A stretch of 64,000 bases of DNA from Ilyomonas limi (GTDB lineage: Bacteria; Bacteroidota; Bacteroidia; Chitinophagales; Chitinophagaceae): positions 186,001 through 250,000 of the forward strand of contig NZ_SZQL01000007.1 in the NCBI RefSeq assembly GCF_005233845.1, read 5' to 3'. Position 1 is the first letter of the stretch; every line of letters begins with the position of its first letter. Below are positions 1 to 64,000 of this stretch, piece by piece. A model generated the notes under the pieces. The model did no database searches. It had not been told where the DNA came from and worked only from the letters and a program-made list of their open reading frames with translations. Both the position numbers and the translations under genes were made by a program.

Positions 1-618
1 TTTAAAATAATAAGTAGCTAAAATGAGAATAGGAAAAGGAATCAAACTCACCAGCGTAAGTCGCCAGTCAATCCAAAACATGGTTGCAAGGGTAATAATT
101 ATAGAAAGCAAATCGGAGATGATAGGAATTAAACCATCTGAAAATATATCATTAATGCTTTCAATATCGTTAATGGTACGTGTGGTGAGTGTGCCGATAG
201 GCGTTTTATCAAATTGCTTTAAATTCAGTCCTACAATTTTTTCATACACGGTAATGCGCATGTCTTTTACCACGCTTTGTCCCATCCAGGAAGTAACGAA
301 GCCAAATAAAAACCGTACTGCCGTTTCTACAAAAATAAATATCACCTGAAAGACGGTAACAGCTACGATAAATTTTTCAGTTTGGGTAATACTGGTGTTA
401 AATAAAAACCAGTTGAGCCAGCCAGGGACGTGCGATGCCTTGCTGGTTGCAGCATCCACGGTAAGCTGAATAAGATATGGGCGAACAGGTGCAAAAATGG
501 CCAGTAACACCGCCATTACCAAACTGCTGTAAAACTGCATGCGATACGGCCGCACAAAAGTAAATACACGCTTTAGGGCAGTAACATTGAAAAACTTTTT
601 TTTAGCTGCTTCACTCAT
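1..618 (-). CDS. ABC exporter, MsbA-type, N-terminal part (runs off window)
   Basis: The reverse strand is open from an ATG at 618 to the window edge (206 codons, no stop). The product starts MSEAAKKKFFNVTALKRVFT and holds the ABC transmembrane domain type 1: a hydrophobic helix near residues 27-44, a second around 85-105, the stretch SWMGQSVVKDMRITVYEKI and the intracellular coupling segment RTINDIESINDIFSDG, followed by a third membrane segment. This layout is typical of fused TM-ATPase half-transporters that export lipids, drugs or peptides as dimers in the inner membrane. The ATPase half lies outside the window, so Walker motifs cannot be checked and the substrate is unknown. It is transcribed away from the neighbouring Lrp/AsnC gene. 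Confidence 0.9.
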   Translation of the reverse strand, partial: MSEAAKKKFFNVTALKRVFTFVRPYRMQFYSSLVMAVLLAIFAPVRPYLIQLTVDAATSKASHVPGWLNWFLFNTSITQTEKFIVAVTVFQVIFIFVETAVRFLFGFVTSWMGQSVVKDMRITVYEKIVGLNLKQFDKTPIGTLTTRTINDIESINDIFSDGLIPIISDLLSIIITLATMFWIDWRLTLVSLIPFPILILATYYFK

Positions 619-702
619 GGTAAGTGTGCAAAGGTAAGCCCGAAGCGGCAATCGTTGAGGGCTACCAAAAGCGAATCATTTAAATAATTGTTAGACAATG
701 GC

Positions 703-1191
703 TCACTCGCTGGCTTTGGTTACCCGTACATCGCGTATAAAACTCTCTTCGAGCGATATGAAAGTTTCGGTGCGCTCAATGCCTTTTATCTTTTGCAACT
801 CATCGTGCAGTACAAAGCGCAACTGCTGAATGTTTTTGCAAATAATCTCGGCAAACATGCTGTAATTGCCGGTGGTATAGTTGAGACGTACAATCTCTGG
901 TATCTTTTTTAGTTCTTTTGCCACGGTATCGTAGAGCGAACTTTTTTCGAGGAAAATACCAATGAAAGCAATTACGTCATAGCCTAATTGTTTAATGTCC
1001 ACGTTGAGTTTGGTACCTCTTACAATACCGGCTTCTTCCAGTTTTTTAATGCGTACATGGATGGTACCGCCGGAAACAAACAATTTTTTGCCTAAATCGG
1101 CATACGAAATCTCAGCGTTTCCCATCATTTCCTGAATAATTTGGAAATCGAGTTTATCTAAGTTAACTTTAGTGCCTGTTTGACCTTGCAT
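703..1191 (-). CDS. Lrp/AsnC family transcriptional regulator
   Basis: A 162-residue protein of normal family length. Residues about 10-60 form the AsnC-type helix-turn-helix (LDFQIIQEMMGNAEISYADL, then a recognition segment VSGGTIHVRIKKLEEAGIV). The rest is the RAM (Lrp/AsnC ligand-binding) domain, with the alternating strand pattern ending in TETFISLEES. Such proteins bind DNA as dimers or octamers and sense amino acids. The start ATG at 1191 gives a short leader before the HTH, as is usual. It lies convergent to nothing and divergent from the tRNA-like gene at 1321, with which it shares a 130-bp spacer. The regulated genes are not evident. Confidence 0.93.
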   Translation of the reverse strand: MQGQTGTKVNLDKLDFQIIQEMMGNAEISYADLGKKLFVSGGTIHVRIKKLEEAGIVRGTKLNVDIKQLGYDVIAFIGIFLEKSSLYDTVAKELKKIPEIVRLNYTTGNYSMFAEIICKNIQQLRFVLHDELQKIKGIERTETFISLEESFIRDVRVTKASE

Positions 1192-1261
1192 ATTAAATAT
1201 TTTCCAAGTGAAGTTGCAATTTATTAAATAGAATCTAAACTTTAAAAATTTATCTTGAATT

Positions 1262-1295
1262 TATTGCAATAATACAGGAGAATGTTTTAATATTG
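1262..1295 (+). promoter_or_regulatory. putative promoter of the tRNA-like gene
   Basis: TTG at 1264-1266 and TAATATTG at 1288-1295 are separated by 21 nt. The second box has seven of eight matches to the Bacteroidota -7 consensus TAnnTTTG. Transcription would start near 1300, about 20 nt before the first base of the acceptor stem. The match is imperfect, so the assignment is tentative. Confidence 0.4.
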
Positions 1296-1320
1296 CACCC
1301 ACAAACGAGTTCTTATATAC

Positions 1321-1491
1321 TGTGGGGTGATGAAATCCTTTGGCAGACATGCCCTCTCGTCTCGGGGGTGAGGACAACAGGACAAACTAAGCATAGAGCC
1401 GACCAAACTCGCGTTCGGCCGACCGGGGTTGACCACCAAGCTTTTGTGTTTAGCTAACTGCCTCGTGTAGGTTCGAGTCCTACCCCTACAG
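1321..1491 (+). tRNA. tRNA-like RNA (class II, Leu/Ser-like) with an 87-nt insertion in the variable region
   Basis: Seen directly: acceptor stem 1321-1327 TGTGGGG pairs with 1484-1490 CCCTACA (7 bp, one G-U); discriminator G1491; no encoded CCA. D arm 1330-1332/1348-1350 (ATG/CAT) encloses a Leu-like loop with TTGGCAGA. T arm GTAGG/CCTAC (1467-1471/1479-1483) has loop TTCGAGT. A 5-bp stem CCCTC/GGGGG (1352-1356/1364-1368) sits in the anticodon-arm position, but its loop TCGTCTC has C instead of U at position 33. TGAGG (1369-1373) can pair with CCTCG (1461-1465) as a variable-arm stem, closing an 87-nt loop (1374-1460). Without that loop the RNA would be an ordinary 84-nt class II tRNA. A terminator follows at once. 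It may be an aberrant or decayed tRNA, or a tRNA-like RNA with another role; the anticodon (nominally GUC) is not credible. Confidence 0.55.
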
Positions 1492-1496
1492 CTATT

Positions 1497-1541
1497 AAAA
1501 GCCTTTAGTAAATTGATATTCAATTACTAAAGGCTTTTTTG
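1497..1541 (+). terminator. rho-independent terminator of the tRNA-like gene
   Basis: Stem 1497-1515 pairs with 1521-1538 (AAAAGCCTTTAGTAA / TTACTAAAGGCTTTT plus a short extension, one bulged A), followed by a T-rich run. It begins six bases after the acceptor stem ends, which supports an independent RNA transcript. Confidence 0.8.
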
Positions 1542-1631
1542 TTTATGTATTGGAGACAATAAAGGATAATAATTCATTATTCTATTGTAATCCTTAATAG
1601 CAAATCTTTTTATAATAAAGCGCCTTAAAAC

Positions 1632-2327
1632 TCATTGGCTTATAGTATTTAAATACGCAAGTAGTTTCTTCAGGTCTTCTTCTTTGGAGAAGTCTATCTT
1701 ATTCTCATTTAAGTAAGCTGCTAAGCCTTTTCTCTTACTAAACATTTTCAGCACATTCCTTTTAGTAGCAGGTAAAAAGTGATAATATGGGTCACCGATG
1801 TAATAGAAAATGTGTGTTATAAAAATCAACTGCTTGTTCTCTGTCAGATGTAGTGTTCGTGCGCCAATGTTTAAGCTGCTGTAATTTTCAATACCGCCTG
1901 AAGATGTGTAATTCTCGAATCCTCCTCTTTTCTTTATATCTGCCAGCCTCATTTTTTCACTTTTTGCAAGCTTTGCACTTGTATTCCCTGCGATAAACTG
2001 GAGATATACATTGTCGTAATAGAATGTATCCTGGTTAATTGAAATGCTCCTAATAGTATTCTCGTTAGCTAAAGAAAGCGTGTCACCCTTTAGACTTACA
2101 AACTGCACCTCACCCAACAATAAGTTATAATTCAGAAAAGAGCTGCCTTTAGTACCATCTTTAAATGTAACGCGCCCGGAAGTAAAGGAAGAATATTTGT
2201 ATTTAACAGAATCAGGTATGCTTGAATTAATATCATCGTTACCCTGTACAATCCACCTTTGATTTTGAGCGATTGTATGACAACAAAGCACAAGACAGAT
2301 TAGGATAAATGAAACTTTAAGTTTCAT
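1632..2327 (-). CDS. secreted protein of unknown function
   Basis: A 231-residue protein with a clear Sec signal peptide (MKLKVSFILICLVLCCHTIA, then QNQRW). The mature part shows a beta-rich stretch around residues 45-115 (GRVTFKDGTKGSSFLNYNLL, then LLGEVQFVSLKGDTLSLANE) and a lysine-rich C-terminal helical segment (KMFSKRKGLAAYLNENKIDF) with pairs of acidic residues. I do not recognise a named domain; similar secreted proteins of about this size are common in Bacteroidota. It is a single gene read away from the spacer at 2328-2962. The location is periplasmic or outer-membrane associated by inference only. Confidence 0.75.
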   Translation of the reverse strand: MKLKVSFILICLVLCCHTIAQNQRWIVQGNDDINSSIPDSVKYKYSSFTSGRVTFKDGTKGSSFLNYNLLLGEVQFVSLKGDTLSLANENTIRSISINQDTFYYDNVYLQFIAGNTSAKLAKSEKMRLADIKKRGGFENYTSSGGIENYSSLNIGARTLHLTENKQLIFITHIFYYIGDPYYHFLPATKRNVLKMFSKRKGLAAYLNENKIDFSKEEDLKKLLAYLNTISQ

Positions 2328-2962
2328 GTTTGCTTTATATTTTAAAAGATAAAAATAAGAAACTTATTAGTAGCCTTGATCTATAATATGACTACTAGTT
2401 ATAAGATCCTCACCGGGTTTATAAGCATGCTTAATAGTAGATGCAATTTAAAAAATATAGTAACTGCCCTATGTCTTTCTGTCCTTTTAAAAGTTAAGCA
2501 ACAGCAATCAAAAAGTATTTTCTATTATTTATATACTATAAACCACGTTGGTGTATAGAATTATTTACTAAATTTTTTGGCAATACAGAGTACTATCCTA
2601 CTTTTATACTTTAGATAGGTACATATAATTTCTTAATAGCACCAGAAGCAGCCACCAGGCATGTTCAGTAATGGCATGTTTAACCGCTTTTTTGTTTTTA
2701 GCTGCTAAAAAAGCAGATACTGTACAAGAGAAATTGTTACGAAGTGCCATCCGTGGCTCCTTTCACTTTAAAGCTGATAGCAAAAATAAATCACTCTTTC
2801 AAAAGATTCAAAGTAAGTAAAGCACTGCCTCATTTTACTTTCTTTCTTAATCTCCCCAGTTCTTTTGTTCTTCAAACAACAGCATTCCCGTTTATTTTTA
2901 TTAAAAAGCAATTTCGTATTAAGTAAATAATTATTTTTCCTGTTCAAAAAAACCATTTACTT
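2328..2962. other. 635-bp AT-rich spacer without a convincing gene
   Basis: It lies between two divergent secreted-protein genes and must hold both promoters. Two short open frames (2376-2558 and 2744-2926) have no protein-like composition, signal peptide or plausible start context. No repeat or RNA gene was recognised. Confidence 0.6.
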
Positions 2963-3421
2963 ATGAGAAATTTAGTCTTAATTGCTACTGCTGCTGTAGC
3001 ACTATTGTTGGTGCAATCCTGTTCAAAAAAAGAGATATCCAGCCCGGCAAGTACTAATGCAAGCTTGCAAACCAATGTAATGGAAACCAGTGCGCTTGCA
3101 GCAGCACGCACCTCACCTGCAGCGGGGAACTACACAGTAACCAAATTTGTTGATGACAGTATCCCTAGCACACGCATTTTCAAGGGATATGTATTTACTT
3201 TTAGGTCCACCGGCAGATTAGTTGCAAAAGTGGACGGCAGCACATATGTTGGCACCTGGGAAATGAAAGATAACAATACCAAACTTGAATTGGACATTGA
3301 AGGCACTGATGCACTGAAAGAAATTGACAGAGCCTGGGATGTAGTGACCATAACAAATACTAAGATTTCACTTAATCATGACGGTGCAGACGATATATTG
3401 GTATTCACCAAACAACAATAA
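2963..3421 (+). CDS. small lipoprotein, lipocalin-like
   Basis: A 152-residue product with a type II signal peptide: MRNLVLIATAAVALLLVQSC places the lipid-modified Cys at residue 20. After a low-complexity Ser/Ala/Thr linker (about residues 25-55) comes a single compact domain with repeated beta-strand signals: GNYTVTKFVDD, GYVFTFRSTGRLVAKVDGS, YVGTWEMKDNNTKLELDI and a final ILVFTKQ. The GTW turn and strand spacing resemble lipocalin-like domains of Bacteroidota lipoproteins. The ligand is unknown. It is monocistronic, with a strong hairpin about 45 bp downstream. Confidence 0.8.
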   Translation: MRNLVLIATAAVALLLVQSCSKKEISSPASTNASLQTNVMETSALAAARTSPAAGNYTVTKFVDDSIPSTRIFKGYVFTFRSTGRLVAKVDGSTYVGTWEMKDNNTKLELDIEGTDALKEIDRAWDVVTITNTKISLNHDGADDILVFTKQQ

Positions 3422-3462
3422 AAACGGAGAAGCATACTTGTAAAACACTTTATTAAATCCTT

Positions 3463-3505
3463 CAGCAATAGAAAAGCTGGTCCTGGACCAGCTTTTCTAT
3501 TGCTG
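3463..3505. terminator. 43-nt perfect inverted repeat, probable bidirectional terminator
   Basis: Bases 3463-3483 are the exact reverse complement of 3485-3505, leaving a single central T. The A- and T-runs inside the arms (GAAAAGC and GCTTTTC) could terminate transcription from either side. It lies downstream of the lipoprotein gene and faces the minus-strand gene at 3704. Confidence 0.7.
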
Positions 3506-3703
3506 GCTCATCTATTAAGATTGATATTAGATGTGCTATCTGCACCTTTGAAAAGGCATCATTTACAACATGCCTCACAAATACATGCATTTAAAAATGT
3601 AAAGACAAGCAAGCCCTGTTGCTTAGCATAGAGCAAGCAATAAAATTAAGCAACTAAAGCACTACCACTCCAAATAACTGTTTTACCCCCTTAGAAGCTG
3701 GCA

Positions 3704-3952
3704 TTAATCTCTTTCCAGTATCTGAAACTTAAGATACCAGAGTTCATTCTTCAAGGCTTCTAAGCCAATATGTGGGCTCCCTTTCAGGATCGCTTTTACG
3801 AGCAAATCATCTGCTGCAATTATTGCCTCGTCCAACTCCCTTAATAACTCAGGTAAATTTTTGTTTTCCGCAATCTCATGCGTAATGGATTGGTACCTTG
3901 CTTTTGCTTTTTTTACGTTTTCAGAAAGTAGAGGTGTCACCATAGTGTACAT
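3704..3952 (-). CDS. small helical protein of unknown function
   Basis: An 82-residue frame, strongly charged and predicted all-helical: AKARYQSITHEIAENKNLPE, then LLRELDEAIIAADDLLVKAI. It has no signal peptide, membrane helix or cysteine pair. Starts are possible at 3952 or at the internal ATG at 3943 (MVTPLL). The codon and amino-acid composition look real and the opposite strand does not, but I cannot name the family. Its neighbours give no functional clue. Confidence 0.5.
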   Translation of the reverse strand: MYTMVTPLLSENVKKAKARYQSITHEIAENKNLPELLRELDEAIIAADDLLVKAILKGSPHIGLEALKNELWYLKFQILERD

Positions 3953-4594
3953 TTTTGATTATAGCATAAAGTTAATTCATTTTTACACCCGTTGTACGGT
4001 TTATTATTTATATGTTTTTCAATTGGTTAGCCACCGGAAATAAAGAGTCTGGTTGCCAGTAATCAGGCAAAAATTACCGTAGTAAAAATTCTTGCAATGG
4101 CAAGCTGCAAAACACCCGGTTGCCCGCGGGTAAGCAGCCGGCATCTTTCTTATTTTTTAAATGTACACCTGTGGGCAATCAGATTGCCGCTAAATCGCCT
4201 TACATCACCTCTATTTTCTGCTTATTCCTTTTCTCAGTGATTAACAGTTGCAAACATTTTATTATCCCGGTTATTTACTACCGTATTAACATTTATGGCT
4301 CTATAGTACTTTTTTGATACAACCCTAACTAGTTGGAACTTCTTTTTTATTATAGGACTTATCTCCATTCATTAAACCTTTATCCCATAATGGGAAATAA
4401 TAGTATTTAGATTTGTCACTAAATAATTGATATTCAGCAGTATTTTTTCTGGCACATCCTTCGCTTTATCTGCGCCGAATATTTGAGAGGAATAATTCAT
4501 ATATAAATGGCGAATACCCAATCCCTTTTGAGATTACTCCCACTCAGAAATCCAATTTATCAACCAAAACTTAACAGCCAAAACTTCAATCGGT
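3953..4594. other. 642-bp AT-rich spacer
   Basis: No convincing gene is present; a 65-codon frame at 4120-4317 looks spurious. A small palindrome, TCCCAT-A-ATGGGA at 4383-4395, lies about 200 bp upstream of the large T9SS gene and could be a regulator site. The region presumably carries the promoter of that gene. Confidence 0.5.
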
Positions 4595-7500
4595 ATGCAA
4601 AAATTATTTACTCTTTTAGGCGCTGCTTTATTACTGGTATCTAATATATTATTTGCACAAAACTGCCCCACTGACCCAACTTACAAAAACCAAAACGGCA
4701 ATTTTGATTTATCTACAGGGCGTTCGTTTGTGATCAATGATGGCAAAAGCTATACTGTTACCATACAAAATAATTTTTCTGCAACTTCTTCTATTTGTAT
4801 AACTAATGGCTCTACGCTTAATCTTAAATTCAGTAATCTTAATTCTCCTGTGGCCGGAGGAAGTATTTACGTAGATGGCACTTCAAAGCTTAACCTCATT
4901 GGCAGTAATGTAAATAATTTTCCACTTACGATTATTAATTATGGAGCAATAACTCAAAGCACCATCTACAATTTTAAAAATGGTGCTATTATCAATAACT
5001 ATGGAACATATACCGCTTCCAGCAATTTCAACTTTAACAGCGGTGCTATAACGCTGAACAACAGCGGTAATTTTACCTTTTCCAGTTTAGTACAATTCAA
5101 TACCGGAACTTTCGCTATTAATAATCTTTCTACAGGTGTTATGACATTTAATAGTGCTGAAAATATTGCCACTGTTAATTTTTCTAACAAAGGCACTGCA
5201 AAATTTAATGGCTCGGTAGTAATACAAAATGATGCCCGTTTTTATAATAGTGGCTATATATACCTCAAGAATACAAGCGACTTAACTATTAATGATGGCA
5301 ATATTACCAACTATGGAATTATTAATACGCAAGGATTCATTTCACTCAATAAAGATGGCGCACTGGTTAATTATTGCACTATAATTTGCGGACAAGATTT
5401 TAGCAATAATAATGGAACTGTAACTAATAATGGAAAGTTGCTCTTAACTACAACAGCTCCAGGGTATTTGTTTTTCAATCAGGGAGTATTTGTAAACGGA
5501 CCAAATGGCTTTGTGCAAGGTTACGATTATCATAACACAAGCGGAAGCATTACTGGTGGCGGAAATTTCTATTTTACTAATACAACCAAAAACCAAACTT
5601 CCTTTAACGGCAGTGCAGCTAACCACATTAATTTTTACGATGCAACTCCCTGCTCTCTTGGCAACGGATGCTCTGTCAATGATATTTTTGACGTTCAAAA
5701 TACAACTCCACTTTATACCACTAAAAATAAAATTACTCCCGTTACCGATGTTAACACCACAGCTTGCGGCGATCCTGCGTCGCCAGTCATTACTACACAG
5801 CCACAAACAGCCTATTTGTGCAACAGCAGTACTACATCAGCAACTTTTTATGTAGTTGCCAGCAGCCCTTATAGCAGCATCAGTTATCAGTGGAGCAAAA
5901 ATGGTAATGAAATTACAGGCGCTACTGCCAGCAGTTATACAGCAACCAATCTTACACCGGACGATACAGCCAATGTATATAGCGTAGCACTTACAAACTC
6001 GTATGGCACTACTATTAGTAATGCAGCCGGTGTTAAATATATTATTCTAGTGCAACCCATTAATGCCAGGGTGGCCACTGGCAATGCAGTTTCGTTTACC
6101 ATCCAAACCTCCGGTGAAACTACAATCCAATGGTATAAAAACAGTACCAGTATCCTTAACGCTAATTTGCTCTCTTACAACATACCGGAAGTTAACCTTG
6201 CCGATTCGGGAAAATACACCGCACTGGTCACTTATACTGGCGGCACCTGTGTAAGCAATTCGGCTGTACTTAAACCTGCTATCATTTTATATTCAAAAGC
6301 AAACGGCAATTTGAATGAAGTAACTACCTGGGGTATCAATACGAATGGTACTGGCAGTACACCAGTTAACTTTACGAGGGAAGAACACACCTTTGTGGTT
6401 GCCAACCGCACTGAGATTGAAACCGGCGATGATATAACGATGGCAGGCACGCTCGATCTGGCAAATGGCATTGTAAATATAACCCCGGGCAGTACCCTTA
6501 ATGTTGGACGCATTATCCGCTCGGCTGATGCCGGCGCTTTCAGTGGCTCTGCTACTTCCAGCCTTACTGTTCACGGCATCAGCAACAGCAAATATGCCGG
6601 CGCATCCGACCTTTATTTTAAACCCGGTGCCAATGTATTGCAATATCTTACCACTGCCGCACATGTAGTAACGCTCCACCATGCGCTGAATATTACAGCG
6701 GGTAGCAATCCGGGCTGGCTACAGGTAAATAGCGGTACTTTCGAGACTTCCAATTTGCTTACGCTAAAAAGTGATGCACTTGGTACTGCTATTGTAGCAG
6801 AGTCGTACGGCACTATCAACGGCAAAGCGACTATTGAGAGATACATGCCTGCACGCCGTGCATGGCGCATTATGTGCGCCCCGGTTACAGCGGTAGATGC
6901 GCCTACCATCAATGCAGCCTGGCAGGAAGGTGCTACCAATAGCACCGATAACCCGCAACCCGGCTATGGCACACACATTACTTATGGCAGTATTGCAGAC
7001 GGCTTTGATCAAAATCCACAAAAAACATTCAGCATGTATTACTTTAATACGGGCAAATGGTACGGCATACCGGCTACCAACAAAACGCCGGTTACTAACT
7101 ACCCTGCTTACCTGTTTTTTGTACGTGGCGATAGGTCTTACGATATCACCAATACTACCAACACCACCACACCCAGCCCAACTATATTGCGTACTACCGG
7201 TTATCTCAACCAAGGGCAACAGGCAGATATAATAGTGAACAATACTGGTTTTACTTTAGTGCCAAACCCCTATGCAAGTCCTATTGATTTTGAAAAAATG
7301 TACAACAATGCTTCCAATGTAAAGCATACGATACGTGTGTGGGATCCTTCATTAGCAGGCAGCAAAGGCGTAGGTGCTTATGTAACGCTCGACTGGACAG
7401 GCAGCAGCTATAAAGCAACCCCAACATCTTCCATGACTAATATTATTCAACCTTATCAGGCGTTTTTTATACAAAGCAATACTACCGGCACTATCGGCAA

Positions 7501-8566
7501 AATCAGTATTAACGAAGAAGCTAAAAACATTAAAACAGTAACTAATCCATTTGGCCGAAGTGCAGCAGCACGCGAGACACAGGATGGAATGTTAGAAATC
7601 AACCTGAATGTTTTTAACGACGATAGTACAACCGGCATTGCCGATGGTGTTCTCTACCGCTTTAACGATGCATACAGCAACAGCGTAGATGAAGAAGATG
7701 TAGATAAGCTTAGCAATTTGTACGAAAACCTTGGTATTTTAAGCAATAATATGTTACTTACTATCGAAAGGCGTGTAATGCCTGTTGCAAACGATACGTT
7801 GCACCTGTATTTAACCGGCACCAAAACTACCAGTTACCAGTTGGAAATTATACCGCAGGCATTTGGTAAAAACGCTTTTCTGTATGATAGCTATGTAAAG
7901 CAATTCTATCCAATCAACCCGTCCGACACCAACCGCTTTACCATCAGCATAAACACGGCCGATGCACTTTCCAAAGCAGCCAACCGCTTTAGTATTGTAC
8001 TGCAAAACAGTGTTGTACTGCCGGTTACTTTTAGCTCCGCTAAAGCGTATGCCAAAGGAAAAACAGTACAGGTAGAATGGAAAGTAGCCAATGAAACAGA
8101 GGTGCAGTATTACGAAATAGAAAAATCTGCCAATGGTACCTCTTTCACCAAAGCAGGTGAGGTAAAAGCTACCGGCGCCATCAGCTACAGTTTTAATGAT
8201 GCTACACCGTTTGATGGAGATAGTTATTATCGCATTAAAAGTGTGGATAAATCCGGCAAAACAACGTACACTACTGTAATGCCTGTAACCATCAGCAATA
8301 ATGCAGTAAGTAGTCTCCGTATTTATCCCAATCCGCTTAAAGGCAAATCATTCCAGATACAGTTTAGCAATAAAACAGCAGGCACCTACAGGCTTGAACT
8401 GGTAAGCAGCAGTGGTAAGCAACTGTTTACTCAAAACGTTCACTACAATGGCGGTACAGCAACGTTTACAGTACAACTGAAAAATGCACTGGCAAGTGGT
8501 CTTTACTTCGTCAAAGCTACTGCAGCAGATGGCACTACGGAAGTAATAAAAGCCATCGTTCAATAA
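4595..8566 (+). CDS. large T9SS-sorted surface protein with Ig-like domains
   Basis: A 1323-residue protein. The signal peptide is MQKLFTLLGAALLLVSNILF, then AQNCPT. Residues about 25-390 are rich in Asn, Ser and Gly, with repeated short strands (NNYGTYTASSNFNFNSGAIT is one), as in a parallel beta-helix or adhesin-like stalk. Two Ig-like modules follow (about 396-483 with YQWSKNGNEITGATASSYTA, and 484-563 with IQWYKNSTSIL). After a long middle region comes an FnIII-like module (about 1142-1228, VEWKVANETEVQYYEIEKS). The last 80 residues are a T9SS type A sorting domain (YPNPLKGKSFQIQF to the GLYFVKA strand). It should be exported through the outer membrane and anchored on the surface. A role in adhesion is inference. 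Confidence 0.88.
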   Translation: MQKLFTLLGAALLLVSNILFAQNCPTDPTYKNQNGNFDLSTGRSFVINDGKSYTVTIQNNFSATSSICITNGSTLNLKFSNLNSPVAGGSIYVDGTSKLNLIGSNVNNFPLTIINYGAITQSTIYNFKNGAIINNYGTYTASSNFNFNSGAITLNNSGNFTFSSLVQFNTGTFAINNLSTGVMTFNSAENIATVNFSNKGTAKFNGSVVIQNDARFYNSGYIYLKNTSDLTINDGNITNYGIINTQGFISLNKDGALVNYCTIICGQDFSNNNGTVTNNGKLLLTTTAPGYLFFNQGVFVNGPNGFVQGYDYHNTSGSITGGGNFYFTNTTKNQTSFNGSAANHINFYDATPCSLGNGCSVNDIFDVQNTTPLYTTKNKITPVTDVNTTACGDPASPVITTQPQTAYLCNSSTTSATFYVVASSPYSSISYQWSKNGNEITGATASSYTATNLTPDDTANVYSVALTNSYGTTISNAAGVKYIILVQPINARVATGNAVSFTIQTSGETTIQWYKNSTSILNANLLSYNIPEVNLADSGKYTALVTYTGGTCVSNSAVLKPAIILYSKANGNLNEVTTWGINTNGTGSTPVNFTREEHTFVVANRTEIETGDDITMAGTLDLANGIVNITPGSTLNVGRIIRSADAGAFSGSATSSLTVHGISNSKYAGASDLYFKPGANVLQYLTTAAHVVTLHHALNITAGSNPGWLQVNSGTFETSNLLTLKSDALGTAIVAESYGTINGKATIERYMPARRAWRIMCAPVTAVDAPTINAAWQEGATNSTDNPQPGYGTHITYGSIADGFDQNPQKTFSMYYFNTGKWYGIPATNKTPVTNYPAYLFFVRGDRSYDITNTTNTTTPSPTILRTTGYLNQGQQADIIVNNTGFTLVPNPYASPIDFEKMYNNASNVKHTIRVWDPSLAGSKGVGAYVTLDWTGSSYKATPTSSMTNIIQPYQAFFIQSNTTGTIGKISINEEAKNIKTVTNPFGRSAAARETQDGMLEINLNVFNDDSTTGIADGVLYRFNDAYSNSVDEEDVDKLSNLYENLGILSNNMLLTIERRVMPVANDTLHLYLTGTKTTSYQLEIIPQAFGKNAFLYDSYVKQFYPINPSDTNRFTISINTADALSKAANRFSIVLQNSVVLPVTFSSAKAYAKGKTVQVEWKVANETEVQYYEIEKSANGTSFTKAGEVKATGAISYSFNDATPFDGDSYYRIKSVDKSGKTTYTTVMPVTISNNAVSSLRIYPNPLKGKSFQIQFSNKTAGTYRLELVSSSGKQLFTQNVHYNGGTATFTVQLKNALASGLYFVKATAADGTTEVIKAIVQ

Positions 8567-8593
8567 TGAGGTTTTAATCCTTTCTCTTATAAC

Positions 8594-8630
8594 AAAAGAG
8601 TCCTGCTTGTGGCAGGACTCTTTTTATTTT
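8594..8630 (+). terminator. rho-independent terminator
   Basis: GAGTCCTGC (8598-8606) pairs with GCAGGACTC (8612-8620), followed by TTTTT. It ends the T9SS protein transcript; on the other strand it faces the cytochrome gene. Confidence 0.85.
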
Positions 8631-8651
8631 CCTTCCTTATGAAACTAAACC

Positions 8652-9263
8652 TTACACTTTACGCACTTCTTTTTTAAACTTGATATCTTTTAACGGGATG
8701 GGCGATGGCACTATATTTTTTACGGGTGTGGTTGTTTTAAGATATGCATAAATGGATTTTAAATCTTCGTCATTCAACTTCCTGAAATTTTGCCATGGCA
8801 TAGGCGGCAATAAAGTACGCGCTCCATCTAACCCTTTCGACTTGCCTTCGCGAATAGCTTTTATAAATTGCGCCTCTGTCCATTTGCCAATCCCTGTTTC
8901 GTCCGATGTAATATTTGCTGCAAAGCTTGCTCCCCAAGGGCCAATTGCTGCCGTAAGATCGGGACCAAACAATGCCCAGCCATTTTGTACAGTTTCATTA
9001 TCGGCAGGTGGCAGCGGCCGTTGCGCCGGATAGCCCGAAAAGCGTAAAGCAGCATCTACTTCAGGTCCGTGCGGGCCCATTTTTTTGGGCGAATGACAAT
9101 CATCACAGCCAATGGCATTCACCAGGTATTCGCCGCGCGCAATCAACTGCTTACTATAGCGGGCATCATCTTGCGCCACTGGCTTGCTGCTGGTAATATT
9201 ACAACTGCTAAGCACATATATGATTGCCGAACATACAAAAAGAAGGAAAGTTATTGTTTTCAT
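8652..9263 (-). CDS. monohaem c-type cytochrome lipoprotein
   Basis: A 203-residue protein starting at the ATG at 9263; the frame is open further upstream, but only this start gives a type II signal peptide (MKTITFLLFVCSAIIYVLSS, lipidated Cys21). The haem-binding motif CDDCH is at residues 53-57, and PPMPW near the C-terminus offers the distal Met ligand. In between lie GPDLTAAIGPWGASFAANIT and the helix NFRKLNDEDLKSIYAYL, as in cytochromes that act as electron acceptors of membrane dehydrogenases. It is probably an outer- or inner-membrane-tethered periplasmic electron carrier. No dehydrogenase partner is adjacent, so the donor is unknown. Confidence 0.88.
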   Translation of the reverse strand: MKTITFLLFVCSAIIYVLSSCNITSSKPVAQDDARYSKQLIARGEYLVNAIGCDDCHSPKKMGPHGPEVDAALRFSGYPAQRPLPPADNETVQNGWALFGPDLTAAIGPWGASFAANITSDETGIGKWTEAQFIKAIREGKSKGLDGARTLLPPMPWQNFRKLNDEDLKSIYAYLKTTTPVKNIVPSPIPLKDIKFKKEVRKV

Positions 9264-9839
9264 AGTAACAAGGTTTTGATGGTGGTAGTTTGTGATGGTG
9301 TTTAATGCGTTAGTTGAATAAATGGGAAATACTGTAAAACCAGAATAAAAGTATTTTCGTTCACGCGCCTTGTCAATGCAGCGGTGCATGAAATGGAAGA
9401 AAGGAATGATGAAATGTAAAAATTCGGGCAACGATTGAAGCCGGGGTGCAAGCAATTACCACCATTTTGTGCAAAGCATTATACAAAACAGTGTAAATGG
9501 GATAACTTTTATAAAAGTTCAGGGATAAAAAGTGAATGCAAAATAGCTCCTGTAAAGGCTGAAAATAGCTCGTATAAACAGAATGTAAATTGAAAAACGC
9601 TTTTTATGTAAATTATTTTACGGTAGTGTATAATTGCTTGGCGGCAGTTTTTACCACAACAGCATCATAAACACATAGAAGCAACCACATGGAAAAATTA
9701 TGTAAAAACCTGTGTATTATTGTGCCTGCATCATATACAATGAAAAACAGGAGCCGATTTACAAATAAAAAAACAGTCTTATCAATTCAACATTTCATGC
9801 ACCTAAATGATTGTATGTTCACAACAATATTATTTGATT
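9264..9839. other. 576-bp spacer
   Basis: No supported gene; the 63-codon frame at 9689-9880 overlaps the next gene and looks spurious. A perfect 16-bp palindrome AACTTTTATAAAAGTT lies at 9504-9519, upstream of the cytochrome gene by about 240 bp. Both flanking genes read on the minus strand, so the cytochrome promoter must be here. Confidence 0.5.
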
Positions 9840-10238
9840 CTAAAACGCCTCAAAGCAGTCATAATTTCGTTGATGAATAATTTTGCCGTCTTTAAAATCT
9901 ATAAACATGGCAAAGTGCGCTTTCATTGTTTGCCCGGCATTCAGTGTGCCAATGTGCACGTTTAAAACGCCGCTCCAGTCCAGTTCCAGCACTACCGTAT
10001 TATCCTGTACAATGGCATTCCTTATTTGATAGTCCTGGCTTTTTACAATCTTTTTCCCCTGCTCTGCCCGTTCCAGCAATGTATTTAAATCGCTCGTACT
10101 GCCATTGGGATTCAAGCGGTTAGGCATTTCTACCTGCTTCACATCTTCATGAAAAAAAATAGCTAAATCCTTACCGGTTTTACCTAGCTTCAGTGCTTTC
10201 AAATAATTTTTGGCAATAGTTAATATATCAACACTCAT
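9840..10238 (-). CDS. NTF2-like/SnoaL-like family protein
   Basis: A 132-residue protein of the size of single-domain NTF2-like folds. The N-terminal helix (DILTIAKNYLKALKLGKTG) leads to FFHEDVKQVEMPNRLNP, then a helix (DLNTLLERAEQGKKIV) and the long curved strands NTVVLELDWSGVLNV, MKAHFAMFIDFKDGKIIHQR and NYDCFEAF. In this superfamily the cone-shaped cavity binds small molecules, acting as an isomerase, hydrolase or simple binding protein. The reaction cannot be told from sequence. It is a single cytoplasmic gene with no signal peptide. Confidence 0.8.
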   Translation of the reverse strand: MSVDILTIAKNYLKALKLGKTGKDLAIFFHEDVKQVEMPNRLNPNGSTSDLNTLLERAEQGKKIVKSQDYQIRNAIVQDNTVVLELDWSGVLNVHIGTLNAGQTMKAHFAMFIDFKDGKIIHQRNYDCFEAF

Positions 10239-10528
10239 AATTTAAATACTTTAATTGGGCTGCAAATTTACAAAACAGAAAAAGGAAAGAACGTGAAGAT
10301 ATGGCAGTATCTTCTACGGCTGAGAACAGGGGTAAATGGAGTTTATGCAGAGAAATTTTTAAAATTTAAATGCCGGTGTTTTCTATTAAATACTCCGCGA
10401 AACCTCTTATTACTCCTGTGCTCCGTGGTGAAAGAAAAGCCGATGTAACTTAAATGTGGAAAAATTACGGCTTGCTAACGCTTTTAGTAAATAAACTGTT
10501 CGTAATATTGACTTACAAATACTTTCTT

Positions 10529-11779
10529 ATGCCAACAGAAATCAAGTGCCCGGGATGCGGACATCAGTTTGAGCCAAACGATGTCATACGCGAGGAGGTG
10601 CAAAAAGAATTACTTACTAAAGCCAAAGAATGGCAAAAACGCAAAGACGAGGAGTTTAAACAAAAAGAAGCGGCGTTATTAAAACAACTGCAACAAAAAC
10701 AGGAAGAAGCTGATAAGCGCATAGAAGAAGAAAAACAACGCATGCAGCAAACAATGGAAGCCACACTACGCAAAACCATTGCTTCCGATTTTGAAAACCA
10801 ATTAAAACTATTGCAAGACTCCTGTAGCGAAGCCGAAGAGAAGCTGAAACTATCACGCAAGAAAGAATTAGAATATCTGCAAAAAGAACAGGAGCTAAAA
10901 AATAAAGAAGAAGAGTTGGAACTGCAACTGCAAAAACGCCTGATAGATGAGCGCAATAAACTGCAGGAGCAAATAAGAAGCATGGAAGAGCAACGCATAA
11001 GGCAAATGGAATTGGAGTTTACGCTTAAGCTGGCAGAAAAAGAAAAGCAACTGGAAGATCAGAAAAAGCTGGCAGAAGAAATGCGCCGAAAAGCCGAGCA
11101 GGGCAGCATGCAACTGCAAGGTGAAGTGCAGGAATTATTGCTGGAAGAAATATTACGTACTGCTTTTGTGTTTGATAAAATAGAGCCGGTAGGCAAAGGC
11201 GTGCGGGGCGCCGATTGCATTCAGATCATTTGCAATAATCACGGGCAGGAATGTGGCAAGATTATTTACGAAAGTAAGCGCACATTGGCTTTTTCTATCG
11301 ACTGGATAGATAAGCTGAAAGCCGATATGCGCGCGCACGGTGCCGATGCTGCCATTATCGTTACACAAGTATTACCGAGAGATATGGAGCGTTTTGGCGA
11401 GCGCGAAGGTGTGTACATCTGCACGTTCTTAGAAGTAAGAAGTTTAGCAGCCATCCTGCGCACCGGCGTAATGAAAGTATTTGCAGCTACTAAAAGCCAG
11501 GAAAATAAAGGTGAAAAAATGCACATGCTCTACGATTATCTTACGAGTGTAGAGTTTAGTGAGCAATGGAAAGCCATCCGCGAAGGTTTTTTAAGTATGA
11601 AAATGAGTATTCAAAAAGAGCGCGATACGATGGAAAAACTGTGGAAAGCCCGCGAAAAACAATTGGAAAAGGTATTGCTGAATGCAGCGCATGTCAAAGG
11701 CTCGATAGAAGGTATTGCCGGCAGCGATGCGGTAAATTTGTCGTTGTTGGAAGAAGAAGTATTGATAGCTGTGGACTGA
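10529..11779 (+). CDS. DUF2130 coiled-coil protein
   Basis: The ATG at 10529 is preferred (416 residues, MPTEIKCPGCGHQFEPNDVI); the open frame upstream adds an unlikely hydrophobic stretch. The N-terminus has a half zinc-ribbon (CPGC at residues 7-10), residues about 20-215 are a Gln/Glu/Lys-rich coiled coil, and the remaining part is a DUF2130 domain (ILRTAFVFDKIEPVGKGVRG, then GADCIQII and later IIYESKRTLAFSIDWIDKLK), with the conserved acidic and Lys pattern seen in that family. The coiled coil would make it oligomeric. DUF2130 proteins lack a settled function; the domain resembles nuclease-like folds in its E-K pattern, but that is inference. A strong terminator follows. Confidence 0.85.
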   Translation: MPTEIKCPGCGHQFEPNDVIREEVQKELLTKAKEWQKRKDEEFKQKEAALLKQLQQKQEEADKRIEEEKQRMQQTMEATLRKTIASDFENQLKLLQDSCSEAEEKLKLSRKKELEYLQKEQELKNKEEELELQLQKRLIDERNKLQEQIRSMEEQRIRQMELEFTLKLAEKEKQLEDQKKLAEEMRRKAEQGSMQLQGEVQELLLEEILRTAFVFDKIEPVGKGVRGADCIQIICNNHGQECGKIIYESKRTLAFSIDWIDKLKADMRAHGADAAIIVTQVLPRDMERFGEREGVYICTFLEVRSLAAILRTGVMKVFAATKSQENKGEKMHMLYDYLTSVEFSEQWKAIREGFLSMKMSIQKERDTMEKLWKAREKQLEKVLLNAAHVKGSIEGIAGSDAVNLSLLEEEVLIAVD

Positions 11780-11840
11780 TGTTTTTGTTTTGAATTACTA
11801 AGCCACTAAGTAAAGAAGTTATACAAAGAACTATTAAGAA

Positions 11841-11875
11841 GGCTGAGCACTTTATATAAAGTGCTCAGCCTTTTT
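11841..11875 (+). terminator. rho-independent terminator
   Basis: The 30 bases 11841-11870 form a perfect palindrome (GGCTGAGCACTTTAT and its complement), followed by TTTTTG. It ends the DUF2130 gene. Confidence 0.85.
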
Positions 11876-12012
11876 GTTTGTAAAGTAAATAAGTGTTCAC
11901 ATTGCAAAAAGAAGTCTGTTTCTTTAAAAAACTTTGTGTTCCTCTTTGTCTTTTTGGCTCAAACATACCTTTGCGTCTTTGCACCTTTGCAGTAAAAAAC
12001 TAACTTGCAACA

Positions 12013-13107
12013 ATGCTTGATGTTGCCGGTGAAAATAAAGAACTCATTCGTCCTTCGCGTAAAAAGCCTATTTTTCCCGTTCAGGATATGTTGCGCCGCT
12101 ATCTTGAAAGATACGGGCGCGAAACAGCCTTACCGACATCGTACCAGGATTTATATCGTTTTACTTATACCAAACCATTAATAGATAAAAATGGAAAAGA
12201 TACCTATTGGGAAACAGTGATGTACGATATGCACCAATGGGACTACCTGCGCGAGAGTCTGGTAAAGATTTATGCCATTTTAAAAACGGAAGGCGACCTT
12301 AGCTTTACCGAGCACCTCGATGTGAGGCGTATTGATTTTTGTGCCTTTGGCAACAGCCAGCCTTTCAGGATAAGAATCGTTAATAAGTACAACGACAACT
12401 ACGACCATTATTATATAAAGCAAGCCGATGCCAGCCGCATTTATGGTCTGGAGTTAGAGCATCTGTTGTCGCCCGACCGTATTACCTATCTTACTTCGAA
12501 CAACACTTTAGTAGAAGAGCACATTCCTGGTGTGCCTGGCGACCTCTTTTTGCAGCAATATTTAGAAAATCCTACCACTAATAAAATTAGGCTTGCCAAA
12601 GAGTTTGTAAAATTCAATGAGCGTTGTTTTGTACGATTGCTTGGCGATATGCGCAGCTACAATTTTATTGTAAACATGACACCCGATATAGAAGACGTTC
12701 AATACCGCATTCGCGCCATAGACTTTGACCAGCAATGCTACGAAGGCAGAAAAAACCTGTACCTGCCACAGTTTTTTAAGGAGAATAATAAGTTTGTAGC
12801 GCTGGCGCAAAAACATCTGGATACCAATTCCATCAGGCAATACCAGGCAGAAGAGCGCACAATGATGACATTCCGGCTGGTATCTTCCCGCTATCGCGTA
12901 ATGGAATTGCTGGATGCCATGAATAACGATGAAATATCGAAAGAGGAAAAGATTTTGCAACTAAAAACCGAGCTTGCAGAACATCACAATCAGTTAGCTT
13001 ATTTTAAAGCCCAAACCATGGGGCAATTGTTGAAAACGCATCTAAAACAAACACTTCGGAAAAGCCTGTTACTGGTGCCTAAAACGCAAAGTAAGTTTAG
13101 CGATTAG
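12013..13107 (+). CDS. protein with a divergent kinase-like (APH/RIO-like) fold
   Basis: A 364-residue protein with no family name I can assign. From about residue 118 it carries, in order, the landmarks of a protein-kinase-like fold: HYYIKQADAS with K136 at the beta-3 lysine position; YGLELEHLL with E147/E149 at the alpha-C position; a hinge-like VEEHIPGVPGD (168-177); a catalytic-loop-like LLGDMRSYNFIV (D212, N217); and a DFG-like AIDFDQ (D237). The spacing fits aminoglycoside-phosphotransferase-type kinases rather than Ser/Thr kinases. The N-terminal 115 residues and the helical C-terminus (about 275-345) are extra. It is soluble and has no signal peptide. Activity is inferred only from the retained residues; it could instead be a fold relative without activity. 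Confidence 0.6.
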   Translation: MLDVAGENKELIRPSRKKPIFPVQDMLRRYLERYGRETALPTSYQDLYRFTYTKPLIDKNGKDTYWETVMYDMHQWDYLRESLVKIYAILKTEGDLSFTEHLDVRRIDFCAFGNSQPFRIRIVNKYNDNYDHYYIKQADASRIYGLELEHLLSPDRITYLTSNNTLVEEHIPGVPGDLFLQQYLENPTTNKIRLAKEFVKFNERCFVRLLGDMRSYNFIVNMTPDIEDVQYRIRAIDFDQQCYEGRKNLYLPQFFKENNKFVALAQKHLDTNSIRQYQAEERTMMTFRLVSSRYRVMELLDAMNNDEISKEEKILQLKTELAEHHNQLAYFKAQTMGQLLKTHLKQTLRKSLLLVPKTQSKFSD

Positions 13108-13390
13108 CATTTATAGAAGCTGTTTATAATTGCTATTTATAATAATCATTTTACACCATTATTTCAACCAGCGGGAGAACGGCGAAGTCCTCACATTTGT
13201 AAACCTCTACCCTATCCTGACGATAATTACTTCTAAAGATGCCTCCTATCGCCGGCATGACGAAATCCCAATTACACCTTATACAGAAAATATAAAAACC
13301 CTAATCCAATTCATGAATAATTACTCCCTTCCTGCACATAAAAGCAACTTTTTTCATAACAGCACGTATTCACTTTTTAAACAAAGCACT

Positions 13391-14275
13391 ATGAAAAAGT
13401 TTTTACTCTTAGCCTTCGCACTGCTTTCTATCAACCTGATTTATGCTACTACATACAATGTAGATGTCTCCAATTTCCAGTTTTCGCCGGCCACGGTAAA
13501 TGCCAGTGTGGGCGATACTATACAATGGACGTGGGTAAGTGGTTTTCATACCACCACCTCTACCAGTGTGCCAGCCGGTGCAAATGCATGGGATGCACCA
13601 ATGACTTCATCTGACCCAAGTTTTAAGTACAAACTTACAGTTGCAGGCACCTATTCCTATTTTTGCTCCGTCCATCCTAATATGATAGGCACCATCAATG
13701 TATCGTCGGTTTTGCCGGTAACCTTATCAGCCTTTAGCGTTACTGCTACCGGCAAAGATGCTAGTATCCTGTGGCGCACAGCCAACGAGCAAAATGTTGC
13801 TTTTTATACCATTAAAAGAAGTAATGATGGTACAAACTTTACCAATATAGGACAGGTGCAGGCAACAAATAGCAGCGACATTCATACCTACAGTTTTACA
13901 GATAAAACAGTTTCGCCGGGCGACAAGTATTTATATTATTATATTGATGTAGTAGATAAAGATGGTTCGCATACTTCATCGGCTATACAATCGTTTAAAA
14001 ATATATTTGCCAAAACCGGTTTACTCCGTCAGGTAATGCCCAATCCGGTAAATGGCACCGACCATTTAATGCTGCAGTTTTATGCCGATAAGCCAGGCAA
14101 AATGCTTACGCAATTGTACGATGCTAAAGGCACTTTGATAAAACAATCCGAGATGGCAGCTACAACAGGCATCAATAATGCTCATTTTCACACAGGGGCA
14201 TTGGCCGCCGGTACGTATGTGCTCCGGTGTACCATGGATGGCAAAAGAGAAACAAGGCAAATAGTAGTACAATAA
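13391..14275 (+). CDS. T9SS-sorted cupredoxin (plastocyanin-like) protein
   Basis: The ATG at 13391 gives a 294-residue protein with a signal peptide (MKKFLLLAFALLSINLIYAT). Residues about 22-105 are a plastocyanin-like blue-copper domain with all four type 1 ligands visible: H53 (SGFHTT), C92, H95 and M98 (YFCSVHPNMIG). An FnIII-like module follows (about 112-205, with VAFYTIKRSNDGTNFTNIG), then a T9SS type A sorting domain (MPNPVNGTDHLMLQFY to GTYVLRC). It is thus predicted to be a copper electron-transfer protein exported to the cell surface. Redox partners are unknown. The longer frame upstream lacks protein character. Confidence 0.88.
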   Translation: MKKFLLLAFALLSINLIYATTYNVDVSNFQFSPATVNASVGDTIQWTWVSGFHTTTSTSVPAGANAWDAPMTSSDPSFKYKLTVAGTYSYFCSVHPNMIGTINVSSVLPVTLSAFSVTATGKDASILWRTANEQNVAFYTIKRSNDGTNFTNIGQVQATNSSDIHTYSFTDKTVSPGDKYLYYYIDVVDKDGSHTSSAIQSFKNIFAKTGLLRQVMPNPVNGTDHLMLQFYADKPGKMLTQLYDAKGTLIKQSEMAATTGINNAHFHTGALAAGTYVLRCTMDGKRETRQIVVQ

Positions 14276-14579
14276 AAATTGGATGGTTTAGGTTTCTATT
14301 GTAAGAGCATCCGGCTTTGCGATTCAGTGTCGTGCGCCGGATGTTTCGTTTTGCATGTATTCAAATAAAAAATCATTTATACAAGAATCAATGATATAAA
14401 GCAATCTTTAAGTCGGCCATAAAGCCTTATTTAAAAATAAAATGCTTCATTTCCATTTCACCGTTCTTTTTATTGATTAATTATTACTTTTGGCGCTTAT
14501 AAACAGACAACCTAATCATTTATAAATTTTTTACGTTCTGCCTGAATTTTATTCAACGGGCTAATCAGATTTTTATAAA
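14276..14579. other. 304-bp spacer with terminator and promoter-like box
   Basis: Besides the hairpin at 14308-14343, a TACTTTTG box at 14485-14492 matches the Bacteroidota -7 consensus TAnnTTTG and lies 88 bp before pfkA. No good upstream TTTG was found at the usual distance, so the promoter call is weak. Confidence 0.4.
14308..14354 (+). terminator. probable terminator after the cupredoxin gene
   Basis: CATCCGGC (14308-14315) pairs with GCCGGATG (14336-14343), followed by an interrupted T-run (TTTCGTTTTG). Confidence 0.6.
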
Positions 14580-15563
14580 ATGTCAAAGCAAATAACCAAA
14601 GTTGCAGTATTAACGTCAGGCGGCGATTCGCCGGGGATGAATGCAGCTATCAGGGCAGTGGTAAGAACAGGTATTTATTACGGGATGGAGATGTTTGGCA
14701 TTATGCGCGGCTACAACGGGATGCTGGAAGATGATATTTTTCCAATGAACTCAAGGTCGGTTGCCAACATTATACAGCGTGGCGGCACCATCCTAAAAAC
14801 AGCAAGAAGCAAAGAGTTTTTTACGTACGAAGGCCGGCAAAAAGCAGTAGCCAATCTGGAAAAAAGAGGTATTAACGGCGTAGTGGTGATAGGTGGCGAC
14901 GGCAGTTTTACCGGCGCACTCAAACTGAGTACCGAATTTAATATTCCTTGTATCGGGCTGCCCGGCACTATTGATAAAGATTTATATGGCACCGATTTTA
15001 CTATAGGTTTTGATACGGCAGTAAATACAGCCGTAGAAGCCATAGATAAAATAAGGGATACTGCTGATGCGCATGACCGCTTATTTATTGTAGAAGTAAT
15101 GGGGCGGCATGCAGGTTATATTGCTTTGCATAGCGGTATATCTACCGGCGCCGAAAACATATTAATACCCGAAGCAGAAACAAATATTGAAGAAGTAATT
15201 GCTTCGCTAAGCGAAAAAGAAAAGCGCAAAAAGTTGGTCAACCTCATTGTGGTGGCCGAAGGAGATGAGTTTGGCGGTGCCAACCAGATAGCAAAAATTG
15301 TAAAAGAACGGTTGCCGCACCTCGATACCCGCGTTTCTATTTTAGGGCATATACAAAGAGGCGGCTCCCCCTCTGCTATGGACAGGTTGATCGCCAGCCG
15401 GATGGGATATCACGCTATAGAAAGCCTGATGGAAGGCAGACACAATGTAATGGTAGGCGTGCTCAACAACGAAATAGCCTATACACCGCTGGAAATAGCT
15501 ATCCGGGAAAAACAATCCATCTCTTCCGACTGGCTGCGCATAGTAAAGATATTAGCCAGTTAA
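14580..15563 (+). CDS. pfkA: ATP-dependent 6-phosphofructokinase
   Basis: A 327-residue protein, full length for bacterial PfkA. It phosphorylates fructose 6-phosphate to fructose 1,6-bisphosphate in the cytoplasm. Visible motifs are the phosphate-binding LTSGGDSPGMNAAIR at residues 11-25, the ATP-type GGDGS at 105-109 (G at the position where PPi-dependent enzymes carry D), the catalytic loop GTIDKD at 129-134 with both Asp residues, and the substrate motif MGRHAGYIAL. The loop reads GTIDKD where Escherichia coli PfkA has GTIDND; this substitution spares the catalytic Asp. It is followed after 44 bp by pyruvate kinase, so the two irreversible glycolytic steps are probably cotranscribed. Confidence 0.96.
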   Translation: MSKQITKVAVLTSGGDSPGMNAAIRAVVRTGIYYGMEMFGIMRGYNGMLEDDIFPMNSRSVANIIQRGGTILKTARSKEFFTYEGRQKAVANLEKRGINGVVVIGGDGSFTGALKLSTEFNIPCIGLPGTIDKDLYGTDFTIGFDTAVNTAVEAIDKIRDTADAHDRLFIVEVMGRHAGYIALHSGISTGAENILIPEAETNIEEVIASLSEKEKRKKLVNLIVVAEGDEFGGANQIAKIVKERLPHLDTRVSILGHIQRGGSPSAMDRLIASRMGYHAIESLMEGRHNVMVGVLNNEIAYTPLEIAIREKQSISSDWLRIVKILAS

Positions 15564-15607
15564 GCACTATTATTGCTCAAACAACACATACTTAACGAAA
15601 TCATTGA

Positions 15608-17104
15608 ATGATGTCAACGAATGTAGAAAAATACCTGCACAAAGAAATGGATAAACAGGCAGGCATAGAGCATACTTTTCACCGTACCAAGATTGTTGCT
15701 ACGGTAGGCCCGGCCTGCGATACGTACGACAAAATGCTGGAACTGGTAAAAGCGGGTGTAAATGTATTCCGGCTCAACTTTTCGCATGGCACCCACGAAG
15801 ATAAAGAACGCATCATCGGCTATATACGCGAGATGAATACCAAAGAGCCTTACAATGTGGCAATTTTAGCCGACCTGCAAGGTCCCAAATTGCGCGTGGG
15901 CGAAATGGAAAACGGAGGACTGGATATAGTACCGGGTGATATTCTCACCTTTACTTCTACCGAAAAAGTGGTGGGTAATAAAGATAAGATTTATGTCTCC
16001 TACCCCGACCTGCACAACGATGTAAAAGTGGGCGATAAGATACTGATAGATGACGGCAAGCTGGAAGTGATAGTAATAGAGGTAACTAAAGATGGTGATG
16101 TACGCGTAGCTGTATCTTATGGTGGCAGAATATTACCCAAAAAAGGTGTAAACCTGCCAGATACTGCTATATCACTGCCGGCAATGACCGAAAAAGACAT
16201 CAACGATTTTGAATTTATAGTAAAACAAAATGTTGACTGGATTGCCCTGTCGTTTGTACGCAAAGCCGAAGATATTATAGATCTGAAACAACGCCTGGCA
16301 GAAAAAGACAGCACCATTAAGGTAATGGCAAAAATAGAAATGCCTTCTGCCATGGCCGACCTTAAAAACATTGTAAACCAAAGCGATGGGGTAATGGTAG
16401 CACGCGGCGACCTGGGTGTAGAACTGCCGGTAGAAAAAGTACCAATGGCACAACGCGAAATCGTGCGCAAGTGCATACACCGCGGCAAACCGGTAATTGT
16501 GGCTACGCAGATGATGGAAAGTATGATTGACCGTACCAAGCCCAACCGCAGCGAAATAACCGACGTTGCCAATGCAGTGCTGGAAGGCGCCGACGCTGTA
16601 ATGCTGAGTGCTGAAACAGCTACCGGTAATTATCCTGTATTGGTGGTGGAAACCATGCGCAAAATAATATTGGAAGTAGAAAAAACGGAATATCGCTATA
16701 ACCGTGAAGAAGACCTGAAGCCACAGCCGCACTCACCTTCTTTCCTCAGCGATGCTATTATTTATAATGCCTGCAAGCTGGCCCATGATGCTAATGCCAA
16801 TGCCATTATCGGTATGACACAAAGTGGTTTTACAGCATTTGTATTAAGCAGCTATCGCCCACTGGCACCGCTATATATTTTTACTAAAAAACGCCATCTT
16901 GTCAACCAGCTTAGCCTTAGCTGGGGTGTACGGGCTTTTTATTACGATGAAGAAAACAGCCTCGATGACATTATTAATGACCAGATTGATATTTTGCAGG
17001 AAAGAGGCTTCTTAAAAACAGGTGATATTGTTGTTAATACTGGTAGCACGCCGGTACAACTGCATTTACCTACCAATTTGATTAAGATAACAAAGGTGAA
17101 GTAA
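15608..17104 (+). CDS. pyk: pyruvate kinase
   Basis: A 498-residue cytoplasmic enzyme that converts phosphoenolpyruvate and ADP to pyruvate and ATP. The N-terminus (HRTKIVATVGPACD, VFRLNFSHGTHEDK, LADLQGPKLRVGE) is the start of the TIM barrel with the inserted B domain. MAKIEMP (about residue 239) carries the catalytic Lys and metal-binding Glu, and VARGDLGVELP (about 263) and TQMMESMI follow in the usual order. The C-terminal allosteric domain is complete and ends at the terminator. Two adjacent ATGs (15608 and 15611) are possible starts. It forms an operon with pfkA. Confidence 0.96.
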   Translation: MMSTNVEKYLHKEMDKQAGIEHTFHRTKIVATVGPACDTYDKMLELVKAGVNVFRLNFSHGTHEDKERIIGYIREMNTKEPYNVAILADLQGPKLRVGEMENGGLDIVPGDILTFTSTEKVVGNKDKIYVSYPDLHNDVKVGDKILIDDGKLEVIVIEVTKDGDVRVAVSYGGRILPKKGVNLPDTAISLPAMTEKDINDFEFIVKQNVDWIALSFVRKAEDIIDLKQRLAEKDSTIKVMAKIEMPSAMADLKNIVNQSDGVMVARGDLGVELPVEKVPMAQREIVRKCIHRGKPVIVATQMMESMIDRTKPNRSEITDVANAVLEGADAVMLSAETATGNYPVLVVETMRKIILEVEKTEYRYNREEDLKPQPHSPSFLSDAIIYNACKLAHDANANAIIGMTQSGFTAFVLSSYRPLAPLYIFTKKRHLVNQLSLSWGVRAFYYDEENSLDDIINDQIDILQERGFLKTGDIVVNTGSTPVQLHLPTNLIKITKVK

Positions 17105-17117
17105 AAAATTAGATTTC

Positions 17118-17171
17118 TGAAAAGCAAAAGCCCTGACGTGTGCAGATGTATGCCAGGGCTTTTGCTTTTCA
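17118..17171 (+). terminator. rho-independent terminator of pfkA-pyk
   Basis: An 18-bp perfect stem (17118-17135 with 17154-17171) encloses an 18-nt loop; the T-rich GCTTTTGC arm forms part of the stem. It may work in both directions. Confidence 0.8.
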
Positions 17172-17379
17172 AATTTGTACAATTACATTGATGGTGAATT
17201 TCCTTTAATCTTACCACATCTTATAGAAATTTTATGCGGCGCCATGGTATTGCCGCCAAAATGAGGGATAACCTGTGCAGGACTGGTGCGTAGCAGTGCA
17301 AAGCAACATTACACTATCCAACTAAAAATCATACATGTGATAGTTTACTATAAAGCCCCGGTTGCTTACCTTCGGCTGT

Positions 17380-18435
17380 ATGGAGCTACCAATAAATAAT
17401 CCATTATTAAAAAAGCTAACGGTTACACGTATTACAGAAGAAGCTCCTGGCTTTAAGACGTTTATATTTGAGGAAGATGCAGCCAATCGTATCCACTACC
17501 AGGCAGGTCAATACCTTACGTTCATTCACTACTTTAACGGTATAGAAACGCGGCGGTCTTATTCTATTACCTCATCCCCTGTGCTTAACGAGCCATTAGC
17601 TGTTGGTGTAAAAAGAATAGAAAATGGTCTGTTCTCCCGTTTTATGACTGATAAAGTACAGCCGGGCGATGTGCTGGAAACGATTGGTGCTGCAGGTTTA
17701 TTTACATTACCCGAAAATATAAAAGACTATAAACAGGTTTTCTTTTTTGCAGCGGGCAGCGGCATTACGCCTATTTACTCGATTATCAAAACCATACTAC
17801 ATCAGCATTCGCATATTCATGCAGTACTTATTTACAGCAGTCATTCGCAGTTAAGTACCGCTTTTTTACACGAGCTACGACAAATACAACAACAATTTAC
17901 AGACAGGTTAATCATTGAATTTTTATTTAGTACAGACAAAAATATCTATCGTGCTCACCTGCATAGAGACTTTATTTTCAGCCTGGTTAATCAATACAAG
18001 AAAGCTATTGTGCAGCAAGTACTAGCGTATGTATGCGGACCGGTAAACTACATGCGGATGTGCATTTATACATTACAAGAGTTAAATATTCCCACTGAAA
18101 ATATTAAGAAAGAAAACTTTAATACGCAAAAAGTAAACACAGTAGCAGAACCGCCGGACAAACAACCATACAATGCAGATATTTATTTTGCCGGACAAGC
18201 TTATCGTGTTATTGTCAATTATCCTGATACAATTTTGAAAGCGGCTAAAAAAGAAGGCATTGCACTGCCTTATAGTTGCGAGGCCGGCAAGTGTGGCAAC
18301 TGCACCATGCGCTGTACCAAAGGCGAAGTATGGATGTCGTACAATGAAGTATTAACACCAAAAGACATAGAGCAAGGTTTGGTGCTCACCTGTGTGGGAC
18401 ATCCAGTGTTTGGCGATGTGGAACTGCATGCGTGA
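17380..18435 (+). CDS. flavin- and 2Fe-2S-containing reductase (PaaE/Hmp-reductase-like)
   Basis: The ATG at 17380 (MELPINNPLLKKLTVTRITE) gives 351 residues; the frame is open upstream only from a TTG. The order is FAD domain (RRSYSITSSP, residues 59-68), NAD(P) domain (AAGSGITPIYSIIK, later AYVCGPVNYM) and a C-terminal plant-type ferredoxin with CEAGKCGNC near residues 300-308 plus a last Cys in LTCVGH: the four ligands C-x4-C-x2-C-x(n)-C. It passes electrons from NAD(P)H through FAD to the iron-sulfur cluster and on to a partner, such as an oxygenase or desaturase. No oxygenase subunit is adjacent, so the partner is unknown. It is a single gene. Confidence 0.9.
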   Translation: MELPINNPLLKKLTVTRITEEAPGFKTFIFEEDAANRIHYQAGQYLTFIHYFNGIETRRSYSITSSPVLNEPLAVGVKRIENGLFSRFMTDKVQPGDVLETIGAAGLFTLPENIKDYKQVFFFAAGSGITPIYSIIKTILHQHSHIHAVLIYSSHSQLSTAFLHELRQIQQQFTDRLIIEFLFSTDKNIYRAHLHRDFIFSLVNQYKKAIVQQVLAYVCGPVNYMRMCIYTLQELNIPTENIKKENFNTQKVNTVAEPPDKQPYNADIYFAGQAYRVIVNYPDTILKAAKKEGIALPYSCEAGKCGNCTMRCTKGEVWMSYNEVLTPKDIEQGLVLTCVGHPVFGDVELHA

Positions 18436-18751
18436 GAATGGCTGATTTAAAATGATTGTCTTAAAAGCAAAGGGCTGTAAATGGTAAGGGCAATTTTGTG
18501 CTACTATTCATACTCGTATTACTTCACCGGTTTTTAGTTGTTTCTGAATAACGTTCTCAACAATACTGCTATGATAACAGCCAGACAAAACGTGTCCGCT
18601 TTTTCGGCAAATAGATATTATAGCTCTAAAACAGAAACAGTCATCCCTTTTTTACAAAGATGATGACTGTTTATCAATTCTGTTCAACTTAACCAGAGAA
18701 TCGCTTTACAATTCAGTTTTACCTGCCTGTACAAACTACTCTTTATTGCTG
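18436..18751. other. 316-bp spacer between convergent genes
   Basis: It holds one hairpin, AAACAGTCATC (18635-18645) with GATGACTGTTT (18662-18672), which may serve as a terminator for the sulfatase gene or the reductase gene. Nothing else was recognised. Confidence 0.5.
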
Positions 18752-20137
18752 TCATTGCAGGTTATATTGTTCTTGTGTATTTATTACATTATTAAGTTGC
18801 TGCTTTATTTTCTTTTGCTCCGGCGTAGGGTTTGTAATAGGATGCTCTTCCAGTGGATCATTAATTATATCATAGAAGTGATTGACATCAGTTTCATCAT
18901 ACTTTTTGTATTGCGCCTGCCTTGCAAATACTTTAAAGCGTTTATCACCCGCAGAAGATAATGGCTTATAATATATATACGTCCAATCTCTCGCTGTAAA
19001 AGGAAGGTCGTAAATAGCGCCATAAAAAGAAACGCCATCCAGATGTCCGAAGGTGGTAGGCTGCGGTATGCCTGCCAGATCTGCCATTGTTGGCATCAGA
19101 TCGGTAAAATCAATAATGTTATTTTTAATACCGGGCTTAATGCCAGGTCCTGCCACTATAAAAGGCACGTGGGTGCCGTAAACATTGGTCAGGCCTTTTG
19201 CGCCATCAATACTTGTATTGTTCCAGGTAGAAGTAATGCTCTTTGGTGTACCATTATCGCTACAAAAAATAACAATGGTGTTATTTAGTAAATTTTTCGC
19301 CTTCAGCGTGTCCATCAGTTTACCCACTTCTTTGTCCATATACCTCACCATATCAGGGAAATATTTTTTACTAGATGCGCCGCCGGCAAAATCCCAGGTT
19401 GCATAATCCGGGTTGTCTGGTGTAGGTGAAAACGGCATGTGGCAAAGCGAAAAAGAATGATATACAAAGAAGGGTTTGGATGTGTTCCTGTTTACACTAT
19501 CTATAAAACGGGATGTAAAATCTACAAACATATCATCGGCATATTTGCCCTGGGTTGCACTTTGAGGTAAGTAAGCTCCTTTTTGATACAAGGTAGGATC
19601 TTTATATCGCCCCTTATTTTCTTCAGATTCATCCCCGCCGTTATACGGTAAGAACACCAGATAATCGCTGAAGCCAAAACCTCTTATGGCTACATCGCCG
19701 CCATCCAATTGCCACTTGCCCGAAACGGCAGTAGCATAGCCATTAGACCTTAGCATATTGGCAATTGTCTTCTGGTCTCTCAACATAGTTCCCCAGGTAG
19801 TATAATTTTGATTGTTGTATTTACCGGTAAGGAAAGACTGGCGCGATGGCGAGCAGAGTGGAGTGCTGTTGGCATCTGAAAACTGCCGGCCAACCCGGGC
19901 TAAGCTGTCAATATTAGGTGTTTGATACGACTGGCCGCCCGTATAGGCAGGCACTTCGTAGCCAATATCATCAGCAACCAGCAATAAAATATTGGGTTTT
20001 CTACTACGCAGCGTCTGCGATTTAACAGCATCCTGCGCCACTCCGGCTGGCAGTTCTTTGTTATCAAACCCGGGTTTGTTGCAGGAAGATAAGCATAGCA
20101 GCAGCAATGCACAGGGGATTAGAGTTAGTTTCTTCAT
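18752..20137 (-). CDS. sulfatase (arylsulfatase family), lipoprotein
   Basis: A 461-residue protein with a type II signal peptide (MKKLTLIPCALLLLCLSSCN, lipidated Cys19). The sulfatase domain starts at KPNILLLVADDIGYE, with metal ligands D56/D57, and carries the maturation signature CSPSRQSFLTG with C95 as the residue oxidised to formylglycine. GTPKSITSTWNNTS and FCSDNGTP (a second metal site) follow, then the C-terminal subdomain. It hydrolyses sulfate esters, probably on polysaccharides or small aromatics, at the periplasmic face of a membrane. No polysaccharide-utilisation partners (SusC/SusD) or formylglycine-generating enzyme lie nearby, so the substrate is open. Confidence 0.93.
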   Translation of the reverse strand: MKKLTLIPCALLLLCLSSCNKPGFDNKELPAGVAQDAVKSQTLRSRKPNILLLVADDIGYEVPAYTGGQSYQTPNIDSLARVGRQFSDANSTPLCSPSRQSFLTGKYNNQNYTTWGTMLRDQKTIANMLRSNGYATAVSGKWQLDGGDVAIRGFGFSDYLVFLPYNGGDESEENKGRYKDPTLYQKGAYLPQSATQGKYADDMFVDFTSRFIDSVNRNTSKPFFVYHSFSLCHMPFSPTPDNPDYATWDFAGGASSKKYFPDMVRYMDKEVGKLMDTLKAKNLLNNTIVIFCSDNGTPKSITSTWNNTSIDGAKGLTNVYGTHVPFIVAGPGIKPGIKNNIIDFTDLMPTMADLAGIPQPTTFGHLDGVSFYGAIYDLPFTARDWTYIYYKPLSSAGDKRFKVFARQAQYKKYDETDVNHFYDIINDPLEEHPITNPTPEQKKIKQQLNNVINTQEQYNLQ

Positions 20138-20813
20138 TTTTTCGCTATTTAGCTCGTTTAGTAAATGAGTAATAATATATGCTTCTATTAATTAATCTTA
20201 TTACACAATAAAACAAGTTCTTGGTTGTTATACCTATATCACTTTTGCAATCTCCTCAAATCAGGTGCATTTAACCTACCACGATTTTACTAATTATATC
20301 AGCTCAAACTATTTTGTAATATATTGTTGGCAAACAAAAAACCATAAGCACTAAAACCGGGTTTCAGGTTAAACTTCTACAAAAAAATACGCGATAAAAG
20401 TACAAAAGGGTTAGCAATATATCCAAAAAATATTTAACATCTTTTTGGTCTTATAAGCCTTTCTATTTGCATCCCTCGCAAGCCTGTTGCTATACAGCAG
20501 CTTATTGGTTTATGTCCATCGTTGCGTCGCCAGGGTTTGAAAGCTTCAACAAATGGGTAAGACTTTATTTAAGTATAGTTTACAGCTTCGCAAAAAGCAA
20601 AGTGCAGGTGCCTGCTTTATTTTAAATTTTGGCAAGGCACAACCGGCAATTACAGGAATGCACCAGCTTTAATCCTATACTTTTTAGCAGTGCACAGAGA
20701 AAAGCAGAGAGCAGTTATTATGATGTTCTTTTATGAGGAACTTAAATAAGAATACAATCCTTTTTCAGCTAAATAATACAATTACAGTTAGCTAATAGCT
20801 CACAGTTCAATGC
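20138..20813. other. 676-bp spacer upstream of the sulfatase gene
   Basis: No gene, RNA or clear repeat could be supported. Together with the broken gene at 20814-21069 this makes about 1 kb of non-coding or decaying DNA, so it may contain more remnants too degraded to read by eye. Confidence 0.4.
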
Positions 20814-21069
20814 TTGCAACTTGTACAGCCGAAATAGCATCAAAAATCGCTTACTTCTTTAGCTGCCCATTTTTAAAATGTGCTGACGGGATTGAAGTTA
20901 TCAAAATACAAAGACGCATAAACCTGTATAAAATACAAAGCTATGCCAATGCTGTTTTTTATTTCGTTTCGCCGGGGCATAAAGCGCTGCCACAGCGCCC
21001 ACGTTGTGTTGTTTGCAAGAGACATTTCCATGCGTTTGCCAATACACGTTTCTCTGTTAGCTTTTCCAT
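20814..21069 (-). pseudogene. remnant of a GyrI-like (effector-binding) domain gene
   Basis: Read on the minus strand from the ATG at 21069, the start MEKLTEKRV is in one frame. After a one-base slip the next frame continues IGKRMEMSLANNTTWALWQR, FMPRRNEIKNSIG and YFIQVYASLYFDNFNPVSTF. A TAA then interrupts, and the same frame resumes KWAAKEVSDF before a TGA; a second slip allows DAISAVQVASIEL and then a stop. The order GKRxxMS-L-W-FMPRR-EI-Q-Y-NP-F-KWA-EV-F is that of GyrI-like proteins found in Bacteroidota. The C-terminal half is missing. Two frameshifts, one nonsense codon and truncation mean it cannot make the normal protein. Confidence 0.75.
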
Positions 21070-21167
21070 GCGTGGGGTCACGTCTGCAAAGCCATTCTTT
21101 TGCTCTCATTTATTGCGGCAGATCTTATAAGCACAGAAAATTTGTAAAGGCAAAATAAGCAGAACGC

Positions 21168-21683
21168 TTAAGAGTACATACCGGTATTAAACTCTTTCTT
21201 AAAGCTGTTTGCTTTACTAATTGTGTAAGCTATAAATACAATCCAGGTTGCAAATGCCAATAAAATAGAAGTACCACTTCCCATATACAAAAAAACTACT
21301 GTTAAGGCAATAGGTATCAGCCACGTTGGGCGGTACATTCTTCTTAGCGCACCAATATTAAAGAAGTTCTGATTGGTAGTATGATTAGTTGCTGCAATAT
21401 AGTCACCAGCTTTTTTACCCTTTTGCACGGCCCATACAACCGTTACTTCGTTGCCCTCGCGGCAGGCTACATCAAAATCCTGGAGCTGAAAAGAATGTTC
21501 TTTACCGGTATTGTCCATCAAAAATATCTGGTCGTGCACGGTAGTTGTAGATCGCATATTTACCGGCGTGTTGCCACCGCCGGTTGCACTTACTGTGGTT
21601 GACAGGTTTTTGCTGGAAGATAGTACTTTGCCGGTGGTGTGATAGAGCGTGTATTCTTTACCGCTCGCCATTAACGTTTTCAT
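21168..21683 (-). CDS. membrane protein of unknown function
   Basis: A 171-residue protein. The first ~110 residues are soluble and beta-rich (KEYTLYHTTGKVLSSSKN, a Gly/Thr-rich turn, then QIFLMDNTGKEHSFQLQDFD and VACREGNEVTVVWAVQKGKK). Two membrane helices follow (about residues 118-136, PTWLIPIALTVVFLYMG, and 138-158, TSILLAFATWIVFIAYTI), with a short charged tail. The soluble part probably faces the cytoplasm, since there is no signal peptide. I recognise no named domain. It is a single gene, preceded on its strand by a 258-bp spacer. Confidence 0.75.
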   Translation of the reverse strand: MKTLMASGKEYTLYHTTGKVLSSSKNLSTTVSATGGGNTPVNMRSTTTVHDQIFLMDNTGKEHSFQLQDFDVACREGNEVTVVWAVQKGKKAGDYIAATNHTTNQNFFNIGALRRMYRPTWLIPIALTVVFLYMGSGTSILLAFATWIVFIAYTISKANSFKKEFNTGMYS

Positions 21684-21941
21684 ATTGCAGAGGTTTTATT
21701 GTGCGTGGTTAAAAGGTGGGAGCTTTGGTGAAAATTTGACGATTGAGAACCAAATATATATAAATTATCCGTGTGATAATTTAAAATCCGGAGGAATAAA
21801 AAATTATAATTTTTATAGGGATTTATTATTAAAGCTATCCGGGTTATGGTGTGGCATACTCTTAAAATAGCGACTCCTGCTAAGATGAAATTGAAGTAGT
21901 CAATATATTAAAACCGGTATTAAGGGTAAGAAAACCTTCAA

Positions 21942-23165
21942 TCAAAGATCATTCATTTTCTGTACTAATATCCGTTTATCCGTTGCTGTTTTTGCAAGCG
22001 GGATAGCTTTCTCAAAATAGTGTTTTGCCTTATTGTTATCAATGTTTGTGTACAATTCGCCAAGTAGTGTAAAATAATAGTGGTTATCGGTAAGTCTTAG
22101 CTTCTCGGCTTCTGCAATGGCAACTGCTTTACCGTTTGCTTTTGCAAGTGCAAAGGTTCTGTTGAGCGCGGCTATAGGAGAATATGCTATTTGCAGCAAC
22201 TGGTTATAAAGTTGCAGAATATTTTCCCACTTATCACCTGTATCCTCTTTGATTGTATGCCAGTAAGCAATGCCTGCTTCCAGGTGATATCTGGAGATAT
22301 AATTGCCCTGCGATGCGCTGTTTAAATAATATGCACCTGTAGCAATCAGTTCATAATTCCACAGTGCTTCATCTTGCTGCTCATACAGCACCATCTCTCC
22401 ATTTCCATTTTTTCGCGCAGGAAAACGCGAAGCATGAAAACACATCAACGCATACAAAGCATTTACTTCAGGCAAATCTGTTTGTTTGTTATTCATTAAT
22501 AGATACACCAGTCGCATCGCTTCTGTACACAGTTCTTCCCGAATGATGGCATCATCCGATTCGGAATAATAACCTTCATTAAATAATAAATACAGCGTTG
22601 TTAAAACAGCATTTACGCGTTTACCCATTTCATTAACGGCCGGCAGTTGTATTGCTATTTGTTCTGCACGCAATTTTTCTTTGGCTCTGAATAGCCGCTT
22701 GTTTATTGTTTCTTTATTGGTTAAGAACGCTGTTGCAATTTCATCAATACCAAAACCACATAAAATACGAAGCGACAAACCAATTTATGCTTCTACCGGA
22801 ATGGCAGGATGACAAAGTGTAAAAAGCATCTGTAGTTGACTATCGGCAATGTTTTGTTCGGATAAATCAATGATGAAAGTATGGACAGGGGTATCGTTTT
22901 GTATTGCTTTTGCAACTTTTTCATCAAACTGATTATTGCGCTGAATATGATTCTTTGCTTTGTTTTTAGCAACCACATACAACCATGCAACCGGGTTTTG
23001 CGGAATGCCTTTGTAGCTCCATGTTTCCAGCGCCAGCAAAAAAGTTTCACTGGCAATATCTTCAGCTACTTCCAAATATTCAATACCAAAAAACCTTGTC
23101 AGGACAGCGCATATTTTACTATATTCCGTCCTGAACAAGTGCGGTATCAATTCCTGCGGCTGCAT
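21942..23165 (-). pseudogene. ECF42-type sigma factor gene interrupted by one in-frame TAA
   Basis: Two open parts lie in the same frame: 22785-23165 (sigma region 2, IASETFLLALETWSYKGIPQ and AWLYVVAKNKAKNHI) and 21942-22784 (sigma region 4, IGLSLRILCGFGIDEIATAF and KRLFRAKEKL, then a TPR-like C-terminal extension with LLFNEGYYSE, ALMCFHASR and AALNRTFALAKANGKAVAI). They are separated only by TAA at 22785-22787, inside PVEA-stop-IGLSLR where relatives have Gln (CAA). Without that base change the gene would give about 407 residues, the usual length. It could be a true nonsense mutation or a sequencing error. The start ATG overlaps the stop of the upstream DGPF gene (TAATG), so translation is coupled. 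Confidence 0.85.
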
Positions 23166-23527
23166 TAGTGAGCGTTTTCTTCCTTTGCTATTTTTCTTAT
23201 TTCCATACTATTGCCTTCACCCTGCAAAACAGGGCAACCCTTTGCAAATTCCACTGCTTCTTCCACCGACTCGGCTTTTACAACAATAAAACCACCAATG
23301 GTTTCTTTAATGTCTCCAAAGGGTCCATTAGTAACAACCGGTTTACCGCTTTTGGTGGTGATTACTTTTGCATTGTCAAATGGCAAACCAGTGCCGCTTA
23401 CAAATTTGTTTTGGGCAGCAATGCCGCCAATCCAATCCATGGTTTGTTTCATCCATTGCTGAATTTGCTCGGGCGAGGCTACTTTTCTGCCATCTTCATG
23501 CCTCATAATTAATGCATACTCTTCCAT
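23165..23527 (-). CDS. YCII-related / DGPF domain protein
   Basis: A 120-residue single-domain protein. It begins MEEYALIMRHEDGRKVASPE, and the hallmark GPFGDIKETIGGFIVVKA contains the GPF-(x)-KE core of DGPF domains; the ferredoxin-like fold ends with AVEFAKGCPVLQGEGNSMEI. It is the usual genomic partner of ECF42-type sigma factors, and its stop overlaps their start here. The biochemical role of DGPF proteins is not settled; some YCII relatives have been proposed as enzymes or small-molecule binders. It is intact although its sigma partner carries a nonsense codon. Confidence 0.92.
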   Translation of the reverse strand: MEEYALIMRHEDGRKVASPEQIQQWMKQTMDWIGGIAAQNKFVSGTGLPFDNAKVITTKSGKPVVTNGPFGDIKETIGGFIVVKAESVEEAVEFAKGCPVLQGEGNSMEIRKIAKEENAH

Positions 23528-23981
23528 GTTGTTTTCAATTTAAATGGTTATTGAAATAAATTTTATACTTCAATAACAAATGAGCTTATTGTAAATTGGA
23601 CAAAAAGGCGGAAATATTTTTTACCGGAATTCTTCTTAAAGAACCGTTGTGCTGTCATTTATGAATAAAATAATTTACTGAAAAGTATTCATCAGATCTA
23701 AACTTTTCTATTTTCATTTAAACCCATAATCATCCTTATCCTCATACACGCAACCACAGAAAAATATTATAAAAATGAACAAGTATTTAACCATACTATA
23801 AGCAATTGTTTGTATGCCCAAATATAAGCACACGTATCTGCAATGTGCATTACTTCAACATTGCAGCAGCTATTTGTTGTACTACTTTCACTGGCGCCCG
23901 GCACTCCTTTTTAAACCTTTTCCCACCTCAGCAATCTTCCTTACTTTTAGTTTTTAAAATTTGTTACTGTAAACCTCCTCC
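23528..23981. other. 454-bp spacer between divergent operons
   Basis: It must contain the promoters of the DGPF-sigma pair and of the DUF5103 gene. It is AT-rich, and I could identify no full TTTG-N19-TAnnTTTG promoter, repeat or RNA in it. Confidence 0.5.
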
Positions 23982-25265
23982 ATGAAGCAATTGATTGGTA
24001 TTGCCTGCTGTGTTCTTTTTCACCTGCCTCTTTTTGCGCAGCGCCAGCCCGACAAAATATATATGTCAAACATCCATACGGTGCAATTGTTTTTAACCGG
24101 CAACCAGTTTGGCTATCCTATTATTCAGCATGGCGCAATGGGTGCTACCGAACTGCATTTTGATGATTTGGATGGCACGGTAAAAAACTACAGCTACACC
24201 TACCAGCTTTGCAATGCCGACTGGCAGCCGGTAGATTTAAGTCCGTTTGATTACCTCGATGGCTTTACGCAAAACCGCATTACGCAATACCGTGCATCAT
24301 CTATTGCCAGTGTAAAATACATTCATTACCAGGCATTGCTGCCCGAAAAGAATTGTATGCCCAAACTCACCGGCAACTATCTGCTTAAAGTTTTTCTTAA
24401 TGGCGATACGGGCAAGCTGGCTTTTACAAAAAGATTACTTATTGTAAACAAACTTGTGCCTGTTGCTGCGCAAATACAACAGCCGTTTAATACCGAGTTG
24501 TTCAGAACGCACCAGAAAGTGCAGTTTAGTATTGATAAAACAAAGCTGAATGTACTGAACCCGTTACAGCAGATAAAAGTAGTGGTGTTGCAAAACTACA
24601 GGTGGGACAACGCGGTAATGAACGCGCAACCCGCTTTTATGCGGCAGAATGTGTTTGAATATAATGGAGAAAAAGATTTTCTGTTTCCCGCGGGAAAAGA
24701 ATACCGCTGGATTGATTTGCGGAGTTTCAGGTTTTTGAGCGACCGTATTAAAAGTGCTAACCGCGAGGTAACGCCCACAGAAATTCAGGTAGCGCCCGAT
24801 GGCGAGCGAAACAACCAGCGTTACATCTGGTATGAAGATTTGAATGGTTTTTACCAGGTTGGCGGCACCGATGTAAATAATCCTTTTTTGCAGGGCGATT
24901 ATGCACGGGTACATTTCTTGTTCATCCCGCCCAACAACCAGCCTTACTCCGGTAAAAACCTGTATATTATGGGGCAAATGACCAACTACGAGTACAACGA
25001 TAGCACTAAGCTACAGTTTAATGCCAACCTGGGTGTGTACGAAACTTCTTTACTGCTGAAGCAAGGCTATTATACCTATATGTTTGGCACCAAAGACGCA
25101 GGCAATTCAAAAGCGCCCATTAATATTGCCGCTACCGAAGGTAACTATTGGGAAACCGAAAACAACTACACCATCCTGGTATATTACCGTGCCTTTAGCG
25201 ACCGTGCCGATGAACTCGTAGGCGCCTATACCATTAATTCGCGCGCATCGCGTACCGGATTGTAA
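23982..25265 (+). CDS. DUF5103 / type IX secretion plug-type protein
   Basis: A 427-residue protein with a signal peptide (MKQLIGIACCVLFHLPLFAQ). The first domain (about 22-160, with VKNYSYTYQLCNADWQPVDL and SPFDYLDGFTQNRITQYRAS) and the following beta-sandwich modules match DUF5103, whose members include the plug protein that closes the large outer-membrane channel (SprA) of T9SS when PorV is absent. It is periplasmic and acts at the outer membrane. The presence of two T9SS cargo proteins in the window fits. It is a single gene followed by the SRP RNA gene. Confidence 0.88.
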   Translation: MKQLIGIACCVLFHLPLFAQRQPDKIYMSNIHTVQLFLTGNQFGYPIIQHGAMGATELHFDDLDGTVKNYSYTYQLCNADWQPVDLSPFDYLDGFTQNRITQYRASSIASVKYIHYQALLPEKNCMPKLTGNYLLKVFLNGDTGKLAFTKRLLIVNKLVPVAAQIQQPFNTELFRTHQKVQFSIDKTKLNVLNPLQQIKVVVLQNYRWDNAVMNAQPAFMRQNVFEYNGEKDFLFPAGKEYRWIDLRSFRFLSDRIKSANREVTPTEIQVAPDGERNNQRYIWYEDLNGFYQVGGTDVNNPFLQGDYARVHFLFIPPNNQPYSGKNLYIMGQMTNYEYNDSTKLQFNANLGVYETSLLLKQGYYTYMFGTKDAGNSKAPINIAATEGNYWETENNYTILVYYRAFSDRADELVGAYTINSRASRTGL

Positions 25266-25281
25266 AGATTATAAAATTGCA

Positions 25282-25312
25282 TTTGTTTTTTATGGTGCAA
25301 TACTTATTTTTG
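25282..25312 (+). promoter_or_regulatory. promoter of the SRP RNA gene
   Basis: TTTG (25282-25285) and TATTTTTG (25305-25312) are 19 nt apart, an exact match to the Bacteroidota housekeeping promoter. The predicted start lies just before the RNA at 25317. Confidence 0.8.
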
Positions 25313-25316
25313 CGCG

Positions 25317-25413
25317 CGGCAGGTCTTATACGACCAGCTCCTGCTGAACCCTCCCAGGACCGGAAGGTAGCAAGAGTAAGCGGTTGTAGCGGTGCGATGT
25401 AAGTAGCCTGCCG
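25317..25413 (+). ncRNA. ffs: signal recognition particle RNA (small bacterial type)
   Basis: CGGCAGG (25317-25323) closes with CCTGCCG (25407-25413). The apical domain has the conserved asymmetric loop and tetraloop region AGGACCGGAAGGTAGCAAG (25354-25372 region), which binds Ffh. A T-run at 25414-25419 acts as terminator. The RNA is about 97 nt, the size of small 4.5S-type SRP RNAs without an Alu domain. With Ffh and FtsY it targets nascent membrane proteins. An exact housekeeping promoter precedes it. Confidence 0.92.
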
Positions 25414-25606
25414 TTTTTTATTTAATTGAACTACTGCTCATTAGCTTTCACGCATATAACTCCGCTCGCTTTTAAACAAAAATGAATTCTGCCTAATTGC
25501 GGTTCCGCATTAATAGTTTTACTTTGCTATTAGTACATTTGTGCCAGCGTTGAAACTGATCATTCAGTTTAACCCATTGACAATTAACAATTAAAAATCA
25601 ACAATA

Positions 25607-26263
25607 ATGAAGTTCTTCATTGACACAGCCAACCTTAATCAGATAAAAGAAGCCCATGATTTAGGCATTCTTGATGGTGTAACTACCAACCCATCGCTGA
25701 TGGCGAAAGAAGGTATTACCGGCGAAGCCGCTATTACAAAACACTACGAGACCATTTGCAATATGGTGAACGGCGATATCAGCGCAGAAGTAGTATCTGT
25801 GAAATTTGATGATATTATTGCCGAAGGCAAAAAGCTGGCTGCCATACATCCTAATATTGTGGTAAAAGTACCAATGATAAAAGATGGCGTAAAAGCCATT
25901 AAATGGTTTACCGATAATGGTATTGCAACCAACTGTACCTTGTGTTTTTCTGCCGGGCAAGCCATATTAGCTGCTAAAGCCGGCGCCAAATATATTTCAC
26001 CCTTTATAGGCCGTATAGATGATACCGGCTGGGACGGGGTGCAGCTGATAGAGCAGATTGTAAACATCTATGCTATTCAGGGTTTTGAAACACAGGTGCT
26101 CGCCGCTTCTATACGCAATTCTAACCACATTGTACAATGTGCCGAAGCAGGCGCGCATGTGGTTACTTCGCCGCTGGAGTCCATCCTCGGCTTACTCAAA
26201 CATCCGCTTACCGATATTGGCCTTGCCAAGTTTTTGGAGGATGCCAAGAAAATGCATCCATGA
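25607..26263 (+). CDS. tal: transaldolase (small, fructose-6-phosphate aldolase-like type)
   Basis: A 218-residue protein, the length of the short transaldolase subgroup. The N-terminus MKFFIDTANLNQIKEAHDLG and VTTNPSLMAKEG are signature elements, and IVVKVPMIKDG has the Schiff-base Lys at K87. The barrel continues with ATNCTLCFSAGQAI and AGAKYISPFIGRIDDTGWDG. It transfers a dihydroxyacetone unit between sugar phosphates in the non-oxidative pentose phosphate pathway. It is a single gene with a strong terminator. Confidence 0.95.
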   Translation: MKFFIDTANLNQIKEAHDLGILDGVTTNPSLMAKEGITGEAAITKHYETICNMVNGDISAEVVSVKFDDIIAEGKKLAAIHPNIVVKVPMIKDGVKAIKWFTDNGIATNCTLCFSAGQAILAAKAGAKYISPFIGRIDDTGWDGVQLIEQIVNIYAIQGFETQVLAASIRNSNHIVQCAEAGAHVVTSPLESILGLLKHPLTDIGLAKFLEDAKKMHP

Positions 26264-26286
26264 GCTTTTATCTTTTAAATACATAC

Positions 26287-26327
26287 AACCAGGCGCAAAA
26301 GCTTTGCTTTTGCGCCTGGTTCTTTTT
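26287..26327 (+). terminator. rho-independent terminator of the transaldolase gene
   Basis: A 16-bp perfect stem (26287-26302 with 26306-26321) closes a TTT loop, followed by CTTTTT. Confidence 0.9.
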
Positions 26328-26331
26328 GGTG

Positions 26332-26381
26332 ACGAGCTGCGGTGCTGCTGTGGAGCTTTTGGTGTGTCACTCACTGCAACA
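26332..26381 (+). repeat. diverged intergenic repeat, copy A
   Basis: It shares ACGAGCTG-xx-GTGCT-x4-TG-x-AGCT-x-TTGGTGT and a trailing CACTCACT-x-CAAC with 37561-37633. In both places it lies directly behind a gene on the same strand. No frame is shared, so it is a non-coding repeat. Copy A is shorter than copy B. Confidence 0.5.
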
Positions 26382-26419
26382 CCTGTGCATTATGCAACAA
26401 GGCTTACAGTCTTCAAACT

Positions 26420-26456
26420 AAAACGCTGACAGGGTTTTGAAACCTGTCAGCGTTTT
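26420..26456. terminator. second hairpin, possible terminator
   Basis: AAAACGCTGACAGG (26420-26433) pairs with CCTGTCAGCGTTTT (26443-26456). It stands between convergent genes and may act in either direction. Confidence 0.6.
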
Positions 26457-26458
26457 CG

Positions 26459-26563
26459 GTCATTGCGAGCGTAGCGAAGCAATCTGCGGATGGTAACACA
26501 ATCAAAACAAGCCATCAATATTGATTTTAAAACTTAGTACAAATTGTTTTGCCACAATGACAA
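26459..26563. repeat. REP-like intergenic element
   Basis: The left end GTCATTGCGAGCGTAGCGAA followed by GCAATCTGC is a familiar short palindromic repeat type (GCGAGCG/AGCGAAGC), and the right end reads CCACAATGACA, roughly the complement of the left TCATTG border. The middle is AT-rich and has no gene. This looks like a small non-autonomous element or REP remnant. Confidence 0.5.
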
Positions 26564-26569
26564 TCCAAT

Positions 26570-26989
26570 TTAATTCCCTCTTTTTCTCCCCTTTTTTCCA
26601 CTATTATTATCCCACTCCTTCATCAGTTCTTCTTCTGTCTTCAGGCGTTCACCAACTAAATTTCTCTTCATGTAAATAGTGACTGTCTTTTGTAAAGCAG
26701 TATTACCTTTCAACACAGCCGTTACTACTACCGAATCTTTATTGTAAGAAGAATCAATAATTAAATTGTTACCATCCCAGGTACCTGCATTAGACGAAAA
26801 TTGTATTAATTTACTATTTAGCGGACGCCAATTGCCATCGCCCAACTTTCCATCTACATTAATATAGTTATGTACCCCTTTTTTAAGACTATCAGTGTAC
26901 AGGTGAAACTCAATACTTTCTATCTGTTGCGCTTTGCCATGAATAACAAAACAAGTAACTAAAACCATCAAACCAACCAATCGCTTCAT
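26570..26989 (-). CDS. small secreted protein of unknown function
   Basis: A 139-residue protein with a signal peptide (MKRLVGLMVLVTCFVIHGKA, then QQIESIEF). The mature part has a beta-strand pattern (EFHLYTDSLKKGVHNYINVD, NLIIDSSYNKDSVVVTAVLK, then TVTIYMKRNLV) and a charged C-terminal tail rich in Lys and Gly (NNSGKKGRKRGN). I recognise no family. It is a single gene and its 3' end touches the REP-like element. Confidence 0.7.
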   Translation of the reverse strand: MKRLVGLMVLVTCFVIHGKAQQIESIEFHLYTDSLKKGVHNYINVDGKLGDGNWRPLNSKLIQFSSNAGTWDGNNLIIDSSYNKDSVVVTAVLKGNTALQKTVTIYMKRNLVGERLKTEEELMKEWDNNSGKKGRKRGN

Positions 26990-27086
26990 ACAAAAAATTT
27001 ACACTTTGATATTGAAAGATACAGAAAGTAAAAAAATGAAAAGCCAAAACCTCGCTGCTATCTGCTACCCACTAACAAGAAAAAGG

Positions 27087-27121
27087 AAAGCGGCTTAGCA
27101 TTCGCAATGCCAAGCCGCTTT
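27087..27121 (-). terminator. hairpin downstream of the ABC-F gene
   Basis: AAAGCGGCTT (27087-27096) pairs with AAGCCGCTTT (27112-27121), with some added pairing inward. On the minus strand a T-rich run (TTTCCTTTTTC) follows, consistent with termination of the gene that ends at 27146. Confidence 0.7.
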
Positions 27122-27145
27122 AAAAAAGTTATAAAAACAGGTCTT

Positions 27146-29149
27146 TTAAGCCTGCTCTTCCATTTCCATCAATTTTTCAAACAATGTTTCATATTCCTTA
27201 GTGGCAGTTGCCACTTTTTGCAGTGCATTTTTATAATCTGTTTCCAACTTTGTAAACTTGTTTTTATCTGCATACACTTCCGGATTTGCCATTGCTGCTT
27301 CTATACTGAGTTGCTGCTGCTTTAATTTTTCCAGTTCTTCTTCTGCCCTGCTAAATTGCTTTTGCAACCGCTGCAGTTCTTTTTGCTGCTCGCGGCTTTG
27401 TACAGCGCTGACCGCTGATGGCTGACGATTAACAGATGCAGCAGGCTGTTGTTGATTGTTAGCTTTATTTTTCTGTTCTTTATCTCTGCCATCTGTCATC
27501 TTACTACTGTCATCTTTGTTATTACTGTCCTCCTTCCTTCCTTGTTTTGCCATGCGTTCTTTCCACTCTACATACTCGGTATAAGTGCCTTTAAATTCCT
27601 TTATTTGATGGTCAACAATCTCCCATATTTTATTGGCTGCATTGGCAATAAAGTAACGGTCGTGGCTCACGAAAATAATGCTGCCCTCATACTTGTTCAA
27701 TGCATCGGTGAGCAGCTCTACGCTGTGCATGTCTAAGTGGTTGGTAGGTTCGTCAAGCAGGAGAAAATTGGCTTTGCTTACAATTACTTTTGCGAGGGCT
27801 ACTCTTGCTTTTTCGCCGCCACTCAATACTTTTATCTTCTTCTCCACATCATCGCCGCTAAATAGAAAACAACCCAAAAGTGAACGTAATTCCATTTCGG
27901 TTTTGCCGCTGCCGCAAGCCTGTAATTCTTCCAGTACGGTATTGTTTAAATCCAGCGCTTCCAACTGGTGCTGTGCATAAAAGCTTTCTTCTACATTATG
28001 TCCCCAAATGCGCTCACCCTCAAAGTTTGGATCGGTGCCGGCAATGATGCGCAACAGCGTAGATTTACCTTTACCGTTGGCACCAATTAAAGCTATCTTA
28101 TCGCCACGGTCAATTTCTGCACTGGTATGCTCTACAATGTTGAGGTTGCCAAAACTCTTGCTTACATCTTTCAGTGTAGTCAATACTTTTCCTGGCTGTT
28201 TGTCCACCTGGAAGTTGATGCGCAGGTTAGGACGTTCTATTTCTACATTCTCAATGCGCTCCAGTTTATCCAGACGCTTAATAGCACTTTGCGCAGCCGC
28301 AGCTTTGGTGGCTTTACTGCGAAAGCGTTCTATAAAACGTTCCTGCTGGCGAATATATTCCTGCTGGTTTTCAAAAGCACGCTGCTGCAACTCGATGCGC
28401 ATTGCTTTTTCTTTTTCGTAAAATTCATAGTCGCCTGAATAAATGTGCAACTCCTGCTGGTAGAGTTCTACAATTTTTGTAACCATGCGGTTGAGGAAAT
28501 ACTTATCGTGGCTTACAATTACCACACTTCCCTTGTAATGTATCAGGTACTTTTCCAGCCATTCTATAGAAGGTAAATCTAAGTGGTTGGTAGGTTCATC
28601 TAATAATAATACATCAGGTTGCTGCAATATCATTTTTGCCAATAATACGCGCATACGCCAGCCACCGCTAAACTCTTTGTACGGACGATTTAATTGGCTA
28701 TTTTCAAAGCCTAAACCTTGTAAAACCTCTTCGGTCTTATGATGAATATTATAACCGCCTAACACTTCCAGCTCGTGCAGTTTATCGGTGTATTGTTCCA
28801 ACAGTTTTTCATCCGACGTTCTTTCCAACTCAATTCCCAAGGCTTCTATTTCCTTTTCCAGTTGTTTCACTTTTTCAAAAGCGCCCATTGCCACCTCGAG
28901 TATAGAATCATTAGTATCAAAGCTCAATAAATCCTGGTGCAAATAACCAATCGTAGTGCCGCGACCACGTTCAACCGTTCCCAATGATGGCTGGTATTCG
29001 CCCACCAACACCTTAAGCAAAGTAGATTTGCCGGTACCATTATACCCAATTAACCCAATCCGCTCGCCCGGATGTATGTGCCAGGTAGCTTCCTGCACAA
29101 TCACGCGCGCACCAAACTCAAACGTAACGTTGTTTAAACCTATTAACAT
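27146..29149 (-). CDS. ABC-F family ATPase (EttA/Uup-like)
   Basis: A 667-residue soluble protein with two ABC domains and no membrane segments. The first has GYNGTGKSTLLK, the signature FSGGWRMRVLLAK and LLLLDEPTNHLDLPSIEWLE; the second has GANGKGKSTLL, LSGGEKARVALAK and LLLDEPTNHLDMHSVELL. A helical linker (QQEYIRQQERFIERFRSKAT) separates them, as in ribosome-associated ABC-F proteins that act on the P/E site of stalled ribosomes. The Gln/Lys-rich C-terminus (about 555-667) is a coiled coil like that of Uup. Whether it is a housekeeping factor or a resistance protein cannot be told, but the genomic context is plain housekeeping. Confidence 0.93.
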   Translation of the reverse strand: MLIGLNNVTFEFGARVIVQEATWHIHPGERIGLIGYNGTGKSTLLKVLVGEYQPSLGTVERGRGTTIGYLHQDLLSFDTNDSILEVAMGAFEKVKQLEKEIEALGIELERTSDEKLLEQYTDKLHELEVLGGYNIHHKTEEVLQGLGFENSQLNRPYKEFSGGWRMRVLLAKMILQQPDVLLLDEPTNHLDLPSIEWLEKYLIHYKGSVVIVSHDKYFLNRMVTKIVELYQQELHIYSGDYEFYEKEKAMRIELQQRAFENQQEYIRQQERFIERFRSKATKAAAAQSAIKRLDKLERIENVEIERPNLRINFQVDKQPGKVLTTLKDVSKSFGNLNIVEHTSAEIDRGDKIALIGANGKGKSTLLRIIAGTDPNFEGERIWGHNVEESFYAQHQLEALDLNNTVLEELQACGSGKTEMELRSLLGCFLFSGDDVEKKIKVLSGGEKARVALAKVIVSKANFLLLDEPTNHLDMHSVELLTDALNKYEGSIIFVSHDRYFIANAANKIWEIVDHQIKEFKGTYTEYVEWKERMAKQGRKEDSNNKDDSSKMTDGRDKEQKNKANNQQQPAASVNRQPSAVSAVQSREQQKELQRLQKQFSRAEEELEKLKQQQLSIEAAMANPEVYADKNKFTKLETDYKNALQKVATATKEYETLFEKLMEMEEQA

Positions 29150-29318
29150 GTTGTAAAAAATTGCGGTGCAAAGCTAACGAGGATGAGGTATAAAACTGCA
29201 TAATAAAAGTTTAATACCATTAGCATAAAATGAATGTAGTAGATGGAGTTTACTTTAACCTACAACTGAAGTATTGAGTTGTAAAGAAAACTGCAGTTGG
29301 ATTGCTTTATTTTGTGGA

Positions 29319-29987
29319 ATGAAAAAATTTGCAGTTATTGTTGCAGGCGGCGCTGGCACAAGAATGAAAAGCAGTACGCCAAAGCAATTCTTGCTGCTGC
29401 ATGGCAAGCCCCTGCTGTGGTACACTATACAAGCTTTTTTGCAGGCTTACGACGATCTGCAAATTATACTGGTATTACCCGCAACATATATTGATACCGA
29501 TGTCATTCAGTCTTTATTAAACGAAAGAATAACTACGATTGCCGGTGGCAAAACCCGTTTTCATTCGGTACAAAACGGATTGAAATTAGTGCCGGAAAAC
29601 AGCCTTGTATTTGTGCACGATGGTGTACGTTGTTTGGTATCTCCAAACTTAATTCAACGCTGCGGCGAACAAGCTGCCATGTTGGGGAGCGCCATACCGG
29701 CTGTAACAGCAATAGATAGTTTGCGGATAGAAATGGAGGGGAAACATAAAGTGATTGACCGGCAAACAGTACGCCTGATACAAACGCCGCAAACATTCAG
29801 GAGCGAGCTGATTGTACCGGCTTTTAAGCAGCCGTTCAATGCGCATTTTACCGATGAGGCAACCGTGGTGGAAGCTTATGGCAAAGAAGTTTGTTTAATT
29901 GAAGGTGAATATGAAAACATCAAAGTGACCAGACCGGCGGACTTATGGTTTGCAGAAAAAATTATAAGTGAACGTTTAGCGCTTTAA
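29319..29987 (+). CDS. ispD: 2-C-methyl-D-erythritol 4-phosphate cytidylyltransferase
   Basis: The ATG at 29319 gives 222 residues (MKKFAVIVAGGAGTRMKSST); the frame upstream is open but lacks the family start. The nucleotide-binding GGAGTRMKSSTPKQF (residues 10-24) is complete. FVHDGVRCLVS stands where the family usually has a Pro after VR, a mild change, and PAVTAIDSLRIE and TDEATVVEAYG are also present. It makes CDP-methylerythritol in the non-mevalonate isoprenoid pathway. Its 3' end overlaps the convergent FemAB-like gene by 12 bp. Confidence 0.93.
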   Translation: MKKFAVIVAGGAGTRMKSSTPKQFLLLHGKPLLWYTIQAFLQAYDDLQIILVLPATYIDTDVIQSLLNERITTIAGGKTRFHSVQNGLKLVPENSLVFVHDGVRCLVSPNLIQRCGEQAAMLGSAIPAVTAIDSLRIEMEGKHKVIDRQTVRLIQTPQTFRSELIVPAFKQPFNAHFTDEATVVEAYGKEVCLIEGEYENIKVTRPADLWFAEKIISERLAL

Positions 29988-30896
29988 CCATTTAATGGGT
30001 ATAGGCAGATGGTTATAATGCAAATGAAAATACGGCTCATTAACTGCACCAAACGATTCATAAAATGCTTTGATACCCCGCACATCCGAACCTTCAAAAT
30101 CGAAGATAAACGGGTTGCCGGCAAACTCTTTTATCACATTATCTATTAAAAAGTGCATAGCCGAAAGCTTTCTGCCATTTGCTGTTGTAGAAGGCAATAT
30201 GTTATAAATCCGGCTTTCATTTTTAAAGAATAAAGCTATTGTAAGTAAGTTGTTTTCTTTATCTGTTACGCTTCTTACAAAACAATATTGCTGGTTATAC
30301 AACTGCCTTGCAACATGCATCAATCTCTGGTAATTATCTGCTGTTACAGATGGAAAACGTTGCGCATATAATTGCTGATAGGTATGTATAGCCAGTTCAA
30401 TATCATCATTAATCAAGTATTGGAATAGTTGATTGGTCGCTTTCTTCAGTTTGTTCTTTAAATGAGTATGATAGCTTTTATTTATTTTTTCATACCCTGC
30501 ATGTAATGGAATAATTAAATTAGTGGATGTTCTTGCCGATGGCAAAAAGTGCAGTACTGCATTCGTATGATTAAAATACAAATCGCCATATTTTATATAC
30601 TTTATTGCAACCTCAACAGCTTGCTCTAACTCCTCTGCATTGTATGTACCAAACAACCCCAATTGTTGTATGAAAGGCGCATTATAAGCATAGCGGACAC
30701 TCCATTTTTTTCGCCATACAACAGGCATTACAGCAGCATAATCATTCATCACCAAACCACTCCAGTTATCTGCCAAATGTTGCAGATACATATACCTTGC
30801 ATATATGTTATTGGCTTTGCTATTGATAATGCAATTATCCCATTTAGCTGCATTAATATCATGCGATGGAATAATATCAAACTGCGCGTGCGCCAT
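29976..30896 (-). CDS. FemAB/GNAT-fold acyltransferase-like protein
   Basis: A 306-residue soluble protein. The second half has a GNAT-like pattern: FVRSVTDKENNLLTIALFFK, SRIYNILPSTTANGRKLSAM, HFLIDNVIKEFAGNP and FEGSDVRGIKAFYESFGA. The last of these resembles the DFEGS-GI-F-SFGA motif of FemAB/BioF2-like acetyltransferases of Bacteroidota. The N-terminal half appears to repeat the fold in a weaker form. The acyl donor and acceptor are not known; relatives act on cell-wall or polysaccharide precursors. It is a single gene that ends inside ispD. Confidence 0.65.
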   Translation of the reverse strand: MAHAQFDIIPSHDINAAKWDNCIINSKANNIYARYMYLQHLADNWSGLVMNDYAAVMPVVWRKKWSVRYAYNAPFIQQLGLFGTYNAEELEQAVEVAIKYIKYGDLYFNHTNAVLHFLPSARTSTNLIIPLHAGYEKINKSYHTHLKNKLKKATNQLFQYLINDDIELAIHTYQQLYAQRFPSVTADNYQRLMHVARQLYNQQYCFVRSVTDKENNLLTIALFFKNESRIYNILPSTTANGRKLSAMHFLIDNVIKEFAGNPFIFDFEGSDVRGIKAFYESFGAVNEPYFHLHYNHLPIPIKWLKR

Positions 30897-30899
30897 TGC

Positions 30900-33788
30900 T
30901 TACAAAGGTATATTGCGGTTAAGTTTATTGGGTTGCAACTGCTGCAGGTTGAAGGAGAAAGCAATGGTGTGGGCAACCCTTTTTTCAGGATAAAAAGTCT
31001 TATAATAATCGCGAAATACTTTGCTATAAACAAGTGGCAAATACACATTGAAAGTGGAGTGGATAATGGATATTTTTATGCCGGCATCAAACAAAAACCT
31101 GCCGCCGTTATTATCCTCGCTCCACGCATCGCTGTAGGTGCCAATATCTGCAAATAATTGCACCGGTAATTTAAAAGGTAATACTTTTAACGGGTTTATT
31201 TCATCTGGAATATCACCCCAAATATTTAATGCCATTAACCAGTTATCAGTCTTACCAACCGGAGTGTTGAGCAGGGGTGTTCCCACTTTAAAAAAGCCAT
31301 CTCTTTGCATTATTTGCTGGCTCAGACCGCCCTCCTGCCCGTTGCGGCCAATAAAATAATCGCTGTAAGTAAAATCTTCATAACCATGTGGGCCAGTGAG
31401 CGTTAAAAGATAGCGGTCATTCTCGCCTTTAGATAATAATGTTTTTGGTTGCAGGTAAAAAAACTTGCCTGCAAATAATCTTGCATTAATGCCTTTGCCA
31501 TCTTTTTTATAATTAAAAAAATAATTGCCGGTAAAGCCTGCACGCATAAAACTTTTCCCTGCATCAATAGTTAGTGAAGCATCATAAGGATACAATTTGC
31601 GGTTATCGCTTACACTGATATTTAATTGCGCGATATTAGTAGTTGTGCTTCTTTTATTAGCCACATAAAACGTATCTGTTGTGGTGGTTACCGTTTTAAA
31701 ATCGCCAAAACTTTCTTCATTCAGAATATAAGATTTTAAAAGAAAAGTCCAACGCCGGGTAGCGCGTAAATCTTTATTATACAACCGGTATTTGACAGAA
31801 GGAACAATGCGGTTTAAGGTAAAGAACAGCTTATCGCCATTGTATTGCGTAAATGCATTGATGTTGTACCGCATACCGCTTACCGCAAACTCCAGCCATT
31901 TTCTTTCATCGAAGATGCTATAAGAAAAACGTGCAGCACCATTCCATTGCTTGCTTTGCGTGGCATATAAAGACGCCATCAAAAAGTTGAAATTGTTTAG
32001 TGGTAATTGATAATTGTGTATCAATCCGCCCACCATTACTCCATCGTAGTAGTTATAGCCACCAGCAGGCGTAAGTGAGATATAATTGTACTTATCCGTG
32101 TTTTTTAAATTGAATAAACCTGTTGTTTTTAACTGTCTTTTTGTTGCAGGATAAAGGGAGCAGGTGGTAAATAGTTGTTGATATAAGGTATCAATATTAA
32201 TATTACTTGCAGCCTCGACGCTCTTTTTAAAATCTGCCGGATACGGATGTTTAAATTGCCATTCATTATAGTATTGATGCATGCTGCTGTCAAACAAAGC
32301 AGTACCTAATTTTTCTTCCAGTTGCTTCATCCACATGCCGCCTTTGCTATATACACTCAGCCCATAATTCATTTGCGTAAGGCTGTCTGATGTTATATCT
32401 ACGGGCTGGTTTTTATGCAGTTTTATCAATGTATGAAGCAGCAATGTATCTTCATCATCGGGCAATTTTTTACTGATAAAACCTTTTCTCTCCGTTCGTA
32501 CATATTTATTATTAATGTACCTGTTTTCGTAATAGGTGTTCATGCCTTCATCCATCCAGGCATGGTCGCGCTCATTATTGGCAAGAATGCCATACAGCCA
32601 GTTATGTCCCACTTCGTGCACAAGGGTGGCATCCAGTTCTTTACCTGCATCACTCATCTCCAAAAGTGTAATGGTTGGGTACTCCATACCACCTGCTTCT
32701 TTGCTGCTTTTTCCAAGTACCGCACTTACTACATCATACGGATATTCTCCTAATTTATCCGAATAAAAATGCACGCCGTCTTTTACATATTGCAGGCTAT
32801 TTTTCCACCTTTCTTTATCCCAGGGATTGTAAAAAGTAAACGCATCTATTACCTGTTTGCCTAGCTGAACCGTATCGTATTGCACCAAAAACAATTTGGA
32901 TGCAAACCACGCAAAATCGTGTGCGTTATTTAACCTATAGTGTAATGTTTTAAATGCCAATGCAGCAGGTGGCATTACTTCATCAAACGGCCTTCTTTCA
33001 CGGATGGCCTGCATCCGCAACGATTGCTGCCATAACTTATAATTATCCTGTACCTCCGGACTTTGCGTACCGAGTGCTTTTAACTTTCTCAACGCCTCTT
33101 CATTCTGTAAATTACCCGAAGCAGCTATGATATAGTTTTGAGGCACTGTTATCGTTACATCAAAATCGCCAAACTCGCTGTAAAACTCTCCTTGATCCAA
33201 ATAAGGCATCGGGTGCCAGCCTTTGCTATCGTACACCGCCGGTTTAGGATACCACTGCGTTATCTGAAAAGTTTCGCCTTCGTAGCCGCCGCGCGAAAAA
33301 TTGTACGGCAGTTTTTCGTGGAAAGGTGTAGTAATAACAATGGTTTGCTTTGGTGCTAATGGCTGCGGCAACATCAATCTTGCAACGTCTGTACGCGTGC
33401 TGTCACTAATAAAATTTGCCGCTTCATCATTCACTTTAAAGTTGAGTTGATTGATGTATCCCCGCTGTGCTTCATCGGCAAAATAAAATGTGGTGTTGCC
33501 ATTGCGGAGCAATTGCTCACTGAAAGCTGTTTGATCGTTTTTGTAAGCATTAGGCCATAAATGGAACCAAATAAACTTTAATGTATCCGGCGAATGGTTA
33601 GTATAATAAATAGTCTCCTCACCGGTGAGTGTCTTTGCTTTATCATCGAGCGATACATTTATTTTATAATCTACCCTTTGCTGCCAATCGCCTTGCTGCG
33701 CCTGTAGCTTGCAGCAATTCATTATACAAAATAATAAGAATAGTAGTAAGATTTTTGGTTGGTATTGCACGTGGTAAATGTATTTCAA
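30900..33788 (-). CDS. M1-family metallopeptidase, secreted
   Basis: A protein of up to 962 residues. Zinc ligands and the base are visible in LVHEVGHNWLYG followed 18 residues later by DEG (HExxH-x18-E, near residue 388), and GGMEYPT is the substrate-anchoring motif of M1 aminopeptidases. The C-terminal third (from about residue 570) is rich in alternating strands and aromatic residues, as in a beta-barrel or surface domain. The start is not an ATG: the frame begins with TTG at 33788, and GTG at 33770 gives a good signal peptide (QYQPKILLLFLLFCIMNCC); the first ATG would delete it. It probably digests peptides outside the inner membrane. Confidence 0.88.
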   Translation of the reverse strand: MKYIYHVQYQPKILLLFLLFCIMNCCKLQAQQGDWQQRVDYKINVSLDDKAKTLTGEETIYYTNHSPDTLKFIWFHLWPNAYKNDQTAFSEQLLRNGNTTFYFADEAQRGYINQLNFKVNDEAANFISDSTRTDVARLMLPQPLAPKQTIVITTPFHEKLPYNFSRGGYEGETFQITQWYPKPAVYDSKGWHPMPYLDQGEFYSEFGDFDVTITVPQNYIIAASGNLQNEEALRKLKALGTQSPEVQDNYKLWQQSLRMQAIRERRPFDEVMPPAALAFKTLHYRLNNAHDFAWFASKLFLVQYDTVQLGKQVIDAFTFYNPWDKERWKNSLQYVKDGVHFYSDKLGEYPYDVVSAVLGKSSKEAGGMEYPTITLLEMSDAGKELDATLVHEVGHNWLYGILANNERDHAWMDEGMNTYYENRYINNKYVRTERKGFISKKLPDDEDTLLLHTLIKLHKNQPVDITSDSLTQMNYGLSVYSKGGMWMKQLEEKLGTALFDSSMHQYYNEWQFKHPYPADFKKSVEAASNINIDTLYQQLFTTCSLYPATKRQLKTTGLFNLKNTDKYNYISLTPAGGYNYYDGVMVGGLIHNYQLPLNNFNFLMASLYATQSKQWNGAARFSYSIFDERKWLEFAVSGMRYNINAFTQYNGDKLFFTLNRIVPSVKYRLYNKDLRATRRWTFLLKSYILNEESFGDFKTVTTTTDTFYVANKRSTTTNIAQLNISVSDNRKLYPYDASLTIDAGKSFMRAGFTGNYFFNYKKDGKGINARLFAGKFFYLQPKTLLSKGENDRYLLTLTGPHGYEDFTYSDYFIGRNGQEGGLSQQIMQRDGFFKVGTPLLNTPVGKTDNWLMALNIWGDIPDEINPLKVLPFKLPVQLFADIGTYSDAWSEDNNGGRFLFDAGIKISIIHSTFNVYLPLVYSKVFRDYYKTFYPEKRVAHTIAFSFNLQQLQPNKLNRNIPL

Positions 33789-34056
33789 AAAATGGTGTGC
33801 TTAAACAAGCCCTGCCTGCTATTTAAACAGATAATTTTTATGCATCGCCGGTACATATGCAAGTATTTAACAAAACAGTGGTAAAAAATACAAACCTTAT
33901 TTTATGGAGATTATTCTTTTTTGCATCTGTACCAGAATGTGAAAAAAGTAAAAAAAAATTTAGTAACCCTTTTTATTCTCGTATGCAGTTGCTTACATTG
34001 CATCCGTAAATTATGTTAATTTGCTGCTTTACAGCAGTTTTGAACGTTGTTTGTTA

Positions 34057-34302
34057 ATGAAGAATGATTATAAAGACCGGCGACAAAAAAGTTTCTCACA
34101 ACTTAGAATGGTATATAATATTTCGATGGGAATATTAATACTGGCAATGGCAGTAGTTATGCTATTTAGCGATAAGCTGGGCATAGATGCTATAGACCAG
34201 TTTGTCAGTCCTATTGATCCGGTGTTGCGGTATCTCTTTGGTGGATTATGTTTACTGTACGGTTTTTTCCGCCTGTACAGAGGATTTAAAAAGGAATATT
34301 AA
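34057..34302 (+). CDS. small two-helix membrane protein
   Basis: The ATG at 34057 gives 81 residues (MKNDYKDRRQKSFSQLRMVY). One helix is at about 21-38 (NISMGILILAMAVVMLFS) and another at about 58-74 (YLFGGLCLLYGFFRLY); the N-terminus is basic and the C-terminus ends RGFKKEY. Its stop overlaps the start of the PstS-like gene (TAATG), so the two are translationally coupled. I know no function. In Bacteroidota such a protein often sits between the Exb/TonB genes and a PstS-like gene. Confidence 0.75.
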   Translation: MKNDYKDRRQKSFSQLRMVYNISMGILILAMAVVMLFSDKLGIDAIDQFVSPIDPVLRYLFGGLCLLYGFFRLYRGFKKEY

Positions 34303-35234
34303 TGGAGCACATAAAAAATAACATTGTATTAATATTATTGATTGTATTGTGCTGCTGGTGTATATCAGCCTGCAAAAGCAACAATTCCAAGTCTTACGAT
34401 GAGGTGTACGACTCACCACAAAAGGGTACTATTCATATAAGTGTTGATGAAACATTTAAACCTGTTATTACCGAACAAATCAAAGTGTACGAATCTTCCT
34501 ACCCCGGTACGCATATTATTGCCGAGTATAAATCAGAAGCCGATTGCTTCAGGGATTTGAACAGCGATAGCACACGGATGGTGATTGTAGCAAAATCACT
34601 TACGGCGGCGCAAATAGGAACAATGGAAGATAAGTTGTCTTATAGGCCAAAGCAGGATATTCTGGCGTATGATGCAGTAAGCGTAATTGTAAATAACGAA
34701 AGCAAAGACAGCTTATTTACGGTTGAACAATTGCAAAAATTGCTGACTGCCGATACTGCAACAATTCAGGTGGTGGTAGATGGCAACAATGCCACCAGTA
34801 CCGTTCGCTACCTGCAGGATAGCATACTGCATGGCAAGCCATTTGGCAAAAATGTACGGGCGGTTGAAGGCGGAAGCCATGGCGTGATAGATTATATTGC
34901 ACAAAACAAAAATGCAGTAGGCTTTGTAGGCTCGAGTTGGGTAGGAAATATGGACGATCCGCAGCAGGTAACTGACAGCAAAAAGATAAAATTTGCCCTG
35001 CTGGAGTGCAAGCCCTGCGACTCAAAGACTTATGCAAAACCTTCGCCCGAAAGTATTCAATATACGTGGTATCCTTTGGTGCGACCTTTGTATTATATTT
35101 TAAAAGAAAACTCATTGGGACTTGGTACAGGATTTGTCACTTTTATGTCCCTCGAGCGTGGACAACTTATCTTCAGACGGTCTTATCTTGTACCCGGAAA
35201 AATAGACTTGAACCTTAGAAAAAGTGATATATAA
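34302..35234 (+). CDS. PstS-like substrate-binding lipoprotein
   Basis: A 310-residue lipoprotein (hydrophobic signal, lipobox ISAC with Cys24). The periplasmic-binding fold is of the phosphate-binding (PBP-like 2) type: GTIHISVDETFKPVITEQIK, DAVSVIVNNESKDSLFTVEQ, VEGGSHGVIDYIAQNKNAVG and GLGTGFVTFMSLERGQLIFR. It binds an anion such as phosphate, or a partner protein, in the periplasm. No PstABC genes are present. The start overlaps the stop of the small membrane protein, and the TPR gene follows after about 55 bp, so the three form one operon. Confidence 0.85.
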   Translation: MEHIKNNIVLILLIVLCCWCISACKSNNSKSYDEVYDSPQKGTIHISVDETFKPVITEQIKVYESSYPGTHIIAEYKSEADCFRDLNSDSTRMVIVAKSLTAAQIGTMEDKLSYRPKQDILAYDAVSVIVNNESKDSLFTVEQLQKLLTADTATIQVVVDGNNATSTVRYLQDSILHGKPFGKNVRAVEGGSHGVIDYIAQNKNAVGFVGSSWVGNMDDPQQVTDSKKIKFALLECKPCDSKTYAKPSPESIQYTWYPLVRPLYYILKENSLGLGTGFVTFMSLERGQLIFRRSYLVPGKIDLNLRKSDI

Positions 35235-35290
35235 ATAACATTTTATTGGAACATTCAATAACGAAAACGATTTTTAACCAGTATAAAAAA

Positions 35291-36985
35291 ATGAGAAACA
35301 TGAAGAAGACTTTGTTTTTAGTGTTGGGTTTGGCTTTGGCAACCGTTTGTACAAGAGCCCAGTCTATTGACGAGGGCATAAAGGATTTGTATTACGGCAA
35401 AACCCAAAGCGCCCGAACAGCCTTTCAAAAAGTAGTTGATAAAAATCCCAAAGATGGCCGCGCCATTTACTGGCTGGGACAGTCTATGCTTGTGCGCGGC
35501 TCCGAAGATGTAACAGGTGCTAAGCAATTGTATCAAAATGCATTAAACAGTGGCATCAACGATCCGTACGTGCTGGTGGGTATGGGACAAATAGACCTTA
35601 TTAATGGCGATACCAGTGCAGCCAAGCAAAAGTTTGAGCAGGCTATTACCATGTCTAATGGTAAAAGAGGAAAGCAAAATCCCGATGTCCTGAATGCGAT
35701 TGGCCGTGCCAACGCTTATGGTAGTGCCAAGATAGGCGATCCGGCTTATGCTATAGATAAACTAAAAGCAGCCGCCCAGATTGATCCTAAAAACCCGGAT
35801 ATATACATTAATATGGGTATCAACTACCTTAAGATGGGCAGCGACAAAGGTGGCGAGGCAGTACAGGCATTTCAAAATGCGGCTGCTATAGACCCCAATT
35901 ATGCCGCAGCTTACGAGCGGATAGGTAATGTATATAAAAGCCAGGACAACAAGCCTTCTATGGAAGAATGGTACTCCAAAGCTGTAGCAGCCGACCAGAC
36001 TTTTGCTCCGGTATATTTCGACTGGTTTGACTACTACAAAAACCGCGACGTAAATGCAGCACAAGAATACCTGAACAATTATGTAAAATATGCTGATCAG
36101 GATTGCAGAACTGCTTTCTTCAAAGCCGATTACCTGTTCCGCGCCGGCAAATATGAAGAATCCAAAGCCCAGGCAGATTCTATGGCTGCCGGTCAGTGTG
36201 CTACCTATCCTGGTCTCAACATCCTGTATGCTTATAACTACGACCGTTTGGGCGATTCTGCACAGGCAAAATCTTACTTAGATAAATACTTTGACAGTGC
36301 ACGTATTAACGGTACCGACGTAGACCCCGATTATTACATGCTGGCTGGTAAAGTATATTCTAAGTTTCCCGGACTGGAAGATACAGCAGTAAACTATCTC
36401 ACAAAAGCTATGCAGGCTGATACGGTAGCAAAAAACCAGCAAAAGTACATTGATACGATTGCCTCCATCTACAAAAAAGCAAACCGCCCTGTTGAAAGAC
36501 TGGAATGGAGAAGGAAAAGCTTTGCTTTGAATAAAGAAGCATCCAGCAGAGACTATTACGATCTGACTGATGCAGCTATCATGGCAAATGATACCACTTT
36601 TGCCGATTCTATTATTAATGCCTACATGCAAGCTTATCCCGATCAGCCTTATGCTTATACGTTTGCTTTAAAAAATGCAAAGCTAAAAGATACTACAGGC
36701 GCCGCTGCTGTAGAGCCTACCGCTAAGTATATTGAATACTTGAAGCAGGATACAGCTAAAAATGCAGCTACCATTGCTTATTACTACGCTTTGCAGGGAA
36801 CTTATTATGCCAATGTTGCTCAAAATTTAGACAGTGCTCTGGCTCAGTTCAGGCAGGCAGTACAGTATGCACCCGACAATACGCAATATCAAAATATTGT
36901 TCAGCAGCTGGAAAAAGCAGCAAATAAAGCGAAGGAACCTGCAGACAAACCTTCGGCTACCAAGCCAAAATCGGGCGGTAAGTAA
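35291..36985 (+). CDS. secreted tetratricopeptide repeat protein
   Basis: The ATG at 35291 gives 564 residues; MKKTLFLVLGLALATVCTRA at 35300 is an equally good start, and both contain the signal peptide. The mature protein consists of about ten TPR units with typical W/L/G/Y/A/F/A/P spacing (for example GRAIYWLGQSMLVRG, PDIYINMGINYLKMG and AAAYERIGNVYKSQDN). It ends in a Lys/Pro-rich tail (EPADKPSATKPKSGGK). A periplasmic scaffold role is inferred. It is the last gene of the operon with the small membrane protein and the PstS-like lipoprotein, and a terminator follows. Confidence 0.88.
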   Translation: MRNMKKTLFLVLGLALATVCTRAQSIDEGIKDLYYGKTQSARTAFQKVVDKNPKDGRAIYWLGQSMLVRGSEDVTGAKQLYQNALNSGINDPYVLVGMGQIDLINGDTSAAKQKFEQAITMSNGKRGKQNPDVLNAIGRANAYGSAKIGDPAYAIDKLKAAAQIDPKNPDIYINMGINYLKMGSDKGGEAVQAFQNAAAIDPNYAAAYERIGNVYKSQDNKPSMEEWYSKAVAADQTFAPVYFDWFDYYKNRDVNAAQEYLNNYVKYADQDCRTAFFKADYLFRAGKYEESKAQADSMAAGQCATYPGLNILYAYNYDRLGDSAQAKSYLDKYFDSARINGTDVDPDYYMLAGKVYSKFPGLEDTAVNYLTKAMQADTVAKNQQKYIDTIASIYKKANRPVERLEWRRKSFALNKEASSRDYYDLTDAAIMANDTTFADSIINAYMQAYPDQPYAYTFALKNAKLKDTTGAAAVEPTAKYIEYLKQDTAKNAATIAYYYALQGTYYANVAQNLDSALAQFRQAVQYAPDNTQYQNIVQQLEKAANKAKEPADKPSATKPKSGGK

Positions 36986-37011
36986 TCTATACAAGTTATA
37001 AATCATCAATG

Positions 37012-37047
37012 AAAACTCCTCTTCTTTACAAAAGAGGAGTTTTTTTA
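37012..37047 (+). terminator. rho-independent terminator of the PstS-TPR operon
   Basis: AAAACTCCTCTT (37012-37023) pairs with AAGAGGAGTTTT (37032-37043), followed by more T. Confidence 0.9.
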
Positions 37048-37062
37048 TGTACGTCCAACACT

Positions 37063-37070
37063 TATTTTTG
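37063..37070 (+). promoter_or_regulatory. -7 promoter box of nuoA
   Basis: TATTTTTG matches TAnnTTTG exactly and lies 17 bp before the nuoA start, after the preceding terminator. No TTTG at the usual -33 distance was seen. Confidence 0.5.
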
Positions 37071-37087
37071 CACAACAACCGTATCTC

Positions 37088-37507
37088 ATGCAGCTTATCA
37101 ATGCACTTTTACAGGCTAATACTACAGCCGTCGCTACTGCCACCGGCACTGCCGCCGATTATTTCCCTATTGGCATACAACTGCTGTTTGCAATTGGTTT
37201 TGTGGCAGTAATGATTGGCGGCTCGCACCTGCTGGGACCCAAAAGAAGAACAGCCGATAAGCTCGAAAACTTCACCAGTGGTATCGAATCGCACGGCACG
37301 GCGCGTCAGCCTATGGCTATCAAGTATTTTTTAGTTGCCATCTTGTTTGTACTTTTCGATGTGGAAGTGATTTTCTTTTATCCCTATGCAGTCAATTTCC
37401 GCGATTTAGGCTGGCAGGGCTTTGGTGAAGTGTTGCTGTTTGTATCTTTCTTTCTCATTGGCTTCATTTACATCATCAAAAAAGGTGCACTTATTTGGGA
37501 GGATTAG
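37088..37507 (+). CDS. nuoA: NADH-quinone oxidoreductase subunit A
   Basis: A 139-residue membrane protein with three helices (about 28-50, 76-98 and 108-131). The conserved loop GPKRRTADKLENFTSGIESH, then GTARQ, and LFDVEVIFFYPYAV with the acidic residues FDVE are diagnostic of NuoA/Ndh-C. It is part of the proton-pumping membrane arm of complex I, which oxidises NADH and reduces quinone. It stands alone: the next gene 300 bp on is an amidohydrolase, and no nuoB or other nuo gene is in the window. It has its own promoter box and follows a terminator. Confidence 0.92.
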   Translation: MQLINALLQANTTAVATATGTAADYFPIGIQLLFAIGFVAVMIGGSHLLGPKRRTADKLENFTSGIESHGTARQPMAIKYFLVAILFVLFDVEVIFFYPYAVNFRDLGWQGFGEVLLFVSFFLIGFIYIIKKGALIWED

Positions 37508-37806
37508 CATCCTTTATACAATTACCCGCCAGTAATATCACCCGTTATCATTTTTCTGGTACGAGCTGTAGTGCTACCATGTAGCTATTGGTGTAGTCTG
37601 TGGCGCTAAAAGCGCCATCACTCACTTCAACAGTTGAATAACTATACGCTTTTATGCAAGTACGTTTTTTCACCACAGAGGCACCTGAGTTATGCACAGA
37701 GGATTTTTCCATTAGCCTCATCGCAAAATATCAGTTATAATCCCCATCTAAAAAATAGTAACTATCGCGACCTTTAGTCAAGTAATTTTGGCAAAAGTTT
37801 TTACCT
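37508..37806. other. 299-bp spacer after nuoA
   Basis: It contains repeat copy B (37561-37633) and a TAATTTTG box at 37782-37789, an exact TAnnTTTG match, 18 bp before the amidohydrolase gene and probably its promoter. No terminator hairpin directly after nuoA was seen. Confidence 0.5.
37561..37633 (+). repeat. diverged intergenic repeat, copy B
   Basis: It begins ACGAGCTGTAGTGCTACCAT, contains a small inner hairpin (GGCGCTAAAAGCGCC) absent from copy A, and ends CACTCACTTCAAC. It corresponds to 26332-26381 and, like it, lies directly after a gene on the same strand. Confidence 0.5.
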
Positions 37807-38646
37807 ATGCTCACCATAGACGCGCATCAGCATTTTTGGAAGTATAATCCCATACGCGATAGCTGGATGACCGATGAAATGTCTGCTATACGAAAAGATT
37901 TTTTGCCCAATCATTTGCATCATTTGCTAAAAGTCAATGGCATAGATGGCTGTGTGGCTGTACAAGCCGACCAGAGTGAAGAAGAAACAAAATTCCTGTT
38001 GCAAATCGCCAGCGAAAATACCTTCATCAAAGGTGTAGTAGGCTGGGTAAACCTGCAGGCAAGTAATATAGAAGAACGGCTCGAATATTTTTCGCAATTC
38101 AGGTTGGTAAAGGGCTTCCGGCATATTGTGCAAAGCGAGCCGGAAGATGACTTTATGTTGGGCACTAAATTTATGTATGGCATCTCGCTGCTGCACAAAT
38201 ACAACTTTACCTACGATATTCTTATTTATCCCCGACACCTGCCTTATGCCAAAAAGCTGGTTGCCTGTTTTCCGCAGCAACGTTTTGTAATAGACCATAT
38301 TGCCAAGCCCAATATAAAGCTGCAGGATCTGTTGCACTGGAAAAAACACATGATAGAAATTGCAGCTTTTGGCAATGTGTATTGCAAAGTTTCGGGCATG
38401 GTTACCGAAGCAGGCTGGCACACGCATACTTACCAGGATTTTATACCTTACTTAGATGTGATTGTAGATGCCTTTGGGATGGATAGAATTATGTTTGGCT
38501 CCGACTGGCCGGTATGCCTTTTAGCTGCTTCGTACAAAGAGGTACTGAATATTGTACAAGCGTATTTTTCATCGTTCAGCACTGTAGAGCAACAACTGTT
38601 TTTCGGCGGCAATGCCATTTCCTTTTATAACCTTTCTGAAGATTAA
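37807..38646 (+). CDS. amidohydrolase family protein (L-fuconolactonase-like)
   Basis: A 279-residue soluble TIM-barrel metal hydrolase of the amidohydrolase-2 group. DAHQHFW at the N-terminus supplies the two His ligands; VIDHIAKP and MFGSDWPVC carry the later His and catalytic Asp. The motif set matches lactonases acting on sugar-acid lactones such as L-fucono- or L-rhamnono-lactone. The following gene, 249 bp downstream on the same strand, is a UxaA-type dehydratase, so a short sugar-acid catabolic pair is likely. The exact sugar cannot be read from sequence. Confidence 0.85.
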   Translation: MLTIDAHQHFWKYNPIRDSWMTDEMSAIRKDFLPNHLHHLLKVNGIDGCVAVQADQSEEETKFLLQIASENTFIKGVVGWVNLQASNIEERLEYFSQFRLVKGFRHIVQSEPEDDFMLGTKFMYGISLLHKYNFTYDILIYPRHLPYAKKLVACFPQQRFVIDHIAKPNIKLQDLLHWKKHMIEIAAFGNVYCKVSGMVTEAGWHTHTYQDFIPYLDVIVDAFGMDRIMFGSDWPVCLLAASYKEVLNIVQAYFSSFSTVEQQLFFGGNAISFYNLSED

Positions 38647-38895
38647 AACCATTAAACCAATTATTTGCCTCACATTAAACGGCATAAAAAATGCAAAAAG
38701 TAAGAAGATAAAATATCACAAACATCAGGTAAGGCTTGTAAAATATACCCGGCACAAAGGGGTTACATTTGACAGAGAAAAAACGCAAGCTACGCTTTTA
38801 ATGATGCAATATTATTTGCTTCCTATTCATGCCTGCATGTCATAAACCATCTTGAATGTAGCTATAAGCCTCTATTCCTTTTAAGTTGATATCCC

Positions 38896-40533
38896 ATGAA
38901 ACAACGTGTTATTCATATACACCCTAAAGACAATGTGCTGGTTGCACTAGACGATTTAAAGAAATATGAAATCATTGTTTTTAATGATGAAGAGTATTTT
39001 CTGCTGGAAGATATACCTGCCAAGCACAAATTTTTTATGCAAGACCTGCAGCCTGGCGATGAGATAATTATGTACGGTGTGCTCGTGGGAAAAGCAGTAC
39101 AACCTGTACAAAGAGGCGCCCGCATGACTACCGAAAACACACACCATGCAGCAGGCGGTTATGCATACCGTGGTGTGCATTACCAATGGCAGCCCCCCGA
39201 TGTATCGAAGTTTAGAAACCGTACTTTCAACGGCTATTACCGCAGCGATGGAAAGGTGGGCACGGCCAATTACTGGCTGTTTATCCCTACCGTCTTTTGC
39301 GAAAACCGTAACCTCGATGTGATCCGCGAAGCGCTCTACAACGAGCTCGGTTATGCGGTTACTTCCAAGTACAAAGCATTTACGCGGCAACTGGTAGAAG
39401 CGTATGAAGAAGGAGAAGCACTTTCGCCCGATATCGCATTCACCAACAATCATCACCAGGAGCGCTTTTTTAAGAATATAGATGGCATTAAATTTTTAAA
39501 CCATCAGGGCGGTTGTGGCAGCACACGACAAGACTCGGAAGTGCTGGCAAAACTGCTGGCAGCCTACGCCAATCATCCCAATGTGGGTGGCATTACGGTA
39601 CTGAGCCTGGGTTGCCAGCATTTGCAGATGCAGGAGTTATTGGTAGACGTAAAAGCGGCAAATCCTGCATTCGATAAACCTTTGCTCACCTTTGAGCAGC
39701 AGTCCATGCAGAGTGAAGAAACCATGATAAGGCAGGCTATCTATAAAACGTTTATTGGCTTAACAGAATTAAACAAGCAGGAGCGTAAACCCGCTTCTTT
39801 AGATAAATTGGTACTGGGTGTAAAATGTGGTGGCAGCGATGGCTTCAGTGGTATTTCTGCCAACCCGGCGGTAGGCTATTGTGCCGATATGGTTGTTGCT
39901 TTAGGCGGAAAAGTGCTGCTGGCCGAATTTCCTGAACTGTGCGGCGTAGAGCAAAGTATAGTGGATCGTTGTGTGAATGAAGCTGTTGCACAAAAGTTTA
40001 TTCATTTAATGCAAACCTACGATAGTAAGGCACACGCAGCGGGCTCCGGCTTTTACATGAATCCTTCGCCCGGCAACATCAAAGACGGATTAATAACCGA
40101 TGCGATAAAAAGCGCAGGTGCTGCCAAAAAGGGGGGAACCGCACCTGTGAGCGATGTACTCAATTATACCGAGCCGGCCACCAAATCCGGACTTAGTCTT
40201 GTGTGCACGCCCGGCAACGATGTGGAGGCTACTACGGGCAAAACGGCAGCCGGCGCCACACTTATTTTATTTACTACCGGCCTGGGCACGCCTACCGGCA
40301 ACCCTATATGCCCGGTGATAAAAGTGGCAACCAACTCCAAACTTGCCCGACGGATGAGTGATATTATAGATATTAATGCCGGCAGCATTATAGAAGGCAC
40401 CAAAACTATACAGGAAATGGGTGAAGAAATACTGGAATATTGCATAAAAGCGGCGAGCGGCGAAGTGATACCAAAAGCCGTTCAGTTGAACCAGGACGAC
40501 TTTATTCCGTGGTTTAGAGGAGTGTCGTTGTAA
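38896..40533 (+). CDS. altronate dehydratase family protein (UxaA-type)
   Basis: A 545-residue protein. Residues about 1-80 are a SAF domain (VIHIHPKDNVLVALDDL, then FFMQDLQPGDEIIMYG), followed by the large dehydratase domain with GKVGTANYWLFIPTVFCENR, NHQGGCGSTRQDSEVLAKLL (Cys near 207, a likely metal or cluster ligand), VLSLGCQHLQMQELL, GVKCGGSDGFSGISANPAVG and FTTGLGTPTGNPICPVIKVA. It dehydrates sugar acids such as altronate or galactarate to 2-keto-3-deoxy acids. It probably works together with the upstream lactonase-like protein in non-phosphorylated deoxysugar or uronate breakdown; the other enzymes are elsewhere. Confidence 0.9.
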   Translation: MKQRVIHIHPKDNVLVALDDLKKYEIIVFNDEEYFLLEDIPAKHKFFMQDLQPGDEIIMYGVLVGKAVQPVQRGARMTTENTHHAAGGYAYRGVHYQWQPPDVSKFRNRTFNGYYRSDGKVGTANYWLFIPTVFCENRNLDVIREALYNELGYAVTSKYKAFTRQLVEAYEEGEALSPDIAFTNNHHQERFFKNIDGIKFLNHQGGCGSTRQDSEVLAKLLAAYANHPNVGGITVLSLGCQHLQMQELLVDVKAANPAFDKPLLTFEQQSMQSEETMIRQAIYKTFIGLTELNKQERKPASLDKLVLGVKCGGSDGFSGISANPAVGYCADMVVALGGKVLLAEFPELCGVEQSIVDRCVNEAVAQKFIHLMQTYDSKAHAAGSGFYMNPSPGNIKDGLITDAIKSAGAAKKGGTAPVSDVLNYTEPATKSGLSLVCTPGNDVEATTGKTAAGATLILFTTGLGTPTGNPICPVIKVATNSKLARRMSDIIDINAGSIIEGTKTIQEMGEEILEYCIKAASGEVIPKAVQLNQDDFIPWFRGVSL

Positions 40534-40713
40534 TGATCAGAAAATGAGCCTGGAAAATATTTTTAGCAATAAAACTTATTTTGGCTATAAGACGAATTAG
40601 CTAATAACTGGTTAGATTTTAGGCAATGAAAATATTGTTGGATGCTAACTGTGTCGGTGACTGAACCATACAGGTTACGTTTGCACCACTCAATCACTTC
40701 ATTGTATCAGCTA

Positions 40714-40783
40714 TACGCCGCAGGCAGCATATATGTATGCTATTAAGTAGCAGCCTTTACATAATTTCTGCCTGCGGCGTATG
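40714..40783. repeat. inverted repeat between convergent genes
   Basis: ATACGCCGCAGGCA (40714-40727) is the exact reverse complement of TGCCTGCGGCGTAT (40770-40783), with 42 nt between. It may act as a terminator for the dehydratase gene or for the outer-membrane protein gene, or be a remnant of a repeat. No T-run follows. Confidence 0.45.
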
Positions 40784-40804
40784 GCTCACAACTTGCAGCT
40801 TAAT

Positions 40805-41710
40805 TTACCAACTGCTAAAACGTAAGCCCACTGCATAAGGATATTGTTTTAAATCGTGCCCGTGCAGCGGATTGATGCTGTACGAACCATATAATCGTAC
40901 TGGTCCTATACCCAATTCGGCTACATAAGCAAAGCGCCATTTATTAAGGTCAAAATCGCCACGTGTTTTTTGTTTTCCGCGCTCATCACTTATTTGCTTC
41001 GTATGGCTGCCTACAAGATAGCCGGCACTTGCACCAAAGCTTATCGTAAGCCGTTTTTTATCTGGCCAAGGATTAATATTTATCATCAATGGAGCGGTAA
41101 TATAGCCTGCATACAATTTATCCTTTGAAAATTCTACCGTATCGCGATATACATAAGCCGGCGTTTTATTGTAACTAATATCATTCTCATAGCGGAAGTT
41201 GAACATTTCTAATCCTAAACCATATTTCAGGTTTAAAGCATTCTTTGCAATATTCAACCGTTGCGTCACCACCCAAATATTTACGTTGGACGATTTGGTG
41301 CGCAGTTTAAAATCGCTTTTACCAAAAGGCTTTGCATCTCCGCTGGCTCTATGCAAATAGTCGCTGCTGTTGGCTTCCGCATAGTTGGTTTTATCATTTA
41401 TATTGGCAAAGCCCAGATCAAATACCAGCCAGTTAGTGGTAAAAGTGTTGTGCCTGGAGTAATAATTAGAATCATAATCGTGCGGACTCGTAAGAACAAC
41501 AATCATGCGATGTTTCCCGTTGGTTTCTTCACTATTGGCACCTCTGTTTCTACTTTGCTTTACAATTATAAAATTGCCCACCCGCAAAGTATCTGGGCCG
41601 CCCCTGCCGGTAGTATCAGCCACTGCATTATACGAGCTATCGGTGGTAGTTTGTGCAAAGGTGCCCGCAGCAAGCAGCATAGCTGCCAGCGCCATAAAAG
41701 TTCTCTTCAT
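40805..41710 (-). CDS. outer-membrane beta-barrel protein
   Basis: The ATG at 41710 gives 301 residues with a signal peptide (MKRTFMALAAMLLAAGTFAQ). The mature part shows alternating polar and aromatic strands (TTNWLVFDLGFANI, NALNLKYGLGLEMFNFRYEN, LYAGYITAPLMININPW, RLTISFGASAGYLVGS, FAYVAELGIGPVRLYGSYSI) and ends in Trp (YPYAVGLRFSSW), the usual BAM-recognition C-terminus. It belongs to the small PorT-like barrel proteins of Bacteroidota. It is the third gene of the sigma/anti-sigma/barrel cluster on this strand, 73 bp after the anti-sigma gene. Confidence 0.82.
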   Translation of the reverse strand: MKRTFMALAAMLLAAGTFAQTTTDSSYNAVADTTGRGGPDTLRVGNFIIVKQSRNRGANSEETNGKHRMIVVLTSPHDYDSNYYSRHNTFTTNWLVFDLGFANINDKTNYAEANSSDYLHRASGDAKPFGKSDFKLRTKSSNVNIWVVTQRLNIAKNALNLKYGLGLEMFNFRYENDISYNKTPAYVYRDTVEFSKDKLYAGYITAPLMININPWPDKKRLTISFGASAGYLVGSHTKQISDERGKQKTRGDFDLNKWRFAYVAELGIGPVRLYGSYSINPLHGHDLKQYPYAVGLRFSSW

Positions 41711-41783
41711 AATATGGTTGATTTGAAAAAATGTGTACAATGTATGTGTTGAATGTTGTAAAAATAACAGTCAACAACTATTC

Positions 41784-42860
41784 CTAAAGGTTCTGTTCTT
41801 TTGCTTTGCCGCCCAGCAGGTGCGTTGCTTTCTTTAATAAACCATTTACTTTATTTTTATTCAACTGCAACGAACCTACATACAATATCCGGTCATCTTC
41901 CTCTGTATTCAATTCTTTATACACAGCGGGTTTTGTTGTTGTATAATCGTTGGATGTATATGCCACGGTTGATGTAACCGCATTTTCATCTACCTCTTCC
42001 AACGGCTTCAATACAGTTGGTTGCTTTTGTTTAGGCGTGGTGCTGTTATTTGCAACCAATTCTTCCGGCGCAGGTGGTGCAGGTTGCTTTATAGGCAGCG
42101 GTTCAATCTGCGCAACTACTATTTGTTCCGTTTCCTGTTGTTTCGTATCGGGCAATACAGTTGATTTACCAGTGTTTACAGTTGATTTCGCCGGCGCACT
42201 TACACTTTGCTTTACTTCATTTTTTGCAACAACAATATTATTATCATTGCTTTTCTTTTCGGGCAAAACCACATTCGGTTCTTTTTCTAATGCTGTATTT
42301 TTTTCAACAGGTTGATGTTGAATAGGCTGCGTATTAACTGCCACCTGCGGCTGCGGATCGTTGTTTATCAAATAATTTCCTGTCAATATTATCACACCCA
42401 TTATTGCTGCTGCAACTGCCATTCTTGTAATATACAGCGGAATAATCCTTTTAGCAGGTTGCTTATACAACCTATGCTTATCAGGACATGCTATAACTTC
42501 AGGCGTAAGCTTTGCCTGCTGCAGCAGTAAAAACGCTTCCTGCAATTGCGGATGCTGCAATACAAATTGCTCTACCACAGCTTCTTCATTTACAGATAAT
42601 TCCTTATCGGTATGCAGTAAAAAATATTCTTCGTAATTACTACTATTTATACTGCTGCCTGTTGTTTTATATAAAGCGTTTTTATTACTATATACAATGG
42701 CATCTTCCAATGGCAACTTAGCTTCCCGCAACATATTCAGTTCTGCTGCAAGGTGCGGGTGCTGAAGCACAAAAGTTTCTACCGCTTCGCATTGTTCTTT
42801 GCTCAGTTCATTATCTATGTACAGTAGAAAATATTCTTCGTAATTGCTTAAGTTAATCAT
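41784..42860 (-). CDS. membrane anti-sigma-factor-like protein with duplicated N-terminal module
   Basis: A 358-residue protein. Two copies of a ~62-residue module lead it: SNYEEYFLLYIDNELSKEQC with ETFVLQHPHL, and SNYEEYFLLHTDKELSVNEE with EQFVLQHPQL (about residues 4-64 and 74-134). One membrane helix follows (about 146-166, ITRMAVAAAIMGVIILTGNY), then a long Pro/Lys/Thr/Gln-rich periplasmic tail. The layout is that of cytoplasmic sigma-binding modules with a tail outside. It lacks the HxxxCxxC zinc site of ZAS anti-sigma factors. It follows the ECF sigma gene by 23 bp, so the pair should be coregulated. Anti-sigma function is inferred from the pairing. Confidence 0.75.
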   Translation of the reverse strand: MINLSNYEEYFLLYIDNELSKEQCEAVETFVLQHPHLAAELNMLREAKLPLEDAIVYSNKNALYKTTGSSINSSNYEEYFLLHTDKELSVNEEAVVEQFVLQHPQLQEAFLLLQQAKLTPEVIACPDKHRLYKQPAKRIIPLYITRMAVAAAIMGVIILTGNYLINNDPQPQVAVNTQPIQHQPVEKNTALEKEPNVVLPEKKSNDNNIVVAKNEVKQSVSAPAKSTVNTGKSTVLPDTKQQETEQIVVAQIEPLPIKQPAPPAPEELVANNSTTPKQKQPTVLKPLEEVDENAVTSTVAYTSNDYTTTKPAVYKELNTEEDDRILYVGSLQLNKNKVNGLLKKATHLLGGKAKEQNL

Positions 42861-42883
42861 CGTGCTACCTCGTTTTATTGTTC

Positions 42884-43372
42884 TTACAGTACATGTTCTT
42901 TACTCACTAAATAACTTTTCAATATAAGCCTTGCCCGGTGCAGATACACCTTCACCTGGCTTTCGTTCAGGCTCATAATCTTTCCTATTTCTTCGTAACT
43001 ATATCCTTCATAATCCTTCAGCATCACCAGGCTTCGCTGTGTTTCGCTCAATCTGTTCAATGCCTCATTCAATATTTTTTTTGTATCACTGCTTACCGGT
43101 TGATGCGTAGCCTGCGTATCGCCGCCAAAACTCTCCTTGTACTCCACCCGTTTGTTCTTGCGCAAATGATCAATCATCTGGTTGTATGCTACCGTAAATA
43201 AGTACGATTTACTTTTAGCATATTCCACCATATCCCTGTTTCGCCACAGCTTTTCGTATGCCGTTTGCACCACGTCTCTTGCATCTTCCTCGTGCCGCAG
43301 ATTTTTTACAATAAACCGGTACACATTATCTGCATACAGGCTTACACATTCATTATATTCTTTGTCGGTCAT
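42884..43372 (-). CDS. ECF sigma factor (RNA polymerase sigma-70 family)
   Basis: A 162-residue sigma factor with only regions 2 and 4. Region 2: ADNVYRFIVKNLRHEEDARD and SYLFTVAYNQMIDHLRKNKR (core binding and -10 melting). Region 4: LSETQRSLVMLKDYEGYSYE and EIGKIMSLNESQVKVYLHRA (HTH). It directs RNA polymerase to a small regulon, probably including its own operon. It lies just upstream of the anti-sigma-like gene and the beta-barrel gene on the same strand, a common arrangement in Bacteroidota. Confidence 0.93.
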   Translation of the reverse strand: MTDKEYNECVSLYADNVYRFIVKNLRHEEDARDVVQTAYEKLWRNRDMVEYAKSKSYLFTVAYNQMIDHLRKNKRVEYKESFGGDTQATHQPVSSDTKKILNEALNRLSETQRSLVMLKDYEGYSYEEIGKIMSLNESQVKVYLHRARLILKSYLVSKEHVL

Positions 43373-43661
43373 AAACAGGTGTGGGTAGTACAGGTTTTAA
43401 AATAATACGTTTGATGGCATTTTTTGTTACAGCTTTATTCAAAATTTATTCAGGTTTTACTTTAAAATCACGAAGTGTTCTTTATAATTCCTTTGTAATC
43501 CTTTACTCACACAACAGTAGCTTAAAAAAACAAAATTATTCAATACAAGTATATAATGGCGGTATTTGGTACAGGCGAAACGACGTGCGGATAGCTGGCG
43601 TAATGCTGTTTTACTTACTAAAATAACAATATATTTTGGGCTGTTGTTCGTTAATTTGAGA

Positions 43662-44426
43662 ATGGAATATTTTGTAAAAGAAAATTCTGTAGTACGCACC
43701 ATTTGGGGCAGCAGCGATATTATTATGTTCATTTTTGCGGGAGCCGCTGCCGAGTTTGCCCTGAACAAGGCCGTGGACTGGCTCTATTTTACCGGACGCT
43801 TGCCAGCCGACCCATTGGGCAGGCTGTTTTCTACCGTGGCGTACGCAAAACTGATTGTTTTTTCGGAGAAAGAAAAAGCACATGCGGTAATAGATAAAAT
43901 GGCATACATCCATTCTGCTGTAGAAGCCAGGCGCGAAATGAAAATTCCTGATTGGGCATACCGCGATGTATTGTTTATGCTGATAGATTATTCAATACGT
44001 GCTTTTGAGGTAATGCAGCGAAAATTAACCAACGAAGAAAAAGCTGAAATATTTGATACTTTTTACAGAGTGGGCGCACGCATGGGCGTAAAAGATTTGC
44101 CTGCAACCTTACCGGCCTGGCTCCTCATGCGCGAAGATCATTTAAACAATCATTTGGCTTACAGTCACTTCACTACAGATTTATTTAATCAATATAAAAA
44201 GCATTTGGGCTCATTTCGTTTTTTCTTGCTGAAAGAAGGGCAAGCTTTGGTAGTACCGCCGCAGGTAAAAAAGTTACTGCACCTGAAGAACTTTTCCTTG
44301 TTGTCGCCTATTGTAGCAATTTACAAGTTTTTCCGCCTGTTTAGGTTAGACTGGTTCTTAAAGAGCCTGGTGCTGCCGCCCGCTTATAAGGCGCAGATAA
44401 AAGCATTGGATGCAGCGAACTTGTGA
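43662..44426 (+). CDS. oxygenase MpaB family protein (DUF2236)
   Basis: The ATG at 43662 gives 254 residues (MEYFVKENSVVRTIWGSSDI). The family pattern is present in order: MFIFAGAAAEFALNKAVDW, ALVV and LAYSHFTTDLFNQYKKHLGS, with a conserved His in MAYIHSAVEARREMKIPDW, and it keeps the helical, haem-b-binding-type arrangement of this group (latex-clearing protein/MpaB relatives). I infer an oxidative or haem-related role only from family membership. Its length is typical of short bacterial DUF2236 proteins. It is a single gene; the next ORF is 141 bp away. Confidence 0.78.
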   Translation: MEYFVKENSVVRTIWGSSDIIMFIFAGAAAEFALNKAVDWLYFTGRLPADPLGRLFSTVAYAKLIVFSEKEKAHAVIDKMAYIHSAVEARREMKIPDWAYRDVLFMLIDYSIRAFEVMQRKLTNEEKAEIFDTFYRVGARMGVKDLPATLPAWLLMREDHLNNHLAYSHFTTDLFNQYKKHLGSFRFFLLKEGQALVVPPQVKKLLHLKNFSLLSPIVAIYKFFRLFRLDWFLKSLVLPPAYKAQIKALDAANL

Positions 44427-44567
44427 ATGGTGAACCTGCCCGTTGGCAGACAGGTTGTCAATTGTGAATAATAGTCCAAAGTGTTTTTATACTTGTAATT
44501 CCTTATTCCTAATTGTCCATTCACAACTGACTATTCTCAACAAAATATTGCGTTTCTTAGCAGCCGT

Positions 44568-45626
44568 ATGCAGGTTGATTATATTATTCTCGGGCAAGGC
44601 ATTAGCGGCACTTTTTTGAGTTATTATTTGCAGCAGCAGGGCAAAACCGTACTGGTGATAGATACGCCACAGTCCTATACTGCCAGTAAAATTGCCAGCG
44701 GCGTCATTAATCCGGTTACCGGCAGGCGTATCGTAAAAACATGGCTGATAGATGAACTGTTGCCTTTTTGCTGGAGTGCTTATACTGAAATTGGGAATCT
44801 GCTTGCCGTATCGCTTATCAGGCAGTGCAATGTATTAGATTTTCATGCCACGCCGCAAATGCAGGAGGCCTTTGCCAGCCGTATAGCAGAAGATGCTTCT
44901 TTATTATGCGTACGTGGTGATAAAGCGTATTGGCAGCAATACTTCCGTTTTAATTATGGTATTGGAGAAGTAAATCCTTGCTGGCTGGTAGATTTACAAA
45001 CGTTATTACCGCATTGGCGGCAATATTTAATGGCACACAATGCCTTATTGGAAGATTATTTTGATTGGAAACAATGCGAAATAGCAGAAGAGAAAGTGCA
45101 GTATAAAAATATTACTGCTTCAAAAATTCTTTGCTGCGAAGGAGTTGGCGGCGCCCGTAATCCGTATTTTCAACTTTTACCTTTTGCGCTTAATAAAGGA
45201 GATGCAATTATTGCGCATATACCCAACTTACCTGCTACCAACATATACAAGCAGGGCATTAGCATTGTTCCCTGGAATGAAAAAGACGTCTTTTGGATTG
45301 GCTCTACTTACGATTGGAATTATGCCGATGTGCAGCCTACGGCGGCGTTTAAAAGCAAAGTAGAAGCCCAGCTTGATTATTGGTTGAAACTGCCATACAC
45401 ACTCACCGATCATTTTGCAGCAGAACGGCCGGCAAATGTAGAGCGCAGGCCATTTGTTGGTCTGCATCCCGTGCATTCTGCCGTTGGTATTTTAAATGGT
45501 ATGGGTACCAAAGGCTGCTCACTGGCACCTTATTTTGCGCACCAGCTTACGGCTTATTTGGTGGATGGTTTGCCTATTGAACCGCTTGCCAATGTGCAAC
45601 GTTTTACACAGGTGCTTAGCCGCTGA
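44568..45626 (+). CDS. FAD-dependent oxidoreductase (DAO-type)
   Basis: A 352-residue soluble protein. YIILGQGISGTFLSYYLQQQ has the Rossmann GxGxxG at residues 9-14, and GKTVLVID ends with the acidic residue that binds ribose. SGVINPVTGRRIVKTWLI resembles the FAD-contact loop of glycine oxidase/D-amino-acid-oxidase proteins. The C-terminal ATP-like GILNGMGTKGCSLAPYFAHQ is the second FAD-binding region. Its substrate is not known; an amine or amino acid is plausible. It is monocistronic. Confidence 0.88.
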   Translation: MQVDYIILGQGISGTFLSYYLQQQGKTVLVIDTPQSYTASKIASGVINPVTGRRIVKTWLIDELLPFCWSAYTEIGNLLAVSLIRQCNVLDFHATPQMQEAFASRIAEDASLLCVRGDKAYWQQYFRFNYGIGEVNPCWLVDLQTLLPHWRQYLMAHNALLEDYFDWKQCEIAEEKVQYKNITASKILCCEGVGGARNPYFQLLPFALNKGDAIIAHIPNLPATNIYKQGISIVPWNEKDVFWIGSTYDWNYADVQPTAAFKSKVEAQLDYWLKLPYTLTDHFAAERPANVERRPFVGLHPVHSAVGILNGMGTKGCSLAPYFAHQLTAYLVDGLPIEPLANVQRFTQVLSR

Positions 45627-45900
45627 TGCCTTATAACTTTCAATTTATAGTACACACCATTTTCTAATGAATAATATGATGTATGCTTAGCTCTAAGCTG
45701 GCAGCTCACGGCTTCAGCTTACAACTTATTACTTGAAGCTTGTAGCTTTTGTATAAACTAACCTGCTTAAGCCCAGTGTTTTCCTGTATCCATCCATTTT
45801 TATTCAACGCAAAGTTTTCCACATCGGTTTTGCTTGAATAAACCAGTAATTAAAGGCATTACATTTGCTAATATTTTTAGCATAAACCAACTACTATTTT

Positions 45901-46335
45901 ATGGATGATATTACCTTGCGCAGTGCCGTGTACAAAGGCACCAAACAATTTCAGTTGCAGGATATCCCTACTGCAAAAGCTACCGGCTTCAACGCAGCTG
46001 CCGATGATTATATGGAGCGCGGCATTGACCTGAATGAACAGCTCATTAAAAACAAGCCTGCAACTTATTTTTTCCGCATGCACAGCGATGCCATGATTGA
46101 TGCCGGTATTTATCCGGGCGATATACTTATTGTAGATCGCAGCCTGCCTACAACAAGCGGGAAGATAATTATAGCAGCCTTAGATGGGGAGTTGGTAGTT
46201 CGTCGCTATCAGCTGATAATGAACACTACTTCATTACTTGCCGAAAACAAACGCTACGGCGCTATTGAGATAAGTGAACTCACTAATTTTCGTACCTGGG
46301 GCGTAGTTACCTATGTTATTCATACAGTTAACTAA
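45901..46335 (+). CDS. UmuD-like protein lacking both catalytic residues
   Basis: A 144-residue protein aligned over its whole length with UmuD: KATGFNAAADDYMERGIDLN (cleavage region, bond T28-G29), YFFRMHSDAMIDAGIYPGDI, LIVDRSL and IIIAALDGELVVRRYQL. The nucleophile Ser (S60 in Escherichia coli, GDSM) is Ala64 here (SDAM, codon GCC), and the general-base Lys (K97) is Arg101 (DGELVVRR). It therefore should not cleave itself as UmuD does. No umuC follows; the next gene is tonB on the other strand. It may be a regulator or assembly partner that keeps the fold, or a decaying gene with an intact frame. A TACATTTG box (45860-45867) upstream matches TAnnTTTG. Confidence 0.85.
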   Translation: MDDITLRSAVYKGTKQFQLQDIPTAKATGFNAAADDYMERGIDLNEQLIKNKPATYFFRMHSDAMIDAGIYPGDILIVDRSLPTTSGKIIIAALDGELVVRRYQLIMNTTSLLAENKRYGAIEISELTNFRTWGVVTYVIHTVN

Positions 46336-46374
46336 AACGAATGTCTCCGGCGTGTTAACCGGAGACATTCGTTT
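46335..46374. terminator. bidirectional terminator between the umuD-like gene and tonB
   Basis: AAACGAATGTCTCCGG (46335-46350) pairs with CCGGAGACATTCGTTT (46359-46374). It shares the TCTCCGG core with the hairpin at 47332-47360 behind the first tonB. Confidence 0.85.
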
Positions 46375-46378
46375 GAAA

Positions 46379-47203
46379 TTATTGTGCTTCTTCTACCCTG
46401 AAAGTGATTGTTTGCTTTTGGCGGTAAATTACGTTGCGCCCGTTTTGCACGGCAGGTATCCACTGAGGTCCCTTTTTTATAGCTCTTACTGCTTCATCGG
46501 CCGTGCCATAGCCCGGGTTGTTCAGTGCCTGCACTTCCGACACATTGCCATCCTTATCTACTAAAAACGATACTACTACACTGTAGGTGCCGGCGGGTGC
46601 ACCATTTTCGGCAGGCAAATCAACGCGCAAAGTGCGCTCTAAATATTTTATCCAGGCATTTGCACCTCCGGGAAACTGAGCTTCCTTTTGTACAAAAAAC
46701 ACTTCATTCTTAAGATCATCCACCTGTGGAGCAACGACATTCCCTATCCCTTTTTCTTCCACAGGTGGCGCTATCATGTCGGTATGTTCTCCGTTTGGAT
46801 TATCAATTTTTCCAATAGCAATATTATCCATATCAATTTGCGCCGGCGGTGGTGTTTCTATATTTTCATTTGTAAGCACGGGGGTGGTAAACTTAATACT
46901 CGCAATTGGCTTTGGTTGTGATGGAGGAGGAGGCGGTGGTGGTGGAGGTGGAACTAGCGGCTGCTGAGGCTCTGTTTGCAAAGTGACATCACCATCTACT
47001 ATAAGCGTAGCTGAATGATGATTTTCTTTTTTACCTGTAAATGCAGCTAAAAAAGCAAACAGGCAGCAGCCTATCATTACTAAAATGGAGGACTTTAACC
47101 GCTTGTTGTATGACTTGCGAAGCTCGTAAGCGCCATACATTTTGTTTCTGCCCTCGAAGATAATGTCGAGCACATCTGCCCGTAGAATTTGATTCGTTTC
47201 CAT
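46379..47203 (-). CDS. tonB: energy transducer TonB (second, downstream copy)
   Basis: A 274-residue protein. The N-terminus DIIFEGRNKMYGAYELRKSY lies before one membrane helix (about 38-56, SSILVMIGCCLFAFLAAFT). A Pro-rich periplasmic spacer (ten consecutive Pro near residues 84-93) leads to the TonB C-terminal domain (NGAPAGTYSVVVSFLVDKDG, then GPQWIPAVQNGRNVIYRQKQ). TonB transmits the energy of ExbB/ExbD to outer-membrane receptors. Its last 30 residues are almost identical to those of the upstream copy. A terminator at 47332-47360 separates it from that gene, so it probably has a promoter of its own. Confidence 0.92.
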   Translation of the reverse strand: METNQILRADVLDIIFEGRNKMYGAYELRKSYNKRLKSSILVMIGCCLFAFLAAFTGKKENHHSATLIVDGDVTLQTEPQQPLVPPPPPPPPPPSQPKPIASIKFTTPVLTNENIETPPPAQIDMDNIAIGKIDNPNGEHTDMIAPPVEEKGIGNVVAPQVDDLKNEVFFVQKEAQFPGGANAWIKYLERTLRVDLPAENGAPAGTYSVVVSFLVDKDGNVSEVQALNNPGYGTADEAVRAIKKGPQWIPAVQNGRNVIYRQKQTITFRVEEAQ

Positions 47204-47331
47204 AGCTGAAGAATTTATTAATAAGATGCTTCAGCAATAGTTTTCCATATCTTTTTAAATAATAATTTTTACATTAATATCTATGAAAAGTAAACAATTA
47301 TTCATACAAATAATTGCATATAAAAGCAAAA

Positions 47332-47360
47332 AAATCTCCGGCTGTAATAGCCGGAGATTT
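47332..47360 (-). terminator. terminator after the first tonB
   Basis: AAATCTCCGGC (47332-47342) pairs with GCCGGAGATTT (47350-47360); reading the minus strand, a run of T follows the stem. It lies between the two tonB genes. Confidence 0.8.
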
Positions 47361-47383
47361 ATAGTATAATACTTCAATAGTGT

Positions 47384-48211
47384 TTACTGTCCTTCTTCTA
47401 CCCTGAAGGTGATAGCCTGCTTTTGGCGGTAAATAACATTACGCCCGTTTTGTACAGCAGGAATCCATTTTGGACCGCGGCTGATTACGCGTACTGCCTC
47501 GCCAGCAGTGCCATAACCAGGATCGTTTTCTGCTTTTACTTCCGAAATATTGCCATCTTTATCCACAAGGAACGAAACTACAACCGTGTAAGAGCCAGTA
47601 GGAGCACCGTTTTCGGTAGGTACATCACTTTGAAGGTTGCGTTGCAGGTATTTCATCCACGCATCCGGACCACCCGGAAACTTAGCTTGTATCTGCACCG
47701 TTTTAAATTCCTTATCATAATCTTCGGTTACTTTAGGTGCTTCTACTACCCCTGTACCTTTTTCTTCCACAGGCGGCGCTATCACATCGGTTTGAACACC
47801 TTCCTGATTAATAGTACCAATGGTAGTCTTTTCCAGTTCTTCCTGCTTGGGTGGGGGTTCTTTTACTTCCTCATCCTTTACAATTTTAGGTGGAGTAAAC
47901 TGTTTAATTTCAATTTTGGGCGGCTCCACTTTTGGTGGTGGTGGCGGCGGTGGCGGCTCAGGCTTTTTCTCCTCCTGCACATTCTGCAGTTGTACATCCT
48001 GAATTACAATAGGTCCATTATCTTTCTCGGTTTTGTTGGAGGCTAAAACATTTAATAGAAAGGCAAGCACACATACGCCAATCATTACTGCAATAGCAAT
48101 TGTGAATCGCCGGTTGTAAGTCTTACGGAGCTCATACGCACCGTATTCCTTATTTCTGCCCTCAAATAAAATGTCGAGAAAGTCGGCACTTAATATTTTA
48201 TTTACGTCCAT
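47384..48211 (-). CDS. tonB: energy transducer TonB (first copy)
   Basis: A 275-residue protein with the same layout as its neighbour: LFEGRNKEYGAYELRKTYNR, one membrane helix (about 38-57), a long Pro/Glu/Lys spacer (PPPPPPPP near 86-93) and the C-terminal domain (GSYTVVVSFLVDKDGNISEV, then GPKWIPAVQNGRNVIYRQKQ). The N-terminal GRNKxYGAYELRK is a conserved cytoplasmic segment of Bacteroidota TonB proteins. It is the fourth gene of the exb operon, 49 bp after the second exbD. Its spacer is more Glu-rich than that of the downstream copy. Confidence 0.93.
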   Translation of the reverse strand: MDVNKILSADFLDILFEGRNKEYGAYELRKTYNRRFTIAIAVMIGVCVLAFLLNVLASNKTEKDNGPIVIQDVQLQNVQEEKKPEPPPPPPPPKVEPPKIEIKQFTPPKIVKDEEVKEPPPKQEELEKTTIGTINQEGVQTDVIAPPVEEKGTGVVEAPKVTEDYDKEFKTVQIQAKFPGGPDAWMKYLQRNLQSDVPTENGAPTGSYTVVVSFLVDKDGNISEVKAENDPGYGTAGEAVRVISRGPKWIPAVQNGRNVIYRQKQAITFRVEEGQ

Positions 48212-48260
48212 AACAATGACTTTTATATCAAAAACTGTTAATCGCTCTGTGATTTTTTAC

Positions 48261-48821
48261 TTATTTGCCGGCTGCAGGTGTAGTAGCCGGAGCTTCGCCC
48301 TCAGTTGCTCTTACCAACTGGTTTTCTGCTTCCGATATATCTACCAATGCATAACGATCTACAACATTAATCTTCATTTCATCGAGAATATCTACAAAAT
48401 CTTTGTAGGTACTTTCGTCAGATGGTTTTATCACCACCATAAAATCATCAGGATTGGTTCTTTGCTTTTTAGAAAGAATTACATCGCGGATTTCTTTAAA
48501 ATTAGAAGATTTAAAGTTGGAGCCGTCTGGTGCTAACTCACCTTCGTAGTAAAAGACATTGCGGTCTTTCCCCAGCATAATAGTAAGTGCACCCGAAGCT
48601 TTTGTTTTTGTTTGCTCTTCCGGCTTGTCTGTGTCTTTGGGCAGGTTAAGCTTAAGCGCTGTGGGCTGGCTTAATGTGGTAGTAAAAATAAAGAATGTAA
48701 TAAGCAAAAAACCGAGGTCAACCATGGGTGTAAGATCCACTCTGGTAGAAAGTTTCTTACTTTTTTTTACGCCTGGCCCTTTTTTATGACCACCTCCGCC
48801 GGAGGTATCCATTTCTGCCAT
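48261..48821 (-). CDS. exbD: ExbD/TolR biopolymer transport protein (second copy)
   Basis: A 186-residue protein. A Gly/Lys-rich cytoplasmic lead is followed by TRVDLTPMVDLGFLLITFFI, the single membrane helix with the proton-translocating Asp, and then the periplasmic ExbD domain (LTIMLGKDRNVFYYEGEL, MVVIKPSDESTYKDFVDILD, NVVDRYALVDISEAE). With ExbB it forms the motor that energises TonB using the proton gradient. It lies between the first exbD (26 bp upstream) and tonB. Confidence 0.92.
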   Translation of the reverse strand: MAEMDTSGGGGHKKGPGVKKSKKLSTRVDLTPMVDLGFLLITFFIFTTTLSQPTALKLNLPKDTDKPEEQTKTKASGALTIMLGKDRNVFYYEGELAPDGSNFKSSNFKEIRDVILSKKQRTNPDDFMVVIKPSDESTYKDFVDILDEMKINVVDRYALVDISEAENQLVRATEGEAPATTPAAGK

Positions 48822-48847
48822 GATGTTGTGTTTTAAAAGTTTAAAAA

Positions 48848-49504
48848 TTATTCTGCTTCTCCGCCCTGCTTATACAGCACAGTACCTTCCGGTACATTTT
48901 CAGGTTCTGTAACCATCTGAAACTTCAGCAGATCATTTTTCTTGAATGCAGTTAACACATTTTTAAAGTACGGGTATTTTGCAAGGTTATCGCCTTTTAA
49001 AAGCAGGTTAACCTTGCCTCCGGTGTACACATCTACTACCCCCCGCATCCACTTGATAAGCTCATTGTTGGCGGTATCTTTTACCGGTATGCCAGGCAGG
49101 CTTTTCTCGTTTATCTGCTCCGGCTGTAATGTAGCCTGTTGTTTGAGATTAGCCAGTGGAACACCAATAATAGGCTGGTTAACAAGCTTTTTAATTTCGC
49201 CGCCTGTAAGCCCCAGATTATTAGCCTGATTTAAACTATTAATAATAGATTCCATTTTGGCTTTGTCCTCTGCATTGTCGCCACCGTTTAAAAATACTTT
49301 CCCGTCTTTGGTGATGGTAACCATAATCATATTTTCCTCCGGCGCTTTCTTTGAGGAGACAGAACTTGGCGTTTGCACCGTTACTGCTGTAGAAGGCTTC
49401 GGCTTGGCTGTAAGAATAAAGAAGGATAATAAGAGAAAAGCCACATCACACATCGCGGTCATATCTACCGATGTACTTTTTCTTGCAATTTTCGGTCTTG
49501 CCAT
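48848..49504 (-). CDS. exbD: ExbD/TolR biopolymer transport protein (first copy)
   Basis: A 218-residue protein. MARPKIARKSTSVDMTAMCD leads into the helix DVAFLLLSFFILTAK with the essential Asp. The periplasmic domain carries MVTITKDGKVFLNGGD and an insertion around residues 75-150 that the second copy lacks; it ends with VNLLLKGDNLAKYPYFKNVL and TEPENVP. It is the second gene of the exbB-exbD-exbD-tonB-tonB cluster. The two ExbD proteins differ in size and are likely to form a hetero-pair within the motor. Confidence 0.92.
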   Translation of the reverse strand: MARPKIARKSTSVDMTAMCDVAFLLLSFFILTAKPKPSTAVTVQTPSSVSSKKAPEENMIMVTITKDGKVFLNGGDNAEDKAKMESIINSLNQANNLGLTGGEIKKLVNQPIIGVPLANLKQQATLQPEQINEKSLPGIPVKDTANNELIKWMRGVVDVYTGGKVNLLLKGDNLAKYPYFKNVLTAFKKNDLLKFQMVTEPENVPEGTVLYKQGGEAE

Positions 49505-49571
49505 TATTTAATTTTTAGTATTTACAACTATAGATGCAAAAAGCATATTATTCCATAAAAGGAACTGCAAA

Positions 49572-50444
49572 TTATTTATAGTTTGCAGCAAAGCTTTGAG
49601 TTAGCGTAAAGCCACTTTCGTCAATACCGTAAGTAATAGCGTCAATTCTTGTAGTAAATACGTTGTACATAATAATAGCAATGGCAGAAGTACCAATACC
49701 CAATGCTGTGTTGTACAAGGCTTCAGAAATACCTTCAGACAGCTTGGAAGAAGCTTCTGCACCGCCGGATTCGCCCAAGGCACTGAAGGAGCGTATCATA
49801 CCCATTACTGTACCCAGCAAGCCAAGTAAGGTAGATACGGATGCCAGGGTAGAAAGAAACACTAAATTCTTTTCCAGCATAGGCAGTTCCAGGGCAGTTG
49901 CTTCTTCTACTTCTTTCTGTATGTTTAAGACCTTTTGTTCGGTGTCCAACTCGGTATTGCTAATCATTTCTTTGTACTTGCGCAGACCTGCTTTCATTAC
50001 ATTGCCCACAGAGCCTCTTTGACGGTCGCATTCAGCAACAGCTTTGTCCACATCGCGGTTAGCAAGGTGAAACTGTACTTTGCGCACAAACTCGGCAATG
50101 TTTCCTTTACCGGATGCTTTTGTAATGGTAAGCAATCTTTCCACAACGAAAGTAATTACTATTAAAAAACAGCCTATTAATACAGGTACAATGATACCCC
50201 CCTGATACATACGCGAAAAAACACCTTTTGGACCCTGATGACTTGGCCAAAAGCCACCAGCCGGGTCAGGATTGGTAAAATTGGAGTCGGCCCCAATTAA
50301 AAAACGCCAGATACAATATCCCAGAACGATACATAATACCGGGGCAATCCAGGAGATAGCATTTGAGGTTTTTTTTGGTTGAACAGAGGTAGTGGTTGTT
50401 CTTGGTGCTGCTGTTGTTGTAGCAGTAGGTTTAATCTCAGCCAT
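49572..50444 (-). CDS. exbB: MotA/TolQ/ExbB proton channel family protein
   Basis: A 290-residue membrane protein and the first gene of the operon. A Thr/Pro-rich lead precedes helix 1 (about 30-47, SWIAPVLCIVLGYCIWRF), a second helix is around residues 85-108 (IIVPVLIGCFLIVITFVVE), and helices 3 and 4 contain VFLSTLASVSTLLGLLGTVM (with MIRSF) and ALYNTALGIGTSAIAIIMYN, the conserved ExbB core with the Thr and Gly pattern. It builds the pentameric channel in which ExbD sits. The spacer to exbD (67 bp) is short, so transcription continues through the operon. Confidence 0.93.
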   Translation of the reverse strand: MAEIKPTATTTAAPRTTTTSVQPKKTSNAISWIAPVLCIVLGYCIWRFLIGADSNFTNPDPAGGFWPSHQGPKGVFSRMYQGGIIVPVLIGCFLIVITFVVERLLTITKASGKGNIAEFVRKVQFHLANRDVDKAVAECDRQRGSVGNVMKAGLRKYKEMISNTELDTEQKVLNIQKEVEEATALELPMLEKNLVFLSTLASVSTLLGLLGTVMGMIRSFSALGESGGAEASSKLSEGISEALYNTALGIGTSAIAIIMYNVFTTRIDAITYGIDESGFTLTQSFAANYK

Positions 50445-51060
50445 GTTACAATTGATTTTTGAGGTTTTTTAAAAAGCTATTTGAAAATGATTAATGATTT
50501 GGCAATTCTAATGAAATCGTTTTAACAATAACAAGTTTTTATGCATTATTTTTTCAGCCCACAAAATAGAGATTTTATATAAAGCAGCAAATAAGAATTT
50601 TATTTAATAGGGTAATAATTTAGTTTTTCTTATAACGTCATTCTTATTTTATAGTATTTGGCAAAACACTCGTTTGTAACCTTTTATTCCTGTTCAGCAT
50701 ATATATACCGCAAACATTAGTTAGCTACCGACCGGAATTTCTACTTCAAACCAACTTTACATTTATTCCATAACAAAGTTAAGCGTTGTTACAAACAGCA
50801 GTTCAAAAAAATGTTTACATGTTACGTCTTTTTTACTGCAATTGTAATGCTAATCTCTCCCGAATTTTAAAATTATTGGCAAATCCATACTTGTAAATAC
50901 TTATTGCTGTAATGCGTTTACTTATTTTTGCAGACATTGTACACATTTGAGCAACAATAGTATATCACACACTGCTGAACATTTGTGTAGCCTATACAAA
51001 ACCTAACAATCTGGTAGCTTTAGCCATAAGCGCAAGATATAAAAGACGATATACAGCACG
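50445..51060. other. 616-bp spacer between divergent exb and metG genes
   Basis: It carries an exact -7 box TATTTTTG at 50923-50930, 130 bp before metG, with a TTG 16 nt upstream (50904-50906), an unusually short distance. The promoter of the exbB operon must also be here but was not identified. No gene, RNA or repeat was recognised. Confidence 0.5.
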
Positions 51061-53268
51061 ATGAAAAAACCTTCGAGATACCTGATAACAGCAGCACTGC
51101 CTTATGCCAACGGACTAAAGCATATTGGGCATCTTGCCGGTGCTTATCTGCCGGCCGATATTTATGTTCGTTACTTAAGAGTACAAAAAAAAGATGTGGT
51201 TTTTGTGTGTGGCAGCGATGAGCATGGCACCGCTATTCCTATACAAGCAGCAAAAGAAAGCACCACACCGCAGGCTATTATAGACAAATATCACCCTATC
51301 ATCAAAGAGAATTTTGAAGACCTGGGTATTGCTTTCGATATCTATGCCCGCACCAGCGACCCGCTGCACCACGAAACAGCACAGGAGTTTTTTACTTATT
51401 TAAATAGTCGCGGCGATTTTGAAGTAAAGGAAACCGAGCAGTATTACGATGAAGAAGCCCAGACTTTTTTGGCAGACCGGTATATAAAAGGTACCTGCCC
51501 CAACTGTGGTTTTCCCAACGCTTTTGGCGATCAATGCGAAAGGTGCGGTATTTCTTTATCGCCCGAAATGCTAATAGACCCGGTGAGCACCCTGAGCGGC
51601 AAACCGCCGGTAAAAAGGCTTACCAAACAATGGTATCTCCCGCTGGATAAACACGAAGCCTGGCTGCGCAAATGGATACTGGGCGAGCATAAAGACGACT
51701 GGCGCAATAATGTATTAGGTCAATGCAAAAGCTGGCTCGATGGTGGCCTGCAGCCACGCGCCATCACGCGCGACCTGGACTGGGGCATAAAAGTGCCGCT
51801 GGCCGATGCACAAGGCAAAGTATTATATGTATGGTTTGATGCACCGATTGGCTACATAAGTGCTACCAAACAATGGGCTATCAATTGCAACAAAGACTGG
51901 AAGCCTTACTGGTATAGTGACGAAACCAAACTGGTACATTTTATAGGTAAAGACAATATTGTATTCCATTGCATTATATTCCCGGTAATGTTAAAGCTGC
52001 ATGGCAATATTCTGCCAGCGAATGTGCCTGCCAACGAGTTTATGAACCTCGAAGGCGATAAGATGAGCACCAGCCGCAACTGGAAGCTGGAAATGCAGGA
52101 TTATATTAATGACTTTGTTCGTAAGGAAAATGGTGGTCCGCAAATGGCGGATGTGCTGCGTTATTATTTAACCACCATTATGCCCGAAACAAAGGACAGT
52201 GAGTTTACATGGAAAGGCTTTCAGGACGCCAATAATAATGAACTCGTAAGCATATTGGGCAATTTTGTAAACCGTACGTTTGTGCTCATGCACAAGCTGT
52301 GCAATGGCAAAGTGCCGCCACTACATGCTACGGTACTCGACGCAGTGGACAATGTCATCATTAATGAGATAGAGGGAACGAAACTGAAAGTAGAAAATCT
52401 ACTGGAAGAATTTAAGTTTAAGGAAGCTTTATCTGTAGTAATGGACCTTGCCCGCAAAGGCAATAAATACATGCAGGAAAAGGAACCCTGGAAAAAGGTA
52501 CCGGCAAATAAAGAAGAACCCATCAGCGCTGATAATCAAAAACAAATAGATAATTGCATTCACCTCTGCCTGCAGCTTACGGCTAACCTTGCCATTTTCA
52601 TTAATCCGTTTTTGCCGTTTACAGCTAAAAAGTTGTGCAAGATGATGAAAGTAGTAGATAAAATGCTGGAGTGGAAAAATGGCGGCAGATTGAAATTGCT
52701 AAGCGTGGGCTATACATTGAAAGCGCCGGAATTGCTGTTTAGAAAAATAGAGGATGAAGAAGTAAAAGCACAGGTGCAAAAGCTGGAGAAAGCGAGCCAA
52801 AGCAGTGCGGAACAACAGGCAATTGCGGCTAAAATACAGGAAACAGGCAGCAGCAAGGTACAAGAAGCAAGTAACAAGGTGCAAGAATCAGGTAATAAGC
52901 CACAGGATACTGCTACTCCAGCATTAGAAAGCAACGGCAAGTCGCAAATAACCATTGATGATTTTGCAAAAATAGAACTGCGCACCGGCATTATTACCGC
53001 TGCCGAAAAAGTAGAAAAAGCCGACAAGCTGCTAAAGCTGCAGATTGACCTTGGCTACGAAACGCGTACGATTTTATCGGGCATAGCTTTATATTTTAAG
53101 CCAGAAGAAATTATAGGCAGGCAGGTAACTGTTGTGGCAAACCTCGCACCGCGTAAAATGCGTGGTATAGAGAGCAACGGTATGATACTGATGGCAGAAG
53201 ACAACACCGGCAAGCTGCACTTTGTGAGCCCCGACACATTGATAGAAGCGGGCAGCCGTGTATCATAG
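51061..53268 (+). CDS. metG: methionyl-tRNA synthetase
   Basis: A 735-residue protein. The HIGH motif is KHIGHLAG near residues 20-27 and the KMSKS-type loop is DKMSTSRNW near 341. The zinc knuckle CPNCGFPNAFGDQCERCG has four Cys. The anticodon-binding helical domain follows, then a Gln/Lys/Ser-rich linker (about residues 575-620, with repeated KVQE), and the C-terminal tRNA-binding (EMAP/Arc1p-like) domain from about 627 (IDDFAKIELRTGIITAAEKV). It charges initiator and elongator tRNA(Met). The length fits MetRS with the C-terminal extension. Confidence 0.96.
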   Translation: MKKPSRYLITAALPYANGLKHIGHLAGAYLPADIYVRYLRVQKKDVVFVCGSDEHGTAIPIQAAKESTTPQAIIDKYHPIIKENFEDLGIAFDIYARTSDPLHHETAQEFFTYLNSRGDFEVKETEQYYDEEAQTFLADRYIKGTCPNCGFPNAFGDQCERCGISLSPEMLIDPVSTLSGKPPVKRLTKQWYLPLDKHEAWLRKWILGEHKDDWRNNVLGQCKSWLDGGLQPRAITRDLDWGIKVPLADAQGKVLYVWFDAPIGYISATKQWAINCNKDWKPYWYSDETKLVHFIGKDNIVFHCIIFPVMLKLHGNILPANVPANEFMNLEGDKMSTSRNWKLEMQDYINDFVRKENGGPQMADVLRYYLTTIMPETKDSEFTWKGFQDANNNELVSILGNFVNRTFVLMHKLCNGKVPPLHATVLDAVDNVIINEIEGTKLKVENLLEEFKFKEALSVVMDLARKGNKYMQEKEPWKKVPANKEEPISADNQKQIDNCIHLCLQLTANLAIFINPFLPFTAKKLCKMMKVVDKMLEWKNGGRLKLLSVGYTLKAPELLFRKIEDEEVKAQVQKLEKASQSSAEQQAIAAKIQETGSSKVQEASNKVQESGNKPQDTATPALESNGKSQITIDDFAKIELRTGIITAAEKVEKADKLLKLQIDLGYETRTILSGIALYFKPEEIIGRQVTVVANLAPRKMRGIESNGMILMAEDNTGKLHFVSPDTLIEAGSRVS

Positions 53269-53304
53269 TACATATTATCATAAATAACAATACCTGTTCT
53301 TTAG

Positions 53305-53336
53305 AAAGCCGCGGTAAACAACCGCGGCTTTTTTAT
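53305..53336 (+). terminator. rho-independent terminator of metG
   Basis: AAAGCCGCGGT (53305-53315) pairs with ACCGCGGCTTT (53321-53331), with a T-run. Confidence 0.9.
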
Positions 53337-53464
53337 GCCTGCACTTCCTCTATTATCATTCCTTACAATTTTATTGTAATCAATAAATTGCTGAACAAGT
53401 ATCCATTTCATTTTATCAAAAGCAGCCATCTACCGTTCATATAAAAAACTGATTAAAACAAAGC

Positions 53465-53501
53465 GGAAACTTTGATAACGAAAATAGTTTCCATAGTTTT
53501 G
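53465..53501 (+). promoter_or_regulatory. efflux operon promoter with a candidate TetR operator in the spacer
   Basis: TTTG (53471-53474) and TAGTTTTG (53494-53501) are 19 nt apart, an exact match to the Bacteroidota promoter. The inverted repeat GGAAACT (53465-53471) and AGTTTCC (53486-53492), 14 nt apart, fills the space between the boxes. Binding there would block RNA polymerase, as expected for autoregulation by the TetR protein encoded directly downstream. Confidence 0.65.
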
Positions 53502-53508
53502 CGGCGCG

Positions 53509-54129
53509 ATGGAAATGAAAGAAAGAATATTGACGAAAGCGGAAGAGCTGTTTTGCCGCTATGGGATTAAGAGTGTGACCATGGATGAAATAGCCAACCA
53601 GTTGGGCATTTCCAAAAAAACCATTTATCTCTCCTTTGCCGATAAGGATGAACTGGTACTCGAAGTGTTTACTGCTTACATGAACGAAAGCAAGCAGCAT
53701 TGCCTGCACGACAGGCAGGAGGCAGAAAACGCAGTGCACGAAATTTTTTTAGCAATGGACATGACGGACGCCATGCTGAAGGCACTGAATGCCTCTATAC
53801 TGTTTGATCTGGAAAAATATTATCCGGATACGTATAAAAAGTTCAAAGCCTATAAGTATGAATTTTTGTACAACGTCGTATCCGAAAACCTGAAGCGTGG
53901 CATACAGGAAGAATTGTTCAGGGCAGATTTAAACGTAGATATCATCACCCGTATGCGGCTGGGTACGGTTATGCTTTCGATGAACATTGAAATGTTTCCT
54001 CCGGGCAAATACAAACTGGTAGAAGTAGAGCAGGAAATTATAATGCATTATCTATATGGTATTGCTACCGCAAAAGGCATCAAACTCATTCAGAAATATA
54101 ACTCACAACGACAAAAATCTAAACCATAA
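53509..54129 (+). CDS. TetR/AcrR family transcriptional regulator
   Basis: A 206-residue protein. The N-terminal HTH domain reads ERILTKAEELFCRYGIKSVT, MDEIANQLGISKKTIYLSFA and DKDELV, the TetR signature. The helical C-terminal ligand-binding domain starts near residue 60 (VFTAYMNESKQH). Starts at 53509 or 53515 are possible; the first lies only a few bases after the predicted transcription start, so the second may be used. It precedes tolC by 7 bp and heads a four-gene efflux operon, which it probably represses. The inducer is unknown. Confidence 0.93.
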   Translation: MEMKERILTKAEELFCRYGIKSVTMDEIANQLGISKKTIYLSFADKDELVLEVFTAYMNESKQHCLHDRQEAENAVHEIFLAMDMTDAMLKALNASILFDLEKYYPDTYKKFKAYKYEFLYNVVSENLKRGIQEELFRADLNVDIITRMRLGTVMLSMNIEMFPPGKYKLVEVEQEIIMHYLYGIATAKGIKLIQKYNSQRQKSKP

Positions 54130-54136
54130 CTTAATT

Positions 54137-55528
54137 ATGCGTATTGTAAAACTGACGAAATATTTATGCTTATTATGGCTGCTTGGTATATCCATTGGCA
54201 GTCATGCACAAAAAAAATACGAACTCACGGTGCAGCAGGCAGTTGATATGGCTTTCAACAACCTGGCTGATGTAAAAAATGCGCAGCTTGACTACCGCAT
54301 TCAGGAAGAGCAAAACAAAGGTATTGAAGGACAGCTATACCCACAACTAAGCGGCAGCGCCGGTGTGCAATATTACATTCAAACGCCCAAAATTTTATTT
54401 CCCGATGCATCGCAGGCTGGTATTTATGATGTACTGATTAAAGAACATTTACTACCCGATGGCACACAAATACCAACACCCAAATTGCAGGCGCTTTCTT
54501 TTTATCAACCCTGGAACAGTACATTCGGCGCAACACTTTCGCAGTTGCTGTTTCAGCCCGATGTGTTTGTAGGCCTGCAGGCACGCAAAGCATCGCTGCA
54601 GTATGCACAATCCAATATTGAACAGGTAAAAGAACAGGTAAAGGATTCGGCCTACAAAAAGTATTATGCCATACTCGTTGCCGGTAAGCAATTGTATTTT
54701 TTAAATGAAAGCATTAAACGCTTAGAAAAACTGTACCATGATGACAGCGCCTTGTATGCAAACGGCTTTGCCGAAAAGCTGGATTTGGATAAAGTGCAGG
54801 TGCAATTGACCAACCTCAAAACAACTGCCAGCGTGGTGCAAACCGGTCTTACTTTATCGTATGCAGCGCTTAAGTTTTCGATAGGTGTTTCGCAACAAGA
54901 CACGGTTGTACTAAAAGATTCTTTAAGTATAGAAGAAGTAAAAAAAGACGTACTAAATGACAGTGTAAATTACAGTGACCGTCCTATTATCCGCACGCTT
55001 GATTACAGTAAAAAACTGAGCCAGCTGGATGTACGGCGATACAAACTGCAATACCTGCCTTCAGTAGCTGCACAAGCCAGCTATGCAATAAACAGTATGG
55101 GTAATAAATTTATTACCGATCCTACTACGGTTTGGCTCAAAACTTCTTACGTGGGCTTAAATGTGAGCATACCCATTTTTGATGGTTTTCAAAAACGCGC
55201 CAACATACGGCAGGCACAGCTGCGCCTTCAAAAACTAAATAATACCTACGAGCAGGTAAAACAGGGCATAGACCTCGAAGTGCTGGCAACCAAAGAATCC
55301 TTTACCAATTCATTGCTTCAGCTCGATATGCAGGAGCGCAACCGCGAGCTGGCGCAAAAAGTATATAATACTACCAAAATAAAATTTGAGCAAGGGCTTG
55401 GCAGTAGCTTCGAAGTATTGCAGGCCGATACAGAGTTTCAAACTGCTGAAGCTAATTATTTCAATGCTTTATACAACGCCATCGTAGCTAAAATCAGCTA
55501 TCAGAAAGCAATAGGTAAATTACCATAA
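54137..55528 (+). CDS. TolC-family outer-membrane efflux protein
   Basis: The ATG at 54137 gives 463 residues with a signal peptide (MRIVKLTKYLCLLWLLGISI, then GSHAQ). Two internally related halves of the outer-membrane-factor fold are visible: YELTVQQAVDMAFNNLADVK with QNKGIEGQLYPQLSGSAGVQ, and IFDGFQKRANIRQAQLRLQK followed by YFNALYNAIVAKISYQKA. It forms the trimeric exit duct of the tripartite pump. It starts 7 bp after tetR and is followed by the adaptor gene after 38 bp. Confidence 0.93.
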   Translation: MRIVKLTKYLCLLWLLGISIGSHAQKKYELTVQQAVDMAFNNLADVKNAQLDYRIQEEQNKGIEGQLYPQLSGSAGVQYYIQTPKILFPDASQAGIYDVLIKEHLLPDGTQIPTPKLQALSFYQPWNSTFGATLSQLLFQPDVFVGLQARKASLQYAQSNIEQVKEQVKDSAYKKYYAILVAGKQLYFLNESIKRLEKLYHDDSALYANGFAEKLDLDKVQVQLTNLKTTASVVQTGLTLSYAALKFSIGVSQQDTVVLKDSLSIEEVKKDVLNDSVNYSDRPIIRTLDYSKKLSQLDVRRYKLQYLPSVAAQASYAINSMGNKFITDPTTVWLKTSYVGLNVSIPIFDGFQKRANIRQAQLRLQKLNNTYEQVKQGIDLEVLATKESFTNSLLQLDMQERNRELAQKVYNTTKIKFEQGLGSSFEVLQADTEFQTAEANYFNALYNAIVAKISYQKAIGKLP

Positions 55529-55566
55529 ACTAACCTTTTTAACCCATCACAAATAATAAATTAGAT

Positions 55567-56721
55567 ATGCACAAGATTATAACTATTGTAGCACTTTTTG
55601 CTGTTGTTTTATTGGCAGCATGCGGCAATAACGGAGACAATACGCTGCAGGGAAAGAAGAAAAAGCTGGAAGATTTAAAAGCGCAACAAATAAAACTAAA
55701 CGAAGACATCGCAAAGTTGCAGGCAGACATTGCAAAGCTTGATCCATCTGCTGCGCAGGAGGCAAAAGCTAAACTTGTTGCGATTACAACGGTACAGCCC
55801 GATACTTTTACGCACTACATAGACCTGCAAGGCAAAGTAGATGCGGAGAATATAGCTTATGTAACACCACAAAACCAGGGCGGGCAGGTGCAAGCCATTT
55901 ATGTAAAGCAAGGTGATTATGTAAAAAAGGGGCAATTGCTGATGAAGCTGAACAATGAGGCTGCCACTACACAGTTAGGCCCGTTGCAGGTGCAGTTGAA
56001 TAATGCCGAAGATATTCTCCGCCGCAGGCAAACACTGTGGCAGCAAGGCATTGGCACCGAAGTAGAACTTACCAATGCAAGAGCTACCGTAGAAGGCTTG
56101 CAAAAGCAAATTAATGCCATAAATGTGCAGCTTGGGCAGTACAATGTGTATGCGCCCATGAGTGGCGTTGCCGAAACAGTAAACATAAAAGTAGGCGAAA
56201 CCTTTAGCCCGCAAACCGCCACCATAGCAGGCATTCAGATTGTGAATATCAGCAATTTGAAAGTAACGGCTAATGTTCCGGAGAATTATTTAGGTCAGGT
56301 AAAAGAAGGCTCTAACATCCGCATTTCTTTCCCCGACATTAATAAAACAATCAACGCCAAAGTGTCGCTCACGGGTAAAGTAATTGATCCCAATTCCAGG
56401 TCGTTTTACATTGAAGCACACTTGCCTTCTGATAATAGTTTTCACCCTAATCAGATAGCAGTGGTGCAAATCCAGGATTATTCAAATAAGGGTGCGATAA
56501 CAGTACCAGTAAATACGTTGCAAACCGATGAGGAAGGGAAATTTGTGCTGGTAGCAGTAAACGAAAACGGCAAACTGATAGCCCGCAAGCGCACCGTAGC
56601 CATGGGAAAAATGTATGATGATACACTGGAAATCACCAGCGGTCTGCAACCCGGCGATCAGATTATCACGCAGGGTTATCAAGGCTTGTATGATGGACAG
56701 TTGATTACAACGAAGGCATGA
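55567..56721 (+). CDS. RND efflux periplasmic adaptor (MFP) lipoprotein
   Basis: A 384-residue lipoprotein (MHKIITIVALFAVVLLAACG, lipidated Cys19). A short coiled coil (about 30-60) is followed by the adaptor core: YIDLQGKVDAENIAYVTPQN, VQAIYVKQGDYVKKGQLLMK (lipoyl-like), a helical hairpin (NNAEDILRRRQTLWQQG, ELTNARATVEGLQKQINAIN), YNVYAPMSGVAETVNIKVGE and the beta-barrel domain. It connects the RND permease with TolC. Its position between tolC and the RND gene is typical. Confidence 0.93.
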   Translation: MHKIITIVALFAVVLLAACGNNGDNTLQGKKKKLEDLKAQQIKLNEDIAKLQADIAKLDPSAAQEAKAKLVAITTVQPDTFTHYIDLQGKVDAENIAYVTPQNQGGQVQAIYVKQGDYVKKGQLLMKLNNEAATTQLGPLQVQLNNAEDILRRRQTLWQQGIGTEVELTNARATVEGLQKQINAINVQLGQYNVYAPMSGVAETVNIKVGETFSPQTATIAGIQIVNISNLKVTANVPENYLGQVKEGSNIRISFPDINKTINAKVSLTGKVIDPNSRSFYIEAHLPSDNSFHPNQIAVVQIQDYSNKGAITVPVNTLQTDEEGKFVLVAVNENGKLIARKRTVAMGKMYDDTLEITSGLQPGDQIITQGYQGLYDGQLITTKA

Positions 56722-56838
56722 TAAGCCCAATGTATCATTCGCTCACTAAAACAGAACATTTGAGCATTTTATATTCTGTTCAGCAAGGTATGTAAGCTTT
56801 AAACTGATCAGTTAAAAATCATTAATACAACAGATTGT

Positions 56839-59800
56839 ATGAGCACCATAAAAAATATAGGTGAGAATTTTAAGCACTTCCGCCCAACCACATGGAGTGT
56901 CACCAACAAAACAGCCATTTACCTTATCATCGTTTTCTTAAGCCTGGTGGGTATTTATACGTTTGTGAGCACGCCCAAAGAGCAATTTCCCGATGTGGTG
57001 TTTCCTCAAATTTATGTGCAAACCATTTATGTGGGCAACTCGCCCAAAGACATGGAAAACCTGGTAACGCGCCCGATAGAAAAGCAAATTAAAGGCATTA
57101 CCGGTGCCAAAATTACCAAGTTTACCAGCACCTCGCAGCAGGATTATTCGGCTATTATTATAGAGTTTGATACTGATGTAAAAATTGAAATAGCCCTGCA
57201 AAAAGTAAAAGATGCGATAGACAAAGCCAAGCAGGATTTACCAACCGATTTGACGCAGGAACCTACAGCATTGGAAATCAGTGCAAGCGATTTTCCATCC
57301 ATGTATGTAAACATCAGCGGTAACTACGACCAGCAACATTTGAAGAAGTTTGCCGATGACATGCAGGACCGGCTGGAAGATTTAGCAGAAATCAACCGTG
57401 TAGATGAAGTAGGTGCACCCGAAAGAGAGTTTCAGATAAACGTAGATAACTATCGTATGCAAAGTGCGGGTATTACATTTAATGATATTGCCAATGCCGT
57501 TGCTTACGAAAACATGGATATTTCCGGCGGTCAGTTGGATGTGGGCGACATGAAACGCAACCTGCAATTAAAAGGTCAGTTTCACACAGCCGAAGACATC
57601 AGCACGGTGGTGGTACGCAATGGCAAAGGCGACCCCATTTACCTGAAAGATATTGCCACTATTAAAGACACGACCAAAGAGCGCGACAGCTATGCACGAC
57701 TGAATGGTAAAAACGTAATTACGCTCAACATCATTAAACGCAGCGGCGAAAACCTGATTGAAACATCGGAAAAAGTGCACCAGGCGGTAGAAGAAATGAA
57801 AGCTGGCTGGCCTAAAGATCTCTCGGTAACTGTAACCGGAGATTTAAGCACCAAAACAAAAACGTCTTTCAACGATTTAGTTAATTCTATTGTTATTGGC
57901 TTCATACTCGTATTAATCATTCTCATGTTTTTCATGGGGGTGGTGAATGCCTTTTTCGTAGCGCTTTCGGTACCGCTGAGTATGTTTGTGGCGTTTGTGT
58001 TTTTGCCTGCGGCGGAGCTCATTACCGGCAGTGCGGCTACGCTCAATTTTATTGTACTCTTTGCCTTACTTTTTGGTTTAGGCATTATTGTAGATGATGC
58101 CATTGTGGTAATAGAAAATACACACCGCATTTTTACGCAAGGCAAAGGGAAACTCAATCCAACCGTTTCGGCGCAAATGGCTGCCGGTGAAATATTTATA
58201 CCAGTGCTGGCAGGCACGCTTACCACGTTGGCGCCGTTCTTCCCGCTATTGTTTTGGCCAGGCATCATTGGTAAATTCATGATTTACCTGCCTACGATGC
58301 TCATCTTTACGCTCACCGCATCCCTGATTGTGGCGTTTATTATGAATCCGGTGTTTGCGGTTGACTTTATGAGCCATGCCGAAGGGGAGCATAAAGAAAA
58401 GCCGTCTGCTATCTTTAAAAAGAAAGCTTTTTGGGTGGCAGTTGGCATAGCTACCTTATTTGATGTGATTGGCTTTGCCGTTTCCAAAGACCTTGCACCG
58501 GAAGCAACCAACATGTGGTTTTTCTGGGGTAATTTAATATTCCTGATTGTGTTGCTGGTTATTCTTAACCGCTATGTATTGGATAAGGTTATTCATAATT
58601 TCCAGAACAAGGTATTGCCATGGATAATGGGGCACTACGAAAATGGACTGCGCTGGGCATTGAAAGGCTGGCGGCCGGTGTGGCTTTTTATCGGCACCGT
58701 TGTTTTGTTTTTCCTTTCGCTGTTCATCTTCATCGGCTCGGTTTCTTCGGGTCACAACCAGGTCGTTTTCTTTCCTTCTGCCGATCCCAACCAGGTATAT
58801 GTTTACCTGAAATTGCCGGTGGGCACCTCCGTTGAATATACAGACTCGCTCACCCGCCAGTTGGAAAACAAAGTATACAGTGTACTGGGCATGCAAAATG
58901 GCAGGCAAAACCCGGTGGTAGAAAGTGTAATTACCAACGTAGCCAAAGGTGCAGCAGACCCCATGAGCGGCGACCAAAGTACCCGCGGCGAACTGAGCCG
59001 GATACAGGTTTCTTTTGTAGATTTTGAAAAACGAAATGGGGTAAATACAACAGTATATTTAGATTCTATCCGTAAAGTGATCAAAGGTATTCCCGGTGCA
59101 GAAATTACGGTATCGCAGGAGCAAAACGGGCCGCCTACCGATCCGCCCGTTAACATAGAAGTGGCGAGCGAAGACTTTGATGATTTAATTAGAACAGCTT
59201 CTGCTTTAAAGAACTATCTCGATTCTATACAGGTGCCTGGTGTGGAAGAATTAAAGATGAATGTGGACCTCACCAATCCCGAAATTACACTTACCGTTGA
59301 CCGCCAGCGTGCGTTGATAGAAGGCGTTTCTTCGGCACAAATCGGGCAGGAAATACGTACTGCATTGTTTGGCCGCGAAGTGTCTAAAATAAAAGAAGGT
59401 AAAGACGAATACAAGATACAACTCCGCAACAACGAGTTGCAGCGCCACAACCTGGTTGAGTTACTGAACATGCCCATTTATTTCAGGGATATGGCAACTG
59501 GCGGTTTCAAAAGCATACCCATCAGCAATTTGGTAAAGGTAGACCTTACCAGTACGCTGGGCAGTGTAAAACGTAAAAATCAGAAGCGACAAATAGCACT
59601 TGTTTCCAACGTACTGAGTGGTTATACGCCTCCGGGTGTTAATCAGGTGATAGCGCAACATTTAGCTAACTTTAAAGAAAAGCCGGATGATGTAACCATT
59701 AAGCAAACCGGGGAAGGCGAGCAACAGGCCGAAACCGTTTCGTTCCTTGGTAAAGCGTTCTTAATTGCTTTCGGTTTGATTCTGTTTGTATTGGTATTGC

Positions 59801-60468
59801 AATTCAATTCTATCAGCAAATCGGTAATCATTTTATCCGAAATTATCTTTAGTATCATTGGTGTGTTCATCGGCTACGTGCTTACCGGTATGACGGTTTC
59901 GGGCATCATGACAAGCCTTGGTATTGTAGGTTTGGCAGGTATTGTTATTAAAAATGGCATCCTTGTGATTGAGTTTACCGAAGAGCTGCGTGCACGTGGT
60001 TTACGCACACGCGAAGCGGCGATACAAGCCGGCAAAACGCGTATTGTTCCGGTGTTGCTCACTGCACTGGCAGTTATCTTAGGCTTGATACCATTAGCCA
60101 TTGGGTTCAACATCAACTTTATCTCTATGTTCTCCGAACTCAACCCGCATATTTTCCTTGGTGGTGATAATGCGGCCTTCTGGAAGCCATTGTCGTGGAC
60201 AATCATTTTCGGGGTAATGTTTGCCTTTTTTATGACGCTCTTTATTGTGCCCAGTATGTATCTTATTTCCGAGCGCCTCAAACGCCCGATGCGCCAGATG
60301 TATGGTGGCAAATGGATTTCTTTCATGGGCATTCCGCCGCTTACCATTATATTCCTGCTGCTCTTAGTGCCTGCAACGCTTATCAGGCATAGCATACAGG
60401 TAAGCCGGCGTAAAATGCGGCTTTCACCCAAAACTACGAATGAAGCGTTTTATGGTAGTTGGTTTTAG
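56839..60468 (+). CDS. efflux RND transporter permease with extra membrane helices
   Basis: A 1209-residue protein, about 160 longer than AcrB. The proton relay is in GLGIIVDDAIVVIENTHRIF (two adjacent Asp). Between helix 6 and the amphipathic helix before helix 7, about 55 residues are inserted that hold two more hydrophobic segments (AFWVAVGIATLFDVIGFAVS and WFFWGNLIFLIVLLVILNRY). Another likely helix is at the C-terminus (GIPPLTIIFLLLLVPATLI), followed by a basic tail. The porter domains and the conserved KNGILVIEFTEELRARG helix are present. It exports drugs or other compounds with the proton gradient; the substrate is unknown. Last gene of the operon. Confidence 0.93.
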   Translation: MSTIKNIGENFKHFRPTTWSVTNKTAIYLIIVFLSLVGIYTFVSTPKEQFPDVVFPQIYVQTIYVGNSPKDMENLVTRPIEKQIKGITGAKITKFTSTSQQDYSAIIIEFDTDVKIEIALQKVKDAIDKAKQDLPTDLTQEPTALEISASDFPSMYVNISGNYDQQHLKKFADDMQDRLEDLAEINRVDEVGAPEREFQINVDNYRMQSAGITFNDIANAVAYENMDISGGQLDVGDMKRNLQLKGQFHTAEDISTVVVRNGKGDPIYLKDIATIKDTTKERDSYARLNGKNVITLNIIKRSGENLIETSEKVHQAVEEMKAGWPKDLSVTVTGDLSTKTKTSFNDLVNSIVIGFILVLIILMFFMGVVNAFFVALSVPLSMFVAFVFLPAAELITGSAATLNFIVLFALLFGLGIIVDDAIVVIENTHRIFTQGKGKLNPTVSAQMAAGEIFIPVLAGTLTTLAPFFPLLFWPGIIGKFMIYLPTMLIFTLTASLIVAFIMNPVFAVDFMSHAEGEHKEKPSAIFKKKAFWVAVGIATLFDVIGFAVSKDLAPEATNMWFFWGNLIFLIVLLVILNRYVLDKVIHNFQNKVLPWIMGHYENGLRWALKGWRPVWLFIGTVVLFFLSLFIFIGSVSSGHNQVVFFPSADPNQVYVYLKLPVGTSVEYTDSLTRQLENKVYSVLGMQNGRQNPVVESVITNVAKGAADPMSGDQSTRGELSRIQVSFVDFEKRNGVNTTVYLDSIRKVIKGIPGAEITVSQEQNGPPTDPPVNIEVASEDFDDLIRTASALKNYLDSIQVPGVEELKMNVDLTNPEITLTVDRQRALIEGVSSAQIGQEIRTALFGREVSKIKEGKDEYKIQLRNNELQRHNLVELLNMPIYFRDMATGGFKSIPISNLVKVDLTSTLGSVKRKNQKRQIALVSNVLSGYTPPGVNQVIAQHLANFKEKPDDVTIKQTGEGEQQAETVSFLGKAFLIAFGLILFVLVLQFNSISKSVIILSEIIFSIIGVFIGYVLTGMTVSGIMTSLGIVGLAGIVIKNGILVIEFTEELRARGLRTREAAIQAGKTRIVPVLLTALAVILGLIPLAIGFNINFISMFSELNPHIFLGGDNAAFWKPLSWTIIFGVMFAFFMTLFIVPSMYLISERLKRPMRQMYGGKWISFMGIPPLTIIFLLLLVPATLIRHSIQVSRRKMRLSPKTTNEAFYGSWF

Positions 60469-60499
60469 CCTCACTCCTATTCTTCTTAATAGGAAGAAT

Positions 60500-60541
60500 A
60501 TAATAAAAGCGGTAGTGCAATTACACTACCGCTTTTATTAT
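60500..60541 (+). terminator. rho-independent terminator of the efflux operon
   Basis: An 18-bp perfect stem (60500-60517 with 60524-60541) closes a 6-nt loop; the arms contain A- and T-runs, so it may also serve the minus-strand gene at 60589. Confidence 0.85.
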
Positions 60542-60588
60542 ATTTATATCAAATTCAATTACTCATCAACTTTAAATTTTACGTTTGT

Positions 60589-60870
60589 TTACGCATCTTT
60601 CTTTCGCAACAACTCTGAAACACTATAAGTAATCGGAAAGGGTATAGAAAAGAAAAGCAAAACCGCTAATCCATTAGAATAAAATTTATAAAGCAGATTT
60701 GCCAACGCATAATAGACAATACAGGTAATACAAAAACTGGTAATGATAATCAATAATTTATTCTTTAAAGAAAGAACATAATTACGGTTGAAAAACCGCG
60801 TTAAAAACACTACAATAATAATCCATAATACAATGGTGATAAACAAGTTAGTTGTTGATGCAGTATTCAT
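60589..60870 (-). CDS. small three-helix membrane protein
   Basis: A 93-residue protein with hydrophobic segments at about 8-24 (LFITIVLWIIIVVFLTR), 38-60 (KLLIIITSFCITCIVYYALA) and 66-84 (SNGLAVLLFFSIPFPITYSV), and a basic end (LLRKKDA). No known family. It is a single gene next to the efflux terminator. The hydrophobic pattern and start context look real, but the annotation rests on composition only. Confidence 0.6.
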   Translation of the reverse strand: MNTASTTNLFITIVLWIIIVVFLTRFFNRNYVLSLKNKLLIIITSFCITCIVYYALANLLYKFYSNGLAVLLFFSIPFPITYSVSELLRKKDA

Positions 60871-61013
60871 GAAGCGTTCAGTATAGTACGTAAAAATAGC
60901 GGTTAAGAATCATACCGGCAATCGCCCCGCCTGTTTTTAATGGCAGTTTCGCCCTTCCATTTTCAAATCGCTATATTTGGCTTACCATTTTTCATTTGTA
61001 TAAAACCACGCCA

Positions 61014-62030
61014 ATGATAGAGCGCGAAGAAGCAACGATTCAGAATTTTGAAAAGCTGTTTGCCGATATAGAAAACCTGCGCGTAGCCGTTATTGGCGAT
61101 GTAATACTTGACACTTACTGGTGGGGCGCGGTAGAACGTATATCACCCGAAGCGCCAGTGCCCGTTGTATCACTGCAAAAAAAAGAACACCGTATTGGTG
61201 GTGCGGGTAATGTGGCGCTCAATACCGTTTCGCTCGGCGCCGAAACAACGTTGTTTAGCATTGTAGGGGAAGATGAAGATGCAGAACTGCTCGTGAGCAT
61301 GCTACAGGAAGAACATATTGATACTAAGTATATTATGCGTAGCAGCAAACGCATTACCACCAACAAAATACGCGTATTGGGGCACAACCATCAAATGATG
61401 CGTATAGATGCTGAAGTTACAAATGATATTTCTAAAGAGGAGGAGGAAGAATTGTTGAGTTCCTTTGAAAGTTTTGTAAAACGGTACGAGCCGGCAGTAA
61501 TTATATTTGAAGACTACAACAAAGGCGTGCTTACCGAAAGCCTCATTGCGTCCATTATGAACATTTGCAAAGAGCATAAAATTATAACGGCTGCCGACCC
61601 GAAGCATAAAAACTTCTTTGCTTATAAAGGTGCTACTATTTTCAAGCCCGACTTAAAAGAAGCCCTGGAACACTCGTCTGCTCTAATGAGTAATGACGCT
61701 ATTGAAGAACACCTGCAGCAATTGCATATACAATTGCACGAGCAGTTGCAACATAAAATTTCACTCATTACATTACCTTCTTTTAAATTATTTTTTCAAA
61801 AGGGCAGTTATGCTAAAACCATTGCATCGCACACACAAAATATTGCAGACGTAAGCGGCTGCGAAGACACTATTATTGCAGTAGCTGCGCTAGTGTACAC
61901 AGCCGAAAAAAATATGCTGCTGGCAGCTTCATTAGCAAGTCTTGCTGCGGGTGTTGTATGTGCACATGTTGGTACAGTTGCCATTAATAAACAGCAGTTG
62001 CTGGCTGAATGTAGAAAATCGTTGAACTGA
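61014..62030 (+). CDS. PfkB-family kinase, HldE/RfaE1-like, with a changed active-site motif
   Basis: The ATG at 61014 gives 338 residues. The N-terminal half matches heptose-7-phosphate kinases: VIGDVILDTYWWGAVERISP, EAPVPVV and RIGGAGNVALNTVSLGAETT; ADPKHKNFF and IFKPDLKEA follow. The catalytic region reads ADVSGCEDTIIAVAALV: relatives have GAGD before the catalytic Asp, here GCED (residues 282-285), and the upstream ITLPSFKLFF replaces the usual Thr-x-Gly-x-x-Gly stretch. The catalytic Asp285 remains, but the anion-hole Gly and ATP-site Gly are gone. It may be an inactive or altered kinase; the heptose branch of lipopolysaccharide synthesis is the family context. No hldD is nearby. Confidence 0.82.
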   Translation: MIEREEATIQNFEKLFADIENLRVAVIGDVILDTYWWGAVERISPEAPVPVVSLQKKEHRIGGAGNVALNTVSLGAETTLFSIVGEDEDAELLVSMLQEEHIDTKYIMRSSKRITTNKIRVLGHNHQMMRIDAEVTNDISKEEEEELLSSFESFVKRYEPAVIIFEDYNKGVLTESLIASIMNICKEHKIITAADPKHKNFFAYKGATIFKPDLKEALEHSSALMSNDAIEEHLQQLHIQLHEQLQHKISLITLPSFKLFFQKGSYAKTIASHTQNIADVSGCEDTIIAVAALVYTAEKNMLLAASLASLAAGVVCAHVGTVAINKQQLLAECRKSLN

Positions 62031-62068
62031 TTATATAGTTATCCTATCGCAAATACTCGAAAAAGAGC

Positions 62069-63016
62069 ATGAATACAATCACATTGGTAATACATGGCGG
62101 TGCCGGAACGATAGTAAAGGAGGATATGACACCCGAGCTGGAAGCCGCTTACCAGGCGGGACTAAAAGATGCTTTAAGTGCCGGTTTTGCCGTATTGGAA
62201 GAAGGTGGTTCTGCCGTAAATGCTATTAAGGCAGCAATTGTAGTTATGGAAGATAACGTGTTGTTTAACGCAGGCAGAGGCTCGGTTTTTACAAAGAAAG
62301 GTTTACAGGAAATGGATGCAGCTATTATGGATGGCAGCACGCTGGAAGCAGGTGCAGTTACCGGTGTACGGAACGTGCGCAACCCGATTGAACTGGCAAT
62401 GGAAGTAATGCGTAACAGCAATCATGTTTTTTTGAGTGGCAAAGGCGCCTCCGATTTTGCCATTAAACAGGGCATTAAGCTGGAGCCGGACGAATACTTT
62501 TTTTCACAGTTCCGATACGACCAATGGAAGGCCATCCGCGATTCTGATAATTACTCGCTCGACCATACGCACCAGCGCATGGAAGAACTGATGCGCGATA
62601 AAAAGTTTGGCACTGTAGGCGCTACTGCCTGCGATGCACAGGGCAATATTGCCGCTGCCACCTCTACTGGCGGCATGACGAATAAAAAATACGGACGTAT
62701 TGGCGATAGTCCCATTATTGGTTGTGGCACCTATGCAAATAACGCTACCTGCGCTATCAGTTGCACCGGTCATGGCGAAATGTTCATCCGCAGCGTAGCC
62801 GCTTATGATGTGAGCTGCCTTATGGAATACAAAGGCTTTACCCTGCAGCAAGCAATGGATAAAGTGGTAAATGAAAAACTGATAAAACTACAAGGCGAAG
62901 GCGGCATGATAGGCGTAGATGCAAAAGGCAATGCTGCCATGGTATTCAACAGTGCCGGCATGTACCGCGCTGCTAAGAATAATAAAGATTTGTTTGAAGT
63001 GGCGTTGTACAGGTAA
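62069..63016 (+). CDS. isoaspartyl peptidase / L-asparaginase (Ntn hydrolase)
   Basis: A 315-residue protein. TLVIHGGAGTIVKEDMTPEL and NAGRGSVFTKKGLQEMDAAI are typical of the alpha chain. The autocleavage site with the nucleophile is FGTVGATACDAQGNIAAATS (Gly181-Thr182), followed by GGMTNKKYGRIGDSPIIGCG. The proenzyme cuts itself before Thr182 to form the alpha and beta subunits and then hydrolyses beta-aspartyl dipeptides or asparagine. Its length is normal, and I see no signal peptide. It follows the PfkB gene by 38 bp on the same strand. Confidence 0.94.
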   Translation: MNTITLVIHGGAGTIVKEDMTPELEAAYQAGLKDALSAGFAVLEEGGSAVNAIKAAIVVMEDNVLFNAGRGSVFTKKGLQEMDAAIMDGSTLEAGAVTGVRNVRNPIELAMEVMRNSNHVFLSGKGASDFAIKQGIKLEPDEYFFSQFRYDQWKAIRDSDNYSLDHTHQRMEELMRDKKFGTVGATACDAQGNIAAATSTGGMTNKKYGRIGDSPIIGCGTYANNATCAISCTGHGEMFIRSVAAYDVSCLMEYKGFTLQQAMDKVVNEKLIKLQGEGGMIGVDAKGNAAMVFNSAGMYRAAKNNKDLFEVALYR

Positions 63017-63039
63017 AACACCCATGCTTGTAGTTTTTA

Positions 63040-63246
63040 TTATGCCACTCTTTGGCTGCGGCCAATAGCAAAGTAGAGGATAACGCCTAAAAGTGGTAGA
63101 AATAAAACAACTAAAAGCCAAACAATTTTGTTAGTACTTTCACGAAAACTACTTTTTACTATATCAAGTATTGCCCATATAGAAAGTATAAAGGGAACTA
63201 AAACAATAGTAACTAATAGCAGTTCCTGAAATCCAGGATTTCCCAT
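63040..63246 (-). CDS. PLDc_N-type small membrane protein
   Basis: A 68-residue protein with two helices: LLLVTIVLVPFILSIWAILD, then a charged loop (IVKSSFRESTNKI) and VWLLVVLFLPLLGVILYFAI, ending GRSQRVA. The pattern W-LV-LFLP-LG-LY-IGR is that of the phospholipase D N-terminal (PLDc_N) domain found alone in many bacteria. It is an inner-membrane protein of unknown role. It is convergent with the peptidase gene and 105 bp from yajQ. Confidence 0.85.
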   Translation of the reverse strand: MGNPGFQELLLVTIVLVPFILSIWAILDIVKSSFRESTNKIVWLLVVLFLPLLGVILYFAIGRSQRVA

Positions 63247-63351
63247 AATGGTTTATTTTTAAAGGTATATTGTTCTGCTAATATTACAGTTTTATACAGA
63301 ATATTGAAGTAAATGCTTTAATAAAGATACTTGCACCTTGTATATTCTCCC

Positions 63352-63843
63352 TTACGATTTCATATTAATAAACTGCAGCGGCAAATGCAGATTAGACGCC
63401 TTTAGCTTTGCAATCACCTCCTGTAAATCGTCTATTTTTTTGCCGGTTACACGCACAACATCATCCATTATTTGCGCTTGTACTTTAAGGCTGGCGTCTT
63501 TTATAATTTTTACAACCTTTTTTGCATCATCCTGCTTCAGTCCATTGGTTACGGGCACTTCTTTTTTTACTACTTTACCGCTTGGATACGCATCTTTATC
63601 AAAGTTAAAAGCAGCAGCATCAATACCTTGCTTCATCGCGCGGCTGATGAGCACATCTATTACCTGCTTCATCTTCATATCGCTTTCCACTTCGAGGTGC
63701 ACGATATAATCTTTTTTGTTTAAATCAATCACCACCGGCGAATCTTTAAAGTCGAAACGGTTGCTGATTTCTTTTTTTACCGTATTAATAGCGTTGTCCA
63801 ACGTTTGCAAATCCACTTTGCTGGCAATATCAAAAGAAGGCAT
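63352..63843 (-). CDS. yajQ: YajQ family nucleotide-binding protein
   Basis: A 163-residue cytoplasmic protein of normal length. The whole UPF0234 pattern is present: MPSFDIASKVDLQTLDNAIN, NRFDFKDSPVVIDLNKKDYI, MKQVIDVLISRAMKQGID, VKKEVPVTNGLKQDDAKKVV and VTGKKIDDLQEVIAKLK. Members bind RNA or nucleotides, and in some Xanthomonas they bind cyclic di-GMP and interact with a transcription factor. Here the role is unproven. It is a single gene. Confidence 0.95.
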   Translation of the reverse strand: MPSFDIASKVDLQTLDNAINTVKKEISNRFDFKDSPVVIDLNKKDYIVHLEVESDMKMKQVIDVLISRAMKQGIDAAAFNFDKDAYPSGKVVKKEVPVTNGLKQDDAKKVVKIIKDASLKVQAQIMDDVVRVTGKKIDDLQEVIAKLKASNLHLPLQFINMKS

Positions 63844-63924
63844 AGCTGTTAACTATTTTAAATTGAATATGAAATATTTACAAGAACAGGTTTTAAGTAC
63901 AATATTACTCAAATTCAGATTATC

Positions 63925-63983
63925 GGGGGTGTCCCCATTGATAACCTTCTATAGGATGGTGTCTCGCCATTCGAAATGACAGT
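63925..63983. repeat. possible REP-like fragment at the window end
   Basis: GGTGTCTCGCCATTCGAAATGACAG-like sequence (63957-63981) resembles the edges of short intergenic palindromic repeats of this kind of genome. It lies in a gene-free stretch (63844-64000). Evidence is weak. Confidence 0.25.
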
Positions 63984-64000
63984 CTGTTCCGAACTTATTA

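Follow-up and report, generated by a model that had tools for sequence, protein, structure and literature searches.

A conserved tRNA-like RNA of Bacteroidota that joins an aspartate-type anticodon loop to a GatCAB-type acceptor end: a candidate carrier for asparagine supply

Introduction

What could be the job of an RNA that can be drawn as a complete class II tRNA and carries 87 extra nucleotides in its variable arm? The question is raised by a locus of Ilyomonas limi (Chitinophagaceae), at the beginning of a 64,000-nucleotide stretch of contig NZ_SZQL01000007.1 that we analyzed at full length and refer to as the window. A sequence-only reading of the window had offered three interpretations: a tRNA-derived RNA with a new job, a tRNA with an RNA insertion, or a decayed tRNA that is kept transcribed. 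Employment of a tRNA outside decoding has a precedent in Staphylococcus, where a non-translating tRNA-Gly serves cell-wall synthesis. In the open-licence PMC literature, we recognized no paper that names the RNA described here.

Results

The RNA lies on the forward strand at 1321..1492 of the window (171 nt plus an encoded C74), and scored 116.2 bits against R1, a covariance model built from 11 short forms. The 5' strand of the acceptor stem (1321..1327, with U1, G2, and U3) pairs with 1484-1490, and the 3' strand (1484..1492) contains A72 at 1490, the discriminator G73 at 1491, and C74 at 1492; C74 is also encoded in 42/42 canonical tRNA genes of the host genome. A Leu-like D arm with GGCAGA (1330..1350; 3-bp stem 1330-1332/1348-1350, two pairs with two-sided changes) is followed by an anticodon arm (1352..1368; stem 1352-1356/1364-1368) whose loop, UCGUCUC (1357-1363), places G34, U35, and C36 at 1359-1361 and C38 at 1363. 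The 5' strand of the variable-arm (V) stem (1370..1373) pairs, with covariation, with 1461-1464, and the T arm with its TTCGAGT loop occupies 1467..1483. Inside the 87-nt insert (1374..1460), a 3-bp stem (1378-1380/1458-1460) and a second stem (1387-1393/1447-1453) are separated by an internal loop (GACAAA at 1381-1386, CUAA at 1454-1457). The second stem is the one that we found conserved when the alignments were inspected by eye, in place of the AAGC/GCTT pairing (1389-1392/1440-1443) drawn from the single sequence; the GCCGA/TCGGC hairpin (1398-1402/1415-1419) proposed with it coincides in place with a hairpin of the relatives that, again by eye, changes in step.

Upstream, a divergent gene for an Lrp/AsnC-family regulator (703..1191, reverse strand; PF01037 and HTH_AsnC-type) starts from the same intergenic region. 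This region also contains an operator-like palindrome, TTGAATTTATTGCAA, at 1255..1269, and a promoter -7-like element, TAATATTG, at 1288..1295 on the forward strand, named for its resemblance to TAnnTTTG, which we take to be the Bacteroidota -7 consensus. A GTTCTT motif in the leader (1309..1314, forward strand) is presumably of the kind called boxA, and we refer to it as boxA-like. An inverted repeat with a T run marks an intrinsic terminator at 1497..1540 on the forward strand. The promoter and terminator ascribed to the RNA are present at the level of sequence patterns, and the RNA is probably transcribed and completed by CCA addition.

The host genome encodes a full normal set of 42 tRNAs, tRNA-Asp included. 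ARAGORN made no call in the window. At the gathering score, Rfam gave no tRNA, tmRNA, or intron model among the window matches, and such models, group I included, were likewise absent when the surroundings of the RNA were searched with the limit raised to E = 5. We rejected a tRNA with a group I intron, as there is no intron core in the anticodon loop, and likewise a substitute for tmRNA, as the RNA matches no tmRNA model and the host has a normal tmRNA of its own. Elsewhere in the window, the Bacteroidales small SRP RNA (RF04183; 25310-25417, 93.7 bits) was the only gathering-score match among those listed. The minimum free energy of the RNA was no better than that of shuffled sequences (z = 0.34); fold energy was thus uninformative, and covariation was used as evidence of structure instead.

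A BLASTN search found matches in 33 of 59 genomes, that of I. limi included, a few of them short (in G041, the 3' end and terminator only). When 35 copies were aligned by MAFFT without fitting to a structure, RNAalifold predicted 25 pairs, of which 12 showed two-sided changes. In a model alignment of 57 copies (54 distinct rows), 98.5% of the cells paired, compared with 47-54% in slid-strand controls, and two-sided changes occurred in 20/29 pairs, although this alignment favors the structure to which it was fitted. Relatives of the RNA therefore exist, and its cloverleaf stands far above chance.

The acceptor ends read UGU...ACAGC in 173 of 175 distinct bacterial copies. Part of this agreement is imposed by selection, as the 3' pattern that yielded set A5 (103 distinct copies) demands A72, G73, and C74; in the 77 distinct copies of sets A3 and A4, which were not chosen by this pattern, the same ends were found in 76, and the remaining one reads UGC...GCAGC. 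U1-A72 is present in 54/54 distinct rows of the model alignment, and one of the 175 bacterial copies begins with A. The copies range from 109 to 211 nt with inserts of varying length, in which the loop motifs CTAA (163/175) and A[CT]AAA (141/175) recur; the conserved D and T loops, the cloverleaf, and the encoded C74 are features that the RNA shares with translating tRNAs. Many loci contain two to four copies in tandem.

The silence of ARAGORN on the window and the missing Rfam match are what a decayed tRNA, or a tRNA with an intron-like insertion, might have produced. We give this explanation almost no weight: the pairing covaries and is conserved across families, no group I model matches, and the insert lies in the variable arm as part of the conserved fold. 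Conservation across the phylum contradicts the notion of a decayed tRNA kept transcribed. We consider it nearly certain that the RNA is functional and conserved. It does not represent a decayed tRNA, and its family has no Rfam match at the gathering score, the tRNA and tmRNA models being negative.

The distribution of the RNA was read from a gap in the model scores and not from raw tallies, since canonical tRNA-Leu also match the model: copies reached at least 81 bits (lowest 81.4; 90.0 in the search of 395 genomes), whereas canonical tRNA-Leu stayed at or below 62 (highest left out, 61.9). One genome, G241, fell within the gap (68.9 bits) and holds a compact form described below. Full-length elements were found in 40/395 genomes of the phylum, a count that could miss a divergent copy outside the 28 element-free genomes (15 of them among the class's 60) that were rescored more loosely; the exact 3'-half pattern occurred in 37/395, and a reversed-pattern control in 0/395. 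A single class holds all the carriers except three genomes of family f68, which are without GlnRS (order and family names for these genomes were inferred). At least 120 stretches in a named genome collection matched the exact pattern, and 105 full copies were modeled in 78 of the 80 named loci taken from them. Row L226, truncated at a contig end, was dropped, and L191 yielded no match to the model. Named hosts among the matches listed are Chitinophaga, Mucilaginibacter, Pedobacter, Hymenobacter, Pontibacter, Algoriphagus, Cyclobacterium, Neolewinella, and Saprospiraceae. We also noted a 111-nt copy (L182:3131-3241, forward strand) on a contig labeled Ignavibacteriales bacterium UTCHB1, either a real outgroup or a binning error. 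In several loci (L133, L139, L174, and L213), a conserved stretch, AGGTTATTTTGGGTTTATTGTTAAT or its variant TTTAGGTTTATAATTGGTTAG, lies just 3' of the RNA.

Phages carry the RNA as well. A full copy of at least 98 bits was present in 38 of 41 viral contigs with the pattern, and portal or terminase genes in three protein-checked contigs (L308, L294, and L303) mark at least these three as true phages. The RNA stands among several tRNA genes in eight viral contigs. In two of these eight, which resemble each other in layout (L329:524-2166 and L331:6166-7808), the element is clustered with tRNAs and a tmRNA gene, adjoined in L329 by a QueC-like queuosine gene, and another contig with the element encodes a GroEL-like chaperonin (L305:11958-13523, forward strand). 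Other odd RNAs with tRNA-like ends and unusual middles occur in pattern-bearing viral contigs (L299:4587-4706, L299:9979-10112, L325:4516-4660, and L309:7213-7350 on the reverse strand; L333:12281-12379 and L316:27-145 on the forward strand); ARAGORN called none of these six.

Next, we considered which amino acid such an RNA might carry. PMC9976931 lists G73, G34, U35, C36, and C38 as the aspartate identity set, and adds that G1-C72 of bacterial tRNA-Asp helps the aspartyl-tRNA synthetase (AspRS). All five identity nucleotides are found in the RNA, but G1-C72 is replaced by U1-A72, hence charging may be weak. U35, C36, and C38 are each present in 175/175 distinct bacterial copies; G34 is present in 164/175 (C, U, or A in the other 11) and in 74/77 of the set not chosen by the 3' pattern. 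Among 32 distinct phage copies, 28 have C38 and four have A38, while G34-C36 are not put to the test there because the phage loops were located by requiring GTC. In the host, tRNA-Asp is the only one of the 42 tRNAs to combine an NUCnC loop with G73. SerRS (for the long arm and G73), GluRS, and GlnRS were ranked below AspRS, which is preferred because U35, C36, and C38 are kept and because only the host tRNA-Asp pairs such a loop with G73.

The U1-A72 pair at the other end of the molecule has a published meaning of its own. It is given in PMC4206432 as the mark for acceptance of Asp-tRNA-Asn and Glu-tRNA-Gln by GatCAB, and published accounts describe G1-C72 and U20a as the features that keep GatCAB off tRNA-Asp. 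Only tRNA-Asn and two tRNA-Gln among the 42 host tRNAs have U1-A72. The RNA thus joins an AspRS loop to a GatCAB end, and going by these determinants it is likely to be a substrate of both enzymes.

G241 provides a natural variant without the variable-arm insert (L415:1038-1114, reverse strand, 77 nt). This compact form keeps U1-A72, G2-C71, G73, and U35-C36-U37-C38, and has A34. Its lack of an insert indicates that the insert is not essential to the family; it may serve to keep the RNA out of translation or to bring in a partner. To call the RNA a tRNA with an insertion is therefore literally true and beside the point, since the insert varies and is once absent while the determinants for charging and amidation stay.

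Could the RNA nevertheless decode? The earlier doubt on this matter had been based on C33, which is indeed present in the window copy but is a local variant, U33 being found in 144/175 bacterial copies. Position 37 is T or C in 171/175 and G in four, and is never A. The U33 and purine 37 of translating tRNAs are hence not kept, which suggests that the product is destined for something other than the ribosome. A tRNA that translates Asp codons, if an unusual one, would have the GUC anticodon, cloverleaf, and encoded C74 seen here, ARAGORN calls the compact variant tRNA-Asp(atc), and the eight phage contigs place the RNA among tRNA genes. We regard this as very improbable all the same, given that the host has a normal tRNA-Asp, that the loop departs from U33 and almost always has a pyrimidine at position 37, and that U1-A72 would invite amidation, such that Asp codons would be misread as Asn.

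If the assignment to AspRS and GatCAB is correct, genomes with the RNA should also encode GatCAB. We tested this prediction on 98 genomes of the class, with G241 set aside, and found gatB in 37/37 genomes with the RNA versus 3/60 without it (38/38 when G241 is counted among the former). By contrast, the E. coli-type asparagine synthetase B (AsnB) was found in 0/40 genomes with the RNA versus 31/39 without. The Fisher values (1.2e-23 for gatB, 7e-15 for E. coli-type AsnB) are inflated by relatedness, and the stronger argument therefore comes from switches within families. In family f23, seven genomes have the RNA and gatB and are without E. coli-type AsnB, and three (G176, G289, and G517) have E. 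coli-type AsnB and neither RNA nor gatB; in family f1, RNA and gatB are jointly absent from G031 and G112. Five genomes (G031, G112, G215, G360, and G392) are without RNA, gatB, and E. coli-type AsnB alike.

GlnRS is encoded in 34 of the 37 class genomes with the RNA, so most of them do not need GatCAB for Gln-tRNA. The three class genomes with gatB and no RNA are G211, G319, and G364. G211 is without GlnRS and would need GatCAB for that purpose. G319 and G364 have weaker gatB matches (8e-105 and 7.6e-106), and are without the RNA and E. coli-type AsnB. Outside the class, gatB is common in genomes without the RNA, hence the link between the two holds for this class only.

By E. coli-type AsnB we mean a TIGR01536 match that ends near profile position 385; the type was checked by BLAST on 20 loci, of which five were of the E. 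coli type. These five proteins, all from genomes without the RNA, show 65-68% identity with E. coli AsnB along its length. For the remaining 15 paralogs (13 of genomes with the RNA, the others of G319 and G364), identity was 25-34% across 392-518 residues. An AsnB-family paralog exceeds the cut-off in 35/40 genomes with the RNA and might make asparagine; G022, G352, and G411 have matches below the cut-off only, and G126 and G478 have no AsnB-family match at the threshold used. One of the two paralogs of the I. limi genome lies among polysaccharide genes.

The same association has to be weighed against another use of GatCAB, in which a non-discriminating AspRS charges ordinary tRNA-Asn, as in Bdellovibrio, GatCAB is retained to serve that tRNA, and the RNA is linked to GatCAB by shared ancestry only. 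This mode is known, the host tRNA-Asn has the required U1-A72, and the genera with AsnRS, GlnRS, and GatCAB and without asparagine synthetase that are named in PMC4206432 include Bacteroidetes. We think it improbable, because RNA and gatB vanish together within both f1 and f23, and because both sets of determinants sit on the RNA itself.

Lastly, we examined the regulator gene. PF01037 was present in the four neighbor proteins tested. A divergent Lrp/AsnC gene lies within 600 nt upstream of the RNA in 30/40 loci (L133-L172) and in 48/73 named loci, whereas 0/33 viral contigs have such a neighbor. The best Lrp/AsnC match reached at least 221 bits in 10/10 genomes with the RNA, four of them with the gene not adjacent; five genomes of f24/f25 gave 173-191 bits, and another five no more than 87.5 bits. 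A T-loop motif search saw no divergent RNA copy beside the f24/f25 paralogs. In patterns that were framed after the leader sequences had been viewed, the palindrome motif occurred in 23/115 upstream regions (mean 0.49, maximum 4, in 200 shuffles) and in 0/34 canonical tRNA upstream regions, and boxA-like G[CT]TCTT occurred within 35 nt of the RNA in 42/115, versus 4/460 other windows and 3/34 canonical tRNAs. The promoter-like pattern does not set the element apart (65/115 versus 22/34 canonical tRNA upstream regions). The regulator may bind the leader palindrome.

Such an arrangement brings up another role, in which the RNA, charged with Asp or Asn, works with the Lrp/AsnC protein to sense or regulate Asp/Asn status and is not the bulk route to asparagine. 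The divergent AsnC-type gene with its operator-like palindrome and the AsnB-like paralogs of 35/40 carriers speak for it. In its pure form, however, this role leaves unexplained both the absence of E. coli-type AsnB from 40/40 genomes with the RNA and the phage copies without an Lrp gene, and we consider it unlikely.

Discussion

Of the interpretations offered at the outset, a tRNA-derived RNA with a new job agrees best with what we found: a conserved and covarying RNA, with promoter-like and terminator sequences, beside a full tRNA set and a normal tmRNA. We propose, as a reasonably probable account built on sequence comparison, that it supplies asparagine as a dedicated carrier, which AspRS would aspartylate and GatCAB would amidate. 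The RNA would be a non-decoding amino-acid carrier with a tRNA-Leu-like body. Aspartate would be loaded by AspRS through the GUC-C38 loop and G73; GatCAB would then read U1-A72 and convert the RNA-bound aspartate to asparagine, which would be released or handed over in place of the product of an E. coli-type AsnB. The Lrp/AsnC-type regulator encoded from the same intergenic region probably adjusts this supply. Provision of free asparagine by the RNA is the best explanation of the distribution, on which it rests.

The proposed route is closest to tRNA-dependent asparagine synthesis, as in Deinococcus, Thermus, and Bdellovibrio, where AspRS and GatCAB, the same two enzymes, act on a tRNA-Asn with U1-A72; PMC4206432 proposes such synthesis where asparagine synthetase is missing. 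Here, by contrast, a dedicated RNA that does not decode would act as carrier, and its Asp loop would make a discriminating AspRS sufficient. With tRNA-Asp, the RNA has GUC, C38, G73, and G2-C71 in common, but it differs in U1-A72 instead of G1-C72, pyrimidine 37, a loose U33, and a long variable arm. With class II tRNA-Leu, it shares the D arm, the geometry of the V arm, and the GTG before the T arm, but has G73 instead of A73, a long insert, and a different loop. tmRNA is likewise tRNA-like, non-decoding, and carried by phages; the RNA, however, has no match to the tmRNA model. The Staphylococcus tRNA-Gly, too, is a tRNA paralog that has been retained to supply an amino acid to a process other than translation, although amino acid, enzymes, shape, and lineage all differ.

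More tentatively, it is possible that much of the Bacteroidota obtains free asparagine by way of a dedicated RNA cofactor, a tRNA paralog that no longer decodes and is governed by an AsnC-type regulator, and that phage copies secure asparagine during infection. If so, this would account for the odd tRNA-like gene in phages, for the retention of GatCAB beside GlnRS, and for the absence of E. coli-type AsnB. Common environmental bacteria would then have an RNA built specifically for the synthesis of a core amino acid, and RNA would be seen to act as a metabolic cofactor in living cells.
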